In this document: piece after piece, positions 1-64,000 of the stretch | Numbering within the stretch: the stretch's first letter is position 1 | How the letters are laid out: each line of letters starts with the position of its first letter | Assembly: GCA_000233775.1 (NCBI GenBank) | Contig: CP003096.1 | Span: 310,001-374,000 of the forward strand | Source: Thermovirga lienii DSM 17291 | Lineage (GTDB): Bacteria > Synergistota > Synergistia > Synergistales > Thermovirgaceae | Length of the DNA stretch: 64,000 nucleotides | Direction: 5' to 3' | Notes under the pieces: model-generated | Databases searched by the model: none | Seen by the model: only the letters and a program-made list of their open reading frames with translations | Told to the model about the DNA's origin: nothing | Position numbers and translations under genes: made by a program

Positions 1-464
1 TAAGGGAACAAAGGCCTGGTGGTTTCTGCGTTGCGGGAGCAGCGTACCCAGAAGGACACGTTGAGGCACCATCGATGGCATGTGACCTCATAAACCTGAA
101 GAAGAAGGTTGACGAGGGGGTGTCCTTCCTGATCACCCAGCTTTTCTTCGATAACGAGCTATTTTTGAGCTTCAGGGACGTTGCCAGATCTTTGGGCATA
201 GGTATCCCCATCACTGCTGGAATAATGCCCGTGTTGAACGCCAAGCAGATCTCCAGAATGGTGTCCTTGTGCGGTGCCTCCATTCCTTCGGCTCTTGCTC
301 ACCTAATAGCCAGATACGAGAGGGACCCTAAAGGACTCCACGAAGCAGGTTTGGAATACGCCATAAATCAGATAAAGGGTCTTGTAAGGGAAGGCGTGGA
401 CGGTATCCATCTTTATACCATGAACAAGCCCGAGGTAGCAAAGAGGATAATGGCAGAACTTTGA
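1..464 (+). CDS. metF: 5,10-methylenetetrahydrofolate reductase, C-terminal part
   Basis: The C-terminal part of MetF, the flavoenzyme that reduces methylene-THF to methyl-THF in C1 metabolism. The frame is open from base 3 through the left edge of the window, so the real start lies outside. Family signatures visible are AAYPEGH, SFLITQLFFDN and GIPITAGIMPV, followed by a C-terminal helix-rich tail ending in KRIMAEL. The fhs gene 5.5 kb downstream works on the same cofactor pool. The assignment to MetF is firm from the motifs; whether it couples to a partner subunit cannot be seen here. Confidence 0.9.
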   Translation, partial: REQRPGGFCVAGAAYPEGHVEAPSMACDLINLKKKVDEGVSFLITQLFFDNELFLSFRDVARSLGIGIPITAGIMPVLNAKQISRMVSLCGASIPSALAHLIARYERDPKGLHEAGLEYAINQIKGLVREGVDGIHLYTMNKPEVAKRIMAEL

Positions 465-543
465 TGCAAAAGACTTTGAGTTGGTCATTGATGACATAAA
501 ATATTTATAGGTTTAAAAATCCTTTTGGGGGAGAAGGGTGGAC

Positions 544-1308
544 ATGGTTAACAAACTGAAGGAGAAACTCCAAAGCGGTGAAGTGGTGGTGGGGCCCTTC
601 GTGGGGCTCAACTGTCCAGATCTAGTGGAGATAATGGGCATAGTGGGATTTGATTTCTGCGTCATAGACACGGAGCATGGTCCGATGAACCCCGAGTCCA
701 TACAGCACCTAATCCGAGCGGCAGAGCTTTCGGGCATGACTCCAGTTGTCCGGGTTACCGAGGCAAGCCCTACCAATATCCTAAGGGTGCTGGACGTAGG
801 AGCGAAGGCCATTCACGTGCCCCAGGTCAACGATGTCCAAACTGCTCAGATGGTTGCAAAAGCTTCCAGGTACTACCCTGAGGGAATGCGAGGGGCGGCG
901 GTGCCAAGGGCTCTTGAGTATGGGCTTAAACCCCTTAAAGAGGCGCTGGAGGAAGCCAACAGGGACACCATGGTCATAGTTCACTGTGAGAACGTGGAAG
1001 GCTTGAGCAGACTTGAGGAAATAGCGAGCGTCAGTGGCATAGACATGATATTCGTAGGGCCTTACGACCTGTCTCAATCCCTGGGGATACCGGGCCAGAT
1101 CATGCATCCTGATATGAGAGAAGCCGTGGGAAGGGCTCTTTCCATAATAAAGGGTGCCGGAAAACCTGCGGGAATATTCGTAACCTCTGTAGAGGAAGCC
1201 GTGCAACGGATCCAGGAGGGGTTCAATTACATTGCCTACAGCCTGGACAGCCTCATATTCGGCTTGGCGTGCAAGGAACAACTGGCGAAGATCAAAGAGT
1301 CTTTGTAG
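544..1308 (+). CDS. HpcH/HpaI family aldolase
   Basis: A class II, metal-dependent pyruvate aldolase of the HpcH/HpaI family (4-hydroxy-2-oxoheptanedioate / 2-dehydro-3-deoxyglucarate aldolase type), about 254 aa, the usual family length. Visible blocks are GPFVGL near the N-terminus, DFCVIDTEHGP (catalytic Asp/His region), the metal-binding stretch around HVPQVND and RYYPEGMRGAA, and FVGPYDLSQSLG. A GTG at 538 is also possible, but the GGGGGAGAAGG ribosome site at 527-537 is better spaced for ATG 544. The true substrate cannot be read from sequence. The gene ends before a strong terminator shared with the convergent nrdJ. Confidence 0.85.
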   Translation: MVNKLKEKLQSGEVVVGPFVGLNCPDLVEIMGIVGFDFCVIDTEHGPMNPESIQHLIRAAELSGMTPVVRVTEASPTNILRVLDVGAKAIHVPQVNDVQTAQMVAKASRYYPEGMRGAAVPRALEYGLKPLKEALEEANRDTMVIVHCENVEGLSRLEEIASVSGIDMIFVGPYDLSQSLGIPGQIMHPDMREAVGRALSIIKGAGKPAGIFVTSVEEAVQRIQEGFNYIAYSLDSLIFGLACKEQLAKIKESL

Positions 1309-1337
1309 GTTTGCTTGGAGTCTTTCCGCAAAAGTAA

Positions 1338-1370
1338 GGGGGCGCTAAAAGAAGCGCCCCCTCGTTTTTT
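1338..1370. terminator. bidirectional terminator between aldolase and nrdJ
   Basis: A 9-bp GC-rich stem, GGGGGCGCT (1338-1346) with AGCGCCCCC (1353-1361), followed by six T (1365-1370). On the other strand it follows the nrdJ stop by few bases and is preceded by A residues, so it can serve both convergent genes. Confidence 0.85.
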
Positions 1371-1377
1371 AAAGCTT

Positions 1378-4300
1378 CTAGCACTTGGAGAAACCGCACA
1401 CCGTGCAGGTTATGCAGCCTTCCATCCTGGTCATTGCAGCACCGCAGACGGGGCACATGTCCGTCTCTGCCATGGATTCCATTATCTCCTTCTCTTCCTT
1501 GTCCAGATATCCCAGGTACGTTAGCCCAAAGGCTATGGCGTCAGGCACCGACATTATCACACTGTCTTCGTGCCATACAGGTTGAGAGCCGCCTATGCCT
1601 TTCATTTGCTTTATGATGTGGTGGATCTTTACTCCGCTCCTAAGAGCCAGGGATATGAGCCTTCCTATAGCCTCGGTGAATGCCATGGTCTCATGTCCCG
1701 ATTTGCCCATGGTGGTGAATACCTCTATGGGGCGGCCGTTGATCTCGTTAACTGTAAGGTAGAGGTTCCCGTAGCTTGTGGGAATCTTGGCCGTCTTACC
1801 CGATAGCACGAAGGGCCTTTCCACAGGCTGAGGTCCTGGGGGAGTGGAAGCTATGGGAAGCTTCTGTTGCACAGGATGCTTTTCCTTGTACAGGACCTGT
1901 TCGCTCCTGCAGCCGTCCCTGAAGACCGTTATGCCCTTGCACCTGGTCTTGAAGGCCAAAAGATAGGCCTTCTTTACGTCCTCTACGGAGGCGCTGTTGG
2001 GCAAGTTTATGGTCTTGCTTACTGCGTTGTCGACGGCTTCCTGGAATGCTGCCTGCATGCGCACATGCCATTCGGGTGATATATCGTGGGCCGTCTTGAA
2101 GACCCTCTTTATGATGGCCTCATCTAGGCCTTCTTCCAGGGCCTGCTGGTAGTACTTGTTCTTATACGTGAACCGCTTGCCCTCCAGTACTTCTTTGGTA
2201 AATTCCAGTGCGAACACCGGTTCTATGCCAGAGGAGCAGTCGGCGATCATGGAGATGGAGCCTGTGGGTGCTATGGTCGTTATGGTGGCGTTGCGCTGTC
2301 CCGTGCCCCTGTCAGCAGGATAGGCGCCCCTTGTTTTGGCGAGTTCCCTGCTGGCTTCTCTGCCTGTCTCTGTTATGGTGCTCATTACTTTCTTGGCCAG
2401 CTCTATGGCCTCCTCAGAGTCGTATGGTATGCGGAGCATGAATAGCATATCTGCCCATCCCATGACGCCCAGGCCTATCTTGCGGGTTTTCATGACCGTC
2501 TCTTTTATTATGGGTATGGGGTATTCGTTTACGTCTATGACATCGTCCAAGAAGCGCACCGCAAGGCGAGTGGTCCTTTTGAGCTTTTCCCAGTCTATTT
2601 CTCCGTCCTTTACCATGTGGGACAGGTTGATGCTCCCCAAATTGCATGCCTCAAAGGGTAGAAGGGGTTGTTCACCACAGTTGTGAAGCACAATGCCGTT
2701 GGCATCGAAGGCGTTTGCTCCTGGAACCTGAACGTCGTAAACTTCTTCTGTTCCTGCCGGCGTTATTGATTTTACTGTGGCCGTAAATCGCTCGCGGTTG
2801 GGCATTCTGCTATATGATGCCAAAAGTGATGAAAGCTTGGCACTTTTGGACGCGTCGCCGAAGCCTATTCGTTCGGCGAAAAGCATCACGTTGTCCCGAG
2901 AGATAATTAGCTCGTGCTGGGGCTTAGTTTTATAAGGTTTTACCTCTCCCTTTCCATTGGGTAAGTCCGTTATTTTTGAATGACGCCTGTTTTCATAGAT
3001 GGCACTTACGATTCCGAAGCGAGCAAGCATCCTTTGGACGGCCTTTAGTCGGTTAAGGTCGCTTTGTGCCAAGCGAATGGAAATGCCTTTTTGTTGTGAG
3101 CCCTGGACGGAACCGTCTGAATCAAAAAGGCCCTGCAGGAAACCGCGCGCAAAGTCCGAAGAGGTCCTAGTTTCCATGTAAGGTGTTATGGTTTTGTCGC
3201 CAGGCTTCATCCCTAGAGAAAATGCAAGTTCCCTAAGGGAAGCCAAGCTCATGCGATACTCATTTCTTCCTGAGACTTTGTACCAGCCCTGGAAATCGCT
3301 CCTGTGAGGTAATGCCAGCGCCGCATCAAGAGCTCGCTCTTTTATACTTTCGATTCCGTCTCCGGATGCCTTTTCAGAAGACCAAACGGACAGAATAGCC
3401 TTGTCTTCTTTGAGAGTGCCATCGCCCACCAAAAGCCCGATTAGGTAGCCTTCCTTTTCTCCGTAAAGGCCGTTCCATCCCTTAAAGTTTCTGTGGTTGT
3501 GCAGCATGATTTCGTCATTGGGTTTGAGCTCTGAAACATTGGTCCATTCCTTTTCTATAGTGTATCGTGTCTTTTTGGTAACCCTGAGAACGGGATGTTC
3601 CCCTGTAGCACGGAAAGAATATCCTTCCTTCGTTGTGACGGAGAACAGTTGTTTTTCCCCTGTCTTGAAGAAACCTGCTTCAGTGGTGGCGAAGGGTTTC
3701 CCATCTATGATTAGAATTGTCTTTCTACCTATAAGGTCCATGACCTGGCGAGGTCCCTCGTAGGTCATGACAAAGGTGTCAGCAGGAACGCAGGGGTTGG
3801 TAGCATCTATCTTTCCCAGGTGGGGGGTGGGGTTGGTCTCCTCTAACCTGTCGAGGAATATCATTCCTGGGTCTCCGGTCTTCCAGGCCATCTCACATAT
3901 CAGGTTGAAGAGTTCCCTTGCTTTTACGGTCTTGGTGACCTCCCCATTTCTAGGGTTTATCAAGTCCCAGTCCTCGTCGTTCTCGACGGCTTTCATGAAC
4001 TTATCGCTGGCACCTATGGAGATATTAAAGTTTTTGAGTTTTCCTTCTTCTGTTTTAGCTCTGATGAAGTTGAATACGTCGGGGTGGTCGGCATTGAGGA
4101 TGCCCATGTTGGCTCCCCTTCTCATTCCGCCTTGCATGACCACTTCGGTTGCCTGGTCGAACATACCCATGAACGACACAGGGCCTGAGGCCACGCCGTT
4201 GGTGCTGGAGACCTTGTCTCCTGCAGGCCTCAGCTTGCTGAAGTTGTAGCCTGTTCCTCCACCAGATTTGTGGATGAGGGCCATGTTCTTTAGGGCTTCG

Positions 4301-4626
4301 AATATGCCCTCCATGCTGTCCTCAATGGGTAGCACGAAACAGGCTGCAAGCTGTCCCCCCGTTCTTCCGGCGTTCATGAGGGTGGGGCTGTTGGGCAAGA
4401 AATCCAAGCTTGCCATGAGATTGTAGAACTCTTTTACCAGCTCTTCGCTTTCTTCCCCTTCAGCTTGGGCTACGGCCTTCGCTACCCGCATGAACATCTC
4501 TTCGGGAGTCTCTATTACGTTGCCCTCGTCGTCCTTTATGAGGTACCTTTCCCTCAATACCCTGAGAGCATTATCCGACAGCTTCACCGTTGTAATGTGC
4601 CCTTTTGAAAATTCCTTACTCGTCAT
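1378..4626 (-). CDS. nrdJ: adenosylcobalamin-dependent ribonucleotide reductase with intein
   Basis: Class II ribonucleotide reductase, which makes dNTPs with a B12-generated thiyl radical. The mature (spliced) protein is about 711 aa. Visible signatures are AACFVLPIEDS (redox Cys), GGGTGYNFS, GGMRRGANMG, the NP-CGEQP active site split by an intein, FEACNLGSINL (second redox Cys) and a C-terminal zinc ribbon with CPVCG and CTVCG. I chose ATG 4626 because AAAAGGAGC lies 9 bases before it; an in-frame ATG at 4656 has no ribosome site and falls inside a candidate NrdR box. No small subunit or activase gene is nearby, as expected for class II. Confidence 0.93.
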   Translation of the reverse strand: MTSKEFSKGHITTVKLSDNALRVLRERYLIKDDEGNVIETPEEMFMRVAKAVAQAEGEESEELVKEFYNLMASLDFLPNSPTLMNAGRTGGQLAACFVLPIEDSMEGIFEALKNMALIHKSGGGTGYNFSKLRPAGDKVSSTNGVASGPVSFMGMFDQATEVVMQGGMRRGANMGILNADHPDVFNFIRAKTEEGKLKNFNISIGASDKFMKAVENDEDWDLINPRNGEVTKTVKARELFNLICEMAWKTGDPGMIFLDRLEETNPTPHLGKIDATNPCVPADTFVMTYEGPRQVMDLIGRKTILIIDGKPFATTEAGFFKTGEKQLFSVTTKEGYSFRATGEHPVLRVTKKTRYTIEKEWTNVSELKPNDEIMLHNHRNFKGWNGLYGEKEGYLIGLLVGDGTLKEDKAILSVWSSEKASGDGIESIKERALDAALALPHRSDFQGWYKVSGRNEYRMSLASLRELAFSLGMKPGDKTITPYMETRTSSDFARGFLQGLFDSDGSVQGSQQKGISIRLAQSDLNRLKAVQRMLARFGIVSAIYENRRHSKITDLPNGKGEVKPYKTKPQHELIISRDNVMLFAERIGFGDASKSAKLSSLLASYSRMPNRERFTATVKSITPAGTEEVYDVQVPGANAFDANGIVLHNCGEQPLLPFEACNLGSINLSHMVKDGEIDWEKLKRTTRLAVRFLDDVIDVNEYPIPIIKETVMKTRKIGLGVMGWADMLFMLRIPYDSEEAIELAKKVMSTITETGREASRELAKTRGAYPADRGTGQRNATITTIAPTGSISMIADCSSGIEPVFALEFTKEVLEGKRFTYKNKYYQQALEEGLDEAIIKRVFKTAHDISPEWHVRMQAAFQEAVDNAVSKTINLPNSASVEDVKKAYLLAFKTRCKGITVFRDGCRSEQVLYKEKHPVQQKLPIASTPPGPQPVERPFVLSGKTAKIPTSYGNLYLTVNEINGRPIEVFTTMGKSGHETMAFTEAIGRLISLALRSGVKIHHIIKQMKGIGGSQPVWHEDSVIMSVPDAIAFGLTYLGYLDKEEKEIMESMAETDMCPVCGAAMTRMEGCITCTVCGFSKC
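2680..3792 (-). other. intein with LAGLIDADG homing endonuclease in nrdJ
   Basis: A 371-residue in-frame insertion in NrdJ. It starts with Cys (codon 3790-3792) directly after extein ATNP and ends with HN (Asn codon 2680-2682) directly before extein CGEQP. The N-terminal splicing block is CVPADTFVMT; a block B-like TGEHPVLRV follows about 60 residues in; the endonuclease core has two LAGLIDADG-type helices, LIGLLVGDG and FLQGLFDSDG; the C-terminal block is DANGIVLHN then Cys. All residues needed for splicing (Cys1, penultimate His, terminal Asn, Cys+1) are present, so it should be active. The Cys+1 is also the thiyl-radical cysteine of the enzyme. Confidence 0.95.
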
Positions 4627-4650
4627 GCTATAGCGCTCCTTTTCTGTAGA

Positions 4651-4666
4651 TCTCATTATATAGTGT
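4651..4666 (-). promoter_or_regulatory. candidate NrdR box over the nrdJ -10 region
   Basis: On the minus strand the site reads ACACTATATAATGAGA, 13 of 16 matches to the known NrdR consensus ACACWATATATWGTGT. It contains a TATAAT that would serve as the -10 element and lies 25 bases upstream of the chosen nrdJ start. NrdR boxes normally come in pairs; I could not find a convincing second one, so this remains a candidate. Confidence 0.45.
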
Positions 4667-4711
4667 TTATATCGATATCCTACTACTACATGTAGGGCAT
4701 TGCAAGCAAAA

Positions 4712-5629
4712 TTATAGCACCCTCAATTTGAGCTTTTCTGAAAGGTATTCCATTGCCTCTATTCCGCCTACTGAGTTTCCTTTGTCGTCCAGGGCGGGAC
4801 CCAGGGTTGCTACTCCCATCTTCCCTGGCACTGCCCCTACTATTCCGCCTCCCACACCGCTTTTGGCAGGTATGCCTACTCTGACCGCAAATTCTCCTGA
4901 TCCATCATAAAGGCCACATGTGGCCATGAGGGCTCTTATTAGAACGCAAACCCTTGGGCTTAGTACTTTTTCGTTTGTTATGGGGTTTATACCATCGTTT
5001 GCCAAGGTCGCCCCCATGACGGCAAGATCCTTTACTGAACACTCTATGCCGCATTGGTGGAAGTAACTGTCCAGGATGTCCTCTATATCCCCCTCCATGG
5101 CGCCCACGCTGCGAAGGAAATACGCCAGGGACCTGTTTCGGTCGCTTGTGGCCTTTTCTGATAGATATACTTGTTCGTTGGCTTCTATCTTCTCATTGCC
5201 GCAAAGCTTCCTGACCAGGTTGAGCACTGCCAGAAAACGACTGTTACTGTCATGATATGGGAGAATAGAGAGGACCACTATGGCGCCAGCGTTGATGAGT
5301 GGGTTTTGTGGCCTGTGGGGTTTTCGCATCTCAAGGCGCATTATGGAGTTGAAGGGATCGGCTGTGGGGTCTACGCCCACCTTGGAGAAGACCTTTTCCT
5401 CTCCGAGTTCGGAGATGGCCAGCCCTAGCGATGCTATCTTTGAAATGGACTGAATCGTTGCTTTCTTGTCCACATCGCCCACTTGGCTTATCTTGCCGTC
5501 AAGGGTACACGTAGCTATCGCCAAGGTATTGGGGTCCGCCTTGCCTAATTCGGGGATATACGTTGCTACCTGTCCTAAGTGAAGCACCTTCTTGCCCCTT
5601 GCCAGGGCTTCATTCATGGCCTGTAACAT
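4712..5629 (-). CDS. glsA: glutaminase
   Basis: A glutaminase of the serine-dependent beta-lactamase-like family, which hydrolyses glutamine to glutamate and ammonia in the cytoplasm. It is 305 aa, the usual length. The catalytic SxxK motif is at S61-I-S-K64 in IQSISKIASLGL, and the family blocks ATYIPELGK, NPLINAGAI, KSGVGGGI and GPALDDKGNS are present. A GGAGGTG ribosome site precedes the ATG. It is divergent from fhs. It fits an amino-acid fermenter that uses glutamine/glutamate. Confidence 0.92.
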   Translation of the reverse strand: MLQAMNEALARGKKVLHLGQVATYIPELGKADPNTLAIATCTLDGKISQVGDVDKKATIQSISKIASLGLAISELGEEKVFSKVGVDPTADPFNSIMRLEMRKPHRPQNPLINAGAIVVLSILPYHDSNSRFLAVLNLVRKLCGNEKIEANEQVYLSEKATSDRNRSLAYFLRSVGAMEGDIEDILDSYFHQCGIECSVKDLAVMGATLANDGINPITNEKVLSPRVCVLIRALMATCGLYDGSGEFAVRVGIPAKSGVGGGIVGAVPGKMGVATLGPALDDKGNSVGGIEAMEYLSEKLKLRVL

Positions 5630-5867
5630 TTTGCACCTCCTGCTGGAAGAAAATCTCCTCTCTCCCTTTTCCTTTCAAGGTAAGAATAATCCTACCACAC
5701 CCCCTTGCTGATGCATATTCTCATAAATTTGATATGATTAAAAACAGAAAAGTCCGTTTTTAGGAGGATTGCTGTTGACCCTGCATGAAACTGATAATTT
5801 TTCCTATCGTGCCGTTCTTTCTTGACATGAAAAAGGTGTTGTTGTAGCTTTATCGTATAGCGGTTTC

Positions 5868-5886
5868 TTGGGACATGGTGTCCCAA
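5868..5886. promoter_or_regulatory. perfect 8-bp inverted repeat upstream of fhs
   Basis: TTGGGACA TGG TGTCCCAA is a perfect palindrome with a 3-base spacer. It ends 23 bases before a TATAAT at 5910-5915, a good place for an activator-dependent site, since no good -35 box is found for that -10. No run of T follows, so it is unlikely to be a terminator. The cognate regulator is unknown. Confidence 0.45.
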
Positions 5887-5909
5887 AAATGAGAAAGTTG
5901 CGCCCTTAA

Positions 5910-5915
5910 TATAAT
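5910..5915 (+). promoter_or_regulatory. candidate -10 element of fhs
   Basis: A consensus TATAAT 52 bases before the fhs start codon. The hexamer 17 bases upstream is AAATGA, a poor -35, which suggests an activated promoter. A TTGACA lies farther up at 5822-5827 but has only a weak -10 partner. Confidence 0.4.
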
Positions 5916-5967
5916 GTGCAGTAAAATTGGGAATGTTATAAACAAAATTTTCGAGGAGGGAAATGAC

Positions 5968-7635
5968 ATGTTGTCGGACATCCAGATTGCCCAGCAAGCC
6001 GAGCTGAAGCCCATAGGAGAGATTGCAGAGAAACTCGGTATTCCTGGGAAATACGTAATCCCTTACGGACATACCAAGGCCAAGATCGATTTGAAGTACT
6101 ATTCAGAGATAAAAGACAGGCCCGATGGGAAGCTTATACTGGTCACAGCAACGACTCCCACCCCTGCCGGTGAAGGTAAGACTACTACGACGATAGGCTT
6201 GACCCAGGCTCTTGTGAAGTTGGGCAAGAAGGCCATGCTTTGCTTGAGGGAGCCTTCTTTGGGGCCTTGCTTTGGAGTAAAGGGTGGTGCTGCTGGTGGC
6301 GGCTATTCCCAGGTTCTCCCCATGGAGGACATCAACCTTCACTTTACTGGAGACATCCATGCTGTAAGCACTGCCCATAACCTTTTGGCTGCCATGCTTG
6401 ACAATCACCTTCAGCAGGGCAACGAGCTTGGAATTGATCCAAGGCGAATTACCTTCAGAAGGGTTGTGGATATGAACGACAGGGCCCTCAGGAACATAGT
6501 AATAGGCCTTGGTGGAAAGGCCCACGGTATCCCCAGGGAAAGCGGCTTTGATATTTCCGTTTCTTCTGAAATCATGGCAATTCTTTGCCTTGCCACGGAC
6601 CTGCAGGACCTCAAGGAAAGGCTGGGCAATATAGTTGTAGGCTACACCTGGACGGGCGAGAAAGTGACTGCAAGGGATCTCAAGGCCCACGGCGCCATGG
6701 CTGCCCTCCTGAAGGACGCTATCAATCCCAACTTGGTTCAGACCATTGAGCACGTTCCAGCTTTCGTCCACGGTGGTCCGTTCGCCAACATAGCCCACGG
6801 TACCAACTCCATAGTTGCGACCAAGATGGCCCTCAAGCTTACCGACTACACGGTCGTTGAGGCGGGCTTTGCGGCCGACCTTGGTGCAGAGAAGTTCATG
6901 GACATAGTCTGCAGAAAGGCAGGATTCAGCCCGAGCGCTGTCGTGCTGGTAACCACCGTAAGGGCTTTGAAGATGCACGGTGGCGTGCCCAAGGATGAGC
7001 TGGGTAAGGAGAACCTCGAGGCCCTCGAAAAAGGTGCTGAGAACCTGGAAGCCCACATTGACATACTGAAGAAGTTCGGTGTGCCCGTAGTAGTCGCCCT
7101 CAACAGGTTCACTACCGACACGGACGCTGAAATCCAGAAGGTTCACGAGGCTGCAAGGCGTCATGGCGCCACAATTGCCCTCTCGGAAGTATGGGCAAAG
7201 GGTGGAGAAGGCGGCATAGAGCTAGCCAAGGCAGTCCTTGAGGCATTGGATAAGCCTTGTGGATACCGCCCCCTATACGAACTGGAGCTGCCACTCAGGG
7301 AGAAGATAGAGACCATAGCCAGGGAAGTATACGGTGCTGACGGCGTTGATTACACGCCTGCTGCAGAAAGCACATTGAAGGAGCTAGAGGCAAATGGCTA
7401 TGGTAACCTGCCGGTCTGCATGGCCAAGACTCAGATGTCCATTTCTGATGACCCGGCCAAGAAGGGAAGACCTAAGGGGTACAGGATTACCGTTCGCGAG
7501 GTCCGACTCTCCGCAGGCGCTGGGTTCATCGTTCCCATATGTGGTTCCATAATGACCATGCCTGGTTTGCCCAAGAAGCCAGCGGCTGAGATCATCGACA
7601 TAGATGAGAACGGAAACATCCTGAACCTCTTCTAG
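5968..7635 (+). CDS. fhs: formate-tetrahydrofolate ligase
   Basis: Formyl-THF synthetase: ATP, formate and THF give 10-formyl-THF; in fermenters it can also run backwards to conserve ATP. The 555-aa length matches the family. The P-loop is [12 protein letters not shown] near residues 64-75, followed by [20 protein letters not shown] and the C-terminal [15 protein letters not shown] block. I chose ATG 5968 because CGAGGAGGG lies 7 bases before it; an upstream in-frame ATG at 5914 has no ribosome site and lies in the promoter. It is followed by a terminator, so it is probably monocistronic. Confidence 0.96.
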
Positions 7636-7668
7636 TTTCAGAAGATATATCAAGGAACAGATACTCAA

Positions 7669-7696
7669 GGGGCCCAAAGCACAGAGGCCCCTTTTT
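7669..7696 (+). terminator. terminator after fhs
   Basis: Stem GGGGCC (7669-7674) with GGCCCC (7686-7691), followed by TTTTT at 7692-7696. Confidence 0.7.
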
Positions 7697-7730
7697 ATAT
7701 ATGTTTTACACATACCAATATAGGTATATA

Positions 7731-7759
7731 TTGACGAGTAAAGCAAAATTGTTTAAAAT
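7731..7759 (+). promoter_or_regulatory. sigma-70-type promoter of the EFR1 gene
   Basis: TTGACG (7731-7736), a 17-base spacer and TAAAAT (7754-7759). Transcription would start near 7766, giving a leader of about 158 bases with no clear structure or ORF. The stretch 7636-7923 otherwise holds only the fhs terminator. Confidence 0.55.
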
Positions 7760-7923
7760 TTTTGTGCTCCAAGAGTAGTCTATTCTTTGTTATCTGACAT
7801 TTGTTGATGTCCTTACGACGGTTTGTCGCTAAGCGCGTTGTTATGAGTGTAATATGTGTTGGAGAGTGGATAGTGGAGGCTTGTTTTAGGCTTCATGGAT
7901 TTTGAATGGTGGAGGTGATGGGG

Positions 7924-8757
7924 ATGGAAATAGCGATCGTGTATTTTTCTGGGACAGGCAACACTGCCCGGATTGCTGAGGAAATAGCAAAACGTCTAAG
8001 AGATAGAGGACATAGTGTTGAAACCCAATCTGTGGAGAAGGTGGACGTAGAATCTCTGAAGGGCAAGGTCATAGGCTTGGGTTTCCCTTCCTATGGGCTT
8101 TGCTATCCGTCCATAATGGAGCCCTTCCTGAGAAACTTGCCCAGAGCGGAAAAGCCAACTCCTGCTTTCATTTTCTCTACTCACGCCTGGTCCTCTGGCG
8201 ACAGCCTTGTGTGCGCCGCAGAGAAACTTCTGGAAAAGAACATAATGACCGTAGCAAGAGAGAGCTTCAAGGCTCCATCCAACGGGGCTGCTACGTTCTT
8301 TCATGAAAATCATCCGATGTACAAGATGATGGTCAAGTTTGAACCTAACCTGGGCCGCAAGCTGGATAAGTTTGCAGCTAGGGTGGACGAAGCCTTAAAG
8401 AGGTTCCAGGAAAGCCCCTTCACGGACATAGGCAAGAAGAAGTGGTATAACATATTTTTGGGCTTTTTTGCCCGTCACGTCATGGAAAGACGTCTTTACA
8501 GGGACTTTAAGGTGGACGAAAAACGCTGTGTTGGGTGTGGAAGGTGCGTCAAGCAGTGTCCCGATGGGAACCTGGAGATGAAGGATGGAAAAGCTAGATT
8601 TCTTAGGGGCAACAACTGCCTGAGATGTATGAGATGCATATCCATTTGCCCTGTGGATGCCATCCTCTTTGGTGAAAGAACCAGAGGAAAGGAGCGCTAC
8701 AAGGCCAAGCTTAGGGATAAGCTGTTGGAAGAGGCACTGGAAGAAAAAGAAGGGTAA
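7924..8757 (+). CDS. EFR1-type flavodoxin/ferredoxin fusion protein
   Basis: A soluble electron-transfer protein of about 277 aa. The N-terminus is a flavodoxin-like domain with the FMN phosphate loop SGTGNTARIAEE. The C-terminus carries two 4Fe-4S motifs, CVGCGRCVKQCP and CLRCMRCISICP, as in bacterial 2x[4Fe-4S] ferredoxins. Proteins with this order are called EFR1 family ferrodoxins; their partners are mostly unknown. ATG 7924 sits 7 bases after GGAGGT; upstream in-frame ATGs at 7906 and 7918 overlap or crowd that site. It has its own promoter and terminator. Confidence 0.85.
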   Translation: MEIAIVYFSGTGNTARIAEEIAKRLRDRGHSVETQSVEKVDVESLKGKVIGLGFPSYGLCYPSIMEPFLRNLPRAEKPTPAFIFSTHAWSSGDSLVCAAEKLLEKNIMTVARESFKAPSNGAATFFHENHPMYKMMVKFEPNLGRKLDKFAARVDEALKRFQESPFTDIGKKKWYNIFLGFFARHVMERRLYRDFKVDEKRCVGCGRCVKQCPDGNLEMKDGKARFLRGNNCLRCMRCISICPVDAILFGERTRGKERYKAKLRDKLLEEALEEKEG

Positions 8758-8771
8758 AGGTAGCCTTTTGA

Positions 8772-8799
8772 AAGCCCTCCTCAAAGGAGGGCTTTTTTC
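8772..8799 (+). terminator. terminator after the EFR1 gene
   Basis: A perfect 10-bp stem AAGCCCTCCT (8772-8781) with AGGAGGGCTT (8785-8794), a CAA loop, and a T run to 8798. Confidence 0.88.
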
Positions 8800-8810
8800 A
8801 TTGCTGGGGC

Positions 8811-8839
8811 TTGACCGAGGTGGGAGTAAGTGGTATAAA
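8811..8839 (+). promoter_or_regulatory. strong promoter of the paaK leader transcript
   Basis: TTGACC (8811-8816), exactly 17 bases, then TATAAA (8834-8839). It lies just after the previous terminator and would start an RNA near 8846 that runs through the leader ORF and the attenuator hairpin into paaK. Confidence 0.75.
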
Positions 8840-8877
8840 ACTATACAATATTTATGGAAGCAGAAGGTGTATGTAGT

Positions 8878-8976
8878 ATGGCGAGAGCTCAAAAGCTACA
8901 AAGAACAATATATGTAGACGGCTTCTATTTTTATTACTTTACCGGCGTGGGACCCCCTCAGCGGTTCGACGCTTAG
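8878..8976 (+). CDS. Phe/Tyr-rich leader peptide of the paaK attenuator
   Basis: A 32-codon ORF starting about 32 bases after the predicted transcription start, with AGAAGGTG as ribosome site 8 bases before ATG 8878. The peptide contains six aromatic codons in a row, TTC TAT TTT TAT TAC TTT (8923-8940, FYFYYF), plus another Tyr at 8911 and a Phe at 8965, and stops at TAG 8974. It is followed by mutually exclusive hairpins and an intrinsic terminator. This is the layout of ribosome-mediated attenuators such as pheL; the peptide itself probably has no other function. An in-frame ATG at 8854 has no ribosome site. Confidence 0.75.
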   Translation: MARAQKLQRTIYVDGFYFYYFTGVGPPQRFDA

Positions 8977-9035
8977 GCGTCTTTGACCACTAGAGGCCGG
9001 GGTCCCCTTAACTAGATGGGGACCCCGGCCTTTTT
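8949..9035 (+). promoter_or_regulatory. transcription attenuator before paaK
   Basis: The terminator is a perfect 14-bp stem, AGGCCGGGGTCCCC (8994-9007) with GGGGACCCCGGCCT (9018-9031), then T to 9035. Its left arm can instead pair with GGGACCCC at 8949-8956, which lies inside the leader ORF 9 bases after the aromatic codons; that pairing is the antiterminator. A further hairpin (8956-8963 with 8971-8978) covers the leader stop codon. A ribosome stalled on the Phe/Tyr codons should leave 8949-8956 free to pair; one that reaches the stop should block it. The fold is read from the bases; the regulation is inferred. Confidence 0.72.
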
Positions 9036-9077
9036 ATTATGCCTTTATAGAAAAAATGTGAGAGGAGAGGAATGAAG

Positions 9078-10328
9078 ATGAGCGCAAGAAAGTCTAATTC
9101 ACGACTTGAGGACCTGCAAAGAACTGTCAAAAGAGTATGGGAGAACGTTCCTTTCTACCGGGCAAGGATGGAAGACTGGAACGTTACTCCTGATGATATA
9201 AAAAGCCTTGATGACCTTAAGAAACTTCCTTTCATGACCAAATCGGATCTGCGGGACAACTACCCGATGGGCCTTTTGGCGTGTCCGAAGGACGAGGTTG
9301 TAAGGGTGCATGCCTCTTCAGGGACAACCGGGAAACCTACAGTAGTGGCGTACACGGCAGGCGACATTGATTCCTGGACAGAATGTATGGCCAACTGTCT
9401 TAAAACGGCGGGAGTGAACGAGAAAGACGTCTTCCAGGTGATACTGGGATACGGACTTTTCACTGGCGCTTTGGGATTCCACTACGGGGCTGAAAGGTTG
9501 GGCGCCATGGTAATCCCCACGGGCGGAGGGTTCACGGGAAGGCAGTTGATGCTCATGGAGGACCTTGGTACCACGGTCTTCACCAGCACGCCTTCGTATG
9601 CATTGTACCTGGCAGAGGAGATCAGAAAACGGAATATAAGACACAAATTAAAGCTGCGCCTCGCCATATTAGGTGGAGAAGCATGGACCGAGGAGATGAG
9701 AAAAGAAATAGAGGAGGCCCTGGATGTTGTCGCTGTCGACTCCTACGGCCTTTCGGAAGTCGTAGGTCCTGGAGTGGCCATGGAGTGCCCCCAAAGAAAG
9801 GGACTTCACGGAAACTGGGATCATTTCATCTTCGAAGTGGTGGATCCAGCAACGGGACTTCCAGTTCCGGAGGGACAAGAAGGGGAGCTGGTAATAACCT
9901 CATTGAAGAAGGAGGCTATGCCAGTTATAAGGTACAGAACCAGGGATCTCACAAGGTTGATAAGAGGAACCTGTTCCTGTGGAAGGCAGGATGTAAGGAT
10001 AGACAGAGTAAAAGGTCGCTGCGACGACATGCTCATAATAAGAGGCGTGAACGTATTCCCGTCACAAGTCGAGGCAGCCCTTGCCCAGGTTCCGGAGCTT
10101 TCCCTTCATTATTTCTTGGAGGTCACCGAACGAAAGGGCCTCAAGGAGCTGTGCGTTGTGTGCGAGCTGAAAGACAGCCTTTCAGGAAAGGAATTGGAGG
10201 CCGTAGAGGGAAAAACATCCCGAGTGCTTCATGAAGTCTTGGGTATAAGGGTGGGGCTTAGGCTTGTGCAGCCAGGGACAGTGGAGCGCTCATCAGGCAA
10301 GGCGGCGAGGATAGTTAGGGTTAATTGA
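9078..10328 (+). CDS. paaK: phenylacetate-CoA ligase family (arylacetate-CoA ligase)
   Basis: An adenylate-forming enzyme that activates an aryl acetate (phenylacetate, hydroxyphenylacetate or indoleacetate) to its CoA ester with ATP. About 416 aa, normal for PaaK. Motifs: SSGTTGKPTVVAYT (ATP phosphate loop), GEAWTEEMR, DSYGLSEVVGPG, RYRTRDLTRLI, then the C-terminal domain with GRCDDMLIIRGVNVFPSQVE. ATG 9078 is 7 bases from GGAGAGG; ATG 9072 is too close. Known PaaK proteins are either catabolic or, in anaerobes with 2-oxoacid:ferredoxin oxidoreductases, allow reductive carboxylation of arylacetates to aromatic amino acids. The Phe/Tyr attenuator upstream favours the second role here. Confidence 0.88.
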   Translation: MSARKSNSRLEDLQRTVKRVWENVPFYRARMEDWNVTPDDIKSLDDLKKLPFMTKSDLRDNYPMGLLACPKDEVVRVHASSGTTGKPTVVAYTAGDIDSWTECMANCLKTAGVNEKDVFQVILGYGLFTGALGFHYGAERLGAMVIPTGGGFTGRQLMLMEDLGTTVFTSTPSYALYLAEEIRKRNIRHKLKLRLAILGGEAWTEEMRKEIEEALDVVAVDSYGLSEVVGPGVAMECPQRKGLHGNWDHFIFEVVDPATGLPVPEGQEGELVITSLKKEAMPVIRYRTRDLTRLIRGTCSCGRQDVRIDRVKGRCDDMLIIRGVNVFPSQVEAALAQVPELSLHYFLEVTERKGLKELCVVCELKDSLSGKELEAVEGKTSRVLHEVLGIRVGLRLVQPGTVERSSGKAARIVRVN

Positions 10329-10376
10329 GAAGTTTATGAACATTAGATTTGAAACCAGAGGAGGAGGTAAGGTATC

Positions 10377-10511
10377 ATGTTGGAGAGAAGAGACGAAAGG
10401 ATGGAACAAGAGGACTTGCTGAGAGAGGAAGCGCTGAACATTGAGTACGATTTCGAAGGTCTGCCATTGGCCTACAACGAGGTAAATGGCGCGGAGCAGA
10501 GGAAAAGATGA
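10377..10511 (+). CDS. small charged protein, unknown
   Basis: A 44-aa ORF behind a very strong ribosome site (GAGGAGGAGG at 10359-10368, about 8 bases before ATG 10377). The peptide is rich in Glu and Arg at its N-terminus (LERRDERMEQEDLLREE) and ends AEQRKR. It lies between paaK and the YbaK gene on the same strand with no terminator, so it is probably in the same operon. I do not recognise the family. The strong ribosome site is the main reason to believe it is translated. Confidence 0.5.
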   Translation: MLERRDERMEQEDLLREEALNIEYDFEGLPLAYNEVNGAEQRKR

Positions 10512-10538
10512 GCTTCTGACGGGAGGGTCTTGCTTTAA

Positions 10539-11012
10539 GTGAAAAAGACTAACGCTGCTAGGATTCTGGAACGACTGGGAATCCCCTTCGAGTTGTGGTC
10601 CTATGAGGTGGATCCTGACAACGTTGGCGCGGAGGCCGTGGCCGAGAAAGTGGGATTACCTCCTGAACGGGTGTTCAAGACCCTTGTGGCCAGGGGAGAC
10701 AAGACAGGAGTAGTGATGGCGTGCATACCAGGCAATGCGGAGCTGGATCTCAAAGCGTTAGCTGCAGCAAGCGGCAACAAAAAGGTTGAAATGGTGCACG
10801 TAAAGGAAATTCAGGCCCTTACGGGCTACATCAGAGGCGGCGTTTCCCCTCTGGGAACAAAGAAAAAATATCCTTTGTATATAGACGAGAAGGCTCTCCA
10901 GCACGAGGCCATATGCGTGAGCGCTGGAGAGAGGGGGCTTCAGCTTTACCTGTCGCCGAAAGACCTAGCGGAGGCAGCAGGTGCCAAGTTCGCCTCCATA
11001 TCAAGAGGTTAA
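10539..11012 (+). CDS. ybaK: YbaK/EbsC-type aminoacyl-tRNA deacylase
   Basis: A 157-aa trans-editing deacylase of the YbaK family, which hydrolyses Cys-tRNA(Pro) formed by prolyl-tRNA synthetase. Blocks seen are [11 protein letters not shown] (with the conserved Lys), [33 protein letters not shown] and [14 protein letters not shown]. The start is GTG 10539, with GGGAGGG about 11 bases upstream. It is last in a probable paaK operon and is convergent with the fmdE-like gene; the two overlap by 4 bases at their ends. Confidence 0.9.
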
Positions 11013-11629
11013 GATGTAGCTTCTTTAACTATTTTTTCGAAGCAGGGGATACACAGGGGCTTGCCCCTTAAAAGCTTTGCCATGGTCTCCATGGTGCTTT
11101 CGCCGCATTGGGTGCAGGTTACGCTGTCGGTCATTAGGGCCCGAGGGAAAGTCTCATAAGGTATTTCTTGGATTTTTACGAGCTCTGCTAAATCTGCTTT
11201 CAAAATCTGGTTGCTTTTTTCTTTTCGTAGTGAGGCGTAAAGGGCCATTTCCTCATCGGAAAGGGTGCCCGATACGTATTTATTCCGGAGCTCTCTTTCC
11301 TTCGGATCCTCTACACGTGCAGGCTTGTTGAGTCTGGATATCCTCACGGCCTTGTGGTCTGATCTTCTATAAAATCTAAAGGCTGTTTTCCCTATGTTTT
11401 CTATCTTGAGATTTCCCTTACCTAGGGTGCATCCTGTAAGAAATTGAACGGCATCGACGGAGCAGTTGTCGCATTCGGATATGCACAGTATTTCCTCGTC
11501 TTTGTTATGTCCTACTGCCTCAAGAGCAGCTTCAGCTATCCTTATGCCTATTGCAAGTCCGGGACACCAGTGCCCGTGAAAGGCCTTGGTTTGCTCTATT
11601 TGCTCCTTTGGTAATTTGCAGCTTCTCAT
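11009..11629 (-). CDS. FmdE-family protein with C-terminal zinc ribbon
   Basis: About 206 aa. The N-terminus has the FmdE/FwdE domain signature [20 protein letters not shown] and [22 protein letters not shown]; the C-terminus has a CTQCG...CIPC zinc ribbon. FmdE was named from archaeal formylmethanofuran dehydrogenase clusters, but bacterial members are often found with molybdenum or corrinoid/FeS enzymes and their role is unclear. ATG 11629 is 7 bases after AAAGGAGA; ATG 11635 overlaps the stop of the upstream gene as ATGA. The two genes are therefore translationally coupled and probably act together. Confidence 0.8.
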
Positions 11630-11631
11630 TT

Positions 11632-12699
11632 TCATTCTCCTTTCAGCCATTCTGGAGGGATTGGGTTGAAGGGGCGCTTTTGGCATAGCGCAGTCACATC
11701 CTGGGCATACTTCTCAGTAGGTTCGGCTTCTACTAGCTTTTTCCAATCTACAGCGCCTTGGGTAAAGGGACAAGAGCTTATGCATACTCCGCAGTCAGTT
11801 CCGACGTTTCTCCACACCCTGTAGCATTTTTCAGGTGAGAATGACCAGTGGTCTTTCATTTTGTTCATTGGCCCACTGGGGATGGCTTTGCCAGGGCACA
11901 TGGTGCTGCATAGGTTGCAACCATTGCAAAACCCAGGGACTTTCTCGAAGATTGGATCTTTCGGGGTTTCCAAAAGGGGCATATCTGTGGTTACAGCGCT
12001 TATCCTAACACAGGGCCCGAATTCTTTTGTTATAAGAAGGCCATTTCTGCCCAAGGCTCCCAAGCCGGCATCCACCGCTGCTGGTACTAACGGAAGAAGG
12101 TAATTGCCGTCCATGTGAACCCTTGCTTTATAGCCGGCCTGCCTTATGGAGGATGCCAGGGCTAAAGCTGTGACTGCAACATTGAGGTATCCCCTGACGG
12201 TTTCCACGGTTTGGGGAGCCAAAGGGCCACGGTGAATCATTTCGGGGTCCATGGCTCTTGCGATCACCACACCCCAAGGGAGCATATCCACTATTGGCTC
12301 TCCGTAGACCTCCTCTTTCCGTCCTCTGTGGGAGTAGTAATGACGGGGCTCCATTTTAACGATACCCACCAGATCAGCGCCAAAGTGGAGGCAGAGTCCT
12401 TTAACCCATTTTGTCCAGGTTTCTGGTGAATTTTGGATCTTTTCAGGGGCAGGTTCTCCGTCCACCAGGGGATGCCAGTTGGCTAGAAGCCCAAAAACTC
12501 CGTCGATGATGGGCGCAGCAAGAGGGTTCCACGAGGGAGTGCGGGGACTTCCCAGATCTGGCAATAACCGGAGTTCTTCATCGATCTCTTTCTTTTCGGG
12601 GTTTCGCTGGTAATAGTCCTGGTACGCCTTACCTCCCTTTCTCCAAGCCATCCTGGCGAACATGGTGTCTCTTTCGTCAAGTCGCTCTTGTTTTTTCAT
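11632..12699 (-). CDS. reductive-dehalogenase-like 4Fe-4S protein, cytoplasmic
   Basis: A 355-aa protein with the C-terminal iron-sulfur layout of reductive dehalogenases and QueG: CNGCNLCSTMCPGKAIP, then a Cys 11 residues before CGVCISSCP. The middle part (VDAGLGALGRNGLLITKEFGPCVRIS; only the first 20 residues or so are diagnostic) resembles the B12-binding nitroreductase-like core of that superfamily. There is no Tat signal or membrane segment, so it is cytosolic, unlike respiratory RdhA. Its natural substrate is unknown; ether, aryl or halide reduction are all possible. It is coupled to the FmdE-like gene downstream. Confidence 0.75.
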   Translation of the reverse strand: MKKQERLDERDTMFARMAWRKGGKAYQDYYQRNPEKKEIDEELRLLPDLGSPRTPSWNPLAAPIIDGVFGLLANWHPLVDGEPAPEKIQNSPETWTKWVKGLCLHFGADLVGIVKMEPRHYYSHRGRKEEVYGEPIVDMLPWGVVIARAMDPEMIHRGPLAPQTVETVRGYLNVAVTALALASSIRQAGYKARVHMDGNYLLPLVPAAVDAGLGALGRNGLLITKEFGPCVRISAVTTDMPLLETPKDPIFEKVPGFCNGCNLCSTMCPGKAIPSGPMNKMKDHWSFSPEKCYRVWRNVGTDCGVCISSCPFTQGAVDWKKLVEAEPTEKYAQDVTALCQKRPFNPIPPEWLKGE

Positions 12700-12811
12700 G
12701 AGACGGCCCCCACTTGGTAAAAGTTGATCCTACAACACAATGATAATACATGTATTGTTAGAATAACACATTAGCACTCATTACGTGGCTTCAAAACATA
12801 ACCGCTCTAAG

Positions 12812-13462
12812 TGTCAACGGACAGTAAAAATGTCACCTTTTAGATATAGTTTAAGTTTATAGATATTAGCCCTGCCCGATGTGCATTTTTGAAGTTTTTT
12901 GAAGCTTTTCTATAGCTCTTTACACATATGATTTTATGCAAAGAGTCTACTCCAGGACTCGCTCTGGACGCCTGCTCTTTATCTTCCGCCTTTACAGCGA
13001 AACGACTGTTAAACCTCCTTGAAGCCTTATGAGTGTGCTTGTTGGGTATTGAGGCCTCCTTGAGAATGCGACCTACTGTCTTGGCCGATACAAATATCCC
13101 ATCATGCTCCTTCATTAGCTCTGACATGTGCTGATAACTGGCTCCAGAGTATTTACCCACCGCAAAACCAACTATGGCCTCCTTTACCTCCTTCGGCGTA
13201 GCGTGTTTAGGCTTCCTACCCCTGTTACCATGCGCCAATGCCGCTATACCTCTTTCCTTCACACCTGCCTTCAGCCTCTTTATTTGGCGCTCACTCAACC
13301 CTAATACACACGACGCATCCTTCACCGTCACTACGCCCTCCAACAACCGCTCCATAACATATACACGCCTGGATTCCTTCTCGCTCAAATATACGTCACC
13401 CCTACTCATGGTGACATTTTCTCTGTCCACTTACAGGGTGACAATATCACTGTCCGGCGACA
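12812..13462 (-). mobile_element. internally deleted copy of the ISNCY-like element
   Basis: A 651-bp short form of the element at 17457-19000. Both ends are kept: left TGTCAACGGACAGT, right (read inward) TGTCGCCGGACAGT, about 26-bp imperfect inverted repeats ending in TGTCACC. Compared with the long copy it lacks one block near the left end and a second block that joins the N-terminal part of the transposase to a short C-terminal part. It keeps ends that a transposase could act on, so it may be a non-autonomous derivative. No target duplication is evident. Confidence 0.8.
12840..13430 (-). pseudogene. deleted transposase remnant
   Basis: A 196-codon open frame made of the first about 134 residues of the ISNCY-type transposase (helix-turn-helix with VLGLSERQIKRLKAG, then VGRILKEASIPNKHTHK) joined to a short C-terminal piece (FNSRFAVKAEDKEQ...). 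The whole catalytic core with the DDE residues is missing. It cannot be an active transposase, though it still has the DNA-binding part. Confidence 0.8.
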
Positions 13463-14620
13463 CGACATTTTGTAAGGGGCCACAAATTGCTTCCGTTTAA
13501 TTAGTTGAAGGAGATGGTGGGAGTCCCAGGAGATGTTTTGAGCTCCCACCATTTTTAGTATAAAGGTGTTTACTTTGTCCAAGAGTATAGGGGGTATGGA
13601 AGTAGCGGCTTTAGAACTGACTAGTGAGAGTTCAAATATTTTTTCCTTTGGAGTTTTCCCGTTCATATCTCTGCCTCCATGAGATCGTTTTTGATTGTAA
13701 TATTTTACCCAGCTTGCGGCAGAAGTCATAAAGACCTTTCGGGATGTTATGTGAGGTAGTGCAGGTATGTAGAATTCCTCATCATCGGTGCGATGACTTC
13801 GTTCCACAAAACCTTGGGCTTCTTTTTCTCCTTTTGGTATGGAGAGGAGAGTAACGCCTAAGGGTTCTAGGAATTTTTCCTGCAATATTTTTCTTTTTCT
13901 GCTTTCTTCAGATCCGCCGAATTCGCTCCCGTTGTCAGTTTGGAAGAACATTCTATGTCTGATGCCCAAAGCCCGCATGAGGAAGGCGATGTAAAGTATG
14001 AAGGAGAAGCCATTTGCGAAAGAGCATTCATCGGAGAAGCATAAGATTCTCATTCTTGTTTTGATATCGATAGCGGTAAATTGGTATTTGGGAAGCCTGT
14101 ATTTAAACAGGGCAGCATATGCTTTTGGTGGGAGAGTCTTTGCGTCTGCTATATGTTTTGAATCGATCTGGAAGTATTGTAGGGCTTCCCAGTGGTTTAG
14201 GTTGGCATAGTAGCGTTTATTTCCGTTTCTAGAACGTACTTTTTTAGTTTTAACGTTGTTTCTGCGTAAGATGTTTCTGATGGTGTAGGAAGATATATTC
14301 AGATTGAGGGTTCTTTTCAGCTCTCTTGCAAGTCTTCTAGGACCCATGTTGGTTTTCTGTTGAGTTTCAATAACCAAAGCTTCGATGTGAGGTTTAGTTC
14401 TTTTTGGATGAGGGGATCTGGGACCTTTTTTGTGCAATAATTCTTTGGCAGATAGGCCATCTTTTTTCCGTTTCATCAATGTTCTAACCCATCTTTCAGT
14501 AATTCCCATGATGTTAGCTATTTCTTTGGCTGTTTTACCTTTTTCTATCAAGTCGCATATAACTTCCATAGGGGCTTTGGGATTTCCTGATTCCTTTAGT
14601 CGCTGGTATAATGAGGTCAT
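13406..14620 (-). CDS. IS481-like transposase
   Basis: A 404-codon transposase with N-terminal helix-turn-helix (AKEIANIMGITERWVRTLMKR) and an rve integrase core: QIDSKHI (first Asp), FFQTDNGSEFGG (second Asp) and EKEAQGFVERSHRTDDE (Glu). The start ATG 14620 follows AAAGGAGGT. The frame has no stop inside the element: it runs past the end at 13471 into the neighbouring deleted IS and stops at 13406, so the last 20 or so residues come from flanking DNA. The core looks intact, so it may still be active. Confidence 0.85.
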   Translation of the reverse strand: MTSLYQRLKESGNPKAPMEVICDLIEKGKTAKEIANIMGITERWVRTLMKRKKDGLSAKELLHKKGPRSPHPKRTKPHIEALVIETQQKTNMGPRRLARELKRTLNLNISSYTIRNILRRNNVKTKKVRSRNGNKRYYANLNHWEALQYFQIDSKHIADAKTLPPKAYAALFKYRLPKYQFTAIDIKTRMRILCFSDECSFANGFSFILYIAFLMRALGIRHRMFFQTDNGSEFGGSEESRKRKILQEKFLEPLGVTLLSIPKGEKEAQGFVERSHRTDDEEFYIPALPHITSRKVFMTSAASWVKYYNQKRSHGGRDMNGKTPKEKIFELSLVSSKAATSIPPILLDKVNTFILKMVGAQNISWDSHHLLQLIKRKQFVAPYKMSCRRTVILSPCKWTEKMSP

Positions 14621-14750
14621 GGCGGGTTACCTCCTTTTTCCTTTGTTTTGGTTGTTGTTGCAGCACCAGTATAAAGGAGAGGTACCCGCCTTTTCCATTA
14701 TCTCTTTCACTTTACCAAAGTAGACGGAACGAAATATAGGCTCATCTACA
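13471..14750 (-). mobile_element. IS481-like insertion sequence with 15-bp target duplication
   Basis: A 1280-bp element. The ends are related inverted repeats that begin TGTA and share GCC and TTCCGT blocks (left from 13471, right inward from 14750). It is flanked by identical 15-base direct repeats GGCGACACGACATTT at 13456-13470 and 14751-14765, within the 4-15 range known for IS481. The duplication includes the last 7 bases of the neighbouring deleted IS, so it inserted at that element's end after it was already there. The exact duplication implies a fairly recent insertion. Confidence 0.85.
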
Positions 14751-14889
14751 GGCGACACGACATTTTACCTTGACAATGGTCGAGCGGCAGTTAAAATAAA
14801 GTTCAGTTTCGTGGATTGATAAGGAGTCGTCGCCGGATAAACGGAGATTGTGTAGAATAAGAAGTTAGAATTAAAAGGATAATACGAAT

Positions 14890-15471
14890 ATGACAAGGCG
14901 TAACATTTATAAGCATACAATTGACTTAAGAAAACTAAATATAAAGAATGCCGAACGAGAGGAATTTATAAAAAAATTAGAAGAAATACCATATCGAGGA
15001 TATGAGGTTGAGGATATTTCCGATGGGCGGAAAATTGTTATAGTAAAACCAGGAGGGAAGCAATCATTTGGAAGAATCCGAAAAGAAGATTTTTTTGTCT
15101 TTATTTACGATCCTAAAGAACAAACTCTATGGCAAATCACTCATAAGCAGGTATATGACGATATATTGGAAAAATCCAGAGAAAATCCAAAGGAAACAAT
15201 TAAAATTTTAGAAGCTTTTGAAAGAGTATATAATGGAGTAGACCCTGATGATATTCTTAAAGATACTTCGTTTGAAAACCCTATAGGTGAAAATCCTGAG
15301 GCTCTTTTAAAAGCTTATAAATGGATTTGGGGGCAAGAAGATGTTAATTATCCGACTGGTAAAGGTAGAGCTATGTCTTGGGAAGGCTGGGAAAAAGACG
15401 GAGATAATTGGATAAAAACTGGCACCGGACTAGAAGATTTACTTGAAAAACTAAAAAAGGATGAAAAATGA
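14890..15471 (+). CDS. unknown protein of the DpnII-type cassette
   Basis: A 193-aa soluble, charged protein that I do not recognise. It starts at ATG 14890 after AAAAGGAT and overlaps the methyltransferase gene by ATGA at its end, so the two are translated together. Like the next two genes it is AT-rich, unlike the surrounding chromosome. It may be a control or accessory protein of the restriction-modification unit, but there is no clear helix-turn-helix or catalytic motif. The preceding 14766-14889 stretch shows no other gene. Confidence 0.75.
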
Positions 15472-16325
15472 AAGCATATTTTAGTGATATAGGCATCAGG
15501 CTTTATCTTGGAGATGTTATAGAAGTTTTAAAAGAATTGCCAGAAGAAAGTATTGATCTGATTTTTGCTGACCCGCCATATAACTTGTCAAATGATGGAT
15601 TTACCTGTCATGCAGGAAAAAGAGTCAGTGTAAACAAGGGCGATTGGGACAAAAGTAGAGGAATAGATGAGGACTTTCAGTTTCATTATAAATGGATAGA
15701 AGCATGTAAAAGGGTTTTAAAACCAAATGGGAGCTTATGGATCTCTGGGACTTATCACTCAATATATGCTTGTGGTTTTGCTCTTCAAAAACAGGGGTGG
15801 CATTTAATCAATGACATTTGTTGGTTTAAGCCAAATGCCTCCCCCAATTTATCTTGTAGAATGTTTACAGCTAGCCATGAAACATTGCTGTGGGCGAAGA
15901 AAAATAAAAAAGCAAAACATACATTCAATTATGATTTAATGAAAAATGGCAATTGGGATGGTGATTTCATTAAAAAGCCCAACAAGCAGATGAGAAGTGT
16001 TTGGGCTATAAATACCCCTAAAAATGGCGAGAAGAAATACGGTAAACACCCAACACAAAAGCCTGAAGCCTTACTGGAAAGAATTATATTAGCATCGAGC
16101 AATGAAGGAGATATTGTTCTCGATCCTTTTTGTGGTAGTGGAACCACTGGAGTTGTGGCGATACGCCATAAAAGAAAATTTGTAGGTATAGATTCGGAGA
16201 GAAAATATTTAAATGAATTAGCAATTCCAAGATTAAAAGATGAAATAAACCAGAGAAAACAAAGTCTTTCGTTTAATGTTTCATCTATAAGAGAAAATAT
16301 TGCTGAGTACGGAATGTTACCATAA
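15468..16325 (+). CDS. DNA adenine methyltransferase, DpnA/beta class, likely GATC
   Basis: A 285-aa amino-methyltransferase. Catalytic DPPY is at residues 35-38 and the AdoMet-binding FCGSGTTG at 221-228; this order (catalytic motif first) marks the beta class. The stretch after DPPY, with [11 protein letters not shown], resembles M.DpnA, the second methylase of DpnII-type systems. Together with the DpnII-like nuclease next to it, protection of GATC is the best guess. Only one methylase is present, whereas DpnII itself has two. AT-rich composition points to transfer. Confidence 0.85.
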
Positions 16326-16340
16326 AGAGAGGCAAAAAAC

Positions 16341-17243
16341 ATGAAAAAAATATGTGAAATTGCGGAATTGTCTGAGGATGAGTTCTTCAGCTATTTTATA
16401 AAAAATTTGAAAGTTAAAATTACCAAATGGGACTATTTTGTTAATTGGGAAAAAGTTATAAAAAATGTAAAGCCTATTGAAAGAGAATTGAATCTTTTGA
16501 ATTGTCTGATAGGAAAAGAAGATTTTATTAGAGAAGCCTCTGAACTCATTTTAGAGTATCCACAAGTAATAAAAGCAATTCCCAAACTTTTAGCAATTAG
16601 GGAAAATTCAATAGAGATTTTGGTTGACGTAACTAAATTCATATACAAAGCTTTTGATTTTACCATTAATAAACCAAACAGAGAAAAAGCTACTGACTTT
16701 GCAAGGTTCTTATTAGATTCTGGAATAGGAAAATTTTTAAAAGATCGAGAAATCAAAAATTTGGTAGATTATGTAACTGGTGTTGAGGTAGGTTTAGACA
16801 GTAATGCAAGAAAAAATCGCACAGGCAGTTTAATGGAATCAATTGTTGAGGTTTTTGTGGCCGATGCATGTGCAGTTAATAATGCAGATTATATTAGTCA
16901 AGCAACTGCATCTAAAATAAAAAACAAGTGGGGAATAAATATTCAAATAGACAAATCGTCAAGACAAATTGATTTTGCTATTAATAAAAACAACAAACTT
17001 TACTTTATTGAAACAAATTTTTATGGGGGTGGTGGCTCAAAACTAAAATCCACTGCTGGTGAATATATTACAATGAATCAGTTTTGGAATAAACAGGGGA
17101 TAGAATTTCTATGGATTACTGACGGACAAGGATGGGTAAGTACACAACTTCCTTTAAGAGAATATTTTAATCAGGCTGATTACCTGTTGAATTTGGACAT
17201 GCTACAAAAGGGATATTTAAATAAAATATTGAAAAAATTCTAA
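16341..17243 (+). CDS. DpnII/MboI-type restriction endonuclease
   Basis: A 300-aa type II endonuclease predicted to cut GATC. It shows the DpnII-family region TGVEVGLDSNARKNRTG and the nuclease core D211...E224-T-N226 in YFIETNFYGGGGSKL. It follows the methylase by 15 bases. Its TAA stop lies inside the left core of an attC site, as is typical for the last gene of an integron cassette. The gene is complete and shows no damage. Confidence 0.9.
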   Translation: MKKICEIAELSEDEFFSYFIKNLKVKITKWDYFVNWEKVIKNVKPIERELNLLNCLIGKEDFIREASELILEYPQVIKAIPKLLAIRENSIEILVDVTKFIYKAFDFTINKPNREKATDFARFLLDSGIGKFLKDREIKNLVDYVTGVEVGLDSNARKNRTGSLMESIVEVFVADACAVNNADYISQATASKIKNKWGINIQIDKSSRQIDFAINKNNKLYFIETNFYGGGGSKLKSTAGEYITMNQFWNKQGIEFLWITDGQGWVSTQLPLREYFNQADYLLNLDMLQKGYLNKILKKF

Positions 17244-17310
17244 CAAAACGCTCCACCGGACCGCCATTTCGCTGGCGCTTCATGGCGGCCAGTGAGCTTG
17301 GTCGTTATGT
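17238..17310 (+). other. integron attC recombination site
   Basis: Left core TTCTAAC (17238-17244) overlaps the endonuclease stop; right core GTTATGT is at 17304-17310. Between them the arms GCTCCACCGGACCGCCAT (17250-17267) and ATGGCGGCCAGTGAGC fold back as a stem with unpaired C and A on one arm, which is the extrahelical-base pattern of attC. The central loop is about 14 bases. The CGCTCCACCGGAC / CAGTGAGC / CGTTA arrangement matches well-known attC sites. No integrase gene is in the window. Confidence 0.8.
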
Positions 17311-17368
17311 GTCCGACAGATCAAAGTACGGTCCCTTTCCCTGTCACCATTTATAGGAGGGCTTTCCG

Positions 17369-17506
17369 ATGAGTTTGAAACCAAGCTGGATCTTATTTCT
17401 GTTTTCTTTTGGTTTAACACTTATTGTCGGTTGGGTTCTATCCCTGGCTGATCACCTGTCAACGGACAGTAAAAATGTCACCTTTAGATATTGTTTAAGT
17501 GTATAG
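17369..17506 (+). CDS. small membrane protein ORF, interrupted by IS
   Basis: ATG 17369 follows AGGAGGG and starts a peptide with one hydrophobic segment (WILFLFSFGLTLIVGWVLSL). At 17457 the frame enters the ISNCY-like element and ends at TAG 17506, so the last 16 residues come from the IS. If the IS is removed the frame meets a TAA right after the junction, giving about 29 aa. It sits directly after the attC site, where the next cassette gene would be. Function unknown. Confidence 0.45.
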   Translation: MSLKPSWILFLFSFGLTLIVGWVLSLADHLSTDSKNVTFRYCLSV

Positions 17507-17572
17507 ATATTAGCCCTGTCCTATTTATGTTTTTGCAGATTAGGGCAGGGCTATTTCATAGGTTTGTAGTAG

Positions 17573-18968
17573 TCATTGGCATGGGGCATGAGTTTCCCCT
17601 AATTCATCATTCACGAGATAGCTTTTCTTGTGTTTGTAATCCTTAATGGTGTTATTAATACCTCTGCGCCATGGGTGATCCATGGGTGGTTTATATTTTT
17701 CTCTTGGCTTTTCCCTGTTTTCTAGATTTTCTTCTTGGATAGCTTTCTTGTTAATATCATTTGAGATGGCCTTCAATTTGAAGTAATCGCCACTGTACAA
17801 AGCTCCAAGGGATCCATCGAGATGTCTTGTGACACAGACAGTACTTTTGGGCTTCAATGGTACCACTCGACCTCTACAATCCAACAATTGATATGTATTG
17901 CCCTCATAAGATATGGTGGAGCCATTGGAAGCTTTTCTATAGCTCTTTATACATATGATTTTATGCAAAGAGTCTACCCCAGGACTTGCTCTGAATGCCT
18001 GCTCTTTATCTTCTGCCTTTACAGCGAAACGACTGTTAAACCTTTTTTTGAATCCACGCAGAAAATCATTGGCTTCGTCCATACTCTTCGTCCATACTGG
18101 AAATATTGGCTATCCTGAGCTCTACAATTAACCGACTCTGCAAGGTTCCCCAAAGACGCTCTATACGACCCTTCGCTTGAGGGGAACGGGCCTTTATATG
18201 GGTTATGCTCAACTGATTTAACACCTCTCCAAACTGGGTAAGTTTAACTCTCTCTCCTTTGAGCTCTTCCTCTATGGTGAGCTTGTCCCCTTTAGGAGAA
18301 AAGAATATAGAATGACCGTCACTGTAAATACTCCTGGGAACCCCGTAATCTTCCACCATCTGCTTCAAAACATGCAGATACCCCAATAAATCTTCATTGG
18401 GCCTGAAATAAAGGCCCAAAACCTTCCCCGTGGCGTCATCTATGGCTCCATGAAGACATAGCTTGGAGCTTTTTCCCTCAAACCAATCGTGGGGACTAGC
18501 ATTGCACTGCACTAACATGCCCTCCATAGGCATTCGATTCCTAGCGCGCCTCCTCCTCGGAGACTTGTGAGTATGCTTGTTGGGTATTGAGGCCTCCTTG
18601 AGAATGCGACCTACTGTCTTGGCCGATACAAATATCCCATCATGCTCCTTCATTAGCTCTGACATGTGCTGATAACTGGCTCCAGAGTATTTACCCACCG
18701 CAAAACCAACTATGGCCTCCTTTACCTCCTTCGGCGTAGCGTGTTTAGGCTTCCTACCCCTGTTACCATGCGCCAATGCCGCTATACCTCTTTCCTTCAC
18801 ACCTGCCTTCAGCCTCTTTATTTGGCGCTCGCTCAACCCTAATACACACGATGCATCCTTCACCGTCACTACGCCCTCCAACAACCGCTCCATAACATAT
18901 ACTCGCCTGGATTCCTTCTTGCTCAAATATACGTCACCCCTACTCATGGTGACATTTTCTCTGTCCAC
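17573..18968 (-). pseudogene. ISNCY-type (IS1202-like) transposase, frameshifted
   Basis: Two overlapping frames form one transposase: 18968 to 18066 (helix-turn-helix and core, with IYSDGHSIF and QAKGRIERLWGTLQ) and 18082 to 17573 (MDEANDF... and the C-terminal domain). A 13-base tandem duplication at 18073-18098 causes the break; deleting one copy fuses SSMDE to ANDFL in frame. In addition, the first catalytic Asp position reads Asn (QCNASPHDW, where relatives have an Asp), so even the repaired protein may be inactive. Family placement rests on the QxDxSPHxW-type and SDGHSIF blocks. Confidence 0.82.
18073..18098. repeat. 13-bp tandem duplication that breaks the transposase
   Basis: CTTCGTCCATACT occurs twice head to tail with no mismatch. 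The net +13 shifts the frame by one base inside the transposase gene. Confidence 0.95.
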
Positions 18969-19017
18969 TTACAGGGTGACAATATCACTGTCCGGCGACA
19001 CACTAAGGGAAAAGTGC

Positions 19018-19046
19018 TTGTGAAAAACGGCGTGATATTGTATAAA
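19018..19046 (+). promoter_or_regulatory. promoter of the FAD oxidoreductase gene
   Basis: TTGTGA (19018-19023), 17 bases, TATAAA (19041-19046), just outside the right end of the IS. It is 50 bases before the start codon. Confidence 0.6.
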
Positions 19047-19095
19047 AATGTGTTTGGGGAGAATGCCTAAAGATATATAAAGCGAGGGGAAAATT

Positions 19096-20481
19096 ATGTA
19101 TGATGCCGTAATAGTTGGAGCCGGTCCTGCAGGGCTCTTTGCCGCTAGGGAAATGATCCGTGGAGGCCTGAAAGTAGCCATCGTAGACAAGGGCAGGAAT
19201 ATTCAAAACAGGACCTGCCCCATGAAGGATGGAAGATCTGATAAATGTCTCCACTGCAAGCCTTGCAACATCATATGCGGCTGGGGCGGTGCGGGAGCGT
19301 TCAGTGACGGTAAGCTGACCCTCACGCCGGAGTTTGGTGGCAACCTCGACAAATACATAGGAAGGGCCGCTCTCATATCCTTGATAGATGAGGCGGATAA
19401 AGAATACTTGAAACACGGTGCCAGTCCGCAGGTTTTCGAGCCAGACCCTGCCTTTGCAAGGGACGTGGCTGTCAGGGCAAGCTCTGCAGGTTTGAGGATA
19501 ATTCCTGCCAGAATAAGACACATGGGGACCGACCGCTCCAAGGACATTTTAAAGAGCATGTACGACGAGATTGCTTCTGGCTGCGATGTGTACATGAACC
19601 AGGCTGTGGAAAAAGTTTTGGTTGTGGATAACGAGGCGAAAGGAGTAATCTTAAGGGACGGTACTACGATAGAAGCCAAGGTAGTTTTGCTGGCTCCTGG
19701 TAGAGAGGGAGCTTTCTGGATGGAGGAAGTTGTAAAAGAGCTGGGCATCCAGATAAAGTCTCTCCCTGTGGACATCGGAGTCAGGGTGGAGATTCCTTCC
19801 GAATGGGCAGAAATGCTTACAGAGCAGTTCTACGAGGTGAAGGCTATTTTGGATACGCCTACCTTCGACGACCAGGTAAGGACCTTCTGCATGTGTCCCC
19901 ACGGGGAAGTGACCACTGAATACCTGGAGCAGCACGGCATACTGACCGTGAACGGCCACAGTAACAAGAACGGTGAGGGCAAGACGGAGAACACCAATTT
20001 TGCCATATTGGTCTCCACCGAGTTCACCAGCCCCTTCAAGGACCCCAACGGATATGGAAGCTACATTGCAAGGTTGGCCAACTTGCTAGGCGGAGGGGTG
20101 TTGGTTCAGCGCCTTGGAGATCTCAAGCACGGAAGACGTTCCACGCCTGATCGCATAGCCAGGGGACTCGTGAGACCTACGTTGGCATCTGCTGAGCCAG
20201 GGGATCTGTCCTTCGTGCTACCTTACAGACATCTTACCGACATATTGGAGATGATCCAAGCCCTGGACTCCATAATACCTGGAATAAACGGTAAGCATAC
20301 CCTTCTCTACGGAGTTGAGGTCAAATTTTATAGCTTGAAATTAGAGCTAGACCAGGACCTAATGACTAGCATACCGGGACTTTACGCTTGCGGCGATGGT
20401 GCAGGGGTGACCCGCGGGGTGATACAGGCCTCGGCAAGTGGTATAGTAGCAGGAAGGGCGATAGTTAATAGATTGAAGTAA
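19096..20481 (+). CDS. FAD-dependent dehydrogenase (COG2509-like)
   Basis: A 461-aa flavoprotein. The FAD-binding Rossmann motif is VIVGAGPAGLFAAREM at the N-terminus, followed by VDKG; two Cys-rich spots (CPM...CLHCKPCNIICGWGGAGAFSDGKL) lie near residues 42-75; the C-terminus has the second FAD motif IPGLYACGDGAGVTRGVIQA. Members of this group are annotated as uncharacterised FAD-dependent dehydrogenases; the substrate is not known. GAGGGG lies before ATG 19096. It stands alone, ending at a terminator shared with the convergent TRAP operon. Confidence 0.85.
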   Translation: MYDAVIVGAGPAGLFAAREMIRGGLKVAIVDKGRNIQNRTCPMKDGRSDKCLHCKPCNIICGWGGAGAFSDGKLTLTPEFGGNLDKYIGRAALISLIDEADKEYLKHGASPQVFEPDPAFARDVAVRASSAGLRIIPARIRHMGTDRSKDILKSMYDEIASGCDVYMNQAVEKVLVVDNEAKGVILRDGTTIEAKVVLLAPGREGAFWMEEVVKELGIQIKSLPVDIGVRVEIPSEWAEMLTEQFYEVKAILDTPTFDDQVRTFCMCPHGEVTTEYLEQHGILTVNGHSNKNGEGKTENTNFAILVSTEFTSPFKDPNGYGSYIARLANLLGGGVLVQRLGDLKHGRRSTPDRIARGLVRPTLASAEPGDLSFVLPYRHLTDILEMIQALDSIIPGINGKHTLLYGVEVKFYSLKLELDQDLMTSIPGLYACGDGAGVTRGVIQASASGIVAGRAIVNRLK

Positions 20482-20500
20482 GCTAACCGAAAAGGCAAGA

Positions 20501-20540
20501 AAAACGAGGCAGGAATGAGGTTTCTCCTGCCTCGTTTTTT
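20501..20540. terminator. bidirectional terminator
   Basis: A perfect 14-bp stem AAAACGAGGCAGGA (20501-20514) with TCCTGCCTCGTTTT (20525-20538) and flanking A and T runs, placed between convergent genes. Confidence 0.88.
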
Positions 20541-21816
20541 ATAGGAAACCCAAAAGCTTGGGCAACACCATGGAAATGGGTTCTATGTAGGTTACGAGCA
20601 TGAGTATGACAAGCTCTGCAAGGACGAAGGGATAGACGGCCTTGGATATTTCCTCCAAGCTTAGACCCGTTATCCCGCAACTCACGAATAGGCACACCCC
20701 GACGGGAGGGGTAGCCATTCCTATGGCGAGGTTCAATACCATTATGAAACCAAAATGCAGAGGGTTAATACCTAACTTGGCTGCCACAGGGGCAAGGATG
20801 GGTGCCAAAAGTATTATGGCAGCTCCAGTCTCCATGAACATGCCGACGAAAAGCAGGAAGATGTTTATCAACAGGAGGAATACGTAAGGGTTTTCCGTTA
20901 TGGAAAGGAAAAGATTGGCAAGCTTCAAGGGGATCATGTTCGCTGCTATGACCCAGGCGAAGACGTTTGCCATGGATATTATGAGCAGTATGGTGGCGGT
21001 GGTTATCCCGCTTTGGAGAAGAACTCCAGGGAGGTCTTTCCACTGGAGCTCCTTGAAGACGAACTTGCCGACGAAGAAAGAGTATACTACCGCAACTGCT
21101 GCCGCTTCCGTGGGAGTGAATATGCCGCCCAGAATACCTCCGAGGATTATCACAGGAGCCATCATAGCCCAGACGGCATCCTTGAATTCCACAGCTACCC
21201 TCTTCAGTGAAAAGTTGTCGTACTTGGCATAACCCTTCTTCTTGGATGTGCTGTAGACGATCACCATGAGAGCAAGACCCAGAAGAACTCCGGGGATAAA
21301 CCCTGCAGCGAATAGCCCCCCTACTGATACTCCCACGGAGACGCCGTATATTACCATGATTATGCTCGGCGGGATGATGGGGCCTATGGTTGCCGCCGAT
21401 GCAGTTAAGGCGGCGCTGAAATCTTTCTCGTATCCGCTTTTCTCCATGGATGGTATCATTATGGCCCCTATGGCTGAGGCGTCAGCCACGGCAGAGCCGC
21501 TTATGCCCGCAAAGAGCATGTTTGCCACGACGTTCGCGTGGGCAAGACCTCCTCTTATGTGTCCCACCAGGCTGTTGGCAAATCTTATGAGCCGTATGGT
21601 TGTGCCGCCTTTGTTCATTATGTCTCCAGCGAGGATGAAAAAGGGCACGGCCATCAATGGGAAGGAGTCTATGCCTGTGAACATCCTTTGAGCTACTACT
21701 TGAAGGGGGACGCCCATGGCTATCAGTGCTGCAAGACCGGTGAGCCCCAACACCAATGCCAGGGGGATCCCAATGGCGAACGTAACAGCGAAAGTCAGAG
21801 CAATAATGGTCATCAT
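20539..21816 (-). CDS. dctM: TRAP transporter large permease DctM
   Basis: The 425-aa large membrane subunit of a tripartite ATP-independent periplasmic transporter, with about 12 hydrophobic segments. Family blocks seen: MFTGIDSFPLMAVPFFILAG, SGSAVADASAIG, GPIIPPSIIMVIYG, GGIFTPTEAAAVAVVY and GMATPPVGVCLF. It overlaps dctQ by ATGA, so the two are coupled. The substrate class (a carboxylate) cannot be decided from this subunit. Confidence 0.95.
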   Translation of the reverse strand: MMTIIALTFAVTFAIGIPLALVLGLTGLAALIAMGVPLQVVAQRMFTGIDSFPLMAVPFFILAGDIMNKGGTTIRLIRFANSLVGHIRGGLAHANVVANMLFAGISGSAVADASAIGAIMIPSMEKSGYEKDFSAALTASAATIGPIIPPSIIMVIYGVSVGVSVGGLFAAGFIPGVLLGLALMVIVYSTSKKKGYAKYDNFSLKRVAVEFKDAVWAMMAPVIILGGILGGIFTPTEAAAVAVVYSFFVGKFVFKELQWKDLPGVLLQSGITTATILLIISMANVFAWVIAANMIPLKLANLFLSITENPYVFLLLINIFLLFVGMFMETGAAIILLAPILAPVAAKLGINPLHFGFIMVLNLAIGMATPPVGVCLFVSCGITGLSLEEISKAVYPFVLAELVILMLVTYIEPISMVLPKLLGFL

Positions 21817-22343
21817 TTTTTCGTACCCCCTTCATACACGTTTTCTGTAAGCTCGGCATCAGCGGTGGATAGGGTATCGCTGGTTCGCTCAAAAAGGAGC
21901 CTTATGGTGTGAAGCAGTATGTAAAAACAGCCCACCGGAATGCAAAGGTAGGGTATGATCATCGGAAAATGGATGGCTGGGGAAACCTGGGTCCTTAGTT
22001 CCCACACGAGCTTCAGGCCTTGCCAGATAAGAATAGCCATGAAGCAGGCGATAAGGATCTCTGCAAAGGTGTTTACTGCCAGCCTCGTTCGTCTCGAAAG
22101 TCGGGACACTAAAAGAGTCACTCCTATATGGCGCTTCTGGCCCATGGCCAGGCCGGCCCCCATGAAGGTCACCCATGCCATCATGTACCTGGCTGCTTCC
22201 TCCGACCAGCTCAGGGGATTGTTGAGGACGAACCTGAAAAACACTGCCGTGAAGGCTATGATGCTCATAGAGGCCATAAGGGTTATGATTATAACCTTCG
22301 CTATTTTGTCCAGGGTTTTGAGAATTGGGGTGATAACCTTCAT
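21813..22343 (-). CDS. dctQ: TRAP transporter small permease DctQ
   Basis: A 176-aa protein with four hydrophobic segments and the DctQ signature WSEEAARYMMAWVTFMGAGLAM followed by KRHIGV; the quoted block is the family's SEE-R-ly-vW-t-lGa pattern. An AAGGAG ribosome site precedes ATG 22343. It links DctP binding protein to DctM in the inner membrane. Confidence 0.92.
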   Translation of the reverse strand: MKVITPILKTLDKIAKVIIITLMASMSIIAFTAVFFRFVLNNPLSWSEEAARYMMAWVTFMGAGLAMGQKRHIGVTLLVSRLSRRTRLAVNTFAEILIACFMAILIWQGLKLVWELRTQVSPAIHFPMIIPYLCIPVGCFYILLHTIRLLFERTSDTLSTADAELTENVYEGGTKK

Positions 22344-22364
22344 ACCTTATTGCTCCTTCCATAT

Positions 22365-22388
22365 GGGGCCCGAAAGGCTTCGGGCCCC
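22365..22388. terminator. stem-loop between dctP and dctQ
   Basis: GGGGCCCGAA (22365-22374) pairs with TTCGGGCCCC (22379-22388). In the operon direction (minus) it lacks a U run, so it is better read as an mRNA 3'-end stabiliser or weak attenuator that lets dctP be expressed more than dctQM. The T run is on the plus strand. Confidence 0.55.
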
Positions 22389-22401
22389 CTTTTTCCCTGA
22401 T

Positions 22402-23436
22402 TTACTCAAGCATCTCTTTTTCGTCTTCCTCAGCGTCCTTTACAGCTTCCATTACCTTTTCTACCCACTCTTCACCAACTTCTGCCTTTACGTATTCAAG
22501 CACTGCCGGTTGCGATAGATCCCTAAACTCCTTGGCCTCCTGGGGAGTGGGAACGTAAATGGTCATTCCATGTTTCTTCAGGTTCTCTATACCCGTTTGA
22601 ACCTGACGTTCTGTGAGAGCTCTCTGGGTGATCTTGAAGAGCTGGGCTCCCTCAAAGAGGGCCTGCTTGATGTCCTCAGGAAGTTTTTCCCACAGCTTGC
22701 CGTTTATGAACATGATGAGGGGGTTGTACAGGTGACCATCCAGGACAACGTACTTTTGGACTTCATAGAACTTCATGTTGTTTATAAGGGTGATGGGGCA
22801 CTCTGCACCATCGACTACGCCCTGCTCCAGTGCCATGTAGAGTTCACCAAAGGCGATGGGAGTCGGAGAGGCACCTAGAGCCTCCACCAGCTTCATGTGG
22901 GCCGGGTTCTCCATGGTCCTCAGTTTGAGCCCCTTCATATCTGCAGGGGATTTTATCTGCTTTTTGCCGGTGAAGAAGTGGCGGTAGCCGTTCTCACTTA
23001 TGGCAAGACACTTGATGCCCGTGACTTTGTACATCTCCTCCATGAGCTCCTGGCCGAACTCGCCGTCCAGCACGTTCCAGGCTACGTACTTGTTGGGGAA
23101 CAAATAGGGGATGTCGAAGACCATTATGGGCTTGAATAGTGTAGGTATAGGCCCAGTGGTAATGGTCCCAAGCTCTATGGTTCCCATCTTGAGTCCTTCC
23201 AAGATCTCCTTTTCGTTACCCAGCTGGCTGGCATGGAATACGTCTATTTTTACCTTCCCCTGTGTCTTGGTTTCTACGTAGTTCTTGAACACTTCAACGG
23301 CTATGACTGTCCTGTCGTTGGGATCCGCAGGGCCAGCATTGGCCAGCTTCATTTTGATAACATCCGCCGCAAAGGCACCACTGGCCATGAAAGTGGCCAC
23401 AAGCACCAAGGAAATGAACAAACCAAAACGCTTCAT
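22402..23436 (-). CDS. dctP: TRAP transporter solute-binding protein DctP
   Basis: A 344-aa periplasmic binding protein with a signal peptide (KRFGLFISLVLVATF... ending ASGAFA-AD). Family blocks: RTVIAVEVFKNYVE, VFHASQLGNEKEILEGLKMG, KCLAISENGYRHFF and the Arg-binding region GLKLRTMENPAHMKLVEALG. ATG 23436 follows GGGGTGAGGTG; a frame opened farther upstream lacks a ribosome site. The conserved Arg in KLRT usually contacts the ligand carboxylate. First gene of the dctPQM operon. Confidence 0.94.
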   Translation of the reverse strand: MKRFGLFISLVLVATFMASGAFAADVIKMKLANAGPADPNDRTVIAVEVFKNYVETKTQGKVKIDVFHASQLGNEKEILEGLKMGTIELGTITTGPIPTLFKPIMVFDIPYLFPNKYVAWNVLDGEFGQELMEEMYKVTGIKCLAISENGYRHFFTGKKQIKSPADMKGLKLRTMENPAHMKLVEALGASPTPIAFGELYMALEQGVVDGAECPITLINNMKFYEVQKYVVLDGHLYNPLIMFINGKLWEKLPEDIKQALFEGAQLFKITQRALTERQVQTGIENLKKHGMTIYVPTPQEAKEFRDLSQPAVLEYVKAEVGEEWVEKVMEAVKDAEEDEKEMLE

Positions 23437-23555
23437 ACTGCACCTCACCCCTTTTTGTTTTTTCAGTAGAATGAAAACGCGCTGCACTCTGAACTATCCT
23501 TATCTGTACTGCTCTTTCTCACCTCCTAATTTGGCACACCGCTTATTGGTTCACT

Positions 23556-23585
23556 ATTCTACAAGAATAAACTATTTGTGTCCAA
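23556..23585 (-). promoter_or_regulatory. promoter of the dctPQM operon
   Basis: On the minus strand TTGGAC (23580-23585), an 18-base spacer and TAGAAT (23556-23561). The 120-base leader has an internal GGAGGTG at about 23521 that is not followed by a good ORF. Confidence 0.55.
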
Positions 23586-23626
23586 AGTTTATTTTTTTGT
23601 CTGACCTTTAAGGACATCTTTGCAGG

Positions 23627-25582
23627 CTACCAGCCTCCACCTCCGCCTCCACCTCCACCTCCGCCGGAAAATCCGCCTCCGCCAAAGCCCGATGACCCTG
23701 GAGAGACGCCGGAGGAAGCGATGGCGCTCCCTATGCTTCCAGAGAGATTGCTTACCAGGTTTCCATAATAAATGCCTCCGTAAAAAGATCTGCCCGAATA
23801 CCAAGCGGGGGAATAGTTGCTGGCAGAAAGCACATCCTGGAATTGAGATGCCCACGCCTTTTCGACGCCAAGTGCTATTGCGAAGGGCAGTAGCCTTTCA
23901 AAGTGTTCAGGTGTCCTATCTGGGATGGGAAGGGATGCAAGGTGTCTTATCCTGTCTTTTTCCGCTACTTGGAGGTACATTCTTAGTCCCTTAATGTGGC
24001 GCAAAAGCTCAGCTCCTTCAGGCGTGTAGTTTTTCATAAGCCTCCAAAAGACCAGGTTTAGGATCATGATCACTACGACACTGACGGCAAATAGGGGGGA
24101 AACCACAAAGGCCAGGGTTGTTACGCCAAAAATTTCTCCCATGACAAAGGGAATGCTGAAGGCAGCCATAATAAAGGCCCTCAAAACAAGCCAGAACTTG
24201 CTTCTTGAGATAGCTTCTTTAAATAGAGAAAGTGTGGATGTAAAGAGCTTTGCAGTTCCCAAAGTCCATATGGAAAGCCAAAGGGTCATGAATGCGAAAA
24301 TCCCCGTGGATCCTTTTAGTGTGGATAGGAAGAAACCGCTTATGGTCAAAAGTATGGCGGACAGGGTGCAACCTGCAAGGACCCATTTGAGGTTGCTCTT
24401 TAAGTATCTTTTGCCCCAACTATTCAACCATTCCTTCAATCCGTTTCTGGCTGCCTTGATATGAGAAGCGCTGCTTTTGTCCAGGGAGATATATGGCATG
24501 TCCCGGAAAAGCTCAGCAAGAAATTTTTGCTCCGGGAGGCTTAGGTCTGTGTCTTGGCCCTGCTGACGAATTAAGGTGTACTTTTTGTTTTTTCCCAGAA
24601 ACTTGAGCAGGCCCTCTTCTTTTTCCTCTATCTTGATGAAGCCTTTTACCGCAAGGTCAATTATGGTGGACACAAAGGCGTCTTCGTTAAATTTTTGCCT
24701 ATAAAGGTAGGACGCTTCCGAAGGCAAAAGCCCTTTAATTGGGCGAAAGATGGGTATGATGGGACCTGCCTTTATGTCTTTTCCTACCTTTAGCCACGTG
24801 AGGCCGTAATAAGAGGTTACCAAAAGCAAGCATATGAGAGGTAAAAGCCAGTTAAGAGTGGCGGCCGTACGGTATTGTTTTTGCCTCTTTTTGTACTCTT
24901 CAGAGGGATTTACGTATCCCTTTGGAAAAGATACAGCTATGGTCAGCCCCTGGTTTTCTAGTAGAGGTGATGTGGTCTCAAAGTATGCAACGCTTCCGTC
25001 CTTTTCCCAACGGGCCTTTTGTTCGTGAGAACCGAACCTTCCTGTGTAGGCCGTCATTTGAAGAATAGGCGTTCCTTCGGGCAGCGAAACCCAAGCCCTT
25101 GCCTTGTCAATAGGGAAGGGCCAGTTGTTCCCGGTGGCGTTCCAATATATTTCGTCGTGATCCTCGAAGAAGGAAACTTGGCTAGTCTGGTAAGTTATGG
25201 TGTATGTGTGTATTCCTTTTGATAGGAGTTTGTTGGGGTCTCCTATCCTTATCTTAAGCATGTTTCCTTCCGTGGATGTTTTATGAGGGACGCTTCTTCC
25301 GTCCAACAGGACCTCCAATAGGTGAAAGTCCATTCTCATGACGTTTCCCATCTTGTCCTTGTACTTTATGGGGAAGCTCCTGTATATTCCTCTTTTGATT
25401 TCCCTGTTTTCAACTAAGAAGGTTATGTCTTCTCTAACTGTCAAGGTTCCGTCTTTTGATACATCGATAACGCTTGAAAACTCCAGTATGCGCTCCTTTG
25501 AGGATGCAGCCGAAGGTCCTCCTCCCAAAAACAGAGCAAAGAACAAAACAAAAAGGGCAAGGTACAGCGGTTTTTTGGCCAT
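23627..25582 (-). CDS. DUF2207 membrane protein
   Basis: A 651-aa membrane protein. It has an N-terminal signal (LYLALFVLFFALFLGGG), an extracytoplasmic DUF2207 domain (starting ILEFSSVIDVSKDGTLTV, with IKRGIYRSFP and WNATGNNWPFPI), a transmembrane segment near residue 240, a cytoplasmic part, more membrane segments around 400-480, and a C-terminal tail of FGGGGFSGGGGGGGG type. Such proteins are often next to LemA, as here, and their role in the envelope is unknown. It is the second gene after lemA. Confidence 0.88.
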   Translation of the reverse strand: MAKKPLYLALFVLFFALFLGGGPSAASSKERILEFSSVIDVSKDGTLTVREDITFLVENREIKRGIYRSFPIKYKDKMGNVMRMDFHLLEVLLDGRSVPHKTSTEGNMLKIRIGDPNKLLSKGIHTYTITYQTSQVSFFEDHDEIYWNATGNNWPFPIDKARAWVSLPEGTPILQMTAYTGRFGSHEQKARWEKDGSVAYFETTSPLLENQGLTIAVSFPKGYVNPSEEYKKRQKQYRTAATLNWLLPLICLLLVTSYYGLTWLKVGKDIKAGPIIPIFRPIKGLLPSEASYLYRQKFNEDAFVSTIIDLAVKGFIKIEEKEEGLLKFLGKNKKYTLIRQQGQDTDLSLPEQKFLAELFRDMPYISLDKSSASHIKAARNGLKEWLNSWGKRYLKSNLKWVLAGCTLSAILLTISGFFLSTLKGSTGIFAFMTLWLSIWTLGTAKLFTSTLSLFKEAISRSKFWLVLRAFIMAAFSIPFVMGEIFGVTTLAFVVSPLFAVSVVVIMILNLVFWRLMKNYTPEGAELLRHIKGLRMYLQVAEKDRIRHLASLPIPDRTPEHFERLLPFAIALGVEKAWASQFQDVLSASNYSPAWYSGRSFYGGIYYGNLVSNLSGSIGSAIASSGVSPGSSGFGGGGFSGGGGGGGGGGGW

Positions 25583-25622
25583 AATACTAGGTCTTCCTTT
25601 CTTTTGTCAGAGCCCGGAGGTA

Positions 25623-26174
25623 CTAAAATTTGACCTGGGGAACATCGAGGTCTTCCTCAGGGGCATCGAAGTACTCCCTTTTGGAGAAGCCAAACATGCT
25701 AGCGAAAAGATTGTTGGGGAACACTTGAATCATGTTGTTGTACTCCCTTACTGCTCCGTTGTAATACCTTCTGGCCATTTGAATGTCCTGTTCCAGCTCG
25801 GAGAGCGTGTTCTGCAGGTTTAGGAAATTTTCGTTGGCTTTAAGCTCTGGATAGTTTTCTGCCACCGCAAAGAGACTCCTTAATGCCTGCTGTAGGGCAC
25901 CTTCTGCCTGGGCCCGCTCAGAGATAGAGGAGGACTGGGTTGCAGCAGCTCGGGCTAAGGTCACCTTTTCTAGTAAGTTCTTTTCGTGAGTTGCGTAGCC
26001 TTTCACTGCTTCCACCAGGTTCCCTATCAGGTCGCTCCTTCGCTTGAGCTGCACCTCTATGCCGCTCCATGCCTCGTCTACCATGTTCCTGTGTTTTACC
26101 ATGGAGTTGTATATACTTATGGGCACGAAGACGATGAAGGCCAAAATCACTACAAATAAAAGCAAGTAAAACAT
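25623..26174 (-). CDS. lemA: LemA family protein
   Basis: A 183-aa protein with one N-terminal membrane segment (LLLFVVILAFIVFVPISIY) and a long helical domain. The LemA signature is MVDEAWSGIEVQLKRRSDLIG, followed by NLVEAVKGYA and YNNMIQVFPNNLFASMFGF. LemA proteins are exported-helix-bundle proteins of unclear function. It forms an operon with the DUF2207 gene (40-base gap). Confidence 0.93.
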   Translation of the reverse strand: MFYLLLFVVILAFIVFVPISIYNSMVKHRNMVDEAWSGIEVQLKRRSDLIGNLVEAVKGYATHEKNLLEKVTLARAAATQSSSISERAQAEGALQQALRSLFAVAENYPELKANENFLNLQNTLSELEQDIQMARRYYNGAVREYNNMIQVFPNNLFASMFGFSKREYFDAPEEDLDVPQVKF

Positions 26175-26197
26175 GTTACCCCTCCTTTTTTTATTAA

Positions 26198-26226
26198 AAA
26201 AGCCGAGGCATTGAGCCTCGGCTTTT
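26198..26226. terminator. terminator between gyrB and lemA
   Basis: AAAAGCCGAGGC (26198-26209) pairs with GCCTCGGCTTTT (26215-26226). It lies after the gyrB stop on the minus strand, where the A run becomes a U run. Confidence 0.85.
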
Positions 26227-26241
26227 CGTGGACGCTAAGAT

Positions 26242-28358
<2,117 letters not shown>

Positions 28359-28456
28359 AAAGAAGACCTCCTGAAAGGTTATATATAGCACAAATGCTAC
28401 ATATAATTTTACCACATGTAGCCCTCATCGAAGGGAATTTTCGTCATGTGCTGCCT

Positions 28457-29071
28457 TTATAGGGCAGAAAGGGTGCTTATTATTTCGTCAACCTTCATCA
28501 ACATGACGCCTATGTTCTCGAGCTCCTTCTTGCCCCTTTCATAAAGCCCTGAGATTGCGTCCTCTGCTGCTATGATGTTGTAGTCTCTCTCGCAGGCCTC
28601 ATATATGCTGCTTCTAGGGCAGTTGGGGAAGTTGGAGCCCGAGAAAACCAGGGTCGAAGCGCCAAGCCTCATCAGTACCTCTTCGAGACACGTCTTGTAG
28701 AAGGCTCCGAACCGGCTTTTGTATATTATGCACTCTGATGGCCCTAGCCACTGGGGCTTTCCGGCCAAAAGCAGGGGGACATCAAGCTCTATGGGGCTTT
28801 CAAGCAAGTCTGGAGCAAGTTGGCTCCCTCTGGAATAGGCCAAAACGGGTCCCCCTTTGGATACTATGGAGCTTCTCCTGAAGGGCTCCGCGTTGGAGCC
28901 GTCGGGGAGGTATATCCTGACTACGTGAACTATGGGAAACCCTTTCTTTCTGAAAGCCTCGCACAATCTGCCGGCCTTCTTTGAGACTTTTTCGTTTTCT
29001 TCTCTTCCAAAGGGGTTGCCGGGCAGAAAGTCCACCTGCAGGTCCACCGTTACAAGACAAGGCATGTTCAT
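28457..29071 (-). CDS. isochorismatase-like cysteine hydrolase
   Basis: A 204-aa hydrolase of the isochorismatase/nicotinamidase superfamily. The catalytic triad can be seen as Asp in TVDLQVDFLPG, Lys in IIYKSRFGAF and Cys in GSNFPNCPRSSIYEA. Nicotinamidase is one possible activity, but the substrate is not certain. ATG 29071 overlaps the addA stop as ATGA, with GGAAGGAGG upstream, so it is the last gene of the addBA operon. Its link to DNA repair is probably only positional. Confidence 0.85.
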   Translation of the reverse strand: MNMPCLVTVDLQVDFLPGNPFGREENEKVSKKAGRLCEAFRKKGFPIVHVVRIYLPDGSNAEPFRRSSIVSKGGPVLAYSRGSQLAPDLLESPIELDVPLLLAGKPQWLGPSECIIYKSRFGAFYKTCLEEVLMRLGASTLVFSGSNFPNCPRSSIYEACERDYNIIAAEDAISGLYERGKKELENIGVMLMKVDEIISTLSAL

Positions 29072-32000
29072 GAAAGCTCCTCCTTCCTCATGGTGAAGGC
29101 CAGCGCAGTGCATGAGCCCCTCCACGGACAAATGCTGCAGTTGGTTTCGTTGGGAGTAAAGGGGCCCCAACAGCCCAGTGATGCTACCTCTTGTATCTTC
29201 TGCGCCTCTTCCTCCAGGAGATCTAGGGAGAAGGGGACGTTCTCCAAGGTTCCCTCAGGCAAGTGATATATACCAAGCCCTTTTGGGGGCTTTTGAGTCA
29301 TCTTCCAAAGAGCTGTGCCGTAGAAGAGGAGCTGGTCCTTGTAAAGGGCCTTGGAGGCTTCCTGAGGTGCCGTTATCTTGTAATCAACGATCCAGAAGGC
29401 TCCTTGATCCTCGAAGACCAGGTCCATGTATCCGGTCATTTCGGTTTTGCCTCCCAGGTCCACTCGGAAGGGAAGTTCCTTCATGACCTTCGAGGACGCC
29501 CTTACCTGAGAAGCCAGTGGGCTTTCAGCAAGCTTGGATAACCATGCCCTTATGATCTTAAGGGTGGAGCTTTCTTTGTAAAGAGGGCGCAGGTAGGGAG
29601 GAATTATCTTGAGTCGTTCCATTTTTTTTGCTTCATCTAGGGGGAGGAGCACATCCAGGGATTCCTGGCTGTAATCCCAATCCTTTAGGATCCAGTGAGT
29701 TAGGCTCCCCATGTCGCTGCCGCCCCTGCCGTCCTCTGTGGGGGATTCCCAGGCTATATCCAGCCCCTGGCGATATTTCATCCTGTAAGCGTGGGGGCAG
29801 AACCTGTATAGAGCGTATATGCTGGCCGTTATGTTCTCGAGGAAAGTTTCCTCAACGAGGGGCTTTTTCTCTATGGTGACAATTGGTCCAAGAGAGCAGG
29901 AGGGCTCGGGTTGCTTAGGGCTTTGGGCCCCCTGGTTTTGTTGGTCAGAATAAAGTATCTTAACGCTTTCTTCTTCCATCAATTCTTCCATCCTCAGGAG
30001 GATAAGCTCAAGCCACGAGTTTTTCTTGGGTTTCAGCCTGCCTTGATCGTCTAGGTTGCTCACTCCACAGAGGATCAAAGAGTCCTTTGCCCTGGTGCAT
30101 GCGACGTACAGGAGCCTTTCTTGCTCCTCCAGGATCTCCTGGGACTCAAAGAGGGAGTGTATGTCCTTGCTCAGAAGTTTTTGTTCTTTTTGGGGCAGCC
30201 ATTCCTCTGGAAGTTTGCTGATGGCCACGCCGAGCCACTTGGAGGGCAAGATGGAGTCGTTTCTCTTGTTGGAGGAGTTCTCAAGACCCACTACCGCTAC
30301 CACGGGAAATTCCAGCCCCTTGGCGGCATGCACTGTCATGACCCTTATCATATCGTCGTTTTCGCCGAGGATGTCAGCTTCCTGTAGGTCTGACTCCAGA
30401 TACGTGGCTCTCTCCATGTAGGCAGCAGTCCCTTCCAGGCTAGGGTCAACGAAAGTCTCGTACTCCCTTATAACGTCTATGGCCTTTCTCAAGTTTGCCG
30501 CTATTCTTCTGCGCTTCCAGCTTGGATAGGCAAGGAGGATCCTGCCATCTTCCAGGAGGGAGGCGAGGGCCCATGAGGCACCCTTGACCTTGGCTACCTT
30601 GCGGAGTCTTTCGAAGGCCTTCCATTCCTCCGGGTGGTTCCGCTGAAATAAAAAGATGAGGCTGCAACTTTCGTTGTCTGCTTTCTTATGTTCCTTCACC
30701 AGGGAAGATGCTTCCTCAATGGGAAGGCCACTTAGAGGAGAGCATAGGAACGATGCCGTGGCAAGGTCGTCTTCGGGGTTCGCCAGTGCCTTGAGCAGGA
30801 AGGATATGTCCTTGGTCTCCCCTCGACCATAGAAGCTCCTGTTCCCCTCAAAGTAGACGGGAAGGCCAAGTTTCTCTATAAGGACGTTCTCTATGGCATC
30901 GTACTGAGTTCTGCTGGGTACGAGAATGGCAAAGTCCCTGTAGCGAAGGGACCTCAGTATGAAATTGCCCTTTTCGTCTTTGTCCCAAATGGTCTTTTTG
31001 CCCTCCACGGACTGGACGATGAAGTGTCCAAGGGATTCGAGGGCTCGTGCCCTGAGCTGATCGATTTTTTCTTTGTCCTCCTTGTCGGGGCAGGAGGTTG
31101 CAATTATTAGCTTGAAGGGCTCTACGGTGCTCTTTTGGCGCTTTTGCCACCAATGATGATGTTTAGGCGCCTCTAGGGGCATGAAGGGTTTTTGGATGTC
31201 TTTTGCTATGGTGCTGGGCCATATCTTGGAGAACATATTATTCACCTTCTCCATGACGGCCCCCCTGCTCCTGAAGGATATGTCCAGGTTTATGGATTTG
31301 GCGCAGGATGAGGAGTGGGATTCCCTTATGTACTCCCAAAAGACCTTGGGTTGGGCGTGGCGGAATCGGTAGATGGACTGTTGGAGGTCTCCCACTATGA
31401 ACAGGGTGGAATCCCCTTTGTTTCTGATGGCCTTGAGCATAAGGTCCTGGAGGCCATCGGTGTCCTGAAACTCGTCCACCAGGATATGGGCAAATTTTTT
31501 CGCGTATCTTTCGTCCCTATCCAGGGCCCACAGGGCGAATCGGATCAGATCGTCGAAGGAAAGGGTTCCTCTGTTGTATCGAGCCCTTTCAACGTACTTC
31601 CATAAGACGGAGAAGACCTTTATCAGGGTCATTCTCGCCCTTTTTTCTTCGTGGGGGACTCCCTCCTTTATGAAGCTTGCGGCTTGGAACCATCCTGTGT
31701 TGCCGTCTCTGAACTCTTTGAGACTAAGGCCCAATGTTTCCTTCAAGAACTCATCTGCTGCCTTTTTGACTTTTCCGTTTTGAAGGGCTCTCAAGGGTCC
31801 TTCATTTCCAAAAAGGTCCATTATGAAATCTGGGGCATTTGTCTCGTCTATGGGCTCTTTCCATTTATTGTGGAGCCAAAGAAGCCTTTGGGAAAATTTT
31901 GCCTTTTCCTTGTCAAGGTTGGTTTGGCCTTTGATATGGGGTATGAGCTCTTCGATCCAGAGACTTTGGGCCTCTTGCCACTCCCCAAGAAGGCGCTCCA

Positions 32001-32718
32001 ATAGTAGAGCCTTTATTTTGTCGTCCTCTGCTTCCATGTTTTCTGCCATGGACCAGACGTCCTCGGGGCTGTAGCCTCGGCTTGCGTAGGAGCTTATGAA
32101 TTTTTCTGCGGACTCGGAGATGGTCTTTGCCCCGAAGGTGTTGAGCAAATCTTCCAACTCCGAGGAAGAGAGGATCTTTTGTGCCCTTTCCTTCCACTCC
32201 TTGGGTAGCTGGTCCAGGAGGACTTCTTCTTCCTGATAATCCAACGCCCGCTCTATGGTAAGCCAAAGAGACGCGTTTTCGGCGTTAGTTATGATCCTTG
32301 CGTTAGGGTCCAGATCCAAAAACAGGCCCGATTCCTTCATGACCCGCATGGCGAAGGCATGAATGGTGGATATGTAGGCATCGTCCATCCTGTCGATGAT
32401 GTCATTGAACGTATCCGACATGGCGGGAAGATCAAGGACCAGCCGTTTCAGGATCTTTTCTATTCGCTCCTTCATCTCCGCTGCTGCCTTTTCAGTGAAG
32501 GTTATGGTCAGTATGCTGTTCAGCGGGACCTCCAGGACGGAGACCAGCCATATGAACCTCCAGGCCAAGGTGAGGGTCTTGCCTGAACCTGCTCCGGCGC
32601 TCACGGCTATCAGCTTCTCCTCGGAGGTGACGGCCTCCAGCTGTTTTTCCTCCAGTCCCTCCTTGTCCTTCAGATAATTGAAGAGCAAGGTTCTTTTGTC
32701 TGAAGTTTTTTTACTCAT
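29068..32718 (-). CDS. addA: AddA-like helicase-nuclease
   Basis: A 1216-aa UvrD-type helicase with C-terminal nuclease, part of an AddAB double-strand-break resection complex. Walker A is VSAGAGSGKTLTLAWRF, followed by helicase motifs LTITFTEKAAAEM, HILVDEFQDTD, FIVGDLQQSIYRFR, TVHAAKGLEFPVV and LYVACTRAKDSLIL. The nuclease core is in FWIVDYKIT. Unusually for AddA it also has a Cys quartet: RFCPHAYRM and, at the end, CSICPWRGSC (about 1194-1203), like the 4Fe-4S staple known from AddB. It overlaps addB by 8 bases. Confidence 0.92.
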   Translation of the reverse strand: MSKKTSDKRTLLFNYLKDKEGLEEKQLEAVTSEEKLIAVSAGAGSGKTLTLAWRFIWLVSVLEVPLNSILTITFTEKAAAEMKERIEKILKRLVLDLPAMSDTFNDIIDRMDDAYISTIHAFAMRVMKESGLFLDLDPNARIITNAENASLWLTIERALDYQEEEVLLDQLPKEWKERAQKILSSSELEDLLNTFGAKTISESAEKFISSYASRGYSPEDVWSMAENMEAEDDKIKALLLERLLGEWQEAQSLWIEELIPHIKGQTNLDKEKAKFSQRLLWLHNKWKEPIDETNAPDFIMDLFGNEGPLRALQNGKVKKAADEFLKETLGLSLKEFRDGNTGWFQAASFIKEGVPHEEKRARMTLIKVFSVLWKYVERARYNRGTLSFDDLIRFALWALDRDERYAKKFAHILVDEFQDTDGLQDLMLKAIRNKGDSTLFIVGDLQQSIYRFRHAQPKVFWEYIRESHSSSCAKSINLDISFRSRGAVMEKVNNMFSKIWPSTIAKDIQKPFMPLEAPKHHHWWQKRQKSTVEPFKLIIATSCPDKEDKEKIDQLRARALESLGHFIVQSVEGKKTIWDKDEKGNFILRSLRYRDFAILVPSRTQYDAIENVLIEKLGLPVYFEGNRSFYGRGETKDISFLLKALANPEDDLATASFLCSPLSGLPIEEASSLVKEHKKADNESCSLIFLFQRNHPEEWKAFERLRKVAKVKGASWALASLLEDGRILLAYPSWKRRRIAANLRKAIDVIREYETFVDPSLEGTAAYMERATYLESDLQEADILGENDDMIRVMTVHAAKGLEFPVVAVVGLENSSNKRNDSILPSKWLGVAISKLPEEWLPQKEQKLLSKDIHSLFESQEILEEQERLLYVACTRAKDSLILCGVSNLDDQGRLKPKKNSWLELILLRMEELMEEESVKILYSDQQNQGAQSPKQPEPSCSLGPIVTIEKKPLVEETFLENITASIYALYRFCPHAYRMKYRQGLDIAWESPTEDGRGGSDMGSLTHWILKDWDYSQESLDVLLPLDEAKKMERLKIIPPYLRPLYKESSTLKIIRAWLSKLAESPLASQVRASSKVMKELPFRVDLGGKTEMTGYMDLVFEDQGAFWIVDYKITAPQEASKALYKDQLLFYGTALWKMTQKPPKGLGIYHLPEGTLENVPFSLDLLEEEAQKIQEVASLGCWGPFTPNETNCSICPWRGSCTALAFTMRKEELS

Positions 32719-35638
32719 CTTCCTCAGTGCCTCCAGAGGGGGTTTCCTCTCTCCTGCAAAGCCCTCTGTAACCGCAGACCTTACAGGTGTCGGAGTTGTA
32801 ATTCGGAGGAAAGTTTCCTTCTTTTAGGGTTTTGGCCCATTCCTCAAGTTTCTCTAACGCCCTTTCCTTTTGCTCTGATAAGGATCTAAACTTTTTGTCT
32901 GGTGTTTTTTCATTTTCCGAGCGGCTTGCCATTACAAAACCGCCGTCTCCCATGCATAGGTATATAACTCCATTCACTGGCATAGAGGGTTCTTCTTGTT
33001 CCCACGCAAGGGCATAAGATGCCAGCTGAAGGGCCTTACTATAGTTTGGGGAGCTTCCGAGCTTGTAATCATAAATGAAAACTCCGTCCTCTACCACGTC
33101 CACCCTGTCACAACGGCCTCGGAACAGGCATCCCTCCACATTTATGGATAGCTCCTTTTCTGTGAGAAGGTTCTTTCTCGATAATTTCAATTGCTCATCG
33201 AGCGTCTCCTGGAGTTTGCAGAGCCTTTTAGCCTGGAATTTGAGCCTTTTATTGTGCCTGTTGAGGGGGCCCTTTGGGTCCAAAAGCGCCGGATAGTGCT
33301 TTCCCAGCTCTTGATCCCATATGTTTTCCACTATCTCTTCCAGGGGCATAGAGGTAGTCAGTTTCCTTTTCCAGGCATTCTCCCAGAGACTGTGGATGAA
33401 AATGCCTGCCCTTTTGGTATCGAAAAGCCCTATTACCGGTTCTTCTATTTTCAAGTGGCGAGATGCCATGTACCTGAAAGGACAGTCGTTCCAGACGTCC
33501 AGGTCGCTTAAGTGGGCTTTTTCTATCTTTTCAGTGAACCTAGCTGTGGGAAGATCCTTTTTCCTCAGCAGGTTGAACCTCTTGGGTACCAAGGGCGTAT
33601 CTTTTTCCCTTACCTCTAAAGGTTTTATGCGAAAGTCATCGTCTGGAGGTATTACGTCCTTGAGTCCCCTGGTCAAAGGAGAGTCGTGAATCCTTTTGGC
33701 CCATGGAGTGTTTCCTTCCAAGGCCTTTTCGAGGAAAGGGGATCTTCTCAGAGGCCTACCTGCGTCGTCCTGTAGGGGGCGGCTCACGATAGAAAGATTT
33801 GTCCCGCAGCACATAAGCCTACGCAACAAGGCATGACGTTGCTGTCTTATCTCCGGGAGTAAGGGCAGGTGAAAGGCCCCCAGAGCTAAAGACGGATCAT
33901 CGTGCAGGGTCTCTCGCTCCTCGTCTGTCAAAAGGGGGCCTTGCCTAAGGTTTCCTGGCCATGAGGAAGAATCGGCCCCTGTAAGTATCCATACGTCGTG
34001 ATACGTTAGGACCGGGGGAGTGGCAGTGTAGACCGAGATGGAGCCTTTGATCTTTACGCCTCGCCATAGGTTTGACCGCTCGGCCCAGGCAGCTAGGAAG
34101 GCCATGGCATCTTCTTTTCTTAACGGTTCTTCCCCTGCTGGTCCTATGTCTGGTTCCGCTTCCTTTATCTGAAGAGCCTTTTCCTCCAACTCTTTTATGG
34201 CTTGGTTCGTTTGCCGGGCGTCCTCGTCCAGTTCGGTCAGGTCCTGGATCTCCCAAGAGAGAGCTTTCCCCCATTGGGATGTCCGCTCTGCTTTCCCTGC
34301 CAGATTCAATAGGGCTTCATAGAGTTCGGAGGGAGTGCCTCCTCCTTCTATTTTTTGGGTGAAGGAGACTATTCTGTCCAAGTGTTTCAGACAAGAAGGA
34401 GCGTTTGAGGACAAGAAGGACCTCCAGCCTTCAAGGCCCTTGGGGGCTTTTTCCAGGGCTTTCTCCAAGGGGAAATCCTTGGCCGCCATGTATGAAGAAG
34501 CCAAAAGCCATGCGGTCTCCTCGGTGGGGAAGTCGTTTTTTGCGATCTCCCAGGCTTTCCTGGCTCCCTGCCAGAGTAGGGTGGATGCCACTGATGGGCC
34601 GTTTTCCAGGAAATAAGGGATGCCGTATCTATCGAAGGCTTCTTTCAAGGTTGGAAGCCTTTGTTGTTCCACCATGATGCCTATCCTTCCCCAACCGGGA
34701 AAGGGCATGTGGGAGAGTTCATGAAGGGGGCCGTAGCCCTTACGCCACAGGACGAGATAGCGAGCCAAAAGTTCGAGCTCCAGCCTGTAATCTCCCAGAA
34801 CTGCCTCTACTATCTGGGGGCTATCTTCCTCTTTCAGTTCTGCAAGCTCGTCGGTTATGGTCCGGAGCTGTTCCTGGGCGTCATGGATGTCCAGGCCCGT
34901 ATTTGGTGTCAGAACCACTATGTTTGCGCCCAGATCCTTGAGGCTTCTCACCAACAATAGTTGACCGTGAGTGAAGCTCAAAAAACCTGCGAAGACAAAG
35001 GTCTGGCCCCAAAGCCACCTTTGAGCCGAAAGGGGGGCGTCTTCAAGGAGGTGTCTTACCGCTGTGGCTGTTTGAGCGCTGTCCATCAGGCCGCTTTCTT
35101 CCAGATATTGAACATAGTCATGATACAAGCGGCATAAAAGTCTTTTGGATTCTGTCCCAAGAGAAAGGCATTTTCCTTTTTCGCATCTTTCGCAGTCGTT
35201 GAGCCTCCAGAGGTGTTCTGGCAACACTTCCTCGCGGAGCAGCTCCCTCAAGGTCTTACCCAAAAGCTCCACGAAGCCTCTCTGCTTGAATGAAGGAGGA
35301 ACATTGACATTGATACTTTCTGCTTCCCGTATCAGGTTTTTGAGTACGAAATGGACGACGAGCCAATGGTCCGGTGGATCTATTTGCCGCCTTAGTTTGG
35401 ATTTTGGCGTGCCAAGCTGCGAGGCTGCTTCCCTATATAGTTCCTCCCATCGCATTATCATGCGTTTTTTCCCCATAAGGGAGGGATCGCTGGAGAGAGC
35501 CTTCTCCAGTATCCTCACGTCACCACTGCTAGGCACCAGGACGTAACATCCCTTTTGGGCGTCCTTTACAGCTTTCGCTACGACTCCAGCGGCATTGTGA
35601 AAGAATTTGTATCGGATTAGTTTTACTTGGGCAGACAT
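32711..35638 (-). CDS. addB: AddB-like helicase-nuclease subunit
   Basis: About 975 aa, partner of the addA product. The N-terminal helicase-like part has no convincing Walker A (YVLVPSSGDVRIL at that place), suggesting it is not an ATPase. The C-terminal PD-(D/E)xK nuclease is seen in FRGRCDRVDVVEDGVFIYDYKLG (first 20 residues diagnostic) with 4Fe-4S ligands in DCPFRYM and CKVCGYRGLC. ATG 35638 has GGAGGT just upstream; the in-frame ATG 35650 would overlap that site. Product repairs double-strand breaks and may degrade foreign DNA. Confidence 0.88.
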   Translation of the reverse strand: MSAQVKLIRYKFFHNAAGVVAKAVKDAQKGCYVLVPSSGDVRILEKALSSDPSLMGKKRMIMRWEELYREAASQLGTPKSKLRRQIDPPDHWLVVHFVLKNLIREAESINVNVPPSFKQRGFVELLGKTLRELLREEVLPEHLWRLNDCERCEKGKCLSLGTESKRLLCRLYHDYVQYLEESGLMDSAQTATAVRHLLEDAPLSAQRWLWGQTFVFAGFLSFTHGQLLLVRSLKDLGANIVVLTPNTGLDIHDAQEQLRTITDELAELKEEDSPQIVEAVLGDYRLELELLARYLVLWRKGYGPLHELSHMPFPGWGRIGIMVEQQRLPTLKEAFDRYGIPYFLENGPSVASTLLWQGARKAWEIAKNDFPTEETAWLLASSYMAAKDFPLEKALEKAPKGLEGWRSFLSSNAPSCLKHLDRIVSFTQKIEGGGTPSELYEALLNLAGKAERTSQWGKALSWEIQDLTELDEDARQTNQAIKELEEKALQIKEAEPDIGPAGEEPLRKEDAMAFLAAWAERSNLWRGVKIKGSISVYTATPPVLTYHDVWILTGADSSSWPGNLRQGPLLTDEERETLHDDPSLALGAFHLPLLPEIRQQRHALLRRLMCCGTNLSIVSRPLQDDAGRPLRRSPFLEKALEGNTPWAKRIHDSPLTRGLKDVIPPDDDFRIKPLEVREKDTPLVPKRFNLLRKKDLPTARFTEKIEKAHLSDLDVWNDCPFRYMASRHLKIEEPVIGLFDTKRAGIFIHSLWENAWKRKLTTSMPLEEIVENIWDQELGKHYPALLDPKGPLNRHNKRLKFQAKRLCKLQETLDEQLKLSRKNLLTEKELSINVEGCLFRGRCDRVDVVEDGVFIYDYKLGSSPNYSKALQLASYALAWEQEEPSMPVNGVIYLCMGDGGFVMASRSENEKTPDKKFRSLSEQKERALEKLEEWAKTLKEGNFPPNYNSDTCKVCGYRGLCRREETPSGGTEEDE

Positions 35639-35734
35639 GGCCACCTCCATGGGGGTGCTGGGCGTTATTTACTCTCTTATTCTACCAGCTTTCCCCCAGG
35701 AGATGGATGAAGTCGTTTAAGTCCAAGGTATGGT

Positions 35735-35893
35735 CTAACGGTATCCTTCGAAGGGGCCTCTCCAGAGCATGTCCTGGGGCAAACTTTCCATGCGTTCTGC
35801 AAGAGCCCACTCTCGGAAGCGGCGTTCGCTGGACAAGAAGCTTCGGGTTTCTTTCCTTCCCTGGGAAGTTTTTTCCCTTTCTTCTCTTCTCAT
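35735..35893 (-). CDS. small basic/acidic protein upstream of addB, unknown
   Basis: A 52-aa ORF that starts 7 bases after AGAGGAGGAG. The peptide is very charged (RREEREKTSQGRKETRSF...RRFREWALAERMESLPQDM) and ends FEGYR. It precedes addB on the same strand by about 100 bases. I do not recognise it. A longer plus-strand frame over the same DNA has no ribosome site and a low-complexity hydrophobic tail, so I prefer this one. Confidence 0.45.
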   Translation of the reverse strand: MRREEREKTSQGRKETRSFLSSERRFREWALAERMESLPQDMLWRGPFEGYR

Positions 35894-35944
35894 TTCTACT
35901 CCTCCTCTTTCTCTGGGTTTTTCTTAGGTCGCTGAATAAATTAA

Positions 35945-35972
35945 GAGCCGGGATCCTTTTGGGTCCCGGCTC
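35945..35972 (-). terminator. terminator after the 33-aa membrane ORF
   Basis: GAGCCGGGA (35945-35953) pairs with TCCCGGCTC (35964-35972); on the minus strand it is followed by TTAATTTATT, a moderate U-rich tail. Confidence 0.6.
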
Positions 35973-35992
35973 CTTGTACCTTTAGTGTGCGC

Positions 35993-36094
35993 CTAGGTGG
36001 CAGGTACACCAGGAGGGGACCCAACGGCGAGTACGAGAATAATAAGGCTAATTATTACGCTCAGTTGGAACAAGAGACCAACGCTCATTGCCAT
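35993..36094 (-). CDS. 33-aa single-pass membrane peptide
   Basis: ATG 36094 lies 7-8 bases after GGAGGG. The peptide has one hydrophobic helix (FQLSVIISLIILVLAV) and ends GSPPGVPAT, and a terminator follows 20 bases after the stop, which makes a short dedicated transcript. It is divergent from the MFS gene at 36301. No family is recognised. The ribosome site, membrane helix and terminator together support a real small protein. Confidence 0.55.
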   Translation of the reverse strand: MAMSVGLLFQLSVIISLIILVLAVGSPPGVPAT

Positions 36095-36300
36095 CAGGGT
36101 TTCCCTCCTTCATTTAGTATGTGATTTGAATTTTCAGGTAATTTTACATCCCAAGGTGGAATTTGTCAAAAGAGTATATTGTATGCGTACATGTTTGGTT
36201 GGAACTTCATACAAATTATGCGTCGGTTCTGATAGACTATTGAACGATAGATGCGGCGGAAAACATGTAGGGCAGAATTTTTTAATTAGGAGGAGTAAAC

Positions 36301-37614
36301 GTGGTGGGGAAAGACAGTTCGGTGTCTGAGTCTTTGAAGAAAGCCTACAGATACAGATGGATAGTGTGGGGTTCCATGGTTTTAGCCTACATGGTGGTGT
36401 TCTTCCACAGGTTGGCGGCGGGAGTGGTTAAGGAGGACATAATCAACACCTTTGGTTTGTCTTACACTGAATTTGGACATCTGGCTTCCATGTACTTTTA
36501 TGCCTACATGGTCATGCAGATACCGGTGGGCATTCTGGCAGACTCTTTGGGGGCGAGGATTACGGTCTCTTCTGGCATGCTGGTGGCTGCTTTGGGGTCG
36601 GTGGTATTCGGTCTGGCCAAGAGTGTCTTTGCGGTCTTTCTGGGACGTTTCCTGGTAGGTATAGGAGTTTCGGTGGTCTTTGTGTGCGTTCTCAAGGTTC
36701 AATCTCAGTGGTTCAGGGAGGACGAGTTCGCATCCGTCTCTGGCGCAACGAACCTCATGGGAAACCTTGGGGGGCTGGTGGCCCAGACGCCTTTGGCCTT
36801 GTTGGTCGCAGCGTTCACATGGAGGTACACTTTCGTAGCTATAGGGGCCTTGTCGGCTGCCCTAGCGGTTTTATGCTTTCTTCTTATCCGCAATAAGCCT
36901 CAGGACATGGGTTTCCCTCCGATACACCAGGAGGTTCCTTTGGAGGATAATAAAAAGGCAAGTGTCTCTTCAGGGCTAATGGAGGTAATCAAGGATATAT
37001 GTTTGTGGCCCTGCTTTTTGTACGTGCCTCTTGTTGCTGGCGCTTACATAGCTTTTACTGGAGCATGGGGAGTTCCATTCCTATCGGAAGTTTATGGCAT
37101 GTCCGCCAAGGAAGCTTCGGGGTTCATCGTCATGGCCGTTTTCGGGGCCATGCTGGGCGGAGTCTTCATGGGGTGGGTCTCCGATAAGCTGAAGAAACGA
37201 AAGCTTCCCGTGATCATTGTCAGCATAGTGCAGGTCCTATCTTGGGCAGGGATAGTCTTTTGGGTTGGAAGACCCATCAACGAGCCACTGCTTAAGAGTT
37301 TGTTCTTTATAATGGGCTTTACCTCCATGGGAGTGGTCATAACCTGGGCGATAATAAAGGAGATGAGTCATCCGGAGCGTACGGGAGTGGCCATATCGGT
37401 GATGAACATGATAACGTTCCTTGGGTTGGCCATTTACCCGCCACTCATGGGAAAGATCATAGATATATTCAGGGAATCGGGCGCTTCCTTTGCTTACCGA
37501 AACGCCTTCTTGCTGTGTCTTTTCGCGACGGCTCTGGCTTTGGGGTTGGCCTTCCTGGCGAAGGAGACGGGGTGCAGGAACATTTATGCTTCCCGTAAGG
37601 TCTCCAAGGCCTAG
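36301..37614 (+). CDS. MFS transporter
   Basis: A 437-aa major facilitator with about 12 membrane segments. The motif A-like loop is GILADSLGARITVSSGML after helix 2, and the mid-loop repeat is MGWVSDKLKKRKLP. The start is GTG 36301 behind AGGAGGAG. The substrate is not predictable; the group with this N-terminus (FFHRLAAGVVKEDI) includes organic-anion carriers. The stop overlaps that of the convergent DUF2993-like gene by 4 bases. The stretch 36095-36300 holds no other gene. Confidence 0.85.
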   Translation: MVGKDSSVSESLKKAYRYRWIVWGSMVLAYMVVFFHRLAAGVVKEDIINTFGLSYTEFGHLASMYFYAYMVMQIPVGILADSLGARITVSSGMLVAALGSVVFGLAKSVFAVFLGRFLVGIGVSVVFVCVLKVQSQWFREDEFASVSGATNLMGNLGGLVAQTPLALLVAAFTWRYTFVAIGALSAALAVLCFLLIRNKPQDMGFPPIHQEVPLEDNKKASVSSGLMEVIKDICLWPCFLYVPLVAGAYIAFTGAWGVPFLSEVYGMSAKEASGFIVMAVFGAMLGGVFMGWVSDKLKKRKLPVIIVSIVQVLSWAGIVFWVGRPINEPLLKSLFFIMGFTSMGVVITWAIIKEMSHPERTGVAISVMNMITFLGLAIYPPLMGKIIDIFRESGASFAYRNAFLLCLFATALALGLAFLAKETGCRNIYASRKVSKA

Positions 37615-38396
37615 TCCAGCTGCTTGGGTTTTTCGTAAGTGTACCTTATGCCCTCGAAAGGCTTGGGTAGTATGCGGCTTGCTAGGACCACCCTGTCATC
37701 CTTTTGTTCCACCTTGTCCAGTACCAGGGGAAAGACGAATTCATTTAAATCTATAACGGGCTGTATCTGCGATATGGCCCGGTCGGTTATGCTCTTGGGG
37801 AGGTCAACCTTGTTGACCCGCATAACGTAGTCGGCAAGCCAAAGTTCTTTGCCTTTTCGGATCTCGAAGCGTCCCTCAAGCTCTATAAGGATGTCCAACC
37901 GAAATAGGAATTTGGTCAGGTAATATCCCCTGACGTAGAGACCGCCGTCCCTGAAGTCCAGGAGAAGGTCGTGCCAATGGCCGTCGTCGTCGCCGAACTC
38001 CTCGCTGAGTAGGGCTTTGTTTACGTCCTCTTCGAGAATGACGGCTTTTGCCTTTATGTCCAGCATATTCTTAACGTCTGGTGGTTCGGTGTTCCAGGTA
38101 GAGGGCGGAGTAAACTCAACATCCACAGCTTCAACAGTCAAGTGGTCGATCCTCACACCACCAATGTCGCAACCTATTAGGTCCAAGTATAAATGTCCAA
38201 CCTTGCCCTCTCCGTCCGGTTCATGGTTTAGGATCAATTCCATTTTCTCCGGTTTCAGACCTTCTATGAAAGCCTCATAAAGTTTACGAGATGGAGGAGA
38301 GGATTCATCTTGAGCCCTTGCATGGGGAGGAAAGGCAAAAGCTACTAGTATTATCATGGTGACCAATATGCTAAAGGTTTTCCTTATACTGTTCAT
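37611..38396 (-). CDS. secreted DUF2993 (LmeA-like) protein
   Basis: About 261 aa with a signal peptide (FSILVTMIILVAFAFPPHARA). The mature part has the DUF2993 look: ILNHEPDGEGKVGHLYLDLIG, VDVEFTPPSTW, LDIKAKAVILEEDVNKALLSE and VDLPKSITDRAISQIQPVIDL (each within 20 residues of the diagnostic core). Such proteins bind phospholipids or anchor at the envelope; the role here is unknown. ATG 38396 follows GGAGA. It may be in an operon with the GNAT gene upstream. Confidence 0.65.
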   Translation of the reverse strand: MNSIRKTFSILVTMIILVAFAFPPHARAQDESSPPSRKLYEAFIEGLKPEKMELILNHEPDGEGKVGHLYLDLIGCDIGGVRIDHLTVEAVDVEFTPPSTWNTEPPDVKNMLDIKAKAVILEEDVNKALLSEEFGDDDGHWHDLLLDFRDGGLYVRGYYLTKFLFRLDILIELEGRFEIRKGKELWLADYVMRVNKVDLPKSITDRAISQIQPVIDLNEFVFPLVLDKVEQKDDRVVLASRILPKPFEGIRYTYEKPKQLD

Positions 38397-38425
38397 TCTC
38401 CATCTCTCCAATTTGCAGATTTATA

Positions 38426-38953
38426 TTAATCTTGCACTGATAACCTGCGGAACGTGCTTGCCAGATCCATTAGCTTGTTGCCTTCCACACGGTTCAATAT
38501 TATACGGTCTTGAGGTTTTGCCCCTATGGATTCGTAAAAAGCCCGGGCCTTTGTGTTCCAGGTAAGGACGCACCATTCCAGGCGGCCACCGCCTATCTGC
38601 AGGGCAAGATGGGCAAGGTAGGACAGAAGGATAGTGCCTACTCCTTTACCCCTGTGGGAGGGTTTTACGTACAGGTCTTCAAGGTACACTCCAGGTTTTC
38701 CCTCGAACGTGGAGAAGTTGAAAAAGTAAAGGGCAAAAGCTATAGGTTCATCATTTACGCATCCAAAGATGACTCGTGCTTTGGGGTTTTCCCCGAACAG
38801 ATGTTCTGCAAGCAAATCTTCATTGGCTTTTACCTCATGAAGTAAACCCTCATGTTCGGCAAGCTCCTTGATGAACTGCAATATTATCGGGATGTCCTCT
38901 TCGGTAGCCTCTTTGATATGAAGGTCCTTTACCTGGGCTATTGTTTTTTTCAA
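38426..38953 (-). CDS. GNAT N-acetyltransferase
   Basis: A 175-aa acetyltransferase. The acetyl-CoA loop is HRGKGVGTILLSYLA with the preceding strand YLEDLYVKPS, and the C-terminal part has NTKARAFYESIGAKP. The pattern resembles diamine (spermidine) acetyltransferases, but the acceptor is not certain. AAGGAGG precedes the ATG. It lies between csaA and the DUF2993-like gene on the same strand. Confidence 0.85.
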   Translation of the reverse strand: MKKTIAQVKDLHIKEATEEDIPIILQFIKELAEHEGLLHEVKANEDLLAEHLFGENPKARVIFGCVNDEPIAFALYFFNFSTFEGKPGVYLEDLYVKPSHRGKGVGTILLSYLAHLALQIGGGRLEWCVLTWNTKARAFYESIGAKPQDRIILNRVEGNKLMDLASTFRRLSVQD

Positions 38954-39031
38954 GCTAAATTTCCTCCTTAAAACAACTTCTATTATAAAGAAGAACCAAC
39001 AAGCCGTCAGCGAAGAAATTTGCCCGGCCTC

Positions 39032-39364
39032 TTAGAATATTCGTTCTCCCAGGGGAACAGGCCTTTCTGGCTTCAAGAATACTACATTGCCCTCTTGATC
39101 CTTTGCGCCCAGGACCAATACCTCGGACTTGAAACCGGCTATTCTCTTTGGAGGGAAGTTGACTACGCATATTACAAGCTGATTCACCAAATCTTCCGGG
39201 GTATAGTTGTCGCAGTATTGGCCTGAGCTCTGCCGTATGCCCAGCTCCTCTCCCAGGTCTATCCACATCTTGTAGGAGGGCTTTCGTGCCTTTTCGTTCC
39301 TCTCCACTTTGATTATTTTGCCCACGCGCATGTCCACTTTTTCGAAGTCTTCATAAGTAAGCAC
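39032..39364 (-). CDS. csaA: CsaA-type tRNA-binding chaperone-like protein
   Basis: A 110-aa single OB-fold protein, the same length as Bacillus CsaA. Blocks: DFEKVDMRVGKIIKVE, GIRQSSGQYCDNYTPEDL, VVNFPPKRIAGFKSEVLVLG and the end PVPLGERIF. CsaA binds tRNA and has been described as a chaperone for export; related domains sit at the end of MetG. The start is GTG 39364 behind GGAAGGAG; the longer upstream frame has no ribosome site and poor sequence. Confidence 0.88.
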   Translation of the reverse strand: MLTYEDFEKVDMRVGKIIKVERNEKARKPSYKMWIDLGEELGIRQSSGQYCDNYTPEDLVNQLVICVVNFPPKRIAGFKSEVLVLGAKDQEGNVVFLKPERPVPLGERIF

Positions 39365-39489
39365 CGTTTCTTCTCCTTCCTCTTGCTCTTGGCTGCACAG
39401 GGACGTTATCCCTTTACACACAATATTATAAACATAAATAAACTTAAAGGGCATAAGTCTAAAAGGGCCCCCCATGATAAACTAGGGCC

Positions 39490-39687
39490 ATGGTGGAGAG
39501 AAGGATACCCCTTGAAGGGGACACAGCGTTGAGGAAGAGAGCCCAAGAACTTTTGAAGGCTTCTGAAACAAGCGATGAAGTAAGGATGAAATGGCTGGCT
39601 CTTGCCGAGGAGGCGGCCAGGGAGGGTGATTATTTGCTATCTGAGTACGCGTACAAAAAGGCCTTGAGGCTGAGGGTGCTATGGTGA
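39490..39687 (+). CDS. small helical protein before sfsA, unknown
   Basis: A 65-aa, charged, mostly helical protein (RKRAQELLKASETSDEVRMK, then ALAEEAAREGDYLLSEYAYKKALRLR). The second half looks like one TPR-type helix pair. Its stop overlaps the sfsA start (ATGGTGA), which supports coupled translation. Only a weak ribosome site (GGAGAG) is seen, and the start overlaps none of the divergent csaA gene. Confidence 0.6.
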   Translation: MVERRIPLEGDTALRKRAQELLKASETSDEVRMKWLALAEEAAREGDYLLSEYAYKKALRLRVLW

Positions 39688-40850
39688 AGTCTGCACCCGA
39701 TGAGCAAAGTTCCTACAGTGCCGTAAAGGGAAGCCCTACGAGAGCTTTTTTTCTGGAAAGGCTTAATCGATTCGTGGTCCTCTGCAGGGTAGGCACAGAT
39801 GTGGTAAAAGCTCACCTTCCAAACCCTGGTAGATTGTGGGAGCTTCTTTACAAGGATGCCGAGCTTGTTTTAGAGAGAACCAGCGCTTCAGGTAGGGCTA
39901 CCGATTACACGGTCGTGGCGGTAAGGACGGAAAGAGGCCCTGTAATGCTCCATACCCACAGGGTGAACAGTGCAGTTGCTTGGCTTTTGGCGAGAGGAAA
40001 ACTTATCGGATTTGAGGATTACAAACTTAAGGGAAGGGAAGTTACCCATGGACAGCACAGGTTCGACTTGCTGTTAAGCGGTCCCGAAGGGGAGATTCTC
40101 GTGGAGGTTAAGTCTTGTACCCTCTTTGGCGAGCTTCTGGCCATGTTTCCCGACGCGCCGTCGAAGCGCGCGGTAAATCACGTAAGACACCTAGGAGAAC
40201 TCGCCAGGCAGGGTGTAAAGACCGCCGTAATTTTCGCAGTTCAAACACCCCATCCCAAGTTTTTCCTGCCGGACTTTCATACCGATTACGATTTTGCGAG
40301 GACTGTCCTTGCAGAAAAGGAGCATGTGGAGTTTCTTCCGATCTCTTTGGAGTGGGGAGCAGAGGATCTTAAGTTGAAGGAGCGCTCCAACAGGATTGAA
40401 ATCCCCTGGGGGGTGTTGGAGCAGGAGTGCGTGGACGCCGGAAGTTATGTTTCCATATTTGAGATTAAAGACCCCAAAGCCCCCCTGGGGGATGGCTTTT
40501 ATTGCGTAGTTGAAAGGGCACCGAAAGATCTTACGGCATCCATGGCAAGGGTTACAAGAAAGACTCTCATGCCTCACCCAACTTTAAACGCAATAAAGGA
40601 AGACCTAAGCCTCGTGGGGGTTTTACCCATAAGGGCCAACGAGGACATGGCGTCGCTGCAAGACGACCTGGCTGCAGTTAGTCCTTTGACTGCAGATGGG
40701 CTTTTTTATTTTCCCCATAATCCTTTAAGGCAGAAGGCTTTCATAGATGTTCTACTTAAGTATAGGATTGGGCGCCTGGAACAAAAGCTTCTAAATGAAT
40801 ACCCTGGGGGGCTTGACGGTCCTAAAAAGTGTGGTAATATATGCACATGA
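39681..40850 (+). CDS. sfsA: SfsA nuclease-like protein fused to a DUF123-like domain
   Basis: A 389-aa protein; SfsA proteins are normally about 230 aa. Residues 15-245 are SfsA, with the DNA-binding start AHLPNPGRLWELL and the PD-(D/E)xK nuclease core D129...E142-V-K144 in FDLLL and ILVEVKSCT. From about residue 253 a second domain (GSYVSIFEI, DGFYCVVERAPKDL, HPTLNAIKEDL) resembles the DUF123 (GIY-YIG-like) fold, though it lacks the usual YVGSA motif. The exact SfsA role (sugar fermentation stimulation, DNA processing) is unsettled. Its end overlaps the arsR start. Confidence 0.82.
   Translation: MVKSAPDEQSSYSAVKGSPTRAFFLERLNRFVVLCRVGTDVVKAHLPNPGRLWELLYKDAELVLERTSASGRATDYTVVAVRTERGPVMLHTHRVNSAVAWLLARGKLIGFEDYKLKGREVTHGQHRFDLLLSGPEGEILVEVKSCTLFGELLAMFPDAPSKRAVNHVRHLGELARQGVKTAVIFAVQTPHPKFFLPDFHTDYDFARTVLAEKEHVEFLPISLEWGAEDLKLKERSNRIEIPWGVLEQECVDAGSYVSIFEIKDPKAPLGDGFYCVVERAPKDLTASMARVTRKTLMPHPTLNAIKEDLSLVGVLPIRANEDMASLQDDLAAVSPLTADGLFYFPHNPLRQKAFIDVLLKYRIGRLEQKLLNEYPGGLDGPKKCGNICT
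40813..40840 (+). promoter_or_regulatory. promoter of the arsR operon
   Basis: TTGACG (40813-40818), 16 bases, TATA-like TAATAT (40835-40840), inside the 3' end of sfsA. The expected start, 7 bases after the -10, is 40847, the A of an ATG. Confidence 0.6.
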
Positions 40851-41176
40851 TTTGTTATAACGATAACAAAAATTACGAGCGTAAAGTGGAAATCTTGAAG
40901 GCCATGGCCCATCCAGTGAGGTTGGCTATACTGGAGAAGCTTAGAGCAGGTGACATGTGCGCCTGCGTCATAGCGGACATGTTCGAAAGCGACAGAACCA
41001 CCGTGAGCAAGCACCTGGCCATACTGAAGAAGGCCGGTCTCGTAGATGACATAAAGGAAGGAAGAAACATAATCTATCATCTTAAAATGCCATGCATTCT
41101 AGATGTCATGCCTTGTATAGAGAAAGTTATAAACCAGGAACGAGAGCGAAAATGCTGTAGCTCGGGTTCGGAATAA
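40847..41176 (+). CDS. ArsR/SmtB-family metal or redox repressor
   Basis: A 109-aa winged-helix repressor. The ArsR core is KAMAHPVRLAILEKL, then DMCACVIADMFESDRTTVSKHLAILKKAGLV with the recognition helix in TTVSKHLAIL, and KEGRNIIYHL for the wing. Cys residues in the DMCACVIA segment fit the known alpha3-helix arsenic/antimony site type (CxC), and CCSS occurs at the C-terminus. The best start, ATG 40847, coincides with the predicted transcript start, so the mRNA would be leaderless; no ribosome site is seen. It heads the redox/permease operon. Confidence 0.85.
   Translation: MICYNDNKNYERKVEILKAMAHPVRLAILEKLRAGDMCACVIADMFESDRTTVSKHLAILKKAGLVDDIKEGRNIIYHLKMPCILDVMPCIEKVINQERERKCCSSGSE
40852..40869. 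promoter_or_regulatory. candidate ArsR operator
   Basis: TTGTTAT AACG ATAACAA, a perfect 7-bp inverted repeat, placed at about +6 to +23 of the predicted transcript and inside the first codons of arsR. This is a normal place for a repressor site of an autoregulated ArsR gene. Confidence 0.6.
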
Positions 41177-41201
41177 CTAAAGATGAAGTGGGGTGGACAC
41201 A

Positions 41202-41444
41202 GTGAAGATTCAGATACTGGGGACCGGGTGTCCCAAGTGCAAGAAACTAGCGGAAACAGCGGAAAAGGCGGCAAAGGAATTGGGACTCTCCTTTGAGTTG
41301 GAAAAGGTTACGGACATAAATGACATCATATCCTTTGGAGTCATGGCAACTCCTGGACTAGCGGTGGACGGGAAGGTCCTGGTGGCTGGGAAGGTTCCGT
41401 CTGTAGAGGACGTCAAAAAAATGCTGCAGGAGTCAGCCAGCTAG
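41202..41444 (+). CDS. small thioredoxin-like redox-active disulfide protein
   Basis: About 80 aa, the compact thioredoxin type also annotated as redox-active disulfide protein 2. The active site is GTGCPKCKKLAE, and the cis-Pro region is VMATPGLAVDGKVLVAGKVP. The start is GTG 41202 behind GGGGTGG, or GTG 41193 in the same frame. These proteins commonly sit next to ArsR genes and DUF318 permeases, as here, and probably deliver electrons to the system or handle a thiol-bound metal. Confidence 0.87.
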   Translation: MKIQILGTGCPKCKKLAETAEKAAKELGLSFELEKVTDINDIISFGVMATPGLAVDGKVLVAGKVPSVEDVKKMLQESAS

Positions 41445-41464
41445 TTAAAGCTGAAAAAAAAGAG

Positions 41465-41492
41465 AGGCCCTGGCCGCAAGGCGAGGGCCTTT
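41465..41492 (+). terminator. stem-loop after the thioredoxin gene
   Basis: AGGCCCT (41465-41471) pairs with AGGGCCT (41484-41490), with GCC/GGC inside; only three T follow, so termination may be partial. Confidence 0.45.
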
Positions 41493-41503
41493 AAAGAGCA
41501 GTA

Positions 41504-41525
41504 TATGTGCAAATAATTTCACATA
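41504..41525. promoter_or_regulatory. palindromic site before the permease gene
   Basis: TATGTG-N10-CACATA, 18 of 22 positions symmetric, 38 bases before ATG 41563. It could be an operator for a CRP/FNR-type or other regulator. Not the same as the arsR palindrome. Confidence 0.35.
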
Positions 41526-41562
41526 AAGGCTTTGTATTTTATCAAGTAGAGGTGAATATGAA

Positions 41563-42732
41563 ATGAATTCGGAGCTCAAAAAGTTTATGTATCTTTTGCT
41601 TGCTTTTCTTGCCTTTTACTTTATGCCCGTTGAGAGCGCCAGGCTTCAGAACGCTGCTGTTGAAGCGTTGGCAATGCTTCACGAGTATGCCAGAGAGCAC
41701 GTTCTACTATGCCTAGTGCCGGCGTTCTTCATAGCTGGTGCCATAAGTGTGTTCGTTTCTCAGCAGTCGGTTATGAAGTACCTTGGAGCCAACGCTAAAA
41801 GATGGGTTGCCTACTCGGTTGCTGCCGTTTCAGGTACGGTACTTGCAGTTTGTTCCTGCACAGTGCTTCCCCTTTTTGCGGGAATCTACAAGCGGGGTGC
41901 TGGTCTTGGTCCAGCTACGGCCTTCCTTTATTCAGGACCAGCAATAAACGTTCTGGCAATAATCCTCACGGCGAGGGTCCTAGGTGTGGAGCTTGGGGTG
42001 GCAAGAGCCGTTGGAGCCATATCTTTCAGCGTCATAATAGGCCTTTTGATGGCCCTTATCTTTCATGAAGAAGAAGCAAAAAGACAGGAGAGCTTTGCAG
42101 CTCTTCCGGAACCCGAAGATAATAGACCTTTATGGAAGACCGTTTGGTTCATGGCCAGCATGGTGGTGTTTTTGGTCTTCGCCAACTGGGCTGCTCCCAA
42201 GGTTCCAGTGGGTTTTTGGGCAGCAGCGTACAGGGTCAAGTGGTACGTTGCTGCGCTGGCCTTGATCTCCACGGTGGCGAGTTCTTGGCTATGGTACACC
42301 AAAGACGAGCGAGCCGAGTGGTTTCAGTCCACTTGGGGATACGCCTTGCAGGTTTTGCCCCTCTTGTTCGGAGGCGTTTTGGTAGCAGGTTTTCTCCTGG
42401 GAAGACCTGGACATGAAGCTCTAATACCCGGAGAATGGGTGGCATCTCTTGTGGGGGGTAATTCTTTCTTTTCCAACTTTTTTGCCACGGTGGCAGCGGC
42501 GTTCATGTATTTTGCCACGCTGACGGAAGTTCCCATACTGCAGGGGCTCATAGGAGCAGGAATGGGCAAGGGACCGGCCTTGGCTCTTCTCCTTGCTGGC
42601 CCAGCTTTGTCCCTGCCCAACATGCTCGTGATAAGAAGCGTCCTTGGCACCAAGAAAACGGTGACATATGTGGCTTTGGTGATAATTCTTTCCACTATAG
42701 CTGGTATGATATTCGGTGCCATCTTTGGTTAA
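41563..42732 (+). CDS. DUF318/ArsP-like permease
   Basis: A 389-aa permease with about 9-10 membrane segments. The family's Cys-containing motif is VCSCTVLPLFAGIYKRG, followed by GPATAFLYSGPAINVLAI; a related GPALALLLAGPALSLPNML occurs in the second half. ArsP relatives export organoarsenicals and use such conserved Cys; other members are linked to Cu or Zn. Here the ArsR and thioredoxin neighbours suggest a thiophilic metal or metalloid. No ribosome site stronger than AGAGGTG is seen. Confidence 0.85.
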   Translation: MNSELKKFMYLLLAFLAFYFMPVESARLQNAAVEALAMLHEYAREHVLLCLVPAFFIAGAISVFVSQQSVMKYLGANAKRWVAYSVAAVSGTVLAVCSCTVLPLFAGIYKRGAGLGPATAFLYSGPAINVLAIILTARVLGVELGVARAVGAISFSVIIGLLMALIFHEEEAKRQESFAALPEPEDNRPLWKTVWFMASMVVFLVFANWAAPKVPVGFWAAAYRVKWYVAALALISTVASSWLWYTKDERAEWFQSTWGYALQVLPLLFGGVLVAGFLLGRPGHEALIPGEWVASLVGGNSFFSNFFATVAAAFMYFATLTEVPILQGLIGAGMGKGPALALLLAGPALSLPNMLVIRSVLGTKKTVTYVALVIILSTIAGMIFGAIFG

Positions 42733-42767
42733 GATGCAAAGCAGCAAGATAGCGAGGGGGTAAGGAA

Positions 42768-43040
42768 ATGGATTGGAAGAAAGCGAGCAAGGACGAAATA
42801 GTGTGCTATTGCCAAAAGGTAACCAAGGGCGAGATAGTAAAGGCAATGTACGAAGGAGCAAACACTATGGAAGAGGTTATGAAAAAGACCAAGGCTGGAA
42901 TCGGAGGCAGGTGCAAGGAGCTTAACCCCAGAGGCAGGTGCTGTCACCCCGACATAGAGGAGATCATGTCCATCTACGGCGAGACAGTCAAAAACCTGAA
43001 AAAGTCCTCCTGCTGCGGCCCTAATTGTGATTGTTCTTAA
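42768..43040 (+). CDS. BFD-like [2Fe-2S] protein
   Basis: A 90-aa Cys-rich protein. The Fer2_BFD pattern is VCYCQKVTKGEIVKAMYEGA, then GGRCKELNPRGRCC; the C-terminal tail has CCGPNCDC, which could bind another metal. It starts 36 bases after the permease stop with AGGGGG upstream, so it is in the same operon. It may be an electron carrier or metallochaperone of the system. Confidence 0.78.
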   Translation: MDWKKASKDEIVCYCQKVTKGEIVKAMYEGANTMEEVMKKTKAGIGGRCKELNPRGRCCHPDIEEIMSIYGETVKNLKKSSCCGPNCDCS

Positions 43041-43060
43041 CTTTGATGTAAATGTTTTTG

Positions 43061-43094
43061 AAAAGGCTCCCCACAAAAACGGGGAGCCTTTTTT
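43061..43094 (+). terminator. terminator of the arsR operon
   Basis: A perfect 12-bp stem AAAAGGCTCCCC (43061-43072) with GGGGAGCCTTTT (43081-43092), then T to 43094. Confidence 0.9.
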
Positions 43095-43144
43095 GTGTGC
43101 AATTGACATTAAAAGTGGTATCCTTTTGCGGGGGAGGTGATAGG

Positions 43145-44035
43145 TTGAGTGTTACTTTGACCAGAAAACAGGTGCTCATTGCGGACGGTGCAATGCTCTT
43201 TGCCGCCGTTTTTTGGGGTTCGGGTTTCGCTGTTACCAGCTGGCTTTTAGACTACATGTCCCCCTTGTGGCTTTTGACCGTTAGGTTCTTGGCAAGCGGG
43301 GGAATCTTGATGTGTTTTTTGTGGAACAGAGTCAAAAAGCTGAGAAGAAAGCACGTGGTTTTGGGGATCCTTTTGGGCGGAGTCCTCGCGGCCACCTTCA
43401 TAGCTCACGTGGTGGGACTTTTATATACAACCCCTGGAAAGCAGTCCTTCATAGCAGGAAGCAACGTAGTCATGGTTCCATTTCTTTACGCCCTATTCTA
43501 TAAGAGGCTTCCCTCCCTTTTGGCCACCCTTGGAGCTTTTGTGACCACCGTGGGGCTTTTGGTCATGGCATTCACTCCTGGGATGAGCTTCAACCTCGGT
43601 GATGGACTTTCCCTCCTTTTGGCAGTGGGGATAGCCTTTCACGTCCTTTTGGTTGGAAACCTCAGCAGGCGCATGGACCCCGTGGCTTTGACGGTAGTGC
43701 AGCTTTTTGCCAGTGGGGTGTTTCTTTTGACCTTGTCCTTGGTGCTTGAGCCGATACCCCACTTTGGCGACGTATCACCCAAGGTGTGGTGGGGGATAGG
43801 CTACATTGTGGCCTTCGTGACCGTGATTCCCTTTTTCATTCAGACTGTTGCCCAAAGGTACAGTCCTGAGACCCACGCTGCGATAATACTCTCCATGGAG
43901 AGCCCCTTTGGCTACGTAATAGCTATAGCTCTTGGAGAGGAAATGCTGAACCTCCAGATAGTGTTAGGAGGTGTGCTTATTTTAGCGGGAGTCTTTCTCG
44001 CGGAGCTTGAGATCTTCCTGGAGAGGAGAAAATAA
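43145..44035 (+). CDS. EamA/DMT-family transporter
   Basis: A 296-aa drug/metabolite transporter with ten membrane segments in two EamA repeats. It starts AVFWGSGFAVTSW, a typical EamA opening, and the second repeat ends YSPETHAAIILSMESPFGYV. The start is TTG 43145, 5 bases after GGAGGTGA; an ATG at 43052 in the same frame lies inside the preceding terminator and is rejected. The stop overlaps the next start (TAATG). Substrate unknown. Confidence 0.87.
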   Translation: MSVTLTRKQVLIADGAMLFAAVFWGSGFAVTSWLLDYMSPLWLLTVRFLASGGILMCFLWNRVKKLRRKHVVLGILLGGVLAATFIAHVVGLLYTTPGKQSFIAGSNVVMVPFLYALFYKRLPSLLATLGAFVTTVGLLVMAFTPGMSFNLGDGLSLLLAVGIAFHVLLVGNLSRRMDPVALTVVQLFASGVFLLTLSLVLEPIPHFGDVSPKVWWGIGYIVAFVTVIPFFIQTVAQRYSPETHAAIILSMESPFGYVIAIALGEEMLNLQIVLGGVLILAGVFLAELEIFLERRK

Positions 44036-45180
44036 TGGAACAGATCAAAAGGCTTCTTCCCAAGTTGATGGTCGCAAATTTCGGCATCATGGCCTTCAGT
44101 CAGGTTTATTTCCTTTTGCCCATGTATCTATCCTATAAGGGGATCACAGATCCCAAAGCGGTTGGGTTGATTTTGGGCGCCTTCTTTTTTACAAGCACTG
44201 TCCCAAGGCCCTTTCTGGCATACCTGGTGGAAGCTTTTTCTTTAAGGAAGTTGCTTTTTGCTTCTTCGATCCTAGGCCTTGTGGCGGGTATAGGTATAGC
44301 GTGCTCAAAGACGGTGCCTTTGTTGATCTTGTGGAGGCTGATTGCGGGGTTGGACTTCGGGCTTTTTTTGGTGGCCTTGACCACTTACCAGACCTTCGTA
44401 ATACCTGAAGAAGTCAGAGGGAGTGCCTTTGCCCTTATAACCGTGGGTTCTATTTTTCCATTCATCGTCGTTCTGCCCATCGGCGACTTTATGCTGCACA
44501 GGAACATGGAGTGGCTTTACATATGGCTTGCCCCCCTTATGGCCTTGGTGTGTGGGGTTATATCCTTGACTTTGAGGCCGGCAAAGAAGAAGAGTAGGCT
44601 TGAAGAGGAGCAATGGGGAACCTGGAGGGAGCTTTTGTCCTTGAGATCGGTGCAGGGGTATTTGATATCGGCCATCCTCTATGGTCTTACAGATGCTGCC
44701 ATTATTTCCATCACCTCTTTGGCCATGGAGAAAGAACTTCCTCCTTCTGCTTTCATGGTCCCCTTTGCATGGGGAGCTCTCTTGATAAGGCTTTTGGGAT
44801 TCAAGATATTGGACATAATTCCGAAAGGAATCCTGGCTTCTTTGGTGATAGCTGTGAACGCCTTTGGACTGATAGGGGCAGCACTAGCGTCCAGTAGCCT
44901 GGTTTTTGGAGTTTCCGGGCTGATTTATGGAGTTGGCGTAGGTATAGGGTTTCCTCTCTATTTGGCCCTGGTGGGTGAGGTTACTCCCAGGCGGTTCAGA
45001 CCAAAAGCAACCGCCTTGGCGTGGTTCCTCCTCGACGGTTGCTATTTTGTCACTCCTATTATCTTTGGTTACCTCTCTGCATTCATCGGGGCAAGCTGGG
45101 CCTTCAGGTTATTGCCGATTTTCCTTCTGTTTTCGTCATTGCCCGTGTATATCTTTTGTTGGCGCCCCAAAGGTTCCTAG
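44035..45180 (+). CDS. MFS transporter
   Basis: A 381-aa major facilitator with about 12 membrane segments. The loop after helix 2 (STVPRPFLAYLVEAFSLRK) replaces the usual GxLaDrxGrr, and EVTPRRFRPKATALAW lies in the later half, as in many small-molecule exporters. It is translationally coupled to the EamA gene upstream. The 3' end overlaps the convergent PDZ gene by 4 bases. Substrate unknown. Confidence 0.83.
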   Translation: MEQIKRLLPKLMVANFGIMAFSQVYFLLPMYLSYKGITDPKAVGLILGAFFFTSTVPRPFLAYLVEAFSLRKLLFASSILGLVAGIGIACSKTVPLLILWRLIAGLDFGLFLVALTTYQTFVIPEEVRGSAFALITVGSIFPFIVVLPIGDFMLHRNMEWLYIWLAPLMALVCGVISLTLRPAKKKSRLEEEQWGTWRELLSLRSVQGYLISAILYGLTDAAIISITSLAMEKELPPSAFMVPFAWGALLIRLLGFKILDIIPKGILASLVIAVNAFGLIGAALASSSLVFGVSGLIYGVGVGIGFPLYLALVGEVTPRRFRPKATALAWFLLDGCYFVTPIIFGYLSAFIGASWAFRLLPIFLLFSSLPVYIFCWRPKGS

Positions 45181-46022
45181 CGATATTCTTTCATCAGCTG
45201 CTGAGCCTCCATAAGCAGAGCAAGGCCTTTGCCACGCTCCGATAGCATCTGCCTGTAGAACGAGTTGAACCCTCCTGGGAGGCTCTCAAACTTGAGGATC
45301 CAATCCTCATCCCAATTGGGGTCATTGGGGAAGTTCTTTATCATCGTAGCCTCGGTCAGAGTCTTGCCTTTTGAAAGGTCGTCCTCCAGAGCCCTTATTG
45401 CCAGTAGACTAAGGTTGGCCGCTCTAGTGAGGTGGGACCTTGCCTTCAAGAGTGTTGTGCGAGTTTTTTCTGGTATGACTTTCGGAACCTCGACGGAAGC
45501 CAAAGCGTTCCTGGAGTCCATAAAGGTATTGAAGGCCATGTCGAAGGTCTCCTTTGGAATAGGGCTTCGAGATGCTACTTTTTGCCTTATGTCCAGCCAC
45601 GTTTCCTCGCAGGCCTGCCAGTGGATTCTTAGGGATGTGTCCGCTTCAAGGAAGGCCTCCTGCCCCTCGAACGTCACTGGTTGCTTTAGCCTTATCAACA
45701 AGTTGCGGTTGGAGCGCTTTATCGATAGCAAGATAGAGCCGTGGCTTTCGGGCAAAACCAAAATCTCATCCAGGACTTCCTGGGTGGATAAGGTGTCCGC
45801 GGGGCGAAAATCCACGGCTTTTATGAAGTCCCCCGGAAGTAGGCCTGATGCGTGAGGGAGGGAACCTTCCACGACGTTTCTTACCACAAACCCTCCAGGT
45901 ACCTTCTCCAGGGTTAGGCCAGGAACCAGAGGCTGGACCGCTTCCTGAGAAAAGGCCGGAGCTGATAAAACCATCACCGCCAATATGGCGCCGAGTAAAA
46001 GCAGAGATTTATTGGTTCTCAT
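45177..46022 (-). CDS. secreted PDZ-domain protein
   Basis: A 281-aa protein with a signal peptide (LLLLGAILAVMVLSAPAFS). Residues about 30-115 form a PDZ domain (GLTLEKVPGGFVVRNVVEGS, HASGLLPGDFIKAVD). The rest is helical with no protease motif, so it is not a DegP or CtpA enzyme. It may act as an envelope binding or adaptor protein. GGGAGATG lies before ATG 46022. Confidence 0.75.
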   Translation of the reverse strand: MRTNKSLLLLGAILAVMVLSAPAFSQEAVQPLVPGLTLEKVPGGFVVRNVVEGSLPHASGLLPGDFIKAVDFRPADTLSTQEVLDEILVLPESHGSILLSIKRSNRNLLIRLKQPVTFEGQEAFLEADTSLRIHWQACEETWLDIRQKVASRSPIPKETFDMAFNTFMDSRNALASVEVPKVIPEKTRTTLLKARSHLTRAANLSLLAIRALEDDLSKGKTLTEATMIKNFPNDPNWDEDWILKFESLPGGFNSFYRQMLSERGKGLALLMEAQQLMKEYR

Positions 46023-46093
46023 GATATCATCTCCCGTACACGGAGTATTTGTTTTTAAGTATAACCTAATTAATGAGAAAAAGTAAAATTTTT

Positions 46094-47713
46094 TCAGTAT
46101 GGAATCCTTTCCCAGCCATCTAGCTTTCCAAAACTGAGTCTTCCTCCCACGAAAGTTAAAAGGACCTTGACATCTTTGAGTTTGTCCGGGTCAAGGACGC
46201 TTATTCGGCTGTCCAAAACCACCAGGTCGGGGTACATTTTTGCTTTTATCTTGCCTATCTTATCCTCAAGGCCGCTTGCCTTTGAGGGATTTACCGTGTA
46301 CATTCGTAATGCCTCATCCAGGGTGAGCTTCTCTTCCGGCAGCCAACCTCCTTTTGGGAGCCCTTGGTCGTCAGTCCTCTCGACGGCGGACCATATCCCT
46401 CTCATGGGATTCGGGGGTTCAACGGGAGCGTCGCTTGAGGCGGTAAGCAACATGCCTGCGTTGGCCATGCTTTTCCATGCGTAAGCCCAGCTTAAGCGTT
46501 CCTTGCCTATGCGGTTTTCCGTTATCTTTATGTCGCTTGGCACGAATACTGGCTGCACGTCCCCTACGACTCCGAGTTTGGCTAACTTGTTCATTTGATC
46601 TGGCCTACATATTTGAAGATGTACGGCCCTGTGTTTAACTCCTCCCGGCTGGTCTTTAAGCTCCATGGCTGCTTCTATTGCCTCTATCAGCTGGTCCAGG
46701 GCCCCGTCGCCTATGGCATGAGTCTGAGTCTGAACGCCCTTTTTATGGCAATCCACTATAAGGTGTTTGATCTCCTCTTTGGAGTAGTTGAGTATACCTT
46801 GGGTGAAAGGTGCATCTACGTATGGGAAAGTCAAAGCAGCAGTTCTAGCTCCCAAGGAGCCGTCAAGGAAAAACTTGCGCCCCCCATAGGAGAGCCACTT
46901 GTCATTTTGGGGCAAGAATTTCATGGCCTCGTGCGGTTCATCGCTGTAAAGGCGGACTCGAAGAGGGAGCGTGTTCTTTTCTTTTAACTCCAAGAGGGCA
47001 TCTATGTTTTCTTTAAGGCCGTAGGACGCTGCGCTGCAGGGGTTTATGGCGGTGAGTCCGAAAGAGGCCAAAAGTTGGCAGGTCCTCAGGATTCGTTTTG
47101 GCTCATTTTTTTTATCGTACAAGGATTTTCCCATGATCTGAACCATGGGTTCGGCTGCTCCTTCCACGAGGGCCCCCGTAAAATTGCCCGAGGAGTCGAA
47201 AAGTGCTCCTTTGGTGGTGGCAGAAACCGTAAAATTTGCTTCCATGAGTGCTCTGGAATTGACCACGTGAAGGTGAGTGCACACCCTTTCAAGTATCACA
47301 GGGTTGGGCAGCCCAAGCTCGTCTAGTTCCTTGAGGGTGGGCAGGCTGTCGTCTTCCCAGGAGGAGTTATCGAAGCGAACGCCGTAAATCCACTCCGTCG
47401 GAGAAGTTTGTGAGGCTTTCTTTCTCAACATGTCGTAAAGCTCCTCCTTGGATTTTGCCTTTGAAAGGTCCAGGGCCTCAAGCTGCCTCGATAGAGCAGT
47501 AAGATGCAAGTGAGAGTCGTACATCCCAGGTATCACCGTTCTTCCCTCAACGTCCAGCTTGAGGGCCTCTGAAGCAAGAGGGTGGTTCTTTACTTCATCG
47601 TAGGTTCCCACGGCCTCTATGTGTGAGGAACTAAACAAAACAGCATCGGCCTTTTTAGCCTTTCCTTCCCCCGTCCATATGTCTCCATTGTATATGAGCA
47701 TGCTTTTACTCAC
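46094..47713 (-). CDS. amidohydrolase family 3 (YtcJ/NfdA-like)
   Basis: A 539-aa metal-dependent amidohydrolase. Metal ligands can be seen in PGMYDSHLHLTAL (HxH), a later HAIGDGALDQL and AVHLQICRP, and the last catalytic Asp in ASSDAPVEPPNP. The group includes N-substituted formamide deformylase and many proteins with unknown amide substrates. The start is GTG 47713, 6 bases after GGAGGTG; a TTG farther up lies inside that ribosome site. It is divergent from kamA. Confidence 0.87.
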   Translation of the reverse strand: MSKSMLIYNGDIWTGEGKAKKADAVLFSSSHIEAVGTYDEVKNHPLASEALKLDVEGRTVIPGMYDSHLHLTALSRQLEALDLSKAKSKEELYDMLRKKASQTSPTEWIYGVRFDNSSWEDDSLPTLKELDELGLPNPVILERVCTHLHVVNSRALMEANFTVSATTKGALFDSSGNFTGALVEGAAEPMVQIMGKSLYDKKNEPKRILRTCQLLASFGLTAINPCSAASYGLKENIDALLELKEKNTLPLRVRLYSDEPHEAMKFLPQNDKWLSYGGRKFFLDGSLGARTAALTFPYVDAPFTQGILNYSKEEIKHLIVDCHKKGVQTQTHAIGDGALDQLIEAIEAAMELKDQPGGVKHRAVHLQICRPDQMNKLAKLGVVGDVQPVFVPSDIKITENRIGKERLSWAYAWKSMANAGMLLTASSDAPVEPPNPMRGIWSAVERTDDQGLPKGGWLPEEKLTLDEALRMYTVNPSKASGLEDKIGKIKAKMYPDLVVLDSRISVLDPDKLKDVKVLLTFVGGRLSFGKLDGWERIPY

Positions 47714-47842
47714 ATGGAACACCTCCAATCATCACTCAAAATAATAAATGCTTTAAAACAACGACACAAGGTCAGATAGTTTTCTTATTTGGAAACAAGA
47801 ATATATCTATAAGGAAATACAATATACATAATAGACATAGTA

Positions 47843-47871
47843 TTGACATATTTGTGGTTTTGCCTGAATAT
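47843..47871 (+). promoter_or_regulatory. promoter of the kamA operon
   Basis: A consensus TTGACA (47843-47848), 17 bases, and a weaker GAATAT (47866-47871), 45 bases before ATG 47917. Confidence 0.45.
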
Positions 47872-47916
47872 TTAGAGAAATAACTGTGCAAACTAATGTA
47901 GTGGGGGGAAAGGGAT

Positions 47917-49206
47917 ATGGTTGTCAAGCTGCGCTCTTGGAAGGAAGTTCCCTTATGGAAGGGAGTAACGGAGGAGGAGTGGAGCGACTGGCGGTGGCAG
48001 ATTCGTAACAGGATCACGACTGTGGATGAGCTGAGGCAGGTTATCAACCTGACGGACGAGGAGGCGGAGGTAATAGAGAGGAGTTTGACCAAGCTGAGGA
48101 TGGCCATAACGCCTTATTATGCATCGCTGATGGATCCCGATGATCCTCGGTGTCCCATAAGGAAGCAGGCGGTTCCCTCGATTCATGAGACCATGTTTTC
48201 CAAGGCAGATCTTCATGATCCCCTTCACGAGGATGTGGACTCTCCAGTTCCTGGTTTGACCCATCGTTATCCTGACAGGGGTTTGTTGTTGATAACCGAC
48301 CAGTGCAGCATGTACTGCAGGCACTGTACCAGGAGGCGCAAGGCAGGAGAGACGGACCGAGCGTACTCTGAGGAGCAGATAAAGAGGTGCATAGAGTACA
48401 TAAGGGAGACGCCCACGTTCAGGGATGTATTGCTTTCAGGAGGAGATCCTTTGACGGTGAACGAGGACATGCTTGAGTGGGTTATAAGCGAGCTTAGGAG
48501 CATTCCTCACGTGGATTTTGTGAGGTTGGGGAGCCGTGTGCCGGTGGTATGTCCTCAGAGGATAACGGACAAGCTTTGCAACATGCTGAAGAAGTATCAT
48601 CCTGTGTGGCTTAATACTCATTTCAATCATCCCAAGGAGATAACCAAGGAGTCGACGGAGGCGTGCAACAAGCTTGCGGATGCGGGTATAGTGTTGGGCA
48701 ACCAGACGGTGCTTTTGAAGGGAGTGAACGACTGTCCGTACTTGATAAGGGAGCTTAACCAGCAGCTTTTGAAGATAAGAGTGAATCCCTATTACATATA
48801 TCAGTGCGACCTGTCGGAAGGTATAGAGCATTTCAGGACGAGCATAGGCAAGGGCATACAGATAATGGAGTATTTGAGGGGTCACACGACGGGTATGGCC
48901 CAACCATTGTTCATAGTGGATGCTCCTGGTGGAGGAGGTAAGATTCCTGTGGGTCCCAACTACGTGGTGAGCCGTTCGGACCGTAAGGTTATATTGAGGA
49001 ACTACGAGGGGGTGCTCACGGTCTACACGGAGCCTGAGGACAATATGAGCCGTCCGGAGGAGCTTTATCACTGGGAGGAGTACACATCTCGCCAGAGGCA
49101 GCTATCCAGGGAAGGGCTGATCAAGCTCTTTGAGGGCGAGGCCATATCCCTTGAACCTGCCAACCTGGACAGAAGAAAAAGGGCGGAGAAGAGGAAAGAG
49201 GCATGA
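47917..49206 (+). CDS. kamA: lysine 2,3-aminomutase
   Basis: A 429-aa radical-SAM, PLP enzyme that turns L-lysine to L-beta-lysine, the first step of anaerobic lysine degradation. The 4Fe-4S motif is C130-SMY-C134-RH-C137. PLP is held by Lys in DAPGGGGKIP. The Asp residues of YQCDLSEG and VDAPGGGGK match the two that bind the lysine epsilon-amine in the clostridial enzyme, which favours lysine over glutamate as substrate. It overlaps the M20 peptidase gene by ATGA. Confidence 0.9.
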   Translation: MVVKLRSWKEVPLWKGVTEEEWSDWRWQIRNRITTVDELRQVINLTDEEAEVIERSLTKLRMAITPYYASLMDPDDPRCPIRKQAVPSIHETMFSKADLHDPLHEDVDSPVPGLTHRYPDRGLLLITDQCSMYCRHCTRRRKAGETDRAYSEEQIKRCIEYIRETPTFRDVLLSGGDPLTVNEDMLEWVISELRSIPHVDFVRLGSRVPVVCPQRITDKLCNMLKKYHPVWLNTHFNHPKEITKESTEACNKLADAGIVLGNQTVLLKGVNDCPYLIRELNQQLLKIRVNPYYIYQCDLSEGIEHFRTSIGKGIQIMEYLRGHTTGMAQPLFIVDAPGGGGKIPVGPNYVVSRSDRKVILRNYEGVLTVYTEPEDNMSRPEELYHWEEYTSRQRQLSREGLIKLFEGEAISLEPANLDRRKRAEKRKEA

Positions 49207-50399
49207 AGTTTTCCATAGACGTTAAGGAAGCCCAAACCCTTACGGCGGACCTGGTAAGAATTCCAAGCCCTTATTTCCAGGAAGAGCCCGTTATGCGCTT
49301 TGCCTTCGACTGGCTCGAGAAGGCGAAAGTCCCCGTGGAGTTTCATCGATTTCATGAAGACAAGATATTGAATTACGAAGGAATAAATGTGTGGGGAGTT
49401 GTAGAGGGAGCAAAGTCGGGACCCACAGTTGTTCTGAACGGGCACCTGGATACGGTGAAACTTTGTGAGGGATGGACCCGGGATCCTTTTGGAGCAGAGG
49501 TTGAAGATGGTAGGTTATATGGTCTTGGAGCCTGTGACATGAAAGGCGGATGTGCCTCCATAATGCTGGCGCTGAAGCATTTTTTGATGCGTAATGGTTC
49601 TTTCTCAGGAAGAATAGTCTATTCCCTGGTCTGCGATGAGGAAGGGCCCTTTGGCTTGGGGACCGATGCCTTGATTATGGACGGCATAATACCCCAAAAA
49701 GCAGATATAGCAATAGTTACCGAGCCAAGCAGCGCCTTTGCCGGGGTTGTTTTCCCAGCCGTATGTTTGGGAGCTAGAGGAGGGTACAATTACAAACTTT
49801 CCTTTACGGGCAGGTCGGCACATGGCGCCTTCCCGGAGCAGGGTATAAACGCCGTTTCCGATGCTGCCAAGGTTCTGCTGGAGTTGGAGAAAACTTCCAT
49901 GAGGTTTGACGAAAAGCTTGGTAGGGGAAGTATCTGCTGCATTGATTTTGAGGGTGGAGGAGCGGCCCTATCAGTGCCTGACAGGGCGGAGTTTTCAGTG
50001 TTCCGACACACTGTGTTGGGGGAGGACAAGGACACGATCCTCGAGGAGGTCAAAGCCGCAGTGGAAAGGGCCAATATAAGGTCAAAGGTGGATTTTAAGT
50101 TTAGAGAGGCACCCCACCCAGAGTGTGATGGTTTCCCAGCCTACGTCACGTCGCGGGACAATGAATACGTAAAGCTTTTTGAGGAAAGCACAAAACATGT
50201 GACAGGACAAAGCCCCAAGGAAACCTATTTTGCCAGCGTAGGTGACTTTTGCTACCTAGGTGGCAGGCTTGGTATCCCGACGATAGTATTTGGGCCTTCG
50301 GGAGGAAATTTTCACGGTCCTGATGAGTACGTGAATATTGAGGATGTGAAAACTACAACGGAGGTGATATTAGAGTTTTTGGAAAGATCGTTGGGTTAA
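49203..50399 (+). CDS. M20 family metallopeptidase (ArgE/DapE/YgeY-like)
   Basis: A 398-aa zinc-dependent amidohydrolase or peptidase. Metal ligands: His in LNGHLDTV, Asp in GACDMKGG, Glu pair in VCDEEGPFG, Asp/Glu in VTEPSS and a late His in GGNFHGPDEYV. This family deacylates amino acids or cleaves dipeptides. Coupling to kamA and the following symporter suggests a role in supplying or processing an amino acid taken up by that symporter. Confidence 0.87.
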   Translation: MKFSIDVKEAQTLTADLVRIPSPYFQEEPVMRFAFDWLEKAKVPVEFHRFHEDKILNYEGINVWGVVEGAKSGPTVVLNGHLDTVKLCEGWTRDPFGAEVEDGRLYGLGACDMKGGCASIMLALKHFLMRNGSFSGRIVYSLVCDEEGPFGLGTDALIMDGIIPQKADIAIVTEPSSAFAGVVFPAVCLGARGGYNYKLSFTGRSAHGAFPEQGINAVSDAAKVLLELEKTSMRFDEKLGRGSICCIDFEGGGAALSVPDRAEFSVFRHTVLGEDKDTILEEVKAAVERANIRSKVDFKFREAPHPECDGFPAYVTSRDNEYVKLFEESTKHVTGQSPKETYFASVGDFCYLGGRLGIPTIVFGPSGGNFHGPDEYVNIEDVKTTTEVILEFLERSLG

Positions 50400-50444
50400 G
50401 GAAACGAAAACGAAATAGTTTAGGAAAAGAGGAGGCGAGTTAAG

Positions 50445-51896
50445 ATGCAGCTACATATGATTGATTTGTTTGTTGTTGTAGCTTATTTTATATCCCTTGT
50501 TGCTATAGGCTACTACATAATGCTCCAAGCACAAAGAAGAGGAATGGAGTCAGAATCCTTCCTTGCTGCAGACAGAAATATGGGGCTCATTAGAACAGCT
50601 GGTTCCGCGGCGGCTACTGATTTGGGTGGTGGGTTCAGTATAGCCATGGGAGGGTTGGGTTTCAGTATAGGTATTTCAGGTTCGTGGCTAATAGGAGTAT
50701 CGGCCTTAAGTGCGGTTCTCGCAGCTCTTTTGATGGCTCCCAAAATTAAACGATGGGCTGATAAAGTCAAAGGTTTGACTACGGGAGACCTGTTTGAGAC
50801 GAGGTTTGATAAAAAAACAGGCACTATTGCGGCATTGCTGATAGGTCTTGCGTGGTGGACTTTCGTTGGAGGGCAGGTGATAGCAGGAGCAAAGCTGGTA
50901 GCTGGCACATTGGGGCTTAGTGTAACTGCTACGATTATTATTGCTGGAGTCATTATATTGCTTTACACAGCCATGGGAGGTTTGAAAGCTGTTATGACTC
51001 TAGATGTGTATCAGTTAGTGGTATTATGCGTAGGAGTTATCTTCATAATGGTGCCTTTGGGGCTCAAAGAAGTAGGTGGATATAGTGCTCTCATGGCAAA
51101 GCTAGCATCCAACCCTGAAACAGCTAAGCTCACAAATTGGGGTGCTGTGGGCTGGAAAACAGCTATAGGCTGGTTCCTGTCTATATTCCCAGTGTGGTTT
51201 ATTTCCATAGCTACGTTCCAAAGGGTGATAGCAGCAAAGGATGAAAAAACCGCTAAATGGGGTATATTTCTCACCGGTTTTCCCATAGAGTGGCCCATAT
51301 TTGCTATAGGTATGACTTTAGTTGGTCTTTTAGCACATGTTCTAATTCCAAACATTAGCGACCCAGAGCTTGCGACACCGACCATGATAGTTACCATCTT
51401 ACCCATAGGTCTTTCAGGGTTAGTTGTAGCAGCATACATGGCTGCGGTTCTGTCAACTGCTGATTCATGTCTAATGGGAGCAGTGGCCATTTTCACCAAT
51501 GATTTTTACAGAAAACTCATAAATCCTAATGCGTCGGATAAAGATCTTATGAGGATCAATAGACTGGCAGTTTTCATCTTAGGTAGTTTGGCAATAGGTT
51601 TAGCTTACAAAATTCCGACAGTTATAGACTTAGTGATGTACGCATATACTTTTGGGGCAGCTGGTTTATTCTTTCCCATGTTGGCTCTTCTGTTCTGGAA
51701 AAGGGCCACGGCTGCAGGGGCCTTTTGGAGCATATTATTGGGCGGAGGTTCTGCAATAGCATGGTCCTTGATGGGAAACCCTGGAGGATATTCGGGGTCT
51801 TACATAGGTTGGGGTGTGTCTTTTATCACCCTAGTTCTTGTATCGTTGATTACTAAACATAGTCCCGAAGAACAGATAGAGCTTTTTTACGAATAG
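50445..51896 (+). CDS. sodium:solute symporter (SSS) family
   Basis: A 483-aa transporter with about 13 membrane segments. SSS blocks are AADRNMGLIRTAGSAAATDLGG (first 20 diagnostic), TTGDLFETRFDKKTG, ATFQRVIAAKDEKTA and SGLVVAAYMAAVLSTADSCLMG, the last holding sodium-site Ser/Thr residues. Third gene of the kamA-M20-SSS operon and followed by a strong hairpin. The solute is probably an amino acid or peptide product but is not readable. Confidence 0.9.
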   Translation: MQLHMIDLFVVVAYFISLVAIGYYIMLQAQRRGMESESFLAADRNMGLIRTAGSAAATDLGGGFSIAMGGLGFSIGISGSWLIGVSALSAVLAALLMAPKIKRWADKVKGLTTGDLFETRFDKKTGTIAALLIGLAWWTFVGGQVIAGAKLVAGTLGLSVTATIIIAGVIILLYTAMGGLKAVMTLDVYQLVVLCVGVIFIMVPLGLKEVGGYSALMAKLASNPETAKLTNWGAVGWKTAIGWFLSIFPVWFISIATFQRVIAAKDEKTAKWGIFLTGFPIEWPIFAIGMTLVGLLAHVLIPNISDPELATPTMIVTILPIGLSGLVVAAYMAAVLSTADSCLMGAVAIFTNDFYRKLINPNASDKDLMRINRLAVFILGSLAIGLAYKIPTVIDLVMYAYTFGAAGLFFPMLALLFWKRATAAGAFWSILLGGGSAIAWSLMGNPGGYSGSYIGWGVSFITLVLVSLITKHSPEEQIELFYE

Positions 51897-51901
51897 TAGC
51901 T

Positions 51902-51939
51902 TTGGGATATAGGAAGGATTGACCCTTCCTATATCCCAA
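51902..51939. terminator. terminator between the symporter and B3/4 genes
   Basis: A 16-bp perfect stem, TTGGGATATAGGAAGG (51902-51917) with CCTTCCTATATCCCAA (51924-51939), then a T-rich stretch. It overlaps the end of the B3/4 gene on the other strand. Confidence 0.75.
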
Positions 51940-52520
51940 TTTCTTTGTTTTTAACGTCCAAAATCGAGATTTTGCACGTTCCCCCTAAATTTTCTGTTAT
52001 CAATGTGGATAAATCCTTTAGAGCATTCTCAAACTCCTTTAGCCTGCTTGTGTCCACTAATTCAATGCATAGGAAAGCATTGGTTGTTTCCTCTGTTAGC
52101 ATGGTTCTACCTGATTCGCGCCAGTTCCAGCACCTTACTATCGCACCTTCGTCGTCTTTGTATATTACTTCGCCTTCATATGGAGGCAGGTTTTCGTTCG
52201 AACCAAGGGGAACAAACCTTTCGTTGCCAGAGGCAGTAGTTAACCTAATATCACCCACAAACTTGTCTATGTCTTCGCCGCCACATGGTAAGGCGTACCT
52301 CAAGGAGATGGAGTTGTAGATATCAACCAGGGGATTGATGGTTCCTATGTGCTCTCCTTTACTGATCCTTTTTAACATTTTTTCCGAAAGAAGTCTCCCA
52401 CTTCTAAATGAAGTGGGAGATGAATTTCGGTTAGGTATAGTCTAAAGTTGTCTCTTTTTTGTGTGTTATTATATAATCAGTTTTAGAAAAATGAAAGGTT
52501 GTTGGGTCAAGTCCTATATT

Positions 52521-53885
52521 TTGTGTAAATTTGTTTTGGTCTCTGGTAATGGTCTTATGCATTTTTCTTATTTTTTGTTAAAGGCAATAGATTTTAGGGC
52601 TTGATCTAGATTGCTGTTGTGAAAGATATTCATAGTACTCATCCATATCAAGGTACTTCCTTCCACCAGCCCACTTGTTGTCTATCTCAAGAAGAACTGC
52701 GCCAAGCAACCTTACTGCCGATTCCCTGCTTGGAAATATCCGTATAACCCTCTCCCTACGCCTTATCTCCTCATTCAATCTCTCCACACTGTTGGTCGTC
52801 CTCAGACGCTTACGATACTTCTCCGGCAAAGACAATATCGCCACAGCATCGTCAAATCCCTCTTCCAAAATCCTCATCGCCTTAGGAGCTTTTTCTTCGT
52901 ATTCCTCTAAAACCCTCATCAACAACATCCTGGCTGTCCCCATATCCGGAGCATGCAAAATAGCCTGTATCCGAGTCTTGAGCTCCCCCTGAAGACCCTT
53001 AGGTGAAGCAGATAGTATGTTCCGTATAAAATGAGTTTGACACCTCTGCCAGCTTGACCCCTGAAAATTTCTCCTCAAAGCCTTTACTAATCCCTTGTGG
53101 TCGTCAGATACCACTAAATCCACACCTCTTAAACCTCTATCTTTCAACCAACCGAAAAAATCCCCCCAGCTCTCCTCTGATTCGCTATCTCCTACCACAA
53201 ACCCCAAAACTTCTCGTATACCTTCTCTGTTCACACCCACACATATAAGCATGCTCCTATGTAAGACCCTGTTTTCTTCCCTCACCCTTATAACCAATGC
53301 ATCTACAATCAGAAAGGGATACTCCTTATCCTTCAAAGACCTATCTCTCCACGCTTCTATAACTGGATCCAGCCTCCTGCATAATTCCGACACCAATGAC
53401 TTGGATATCCTTACTCCACATAACTCCTCGGTTATCTCAGATACCTTACGGGTTGATACCCCATTTACTACCATCTCCATCAAAGCCAAAATAAAGGCCT
53501 GTTCGCTCCTCTGATATCTGCTGAAAAGCTCCGTAGAAAACTTGCCATTACGAAGCCTGGGCACCCTCAAAACAAGGCTCCCTACTCTCGTCGTAAGCCT
53601 GTGCGGGTATGTTCCGTTGCGATACCCTCGTCTTTCCTCTGTCCGCTCGTAAGCCTCTGCTCTCAATTGTTCCGTTGCCTGGGCTTGAAGAACTTGATTC
53701 AATACCGACTCCAATAACTTAGATACTCCAGAATCCTTACTGTCCGACAAAAATAACTGATGCAGTAATTCTGAGTCGATGGTAATATTGTACTGAGCCA
53801 TTGCAAGGTCACCTCCGGTTTGGGTTTGTTTTTCCGCTTACCATTTTAAACCAGAGACCTTGCCTTGGCTCTTAATTTTACACAA
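52521..53885 (-). mobile_element. IS256-family element nested in the IS605 left part
   Basis: About 1365 bp. The ends share TTGTGTAAA (52521-52529 and, inverted, 53877-53885) and a subterminal GGTCTCTGGT on both sides. It lies between the left hairpin of the IS605 element and its tnpA. The 8-base flanks (CCTATATT and TTATATGG) are not identical, so the edges are approximate. Confidence 0.75.
52578..53801 (-). CDS. IS256-family transposase
   Basis: A 407-aa mutator-type transposase, full length. DDE residues: Asp in FLIVDALVIRV, Asp in VDLVVSDDHKGL, Glu in RLNEEIRRRERVIRIFP; the family block WQRCQTHFIRNIL is also present. AAGGTCACC-type ribosome site (GGAGGTG) precedes ATG 53801. No damage is seen, so it may be active. 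Confidence 0.93.
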   Translation of the reverse strand: MAQYNITIDSELLHQLFLSDSKDSGVSKLLESVLNQVLQAQATEQLRAEAYERTEERRGYRNGTYPHRLTTRVGSLVLRVPRLRNGKFSTELFSRYQRSEQAFILALMEMVVNGVSTRKVSEITEELCGVRISKSLVSELCRRLDPVIEAWRDRSLKDKEYPFLIVDALVIRVREENRVLHRSMLICVGVNREGIREVLGFVVGDSESEESWGDFFGWLKDRGLRGVDLVVSDDHKGLVKALRRNFQGSSWQRCQTHFIRNILSASPKGLQGELKTRIQAILHAPDMGTARMLLMRVLEEYEEKAPKAMRILEEGFDDAVAILSLPEKYRKRLRTTNSVERLNEEIRRRERVIRIFPSRESAVRLLGAVLLEIDNKWAGGRKYLDMDEYYEYLSQQQSRSSPKIYCL

Positions 53886-53914
53886 TTATATGGACGTAAC
53901 TGGTTGTTGTATCA

Positions 53915-54313
53915 ATGAAATTAGACAATAATAACCATTCAGTGTTCATGTTGTATTATCATCTTGTTCTGGTTGTAAAATATCGCAGACAAGTGATTGA
54001 CGATACCATATCTGACTATGCAAAAGATATGTTTGTGAGATTGGGTAAAAATTACAATATTTCCTTGGTCGAATGGAATCACGATATGGACCATATGCAT
54101 ATTTTGTTCAAAGCACACCCAAATAGTGAATTATCAAAGTTCATCAATGCCTATAAAAGTGCAAGTTCTCGACTGATCAAAAAGCATTTCCCGCAAGTGA
54201 AACGAAAACTGTGGAAAGAATATTTTTGGTCAAGAAGCTTTTGCCTGCTTACAACGGGTGGTGCGTCCATTGAAGCAATAAAAAAATATATAGAAAATCA
54301 AGGTATGAAGTGA
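53915..54313 (+). CDS. tnpA: IS200/IS605 transposase TnpA (Y1)
   Basis: A 132-aa HUH single-strand transposase. The metal-binding HUH pair is HMH in DMDHMHILFKAHP and the catalytic Tyr is in AIKKYIENQG. The length is normal. The start ATG 53915 has no clear ribosome site, and the IS256 insertion 30 bases upstream has probably removed its original leader. It is followed 12 bases later by tnpB. Confidence 0.92.
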   Translation: MKLDNNNHSVFMLYYHLVLVVKYRRQVIDDTISDYAKDMFVRLGKNYNISLVEWNHDMDHMHILFKAHPNSELSKFINAYKSASSRLIKKHFPQVKRKLWKEYFWSRSFCLLTTGGASIEAIKKYIENQGMK

Positions 54314-54325
54314 TGTGGTGTCGAT

Positions 54326-55435
54326 ATGGCAAACAAAGCCTATCAGTTCCGTCTATACCCAACAAAAGAACAAGAACAACTGCTTACCAAAACCTTCGGT
54401 TGTGTCCGTTTCGTGTATAATAAAATGCTTGAAGAGCGCATACAAATGTATGAAAAGTTCAAGGACAATAAAGAATCCTTGAAACAGCAAACATTTCCAA
54501 CCCCTGCCAAGTACAAAAAGGAGTTTCCTTGGCTAAAAGAAGTGGACAGCCTTGCGCTGGCAAATGCCCAATTGAGTTTGCGGAAAGCGTTTCAAAACTT
54601 TTTTTCCGGTCGTGCTGGATTTCCCAAGTTCAAAAACCGCAAGGCGAAACAGTCATACACCACAAATGTGGTGAATGGCAACATCAAGCTTTCAGATGGC
54701 TATATCAAGCTGCCCAAACTGAAATGGATCAAGCTCAAGCAACACCGGGAGATTCCTGCCCACCATATCATCAAGGCTTGTACGATCACGAAAACCAAAA
54801 CAGGAAAATACTATATTTCTATTCTCACAGAGTACGAACATCAACCTGCACCAAAAGAAGTACAAACGGTTGTTGGGCTTGACTTTTCCATGAGTACGCT
54901 GTATGTCGATAGCGAGGGTAAGAGAGCCAATTATCCTCGATTCTATCGCAAAGCATTGGAAACATTAGCGAAAGAACAGCGTAAATTGTCTCGTAAAAAG
55001 AAAGGCTCGAATCGTTGGCATAAACAGCGTCTGAAAATAGCGAAGCTGCATGAGAAAATTGCCAACCAGCGCAAGGACTTTCTGCATAAGGAGTCGCACA
55101 AATTAGCGAAACGGTATGATTGCGTGGTCATCGAAGACCTCAACATGAATGGAATGTCACAAGCCCTCCATTTCGGTCAACGCGTTCATGACAACGGCTG
55201 GGGCATGTTCACCACGTTCCTTCGGTACAAATTGGAAGAACAGGGGAAGAAGCTGATCAAAATCGACAAATGGTTCCCCTCATCCAAAACGTGTTCGTGC
55301 TGCGGTCGGGTTAAGGAGTCTCTATCGCTTTCTGAACGTACATTCCGCTGTGAATGTGGATTCGAGACCGACAGAGATGTCAACGCAGCCATCAATATCA
55401 AACATGAAGGTATCAAACAATTATCTATTGTTTGA
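54326..55435 (+). CDS. tnpB: TnpB RNA-guided nuclease
   Basis: A 369-aa TnpB, the ancestor-type relative of Cas12. RuvC residues are Asp in VVGLDFSMSTL, Glu in CVVIEDLNMNG and Asp in FETDRDVNAAINI; the zinc finger is CSCCG...CECG between them. All catalytic residues are present, so it should be active. TnpB uses an RNA from the element's 3' end, with the flanking DNA as guide, to cut the empty target site and favour IS retention. Confidence 0.93.
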   Translation: MANKAYQFRLYPTKEQEQLLTKTFGCVRFVYNKMLEERIQMYEKFKDNKESLKQQTFPTPAKYKKEFPWLKEVDSLALANAQLSLRKAFQNFFSGRAGFPKFKNRKAKQSYTTNVVNGNIKLSDGYIKLPKLKWIKLKQHREIPAHHIIKACTITKTKTGKYYISILTEYEHQPAPKEVQTVVGLDFSMSTLYVDSEGKRANYPRFYRKALETLAKEQRKLSRKKKGSNRWHKQRLKIAKLHEKIANQRKDFLHKESHKLAKRYDCVVIEDLNMNGMSQALHFGQRVHDNGWGMFTTFLRYKLEEQGKKLIKIDKWFPSSKTCSCCGRVKESLSLSERTFRCECGFETDRDVNAAINIKHEGIKQLSIV

Positions 55436-55566
55436 TTTATCTTGAACCGTGGGACACACGGGGATAGCTCGGTCAATTTCTCATCATGAGATGAGATTAC
55501 CCGAGAAGCCCCCACCTCTAAGCGAAGCGTAGGTGGTGGGAGCATGTCACCAAGGATTCTATTGAT
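55436..55566 (+). ncRNA. candidate right-end (omega) RNA of TnpB
   Basis: The non-coding 115 bases between tnpB and the right end hold stems such as CTCATC/GATGAG (55480-55495) and the terminal CCCACCT/AGGTGG hairpin. By analogy with known TnpB systems the RNA would extend into the flank, taking about 16 bases from 55551 (CAAGGATTCTATTGAT) as guide, which is B3/4 gene sequence. The 5' end may lie inside tnpB. Not verified. Confidence 0.5.
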
Positions 55567-55919
55567 GATCTTGCGCCTTTCTTGGTTTTAAACTTTTTGA
55601 AAGCCTCCCTCCACACCTTTACTACATCATTTTTGCTCAGCGTCGGGTTTTTCAAGTATTTTAATGCCGCATTTTCAGCGTTCATGAGCATCTCTTTGTA
55701 TCGGTCGTGATCCCTTGCGGAGTTATCTACACCGCGACAGACGACAGCACCTATCTTGGCATCGGGGAATATGTGCCAAAAAGAATCTTCTACAGTAAAT
55801 TTTTTCACTAAAGTCCCTCCTGTTATGGATTTTCCTAATATTCGAGAATATTATGTGCTGCTACTTTATTTAATCTCATTCTGATAATATTATGCCACAT
55901 GAGGGAAAGAAGGTAGGAT

Positions 55920-57122
55920 ATGTTGAATTTACTTGGACGAGTCAGAGTGGAAGCTCAAGCCCTTTTTAAAGATAGCCAATATAGGGATTATATGTTGCTT
56001 TTAGTGATCTCCTTATGCCATTACACTGCTGTCATGGTGTTTTTTGCTTTTCCTCTCCAGGTTGTCAAGTGGGGATACGATACCATGGATGTAGCCATTT
56101 TGGCCTTTTCCATGGATGGTGTGCTTTTGGCCATAAGGCCCTGGGTCAAGAAGCTGATAGATAAATACAAGGCCAAAAAAGCCCTATTCATCTCCTCTGT
56201 GTTTCTCCTTTTGGTTCCAGTTATATTGACATTGGCAGGAAGGTCCTTTCCCTTGCTGGCCGTGGCCAAAGCCGTCCATGGGGTGTCCCTTTCCATCTTC
56301 ATTGTGGCCAACCTGGTGTACGTTCATGCCCTTTTCCCTCCAGGCATGATAAGGAAAGCCCTTTTGTGGCTTGGTACCACCGCAATACTGCCCCAGCTGT
56401 TTTTCATATCCTTGGCGGAGAAAGCCATTATGTCCGGGAGATTATGGTTGTTTTATGGCGGAGTAGCTACGTTGGCGGCCACGGCGCTTATGCTCTCATT
56501 GCGCCTTGGCGACAGAGGAGGGGAGCTCGAGTCTCCTGCAAACATATCTTCCCTTTTGAGGAGAAAGGAATTCTTTTACATTGCCTTTTTGGTTTTTTCT
56601 CAGGCCATGGTGATAAGTGTCTCCAGCAACTTCATTGCGTTACTTTTAGAAAAACGGGGAATCTCCTTGTGGCGTTTTTTCACTCCCTATGCTGCGGGAA
56701 CCTTACTGGTCAGGGGGCCGCTGGCTTCATGGGTTAGCAAGATCTCCCCGAGGGCGGTCTTGGCTTTTGGGTTTTCCACGTTGAGCCTGTCTGTGGCACT
56801 CCTTGCGGTCTCCTACAACCCCACGTGGGTTTTGGTAAGCTCCTTTTTGATCGGGATAACCTTTGCACCTCTGCAACCCACTCTAATCTCCGTTGCCGTA
56901 GAGAGGATAAAATATGAAAGAAACGCCTTGCTGACGGCTGTTATAACCTCTGACGACATGGCATGGACCTTTGGGCCCCTAATAGGTGGCTTTTTGGGCA
57001 GGTCTTCCGTGGTTGTGGCTTATTACGCCTTGGTGATGGTGGCCGCCTTTGCCGCCTTATTGTCGTTTAAAGGTTTTGGGGGACCTGCTGAAGATGGCCC
57101 CCCGAGAAAAGATGTGTCTTAG
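55920..57122 (+). CDS. MFS transporter
   Basis: A 400-aa major facilitator with about 12 membrane segments. N-terminal part AMVFFAFPLQVVKWGYDTMD, a loop RPWVKKLIDKYKAKKAL after helix 2, and GITFAPLQPTLISVAVERIK in the second half; this fits the YfcJ/AraJ-like sugar or drug exporters only loosely. Substrate unknown. The 3' end overlaps the convergent small gene by 4 bases. Confidence 0.8.
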   Translation: MLNLLGRVRVEAQALFKDSQYRDYMLLLVISLCHYTAVMVFFAFPLQVVKWGYDTMDVAILAFSMDGVLLAIRPWVKKLIDKYKAKKALFISSVFLLLVPVILTLAGRSFPLLAVAKAVHGVSLSIFIVANLVYVHALFPPGMIRKALLWLGTTAILPQLFFISLAEKAIMSGRLWLFYGGVATLAATALMLSLRLGDRGGELESPANISSLLRRKEFFYIAFLVFSQAMVISVSSNFIALLLEKRGISLWRFFTPYAAGTLLVRGPLASWVSKISPRAVLAFGFSTLSLSVALLAVSYNPTWVLVSSFLIGITFAPLQPTLISVAVERIKYERNALLTAVITSDDMAWTFGPLIGGFLGRSSVVVAYYALVMVAAFAALLSFKGFGGPAEDGPPRKDVS

Positions 57123-57439
57123 CATGCCTTTTTTTGCTGGTGTTTTTCCATCCTTGCTCTATCTTTTTCTTTCTTGTCCAGGGACATCCGAACTGTTACC
57201 TCGTCGTCGGTGAGCCAGAAGTACTCAAGAGGTAGATTTAGTATCTCTTCGGTGTTCGTGGCTGATTCGGTGAACATTATCCTTATTCGCCCGCTCTTCC
57301 CAGCCTCAAGGTTGGTCACCACTATATCACTGTTCTCAACATCAAAATAAACTTTCATATAAAGCCGGCATAACTGTTCTGCTCTTGCCTCCATTTTCTT
57401 GTGCAGTTCAAGATACTGGTCTACTTCCATTTTAAGCAA
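57119..57439 (-). CDS. conserved-looking small protein, unknown
   Basis: A 106-aa soluble protein with alternating charged and beta-type segments (VYFDVENSDIVVTNLE, RIRIMFTESATN, YFWLTDDEVTVRMSLDKKE) and a basic tail ending KKAC. The start may be TTG 57439, 8 bases after GGAGGG; ATG 57430 in the same frame is spaced too far. No family is recognised. It precedes the Fsr-like MFS gene on the same strand. Confidence 0.6.
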   Translation of the reverse strand: MLKMEVDQYLELHKKMEARAEQLCRLYMKVYFDVENSDIVVTNLEAGKSGRIRIMFTESATNTEEILNLPLEYFWLTDDEVTVRMSLDKKEKDRARMEKHQQKKAC

Positions 57440-57500
57440 TTAAATCACCCTCCTTCAGTGCGACATTATATCACATCATCTCGGTAAAACACCATACCCT

Positions 57501-58679
57501 TTATATGTTCTTCCAGCGCAGGAAAAACAAGGGCATGGGGAACCAGGGAAGAAGGGCAATGAAGGAAAGGGTTGTCTCCAACCCCAAGCTGTCTGCTATG
57601 ACCCCTAGGGGTGCTATCAAGACGCCTCCCAGTCCGAAAGCCACTCCTGTTACCAAGGACGCCACAACGCTTCGGGATTCTGGAGCTTTTTTCTGAGCCG
57701 CAGCACCCGTTACCGGGAGGAGGGCCTGTAGCAGGGCTATGCCAATCATGTATAGGCTTATGGAGAGGAAACCTTGGGAGAACGCCCCAGGCAAAAGAAA
57801 CAAGGGAGCCAAGGTCATGCCTGCTGCTATGACCTTTTTCTCTCCGAGCTCATCTGCCAGCTTGCCTCCTATCATGGGAGAGAGGGTTCCGATGATGCTT
57901 ATGATGAACAGAATGGTGCCTATGTCCACCAGGCTTCCCCCCTTTGCGGCTATCAAGAGGGGAAGAAAGAACCTTATGCCCTGGATGGTCGTATCCCTTG
58001 AGATGGATACACCCCATATGGGGAAAATCTTCTTTAGCGTTTTGGCCATGGTTTTTATGAAATCCATGGGTGAGGGTTTGTTCTTAGAGTTGTTGATGGC
58101 CAGTTTCGGTATGGCTTTCCATGTAAGGTACGAGACAAAGGCTACTGGCACCATGGCCCCCAAGGGCATAAGTACACTTGGACCGAAAAGCTCGTACAGG
58201 GAAATGGCATATAGTGAGCTGACTGTGGAACCTAGGATGCCGCCGACAGCGAATATAGCAAGGGATGACGCAAGTTTTCCTGGGGGTACAATGTGACCTA
58301 CGCCTCCATGGCCCAGGGGATGGTATATGGCGCTTCCCATACTCTGAAGTCCCACGAAAAGGATTGCTAACCCATAGGTTGGGCTTAGAGGCAGCATGCT
58401 TGCCCCAAGGGCTGTAAGGAGAGGGCCTGCTATTAGGGCATAGGGCCTTGAGAATAGGTCTGAAATATATCCTGCAAGGGGCTGGATTACCACGTGCATG
58501 CCACCAGAAATGGACTTCAAAAGCCCAGCTTGAGCATATGTTATTCCTAAGCTCTCAACTATCAATGGCACGAAAGTGGGCAAGAAAGAACCGTGAACGT
58601 CGTTTGTGAAGTGAGATAAGGCCATGACTAACAGCTTGAAATTCTCCTTTATAAACTTCCTTTTTTTCAAAGGTACCAC
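57501..58679 (-). CDS. MFS transporter, fosmidomycin-resistance (Fsr)-like
   Basis: A 392-aa MFS protein. The N-terminus (ALSHFTNDVHGSFLPTFVPL) and SAIYHPLGHGGVGHIVPPGK are typical of the Fsr group. The usual start is GTG 58679 with GCGAGGTG overlapping; no better one is seen. Fsr proteins export fosmidomycin in E. coli but the native substrate is mostly unknown. It is divergent from the RocB-like gene. Confidence 0.84.
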   Translation of the reverse strand: MVPLKKRKFIKENFKLLVMALSHFTNDVHGSFLPTFVPLIVESLGITYAQAGLLKSISGGMHVVIQPLAGYISDLFSRPYALIAGPLLTALGASMLPLSPTYGLAILFVGLQSMGSAIYHPLGHGGVGHIVPPGKLASSLAIFAVGGILGSTVSSLYAISLYELFGPSVLMPLGAMVPVAFVSYLTWKAIPKLAINNSKNKPSPMDFIKTMAKTLKKIFPIWGVSISRDTTIQGIRFFLPLLIAAKGGSLVDIGTILFIISIIGTLSPMIGGKLADELGEKKVIAAGMTLAPLFLLPGAFSQGFLSISLYMIGIALLQALLPVTGAAAQKKAPESRSVVASLVTGVAFGLGGVLIAPLGVIADSLGLETTLSFIALLPWFPMPLFFLRWKNI

Positions 58680-58777
58680 CTCGCAACAAATATAATATCC
58701 TAGATGTTATACTGTATCCTAATGAGAAAGTCCACCTGAGGAGGACAGCATTATCCTTTGAATGGAGAGGTGTTGTT

Positions 58778-60400
58778 ATGACCTTGAATAAATCCCAACT
58801 GATGGAGCTGCTCCTTGAGCTTACGGAAGTGCCTAGCGTAAGCAGGACGGAGGGAGAGGTCCGAATGGGAGCCTTCATAAAGGAGAAACTCCTTGAAAGG
58901 ATACCTGGCTTGAAGGATACTCCCAAAGACCTGATATGGCATCCTCTGCCCAATGACCCCCTGAAAAGACATGTGGTTGGAGCCTTAGTGCGCTCTGCAA
59001 GACATACCGCGGACACTGTTATCCTTACAGGTCACTACGACGTCGTGGATGTAGCCGATTTTGGAAAACACAAAAGCCTTGCCTTCTCTCCCTTAGAGTA
59101 CACCAAGGCCCTTCATGGGGAGCCCCTGGAACATGAGGTACAAGAGGACCTTCTTTCAGGAGATTACCTTTTCTGCAGGGGAATTATGGACATGAAATGT
59201 GGTCTGGCTGTAGAAATGGCCCTTCTGGAGAAGTTTGCGGCCAATCCCTCGGATTTGCCGGTAAACGTCCTATTCTTGGCCGTCCCCGACGAGGAGGATA
59301 GCTCTGAGGGGATGAGGGCAGCAGTTAGCCTATTGGTGGAGCTTCAGGAAAAGGAAGCCCTCCGCTACCTGGGAGCTATTTTGACGGAGCCTTCCAGTGC
59401 AGGGGCTCAAGTTGAGGGTAAAGAGCTCATTTTCTTTGGTACCGTAGGCAAGTTGATGCCCTTTTTCTATTGCATCGGCACAGGAGCCCATGTGGGCCAA
59501 TACTACAGAGGTCTCAGCGCCACGCTTCTTGCATCCTTCTGCAACCAGCTAATGGAAGCCAACCCCGACCTGGTGGAGGAGGTTGGGGGGGAGAAGGTGC
59601 CACCACCAGCTTGCCTTTACTTTAGGGACCTGAGGGATTCCTACTCGGTCACCCTTCCTGACCGGGCCCTGGTATATTATAATCTCTTGACGTTGAGAAA
59701 GTATCCTGCAGACATCCTAAAGGAGCTCAAGAAGATAGCTGAACAGGCTTTCAGACAGGCCCTGGATCACCTGGCGGATTCGGCGAAGAGCGCTGGTTTT
59801 GCTGCCGATGAATTTTCTCCGCTGGTCTTGACCTTTGAGGAGTACTTGACCGAGATCGCCCGGGAAAATCCTGACATAAAGAGCAAAATCCGTGAAATTG
59901 CGTCGGAGCTTGCCTACATAAATGACGATAGGGAAAGGACCATAGAGCTCCTCAAGAGGCTGAGCGAAAGGGATTTCTCCAGAAAGCCCAAGATAGTAGT
60001 GGGTTTTCTGCCTCCTTGGTACCCCCACAGGGAGAACACCAGAGAGAGCGCCCCAGACCTTTTGGTCGCCAAGGTAGCCCAGAAAGTAATGGACGAGGCC
60101 AGGGAGAAATTTGGCACGGAAATGGAGATAAAGGAATTCTTTGGCGGCATATGTGACTTAAGCTACATGGGCTACAAAGGCAGCGCCTTTGACCCCTTCT
60201 GCATAGCGGCCAATATGCCAGGTTGGGGAAGCATTTACAGAGTAGCAGTTAAGGACCTTATGAAGCTGGACATTCCGGTCCTCAATATAGGACCGTCAGG
60301 TAAGGATCCTCATAAGCCAACAGAGAGGCTTTATCTGCCTTTCTCACTGGAGGTCTTCCCAGCCCTCCTTGAGAAGGCAGTGAAGTCCTTCAAGGAATGA
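58778..60400 (+). CDS. RocB-like M20 metallohydrolase
   Basis: A 540-aa M20/M25/M40 protein of RocB (arginine-utilisation) length. Zinc ligands: His in LTGHYDVVD, Asp in RGIMDMKCG, Glu in VPDEEDSSEG and Glu in TEPSS. The late block FFGGICDLSYMGYKG and GPSGKDPHKPTERL is characteristic of RocB. The exact substrate is not established even for Bacillus RocB. GGAGAGG lies before ATG 58778. It fits a peptide/amino-acid consuming lifestyle and precedes the QueT gene. Confidence 0.87.
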   Translation: MTLNKSQLMELLLELTEVPSVSRTEGEVRMGAFIKEKLLERIPGLKDTPKDLIWHPLPNDPLKRHVVGALVRSARHTADTVILTGHYDVVDVADFGKHKSLAFSPLEYTKALHGEPLEHEVQEDLLSGDYLFCRGIMDMKCGLAVEMALLEKFAANPSDLPVNVLFLAVPDEEDSSEGMRAAVSLLVELQEKEALRYLGAILTEPSSAGAQVEGKELIFFGTVGKLMPFFYCIGTGAHVGQYYRGLSATLLASFCNQLMEANPDLVEEVGGEKVPPPACLYFRDLRDSYSVTLPDRALVYYNLLTLRKYPADILKELKKIAEQAFRQALDHLADSAKSAGFAADEFSPLVLTFEEYLTEIARENPDIKSKIREIASELAYINDDRERTIELLKRLSERDFSRKPKIVVGFLPPWYPHRENTRESAPDLLVAKVAQKVMDEAREKFGTEMEIKEFFGGICDLSYMGYKGSAFDPFCIAANMPGWGSIYRVAVKDLMKLDIPVLNIGPSGKDPHKPTERLYLPFSLEVFPALLEKAVKSFKE

Positions 60401-60437
60401 TTGAGGACAAGTAAGAAACAGGAGGGAAGAGCTAGAT

Positions 60438-60929
60438 ATGTTCAATGACGTCAAGGAAGCTTGGAGGAAAACGGCAACACCAGGGGGGATAGCAAAGGCA
60501 GCTTTGATAGGAGCAGCCTACGCAATGCTTACCATCTTTTTCGCGCCCATTTCTTATGGTCCAGTGCAGGTAAGAGTATCTGAGGCCTTGACTCTCCTTC
60601 CCTGGATATGGGTGGAGGCCATCCCGGGGTTGTTCGTGGGTTGCATCATAGCCAATTTCGCTGGAGGATTTGGCATAATAGACGTGGTCTTTGGAAGCTT
60701 AGCGACGCTTCTTGCCGCCATCTTGACGAGGAAGATGCCCAGCAAGGTAACGGCCGCGGTCCCTCCGGTCGTGGTGAACGCAGTGATAGTAGGTGCATAT
60801 CTTTCCTTTTTGACGGATTTTTCATGGCAAGCGGCCATGCTGTACGTGGGGATAGGCGAGGTAGTGGCTTGTTTCTGTCTGGGAGTTCCGCTGCTTATAT
60901 TGTTGGAGAAGAAGTTCCCCAGGGCATAA
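60438..60929 (+). CDS. queT: QueT-family transporter
   Basis: A 163-aa membrane protein with five or six hydrophobic segments and the QueT pattern AAYAMLTIFFAPISYGPVQV, RVSEALTLLPWIW and GLFVGCIIANFAGG. QueT is the S component of an ECF transporter for queuosine precursors. No preQ1 riboswitch is seen in the 38-base gap to the upstream gene. It ends 20 bases before the convergent ABC operon. Confidence 0.88.
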   Translation: MFNDVKEAWRKTATPGGIAKAALIGAAYAMLTIFFAPISYGPVQVRVSEALTLLPWIWVEAIPGLFVGCIIANFAGGFGIIDVVFGSLATLLAAILTRKMPSKVTAAVPPVVVNAVIVGAYLSFLTDFSWQAAMLYVGIGEVVACFCLGVPLLILLEKKFPRA

Positions 60930-60948
60930 GTTGTATATTACAGTTTCT

Positions 60949-61881
60949 TCAAATCAACCAGCAGGCGACGAAGTGTCCTGGTGCCACTTCCCTGAGCGGA
61001 GGGGTTTCTTGGCACTTCTTTCTTCCTTCCGGGCACCTTGCCAGAAAAGGACAGCCTGAGACTATGATGTTCGGCTCTCCCTGTTTTAGGGGGGGCCTTT
61101 TTATCTTCTTGTCCAACCCAGGGAGGGCGTCCAGCAGGGCTTTTGTGTAAAAATGAAGGGGGGTTTTAAGTATTGCCTTGGATGGGCCAGTTTCCATTAC
61201 TCTGCCGTGAAAAAGTATTATACAGCGCTCGGTGGCAGCAGCGGCCAGGTACAGGTCGTGGGTCGTTAGAACTAGAGCGGAACCTTTTTTTACGTATCTT
61301 TGGAGCACGTCCAGTATGTCGCCCCTATTTGAGGCGTCCTGCATGCTGGTAGGCTCATCGGCGAAGATAACCTCAGGGTCTGTTGCGAGGGCCCTGGCCA
61401 AGGCCACCCGCTGTTTTTGGCCTCCAGAGAGAGAAAACCTAACCCTTCCGTTCAATATCACCTCGTCAGTTATACCACACAGGGAAAGCATTTCTTTGGC
61501 CTTTTCCCTTGCCTCTTTTTTGTTCATTCTCTTGCATATCACAAGAGGTTCTGCTACCGCATCCAGGGTGGTCAAGGTGGGAGGTATGGAATCGTAGGGA
61601 TTTTGGGATATGTACCCGCAGCGCTGGCGGGTTTCTATCAGTTCTTTTCTGCTGCAGTGTTGTATGTCCTTTCCCAACAGCAGCACCTTGCCCTTTGCCA
61701 GAGGAACAAGGCCAAGAGAGGCCCGTGCTGCGGTGGTTTTACCGCTTCCCGACTCTCCCACTAAGGATAGGGCTTCTTTCCTATAAAGGGTCAAGTCAAT
61801 GCCCCTAAGGGCGTGGAAAACCTCGGAATTTTTTTCGAAAGAGACCCAAAGGTTGGATATCTCAAGGACTTTTTGCTTCAC
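60949..61881 (-). CDS. peptide/nickel ABC transporter ATPase (OppF/DppF-like)
   Basis: A 310-aa ABC ATPase. Walker A is GESGSGKTT, signature SLSGGQKQR, Walker B VIFADEP, with GYISQNPYDS before them. The C-terminal oligopeptide-binding extension has CPFLARCPEGRKKC and ends HFVACW, as in OppF. A slightly unusual DEPTSMQDAS replaces DEPTSALD. It overlaps the partner ATPase gene by ATGA and is last in the operon. Confidence 0.92.
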   Translation of the reverse strand: MKQKVLEISNLWVSFEKNSEVFHALRGIDLTLYRKEALSLVGESGSGKTTAARASLGLVPLAKGKVLLLGKDIQHCSRKELIETRQRCGYISQNPYDSIPPTLTTLDAVAEPLVICKRMNKKEAREKAKEMLSLCGITDEVILNGRVRFSLSGGQKQRVALARALATDPEVIFADEPTSMQDASNRGDILDVLQRYVKKGSALVLTTHDLYLAAAATERCIILFHGRVMETGPSKAILKTPLHFYTKALLDALPGLDKKIKRPPLKQGEPNIIVSGCPFLARCPEGRKKCQETPPLREVAPGHFVACWLI

Positions 61882-62666
61882 GTTCTACTGCCCCTTTCCT
61901 CGATGGACCTTATGGATTCCACCAGTTTCCTTGTGTGGGGGTGGGTGGGATTATTTAGTATTCCTGAAGGGGTTTGAACCTCCACGATCTCGCCCTTATG
62001 CATGACCGCCAGCCTGTCGCAAACGGACAGGGCAAGGGGAAGGTCATGAGTTACCATGCATAAAGTCATTTGGTTTTTCTGAGTTATCTCCTTTAGCAGC
62101 AAGATTATTTCGGCCTGGGTTATCACATCTAGTGCAGTTGTAGGTTCATCGGCCAGTAGGCATGGAGGCTTGCAGGCTAAGGCCATGGCTATGGCCGCTC
62201 TCTGCTTTTGCCCTCCGGACAGTTCATGGGGGAAACGATCTAAGAAACTTTTAGGCAGTCCCACCATCTTCAAAAGCTCCTCTGACTTTTCAAAAGCCTC
62301 TTTCCACAAGAAACCCAGGTGATGGACCAATACTTCCGATATCTGCCTACCTATGGTCAAGACAGGGTTGAAAGAGCTCATGGCTCCCTGAAGGACCATG
62401 GAGCATTTTCTCCAGCGGAAGGACTGCAGGGCCTTGTCGTCCAGGGATGTAACGTCTGTTTCTTGGAATATTATTTGCCCTGAAAGCATCGCTTCTGGAG
62501 GTAGAAGCCTCATTATGCTGTGAAGTAGGGTGCTTTTGCCGCTGCCCGATTCTCCTACGATTGCCGTGGCCGACCCATAAGGAATGTGAAAGTTTATGTT
62601 TTTTAGGGCCGCTACGGTTCCCCTTGGGGTTCTGTACGAGACCGACAAAGATCTAAGCTGTATCAT
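61878..62666 (-). CDS. peptide/nickel ABC transporter ATPase (OppD/DppD-like)
   Basis: A 262-aa ABC ATPase. Walker A GESGSGKST, signature ELSGGQKQR, Walker B CLLADEPTTALD, and the H-loop THDLPLA. It is short because the usual C-terminal peptide-specific extension is missing. ATG 62666 overlaps the permease stop as ATGA, with GGTGG upstream; a longer frame to 62783 would overlap the permease gene and is rejected. Confidence 0.92.
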   Translation of the reverse strand: MIQLRSLSVSYRTPRGTVAALKNINFHIPYGSATAIVGESGSGKSTLLHSIMRLLPPEAMLSGQIIFQETDVTSLDDKALQSFRWRKCSMVLQGAMSSFNPVLTIGRQISEVLVHHLGFLWKEAFEKSEELLKMVGLPKSFLDRFPHELSGGQKQRAAIAMALACKPPCLLADEPTTALDVITQAEIILLLKEITQKNQMTLCMVTHDLPLALSVCDRLAVMHKGEIVEVQTPSGILNNPTHPHTRKLVESIRSIEERGSRT

Positions 62667-63865
62667 CTTTTGCCACCACCTCTGAGCCTGGGATCGGCCA
62701 TTTCCTCCAGGGTTCTGCCCAAGTCCAGGAAGACGAGACAGATTAGGGATATGCCAACGCCTGGTGGAAGTATCAGCCACCAAGCACCTGTAGTGAATGC
62801 CCCGAAGCCATGGGCCTCATTGAGCATTCGCCCCCATGAAATTATCCTTGGGTCTGAAAGTCCCAGGAAGGATAAACCAGCCTCTGCCAAGATGGCTGAG
62901 GGTACTCCTAGGGCTATATTTGCCAGGAGGATTGGAAGACTCTCAGGCAAAAGGTGTCTGTACATGATGTAAGAGGGCCTGGCGCCCAAGGCCCTCAATC
63001 CCTCAACGAAGGCGCTTTCCCTTAGGGAGAGAGTAAGGGACCTTATTGTCCTTGCCGTTCCCATCCAGGAAAAGATGCTCAAGATGACTATAAGCTGCCA
63101 TAGACCCTTCCCCCATATTCCAGCAAGGACCATCAGTATGGGGAGCCCAGGTATGGCTAGGAGTATGTCCACCAGCCTCATTAAGATGGTGTCCACCATT
63201 CCTCCTGCATAGCCTGCCACCAATCCGACGGAGACCCCTAGGAGTGTCGCCAGTATTGTGGCACAAATTCCTACCAGCAAAGACACCCTTATTCCCAACA
63301 GGAAAAGGTGAAATACGTCCCTTCCCCTTTGGTCTGTTCCCAAAAGTCCCCATCTGGCCCCCTCTATTCTCACGTGGATTGCTCCAGATCGGATGTCCAA
63401 ATCGTCCGGAGACATCCTAAGAGTATATTTCCCTTTTGATGGAAAGAGCTTCTCCATGGGATTGTCGAAGGGTGACAAACCAAGGGAAGTCTTAAAGCTC
63501 ATGTCTCTTCCATCTATATCCACATTAAAGGAAGGGAGGTCTTCGTTTCTTGCAATTTCTATCCTATCTCCATCGGGTGTTTCCCACACCAAGGATGCAC
63601 TAGAGGGCTTGTTCAGTTCCACGGTGCCCCATATGGCGATGTTCGGTGGGGCAGGGTAAACCCATTGGAACTGGGCCGCCCTCGTCTTCGGAGTCAAAGT
63701 GAACGTCATGGCAGGAGGAGAATCCTTTCCTATCCATAGAGGCTTGGAAAAGGGCGAAGCTACCTGAGTCTCAGCGTTCATGTCGAACAAGCTAGGTCTC
63801 CAAATGCCCGCCAAAATAAACCCTATCAAGAGCCAGAAACTGAAACGCCTTAGGAGCCTTTTCAT
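62663..63865 (-). CDS. DppC-like ABC permease with large extracytoplasmic insert
   Basis: A 400-aa permease; DppC proteins are usually about 300 aa. After the first membrane segment (FSFWLLIGFILAGIW) there is an about 130-residue extracytoplasmic insert (with WVYPAPPNIAIWGTVELNK) before the normal GTDQRGRDVFHLFLLG. The EAA loop, EGLRALGARPSYIMYRHLLPE, contacts the ATPases. The insert may help bind or deliver substrate. It is coupled by ATGA to both neighbours. Confidence 0.88.
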   Translation of the reverse strand: MKRLLRRFSFWLLIGFILAGIWRPSLFDMNAETQVASPFSKPLWIGKDSPPAMTFTLTPKTRAAQFQWVYPAPPNIAIWGTVELNKPSSASLVWETPDGDRIEIARNEDLPSFNVDIDGRDMSFKTSLGLSPFDNPMEKLFPSKGKYTLRMSPDDLDIRSGAIHVRIEGARWGLLGTDQRGRDVFHLFLLGIRVSLLVGICATILATLLGVSVGLVAGYAGGMVDTILMRLVDILLAIPGLPILMVLAGIWGKGLWQLIVILSIFSWMGTARTIRSLTLSLRESAFVEGLRALGARPSYIMYRHLLPESLPILLANIALGVPSAILAEAGLSFLGLSDPRIISWGRMLNEAHGFGAFTTGAWWLILPPGVGISLICLVFLDLGRTLEEMADPRLRGGGKR

Positions 63866-64000
63866 TCCATTTTCCTCCCAAGCCTTATCCTAGGATCTAC
63901 CAGGCCGTATGCGAAATCGGCAGCTAGGTTGCATATTATGGTTATAATGGCTAAGAGGTAGAAGGCTGCCCCGGCGGCAGGGTAGTCATGTCCCAGTATG
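63862..64000 (-). CDS. DppB-like ABC permease, C-terminal part
   Basis: The last about 45 codons of the partner permease, running off the right edge. They hold the end of a membrane segment (AFYLLAIITIICNLAAD) and the DppB end FAYGLVDPRIRLGRK. The TGA overlaps the DppC start as ATGA. A binding protein gene is expected upstream, outside the window. Confidence 0.88.
   Translation of the reverse strand, partial: ILGHDYPAAGAAFYLLAIITIICNLAADFAYGLVDPRIRLGRKME

Follow-up and report, generated by a model that had tools for sequence, protein, structure and literature searches.

The 64-kb stretch of Thermovirga lienii DNA analyzed here (the window) contains paaK, a gene for an AMP-forming arylacetate-CoA ligase. 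The gene upstream encodes an EFR1-type ferredoxin and has its own terminator near 8772-8797; the region between the two genes carries a promoter, a short ORF, and a terminator (Table 1). The ligase belongs to the PaaK family by sequence and domains, with matches to PDB entries 2y27, 2y4o, and 4r1l. It scores 503 bits, below the PaaK equivalog cut-off of 646 bits, so that PaaK-like is the safe name for it. An in-frame TGA flagged in some paaK matches turned out to be the terminal stop codon.

Table 1 Features of the paaK leader region and its neighbors (positions in the window).
Feature	Position	Strand	Details
EFR1-type ferredoxin gene	7906-8757		upstream neighbor of the leader region
sigma-70-type promoter TTGACC-16-TATAAA	8812-8839	+	from sequence; -35 TTGACC 8812-8817, 16-bp spacer, -10 TATAAA 8834-8839
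ribosome-binding site AGAAGGTG of the leader ORF	8862-8869	+	from sequence
32-codon leader peptide ORF MARAQKLQRTIYVDGFYFYYFTGVGPPQRFDA	8878-8976	+	ATG 8878, stop TAG 8974-8976
control codons Phe-Tyr-Phe-Tyr-Tyr-Phe	8923-8940	+	TTC TAT TTT TAT TAC TTT
antiterminator strand 2 (GGGACCCC + CTC)	8949-8959	+	pairs with 8993-9006
hairpin GACGC-TTAG-GCGTC, stop codon in loop	8968-8981	+	five pairs; kept in the window's class
antiterminator strand 3, also part of terminator 5' arm	8993-9006	+
intrinsic terminator	8994-9035	+	14-bp stem 8994-9007/9018-9031, T run 9031-9035
paaK, AMP-forming arylacetate-CoA ligase, paralog a	9072-10328	+	start 9072 or 9078; Tyr-leader clade

An initial annotation of this DNA had proposed a near-consensus promoter, a ribosome site, a 32-codon ORF with six consecutive Phe/Tyr codons, an alternative pairing, and a 14-bp terminator just ahead of paaK, and we found each of these elements where it had been placed. 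The promoter is also kept in relatives: at Synergistota paaK loci, TTGAC and TATAAA or TATAAT precede the leader with similar spacing; a simple promoter scan misses TATAAA because it requires T as the final -10 base. Most relatives have a purine-rich site ahead of the leader start. The aromatic codon run is the only six-codon Phe/Tyr window on either strand of the 64 kb, compared with an average of 0.03 expected by chance in first-order Markov shuffles. The alternative pairing (8949-8956 with 8999-9006) comprises eight perfect pairs. The annotation had not included an extension of this antiterminator past a 3-nt bulge, in which CTC (8957-8959) pairs with GAG (8993-8995) to give GGGACCCC-CTC / GAG-GCC-GGGGTCCC, nor had it included the small hairpin around the stop codon, a possible pause hairpin. 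This 5-bp hairpin and a weak local hairpin over strand 2 are the only structures seen that might act as a 1:2 protector or pause hairpin. The 13-bp core of the terminator has a predicted energy of -33.4 kcal/mol, and the leader RNA folds more stably than 200 of 200 shuffles (z -4.3).

To model the switch, we folded the RNA with a masked ribosome footprint at successive codons, both for the window and for 29 leaders, one of which (G004a) had its terminator assigned by hand. In the window, the computed probability of the antiterminator is 0.81-0.93 while the A site is on any of aromatic codons one to five, falls to 0.10 on codon six, and is 0 beyond. Across the 29 leaders, Phe/Tyr codons peak just ahead of the computed ON/OFF switch point, reaching 20/29 (69%) at -3/-4, and they are absent 3-6 codons past it. 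The antiterminator also forms in folds of the untranslated window leader, with a probability of 0.93; it follows that there is no built-in 'off' state without translation. The full-length RNA at equilibrium always favors the terminator, from which we infer that the switch relies on the order of folding during transcription. The initial annotation had likened the layout to pheL-type attenuators, and the leader ORF, control codons, terminator, mutually exclusive antiterminator, and stall geometry of that design are all present in silico.

As judged from the sequence, the leader very probably switches paaK on when Phe or Tyr run short. RNA polymerase would transcribe the leader while a ribosome translates the leader peptide. 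A shortage of charged tRNA-Phe or tRNA-Tyr would stall the ribosome within the control codons, leaving strand 2 free to pair with strand 3; the antiterminator would then block the terminator, and paaK would be transcribed. A ribosome that reaches the stop codon would instead cover strand 2, allowing the terminator to form and turning paaK off. The product of the ligase would be phenylacetyl-CoA or its 4-hydroxy derivative, IOR would use reduced ferredoxin and CO2 to convert the arylacetyl-CoA to the arylpyruvate, and a transaminase would complete the route to Tyr or Phe.

The layout is widespread. It recurs at paaK in all nine of the closest Synergistota loci in our genome collection. We searched 188 Synergistota genomes and then inspected the DNA ahead of about 60 paaK genes; the leader and attenuator precede paaK in 30 genomes from 8 families, with upstream ORFs alike in length and position. 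This count includes G182, where the leader was found with a covariance model and paaK itself was not detected. Several paaK genes have no leader, including those in iorAB-paaK operons of one f6 genus; in the leaderless iorAB-paaK operons L211, L212, and L213 (f6 genus g21 and f9), the ligase is co-transcribed with IOR.

The initial annotation had suggested aligning the region upstream of paaK in relatives, and doing so revealed conserved aromatic runs and alternative stems, with stems re-paired and peptides recoded. The annotation had named a lack of such conservation in close relatives as grounds for refutation, and its reading withstands this test. In an alignment of the window's class, 93.7% of cells in the antiterminator are paired, compared with at most 58% when the partners are slid, and 93.3% are paired in the terminator, compared with at most 59% in slid controls. 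The flanking helix and the stop hairpin show changes on both sides. At 30 of 40 loci, the energy of the antiterminator is matched by at most 10 of 300 shuffles. In more distant classes the whole sequence has been rewritten and the antiterminator pairing retained: the sister paralog described below pairs GGGTCCC-GTTCGC / GCGAAC-TGA-GGGCCC, and G131 pairs CGGATCCCGGCTC with GTGAGGACGGGGTCCG. Between ten close pairs, 46 of 57 aromatic codons are kept versus 95 of 151 other leader codons, and we saw no Phe-Tyr exchange among the aromatic leader codons of these pairs.

Intergenic terminators are common, and this one could in principle be an ordinary terminator that follows a chance ORF. Conservation in 30 genomes, covariation, and the unique codon run refute this idea, to which we assign a negligible probability. 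It is also highly improbable that the RNA is a T-box or riboswitch with an incidental ORF: although there are conserved RNA elements around the terminator, the leader ORF with its start, ribosome site, and control codons is conserved and recoded, and the region has no Rfam match at the gathering score, including to T-box and Phe leader, with only chance matches at E values up to 5. Somewhat less far-fetched, yet still very unlikely, is a TnaC-like arrest peptide that senses a free aromatic amino acid or arylacetate in the exit tunnel. Pro-Pro can slow ribosomes, and a C-terminal GVGPP is kept in the window's class; however, GVGPP is no more than the translation of the conserved RNA strand GGCGTGGGACCCCCT, and it is altered where the RNA pairing alters (GSAGSP, GTDP, IGSP). 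What tracks the paralog is where the aromatic codons lie and which ones they are, rather than how the peptide ends.

The genome carries a second paaK (G000:C1:403605-404822, minus strand), 61% identical to the window copy. It has an attenuator of its own, whose leader, MHTPEVNINISSACSFFFFFTGAGPVRRTGAS, has a Phe-only code (FFFFF), whereas the code of the window copy is Tyr (+Phe). This split holds throughout the phylum. Window-type copies have at least two Tyr codons in the leader core (22/22), mostly YYY or YYF after some Phe, and the other copy has Phe leaders with little or no Tyr. In G009 and G010, the two leader RNAs are almost identical save for the control codons, which read TAT TAT TTT in one and TTC TTT TTT in the other. 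On a maximum-likelihood tree of PaaK, the Tyr/Phe label of the leader changes only twice; shuffled labels change 14.6 times on average, and none of 500 shuffles gave as few. Family f11 (G002, G004) duplicated paaK independently, and here too one copy has a Tyr-rich leader and the other a Phe-dominated leader, which retains one or two Tyr in its core.

The enzymes differ in parallel with their leaders. Nine residues cleanly separate Tyr-coded from Phe-coded PaaK (F121, I124, L125, A133, F170, T171, S172, A204, and S224 in the window protein). Among the 41 enzymes compared, residue 224 is Ser or Cys in 21/21 that are Tyr-coded and Ile or Val in 20/20 that are Phe-coded; in the f11 pair, it is Cys in the enzyme with the Tyr-rich leader and Ile in its Phe-type partner. 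Position 224 directly precedes the YGxxE motif, a spot which we take to line the aryl pocket, as in adenylating enzymes generally. In an alignment to Burkholderia PaaK1 (PDB 2y27; a numbering offset of -5 was inferred), L125 corresponds to Tyr136 and S224 to Ile236. A para-hydroxyl group would fit well in a pocket that is smaller and more polar. This codon-pocket match is support from the protein, separate from the RNA evidence. We had considered Ser239 of HCL (PMC8388817) as the equivalent of position 224 and rejected it, as it aligns with Gly201 of the window protein. The initial annotation had reasoned that cells need the ligase at low levels of charged tRNA-Phe or tRNA-Tyr; both the Phe-only leaders on the sister paralog and the matching change in the pocket support this idea.

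The same attenuator chassis is used elsewhere across the phylum, with control codons that are interchangeable. A covariance model of the leader (R1) has matches in 94 of the 188 Synergistota genomes, and the matches that we examined at sites other than paaK share this layout and differ in their codons. In the window's own genome, a Leu/Val/Ile leader precedes ilvN (G000:C1:151904-152042, minus strand, L145). Further leaders at genes other than paaK occur among L146-L183: Ile leaders precede a threonine dehydratase-like gene and an azlC gene, an Ile/Val leader precedes ilvC, a Met leader precedes a gene for an NlpA/MetQ-type lipoprotein, and a Phe/Trp/Tyr leader precedes a sodium:solute symporter gene. 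In G122, a Phe leader is found ahead of a gene resembling those for periplasmic binding proteins, about 4 kb upstream of aroC. The identity of the codons predicts the amino acid in every case in which the gene is understood, which supports the same reading of Tyr and Phe on paaK. Genes for transporter-like proteins of about 390 residues follow Phe/Tyr-rich or Tyr/Ile leaders in several genomes (L149, L152, L158, L172, and L173). One member of this membrane protein family had no Pfam or NCBIfam match; the family may be an aromatic amino acid carrier.

Outside Synergistota, we found no convincing aromatic attenuator-like leader at the paaK loci examined. Instead, two Firmicutes genomes have a T-box directly upstream of paaK (L017:2629-2883, 108 bits; L011:2564-2837, 101 bits), with the specifier UUC (Phe) in both. 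When the same specifier position was read in further T-boxes of these two genomes, the codons were those expected for ileS, metS, tyrS, thrS, and serA, and also for trpS, leuA, and ilvB if the spacing is one base shorter; the target genes were named by eye from translated starts. The sequence GAAGTTCTCC of one paaK T-box recurs before an aroF-like gene. Downstream of paaK in L017 comes a gene for a class I aminotransferase whose best NCBIfam match, an aromatic transaminase, is below the cut-off. Both PaaK proteins have Ile at the position of residue 224. A laxer search of nine Firmicutes paaK loci found no further T-box. Like the leader in the window, these T-boxes would sense the charging of a tRNA, here tRNA-Phe, directly before paaK; in contrast, they are an unrelated RNA that binds tRNA directly, without a leader peptide. 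They lend further support to a need for the ligase when charged tRNA is low.

IOR, the proposed next enzyme, can turn arylacetyl-CoA into arylpyruvate and can run in both directions. It is present in 167 of the 188 Synergistota genomes, including that of the window (G000:C1:559228-561051). In the 14 genomes examined, the IOR operons lack an aromatic leader, and IOR is not co-regulated with the ligase. This would fit a bidirectional enzyme, with control exerted at the ligase, the step that consumes ATP. A complete shikimate pathway is present in the window's genome as well, with aroF, aroA, aroE, aroC, and aroKB, plus tyrA, PDT, and trp genes (several of these gene names were assigned by eye); the arylacetate route may thus be dispensable in this organism, where it would run in parallel or serve salvage. 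Six other genomes that are about 99% complete (G030, G031, G032, G036, G170, and G171) have the paaK attenuator and no detected chorismate synthase (aroC) or prephenate dehydratase (PDT), again consistent with a ligase that is needed at low charged tRNA-Phe or tRNA-Tyr.

These observations bear on the alternative that we take most seriously, though we think it unlikely: that the attenuator senses Phe/Tyr charging and the ligase serves another purpose, such as scavenging toxic arylacetates, providing acyl-CoA for conjugation, or catabolism, which by coincidence is called for when aromatic amino acids are low. The shikimate route can supply Phe and Tyr in the window's genome, IOR lacks co-regulation, and the function of the ligase is read from its sequence, all of which leave room for such a role. 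However, a catabolic ligase would require the opposite sign of control; elsewhere the chassis precedes genes that make or transport the amino acid for which its codons stand; and amino acid supply is the better fit to the codon-to-pocket match, to the paaK Phe T-box that shares its specifier with the aroF-like gene of the same genomes, and to the paaK attenuators in the genomes without aroC and PDT. We therefore consider it highly likely that a ribosome-mediated transcription attenuator controls a ligase for Tyr and Phe supply from arylacetates; the co-transcriptional switching, a substrate that for the window enzyme would be mainly 4-hydroxyphenylacetate, and the biosynthetic direction are the parts of this reading that we infer. 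More broadly, our sequence analysis suggests an ability of these anaerobes to form Phe and Tyr from phenylacetate-type acids.

What is known of the conversion of arylacetates to aromatic amino acids by reductive carboxylation comes mostly from methanogens and from work on the rumen. PMC4162585 cites an aryl acid pathway in Methanococcus maripaludis (Porat et al.), and PMC7356843 cites work on rumen cultures in which Phe is made from phenylacetate. For Bacteroides, PMC13285125 argues that an AMP-forming arylacetate ligase beside IOR indicates biosynthesis and proposes that IOR runs in reverse. As far as these texts go, the systems of M. maripaludis and Bacteroides share with ours an AMP-forming ligase and a reversed IOR leading to aromatic amino acids; they differ in that no attenuation control is described there, whereas here there are two ligase paralogs with separate Tyr and Phe codes.

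Ribosome-mediated attenuation itself is an old class of mechanism. Like the pheL, trpL, and hisL attenuators of Proteobacteria and others, the paaK leader has a peptide with control codons, an antiterminator that shares the 5' arm of the terminator, and a stalling ribosome as the sensor. Unlike them, it stands before an arylacetate-CoA ligase rather than a shikimate-branch gene, has a small stop-codon hairpin instead of a clear 1:2 protector hairpin, places strand 2 inside the ORF, belongs to another phylum, and has no match to the Rfam Phe_leader. It also differs from E. coli trp in having no 'off' state when untranslated. Short upstream Phe/Tyr ORFs before a terminator or aromatic pathway genes have been reported: the uORFC-13-1 motif lies upstream of aroF (PMC8632094), and the intergenic survey of Stav et al. 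(2019; PMC6429828), which included Thermovirga lienii, ties two F/Y uORF candidates to 'shikimate metabolism genes', its main text giving no genome. Unlike our leader, these ORFs are described as linked to aroF or to 'shikimate metabolism genes'; neither the ligase nor phenylacetate is mentioned in the main text of PMC6429828, whose supplement may list the same leader without this interpretation. The initial annotation knew of no such attenuator on a PaaK gene, and our literature searches likewise turned up no paper linking a leader peptide to a phenylacetate-CoA ligase and none on attenuation of paaK. As far as we have found, what is new is the use of attenuators on arylacetate-CoA ligases, the Tyr/Phe split of the paralogs with their pocket residues, and the spread in Synergistota.

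Because IOR is bidirectional, it is difficult in other anaerobes to distinguish use of the arylacetate route from breakdown of Phe and Tyr. A starvation-sensing attenuator on the ligase, or a Phe T-box in Firmicutes, allows the direction of the pathway to be predicted from the sequence alone, a prediction that is directly testable. The leader codons also offer a code by which substrates could be assigned to PaaK paralogs. It seems probable to us, with more reserve than for the attenuator itself, that the control codons annotate the specificity of the enzymes: at least two paaK duplications would each have yielded one copy with Tyr codons and a polar pocket for 4-hydroxyphenylacetate and another with Phe codons and a hydrophobic pocket for phenylacetate, and in lineages without the shikimate pathway, reductive carboxylation under the control of this attenuator would be their sole route of synthesis to Phe and Tyr. 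Finally, ribosome-mediated attenuation emerges as a general mode of control of Synergistota amino acid genes, for which our literature searches found no description in this phylum.

In the strain of the window, the aroF-tyrA-aroA-aroE-aroC-aroKB cluster lies on a small contig of 31.9 kb (G000:C2:8744-15535, L218), between transposase-like genes. This contig is probably a plasmid, and the shikimate pathway of the strain may thus be plasmid-borne; a plasmid database search with the aro-bearing contig gave no match. The same integrase-type transposase sequence occurs in the window (13406-14620) and on the small contig (L218:16217-17446), a shared insertion element.
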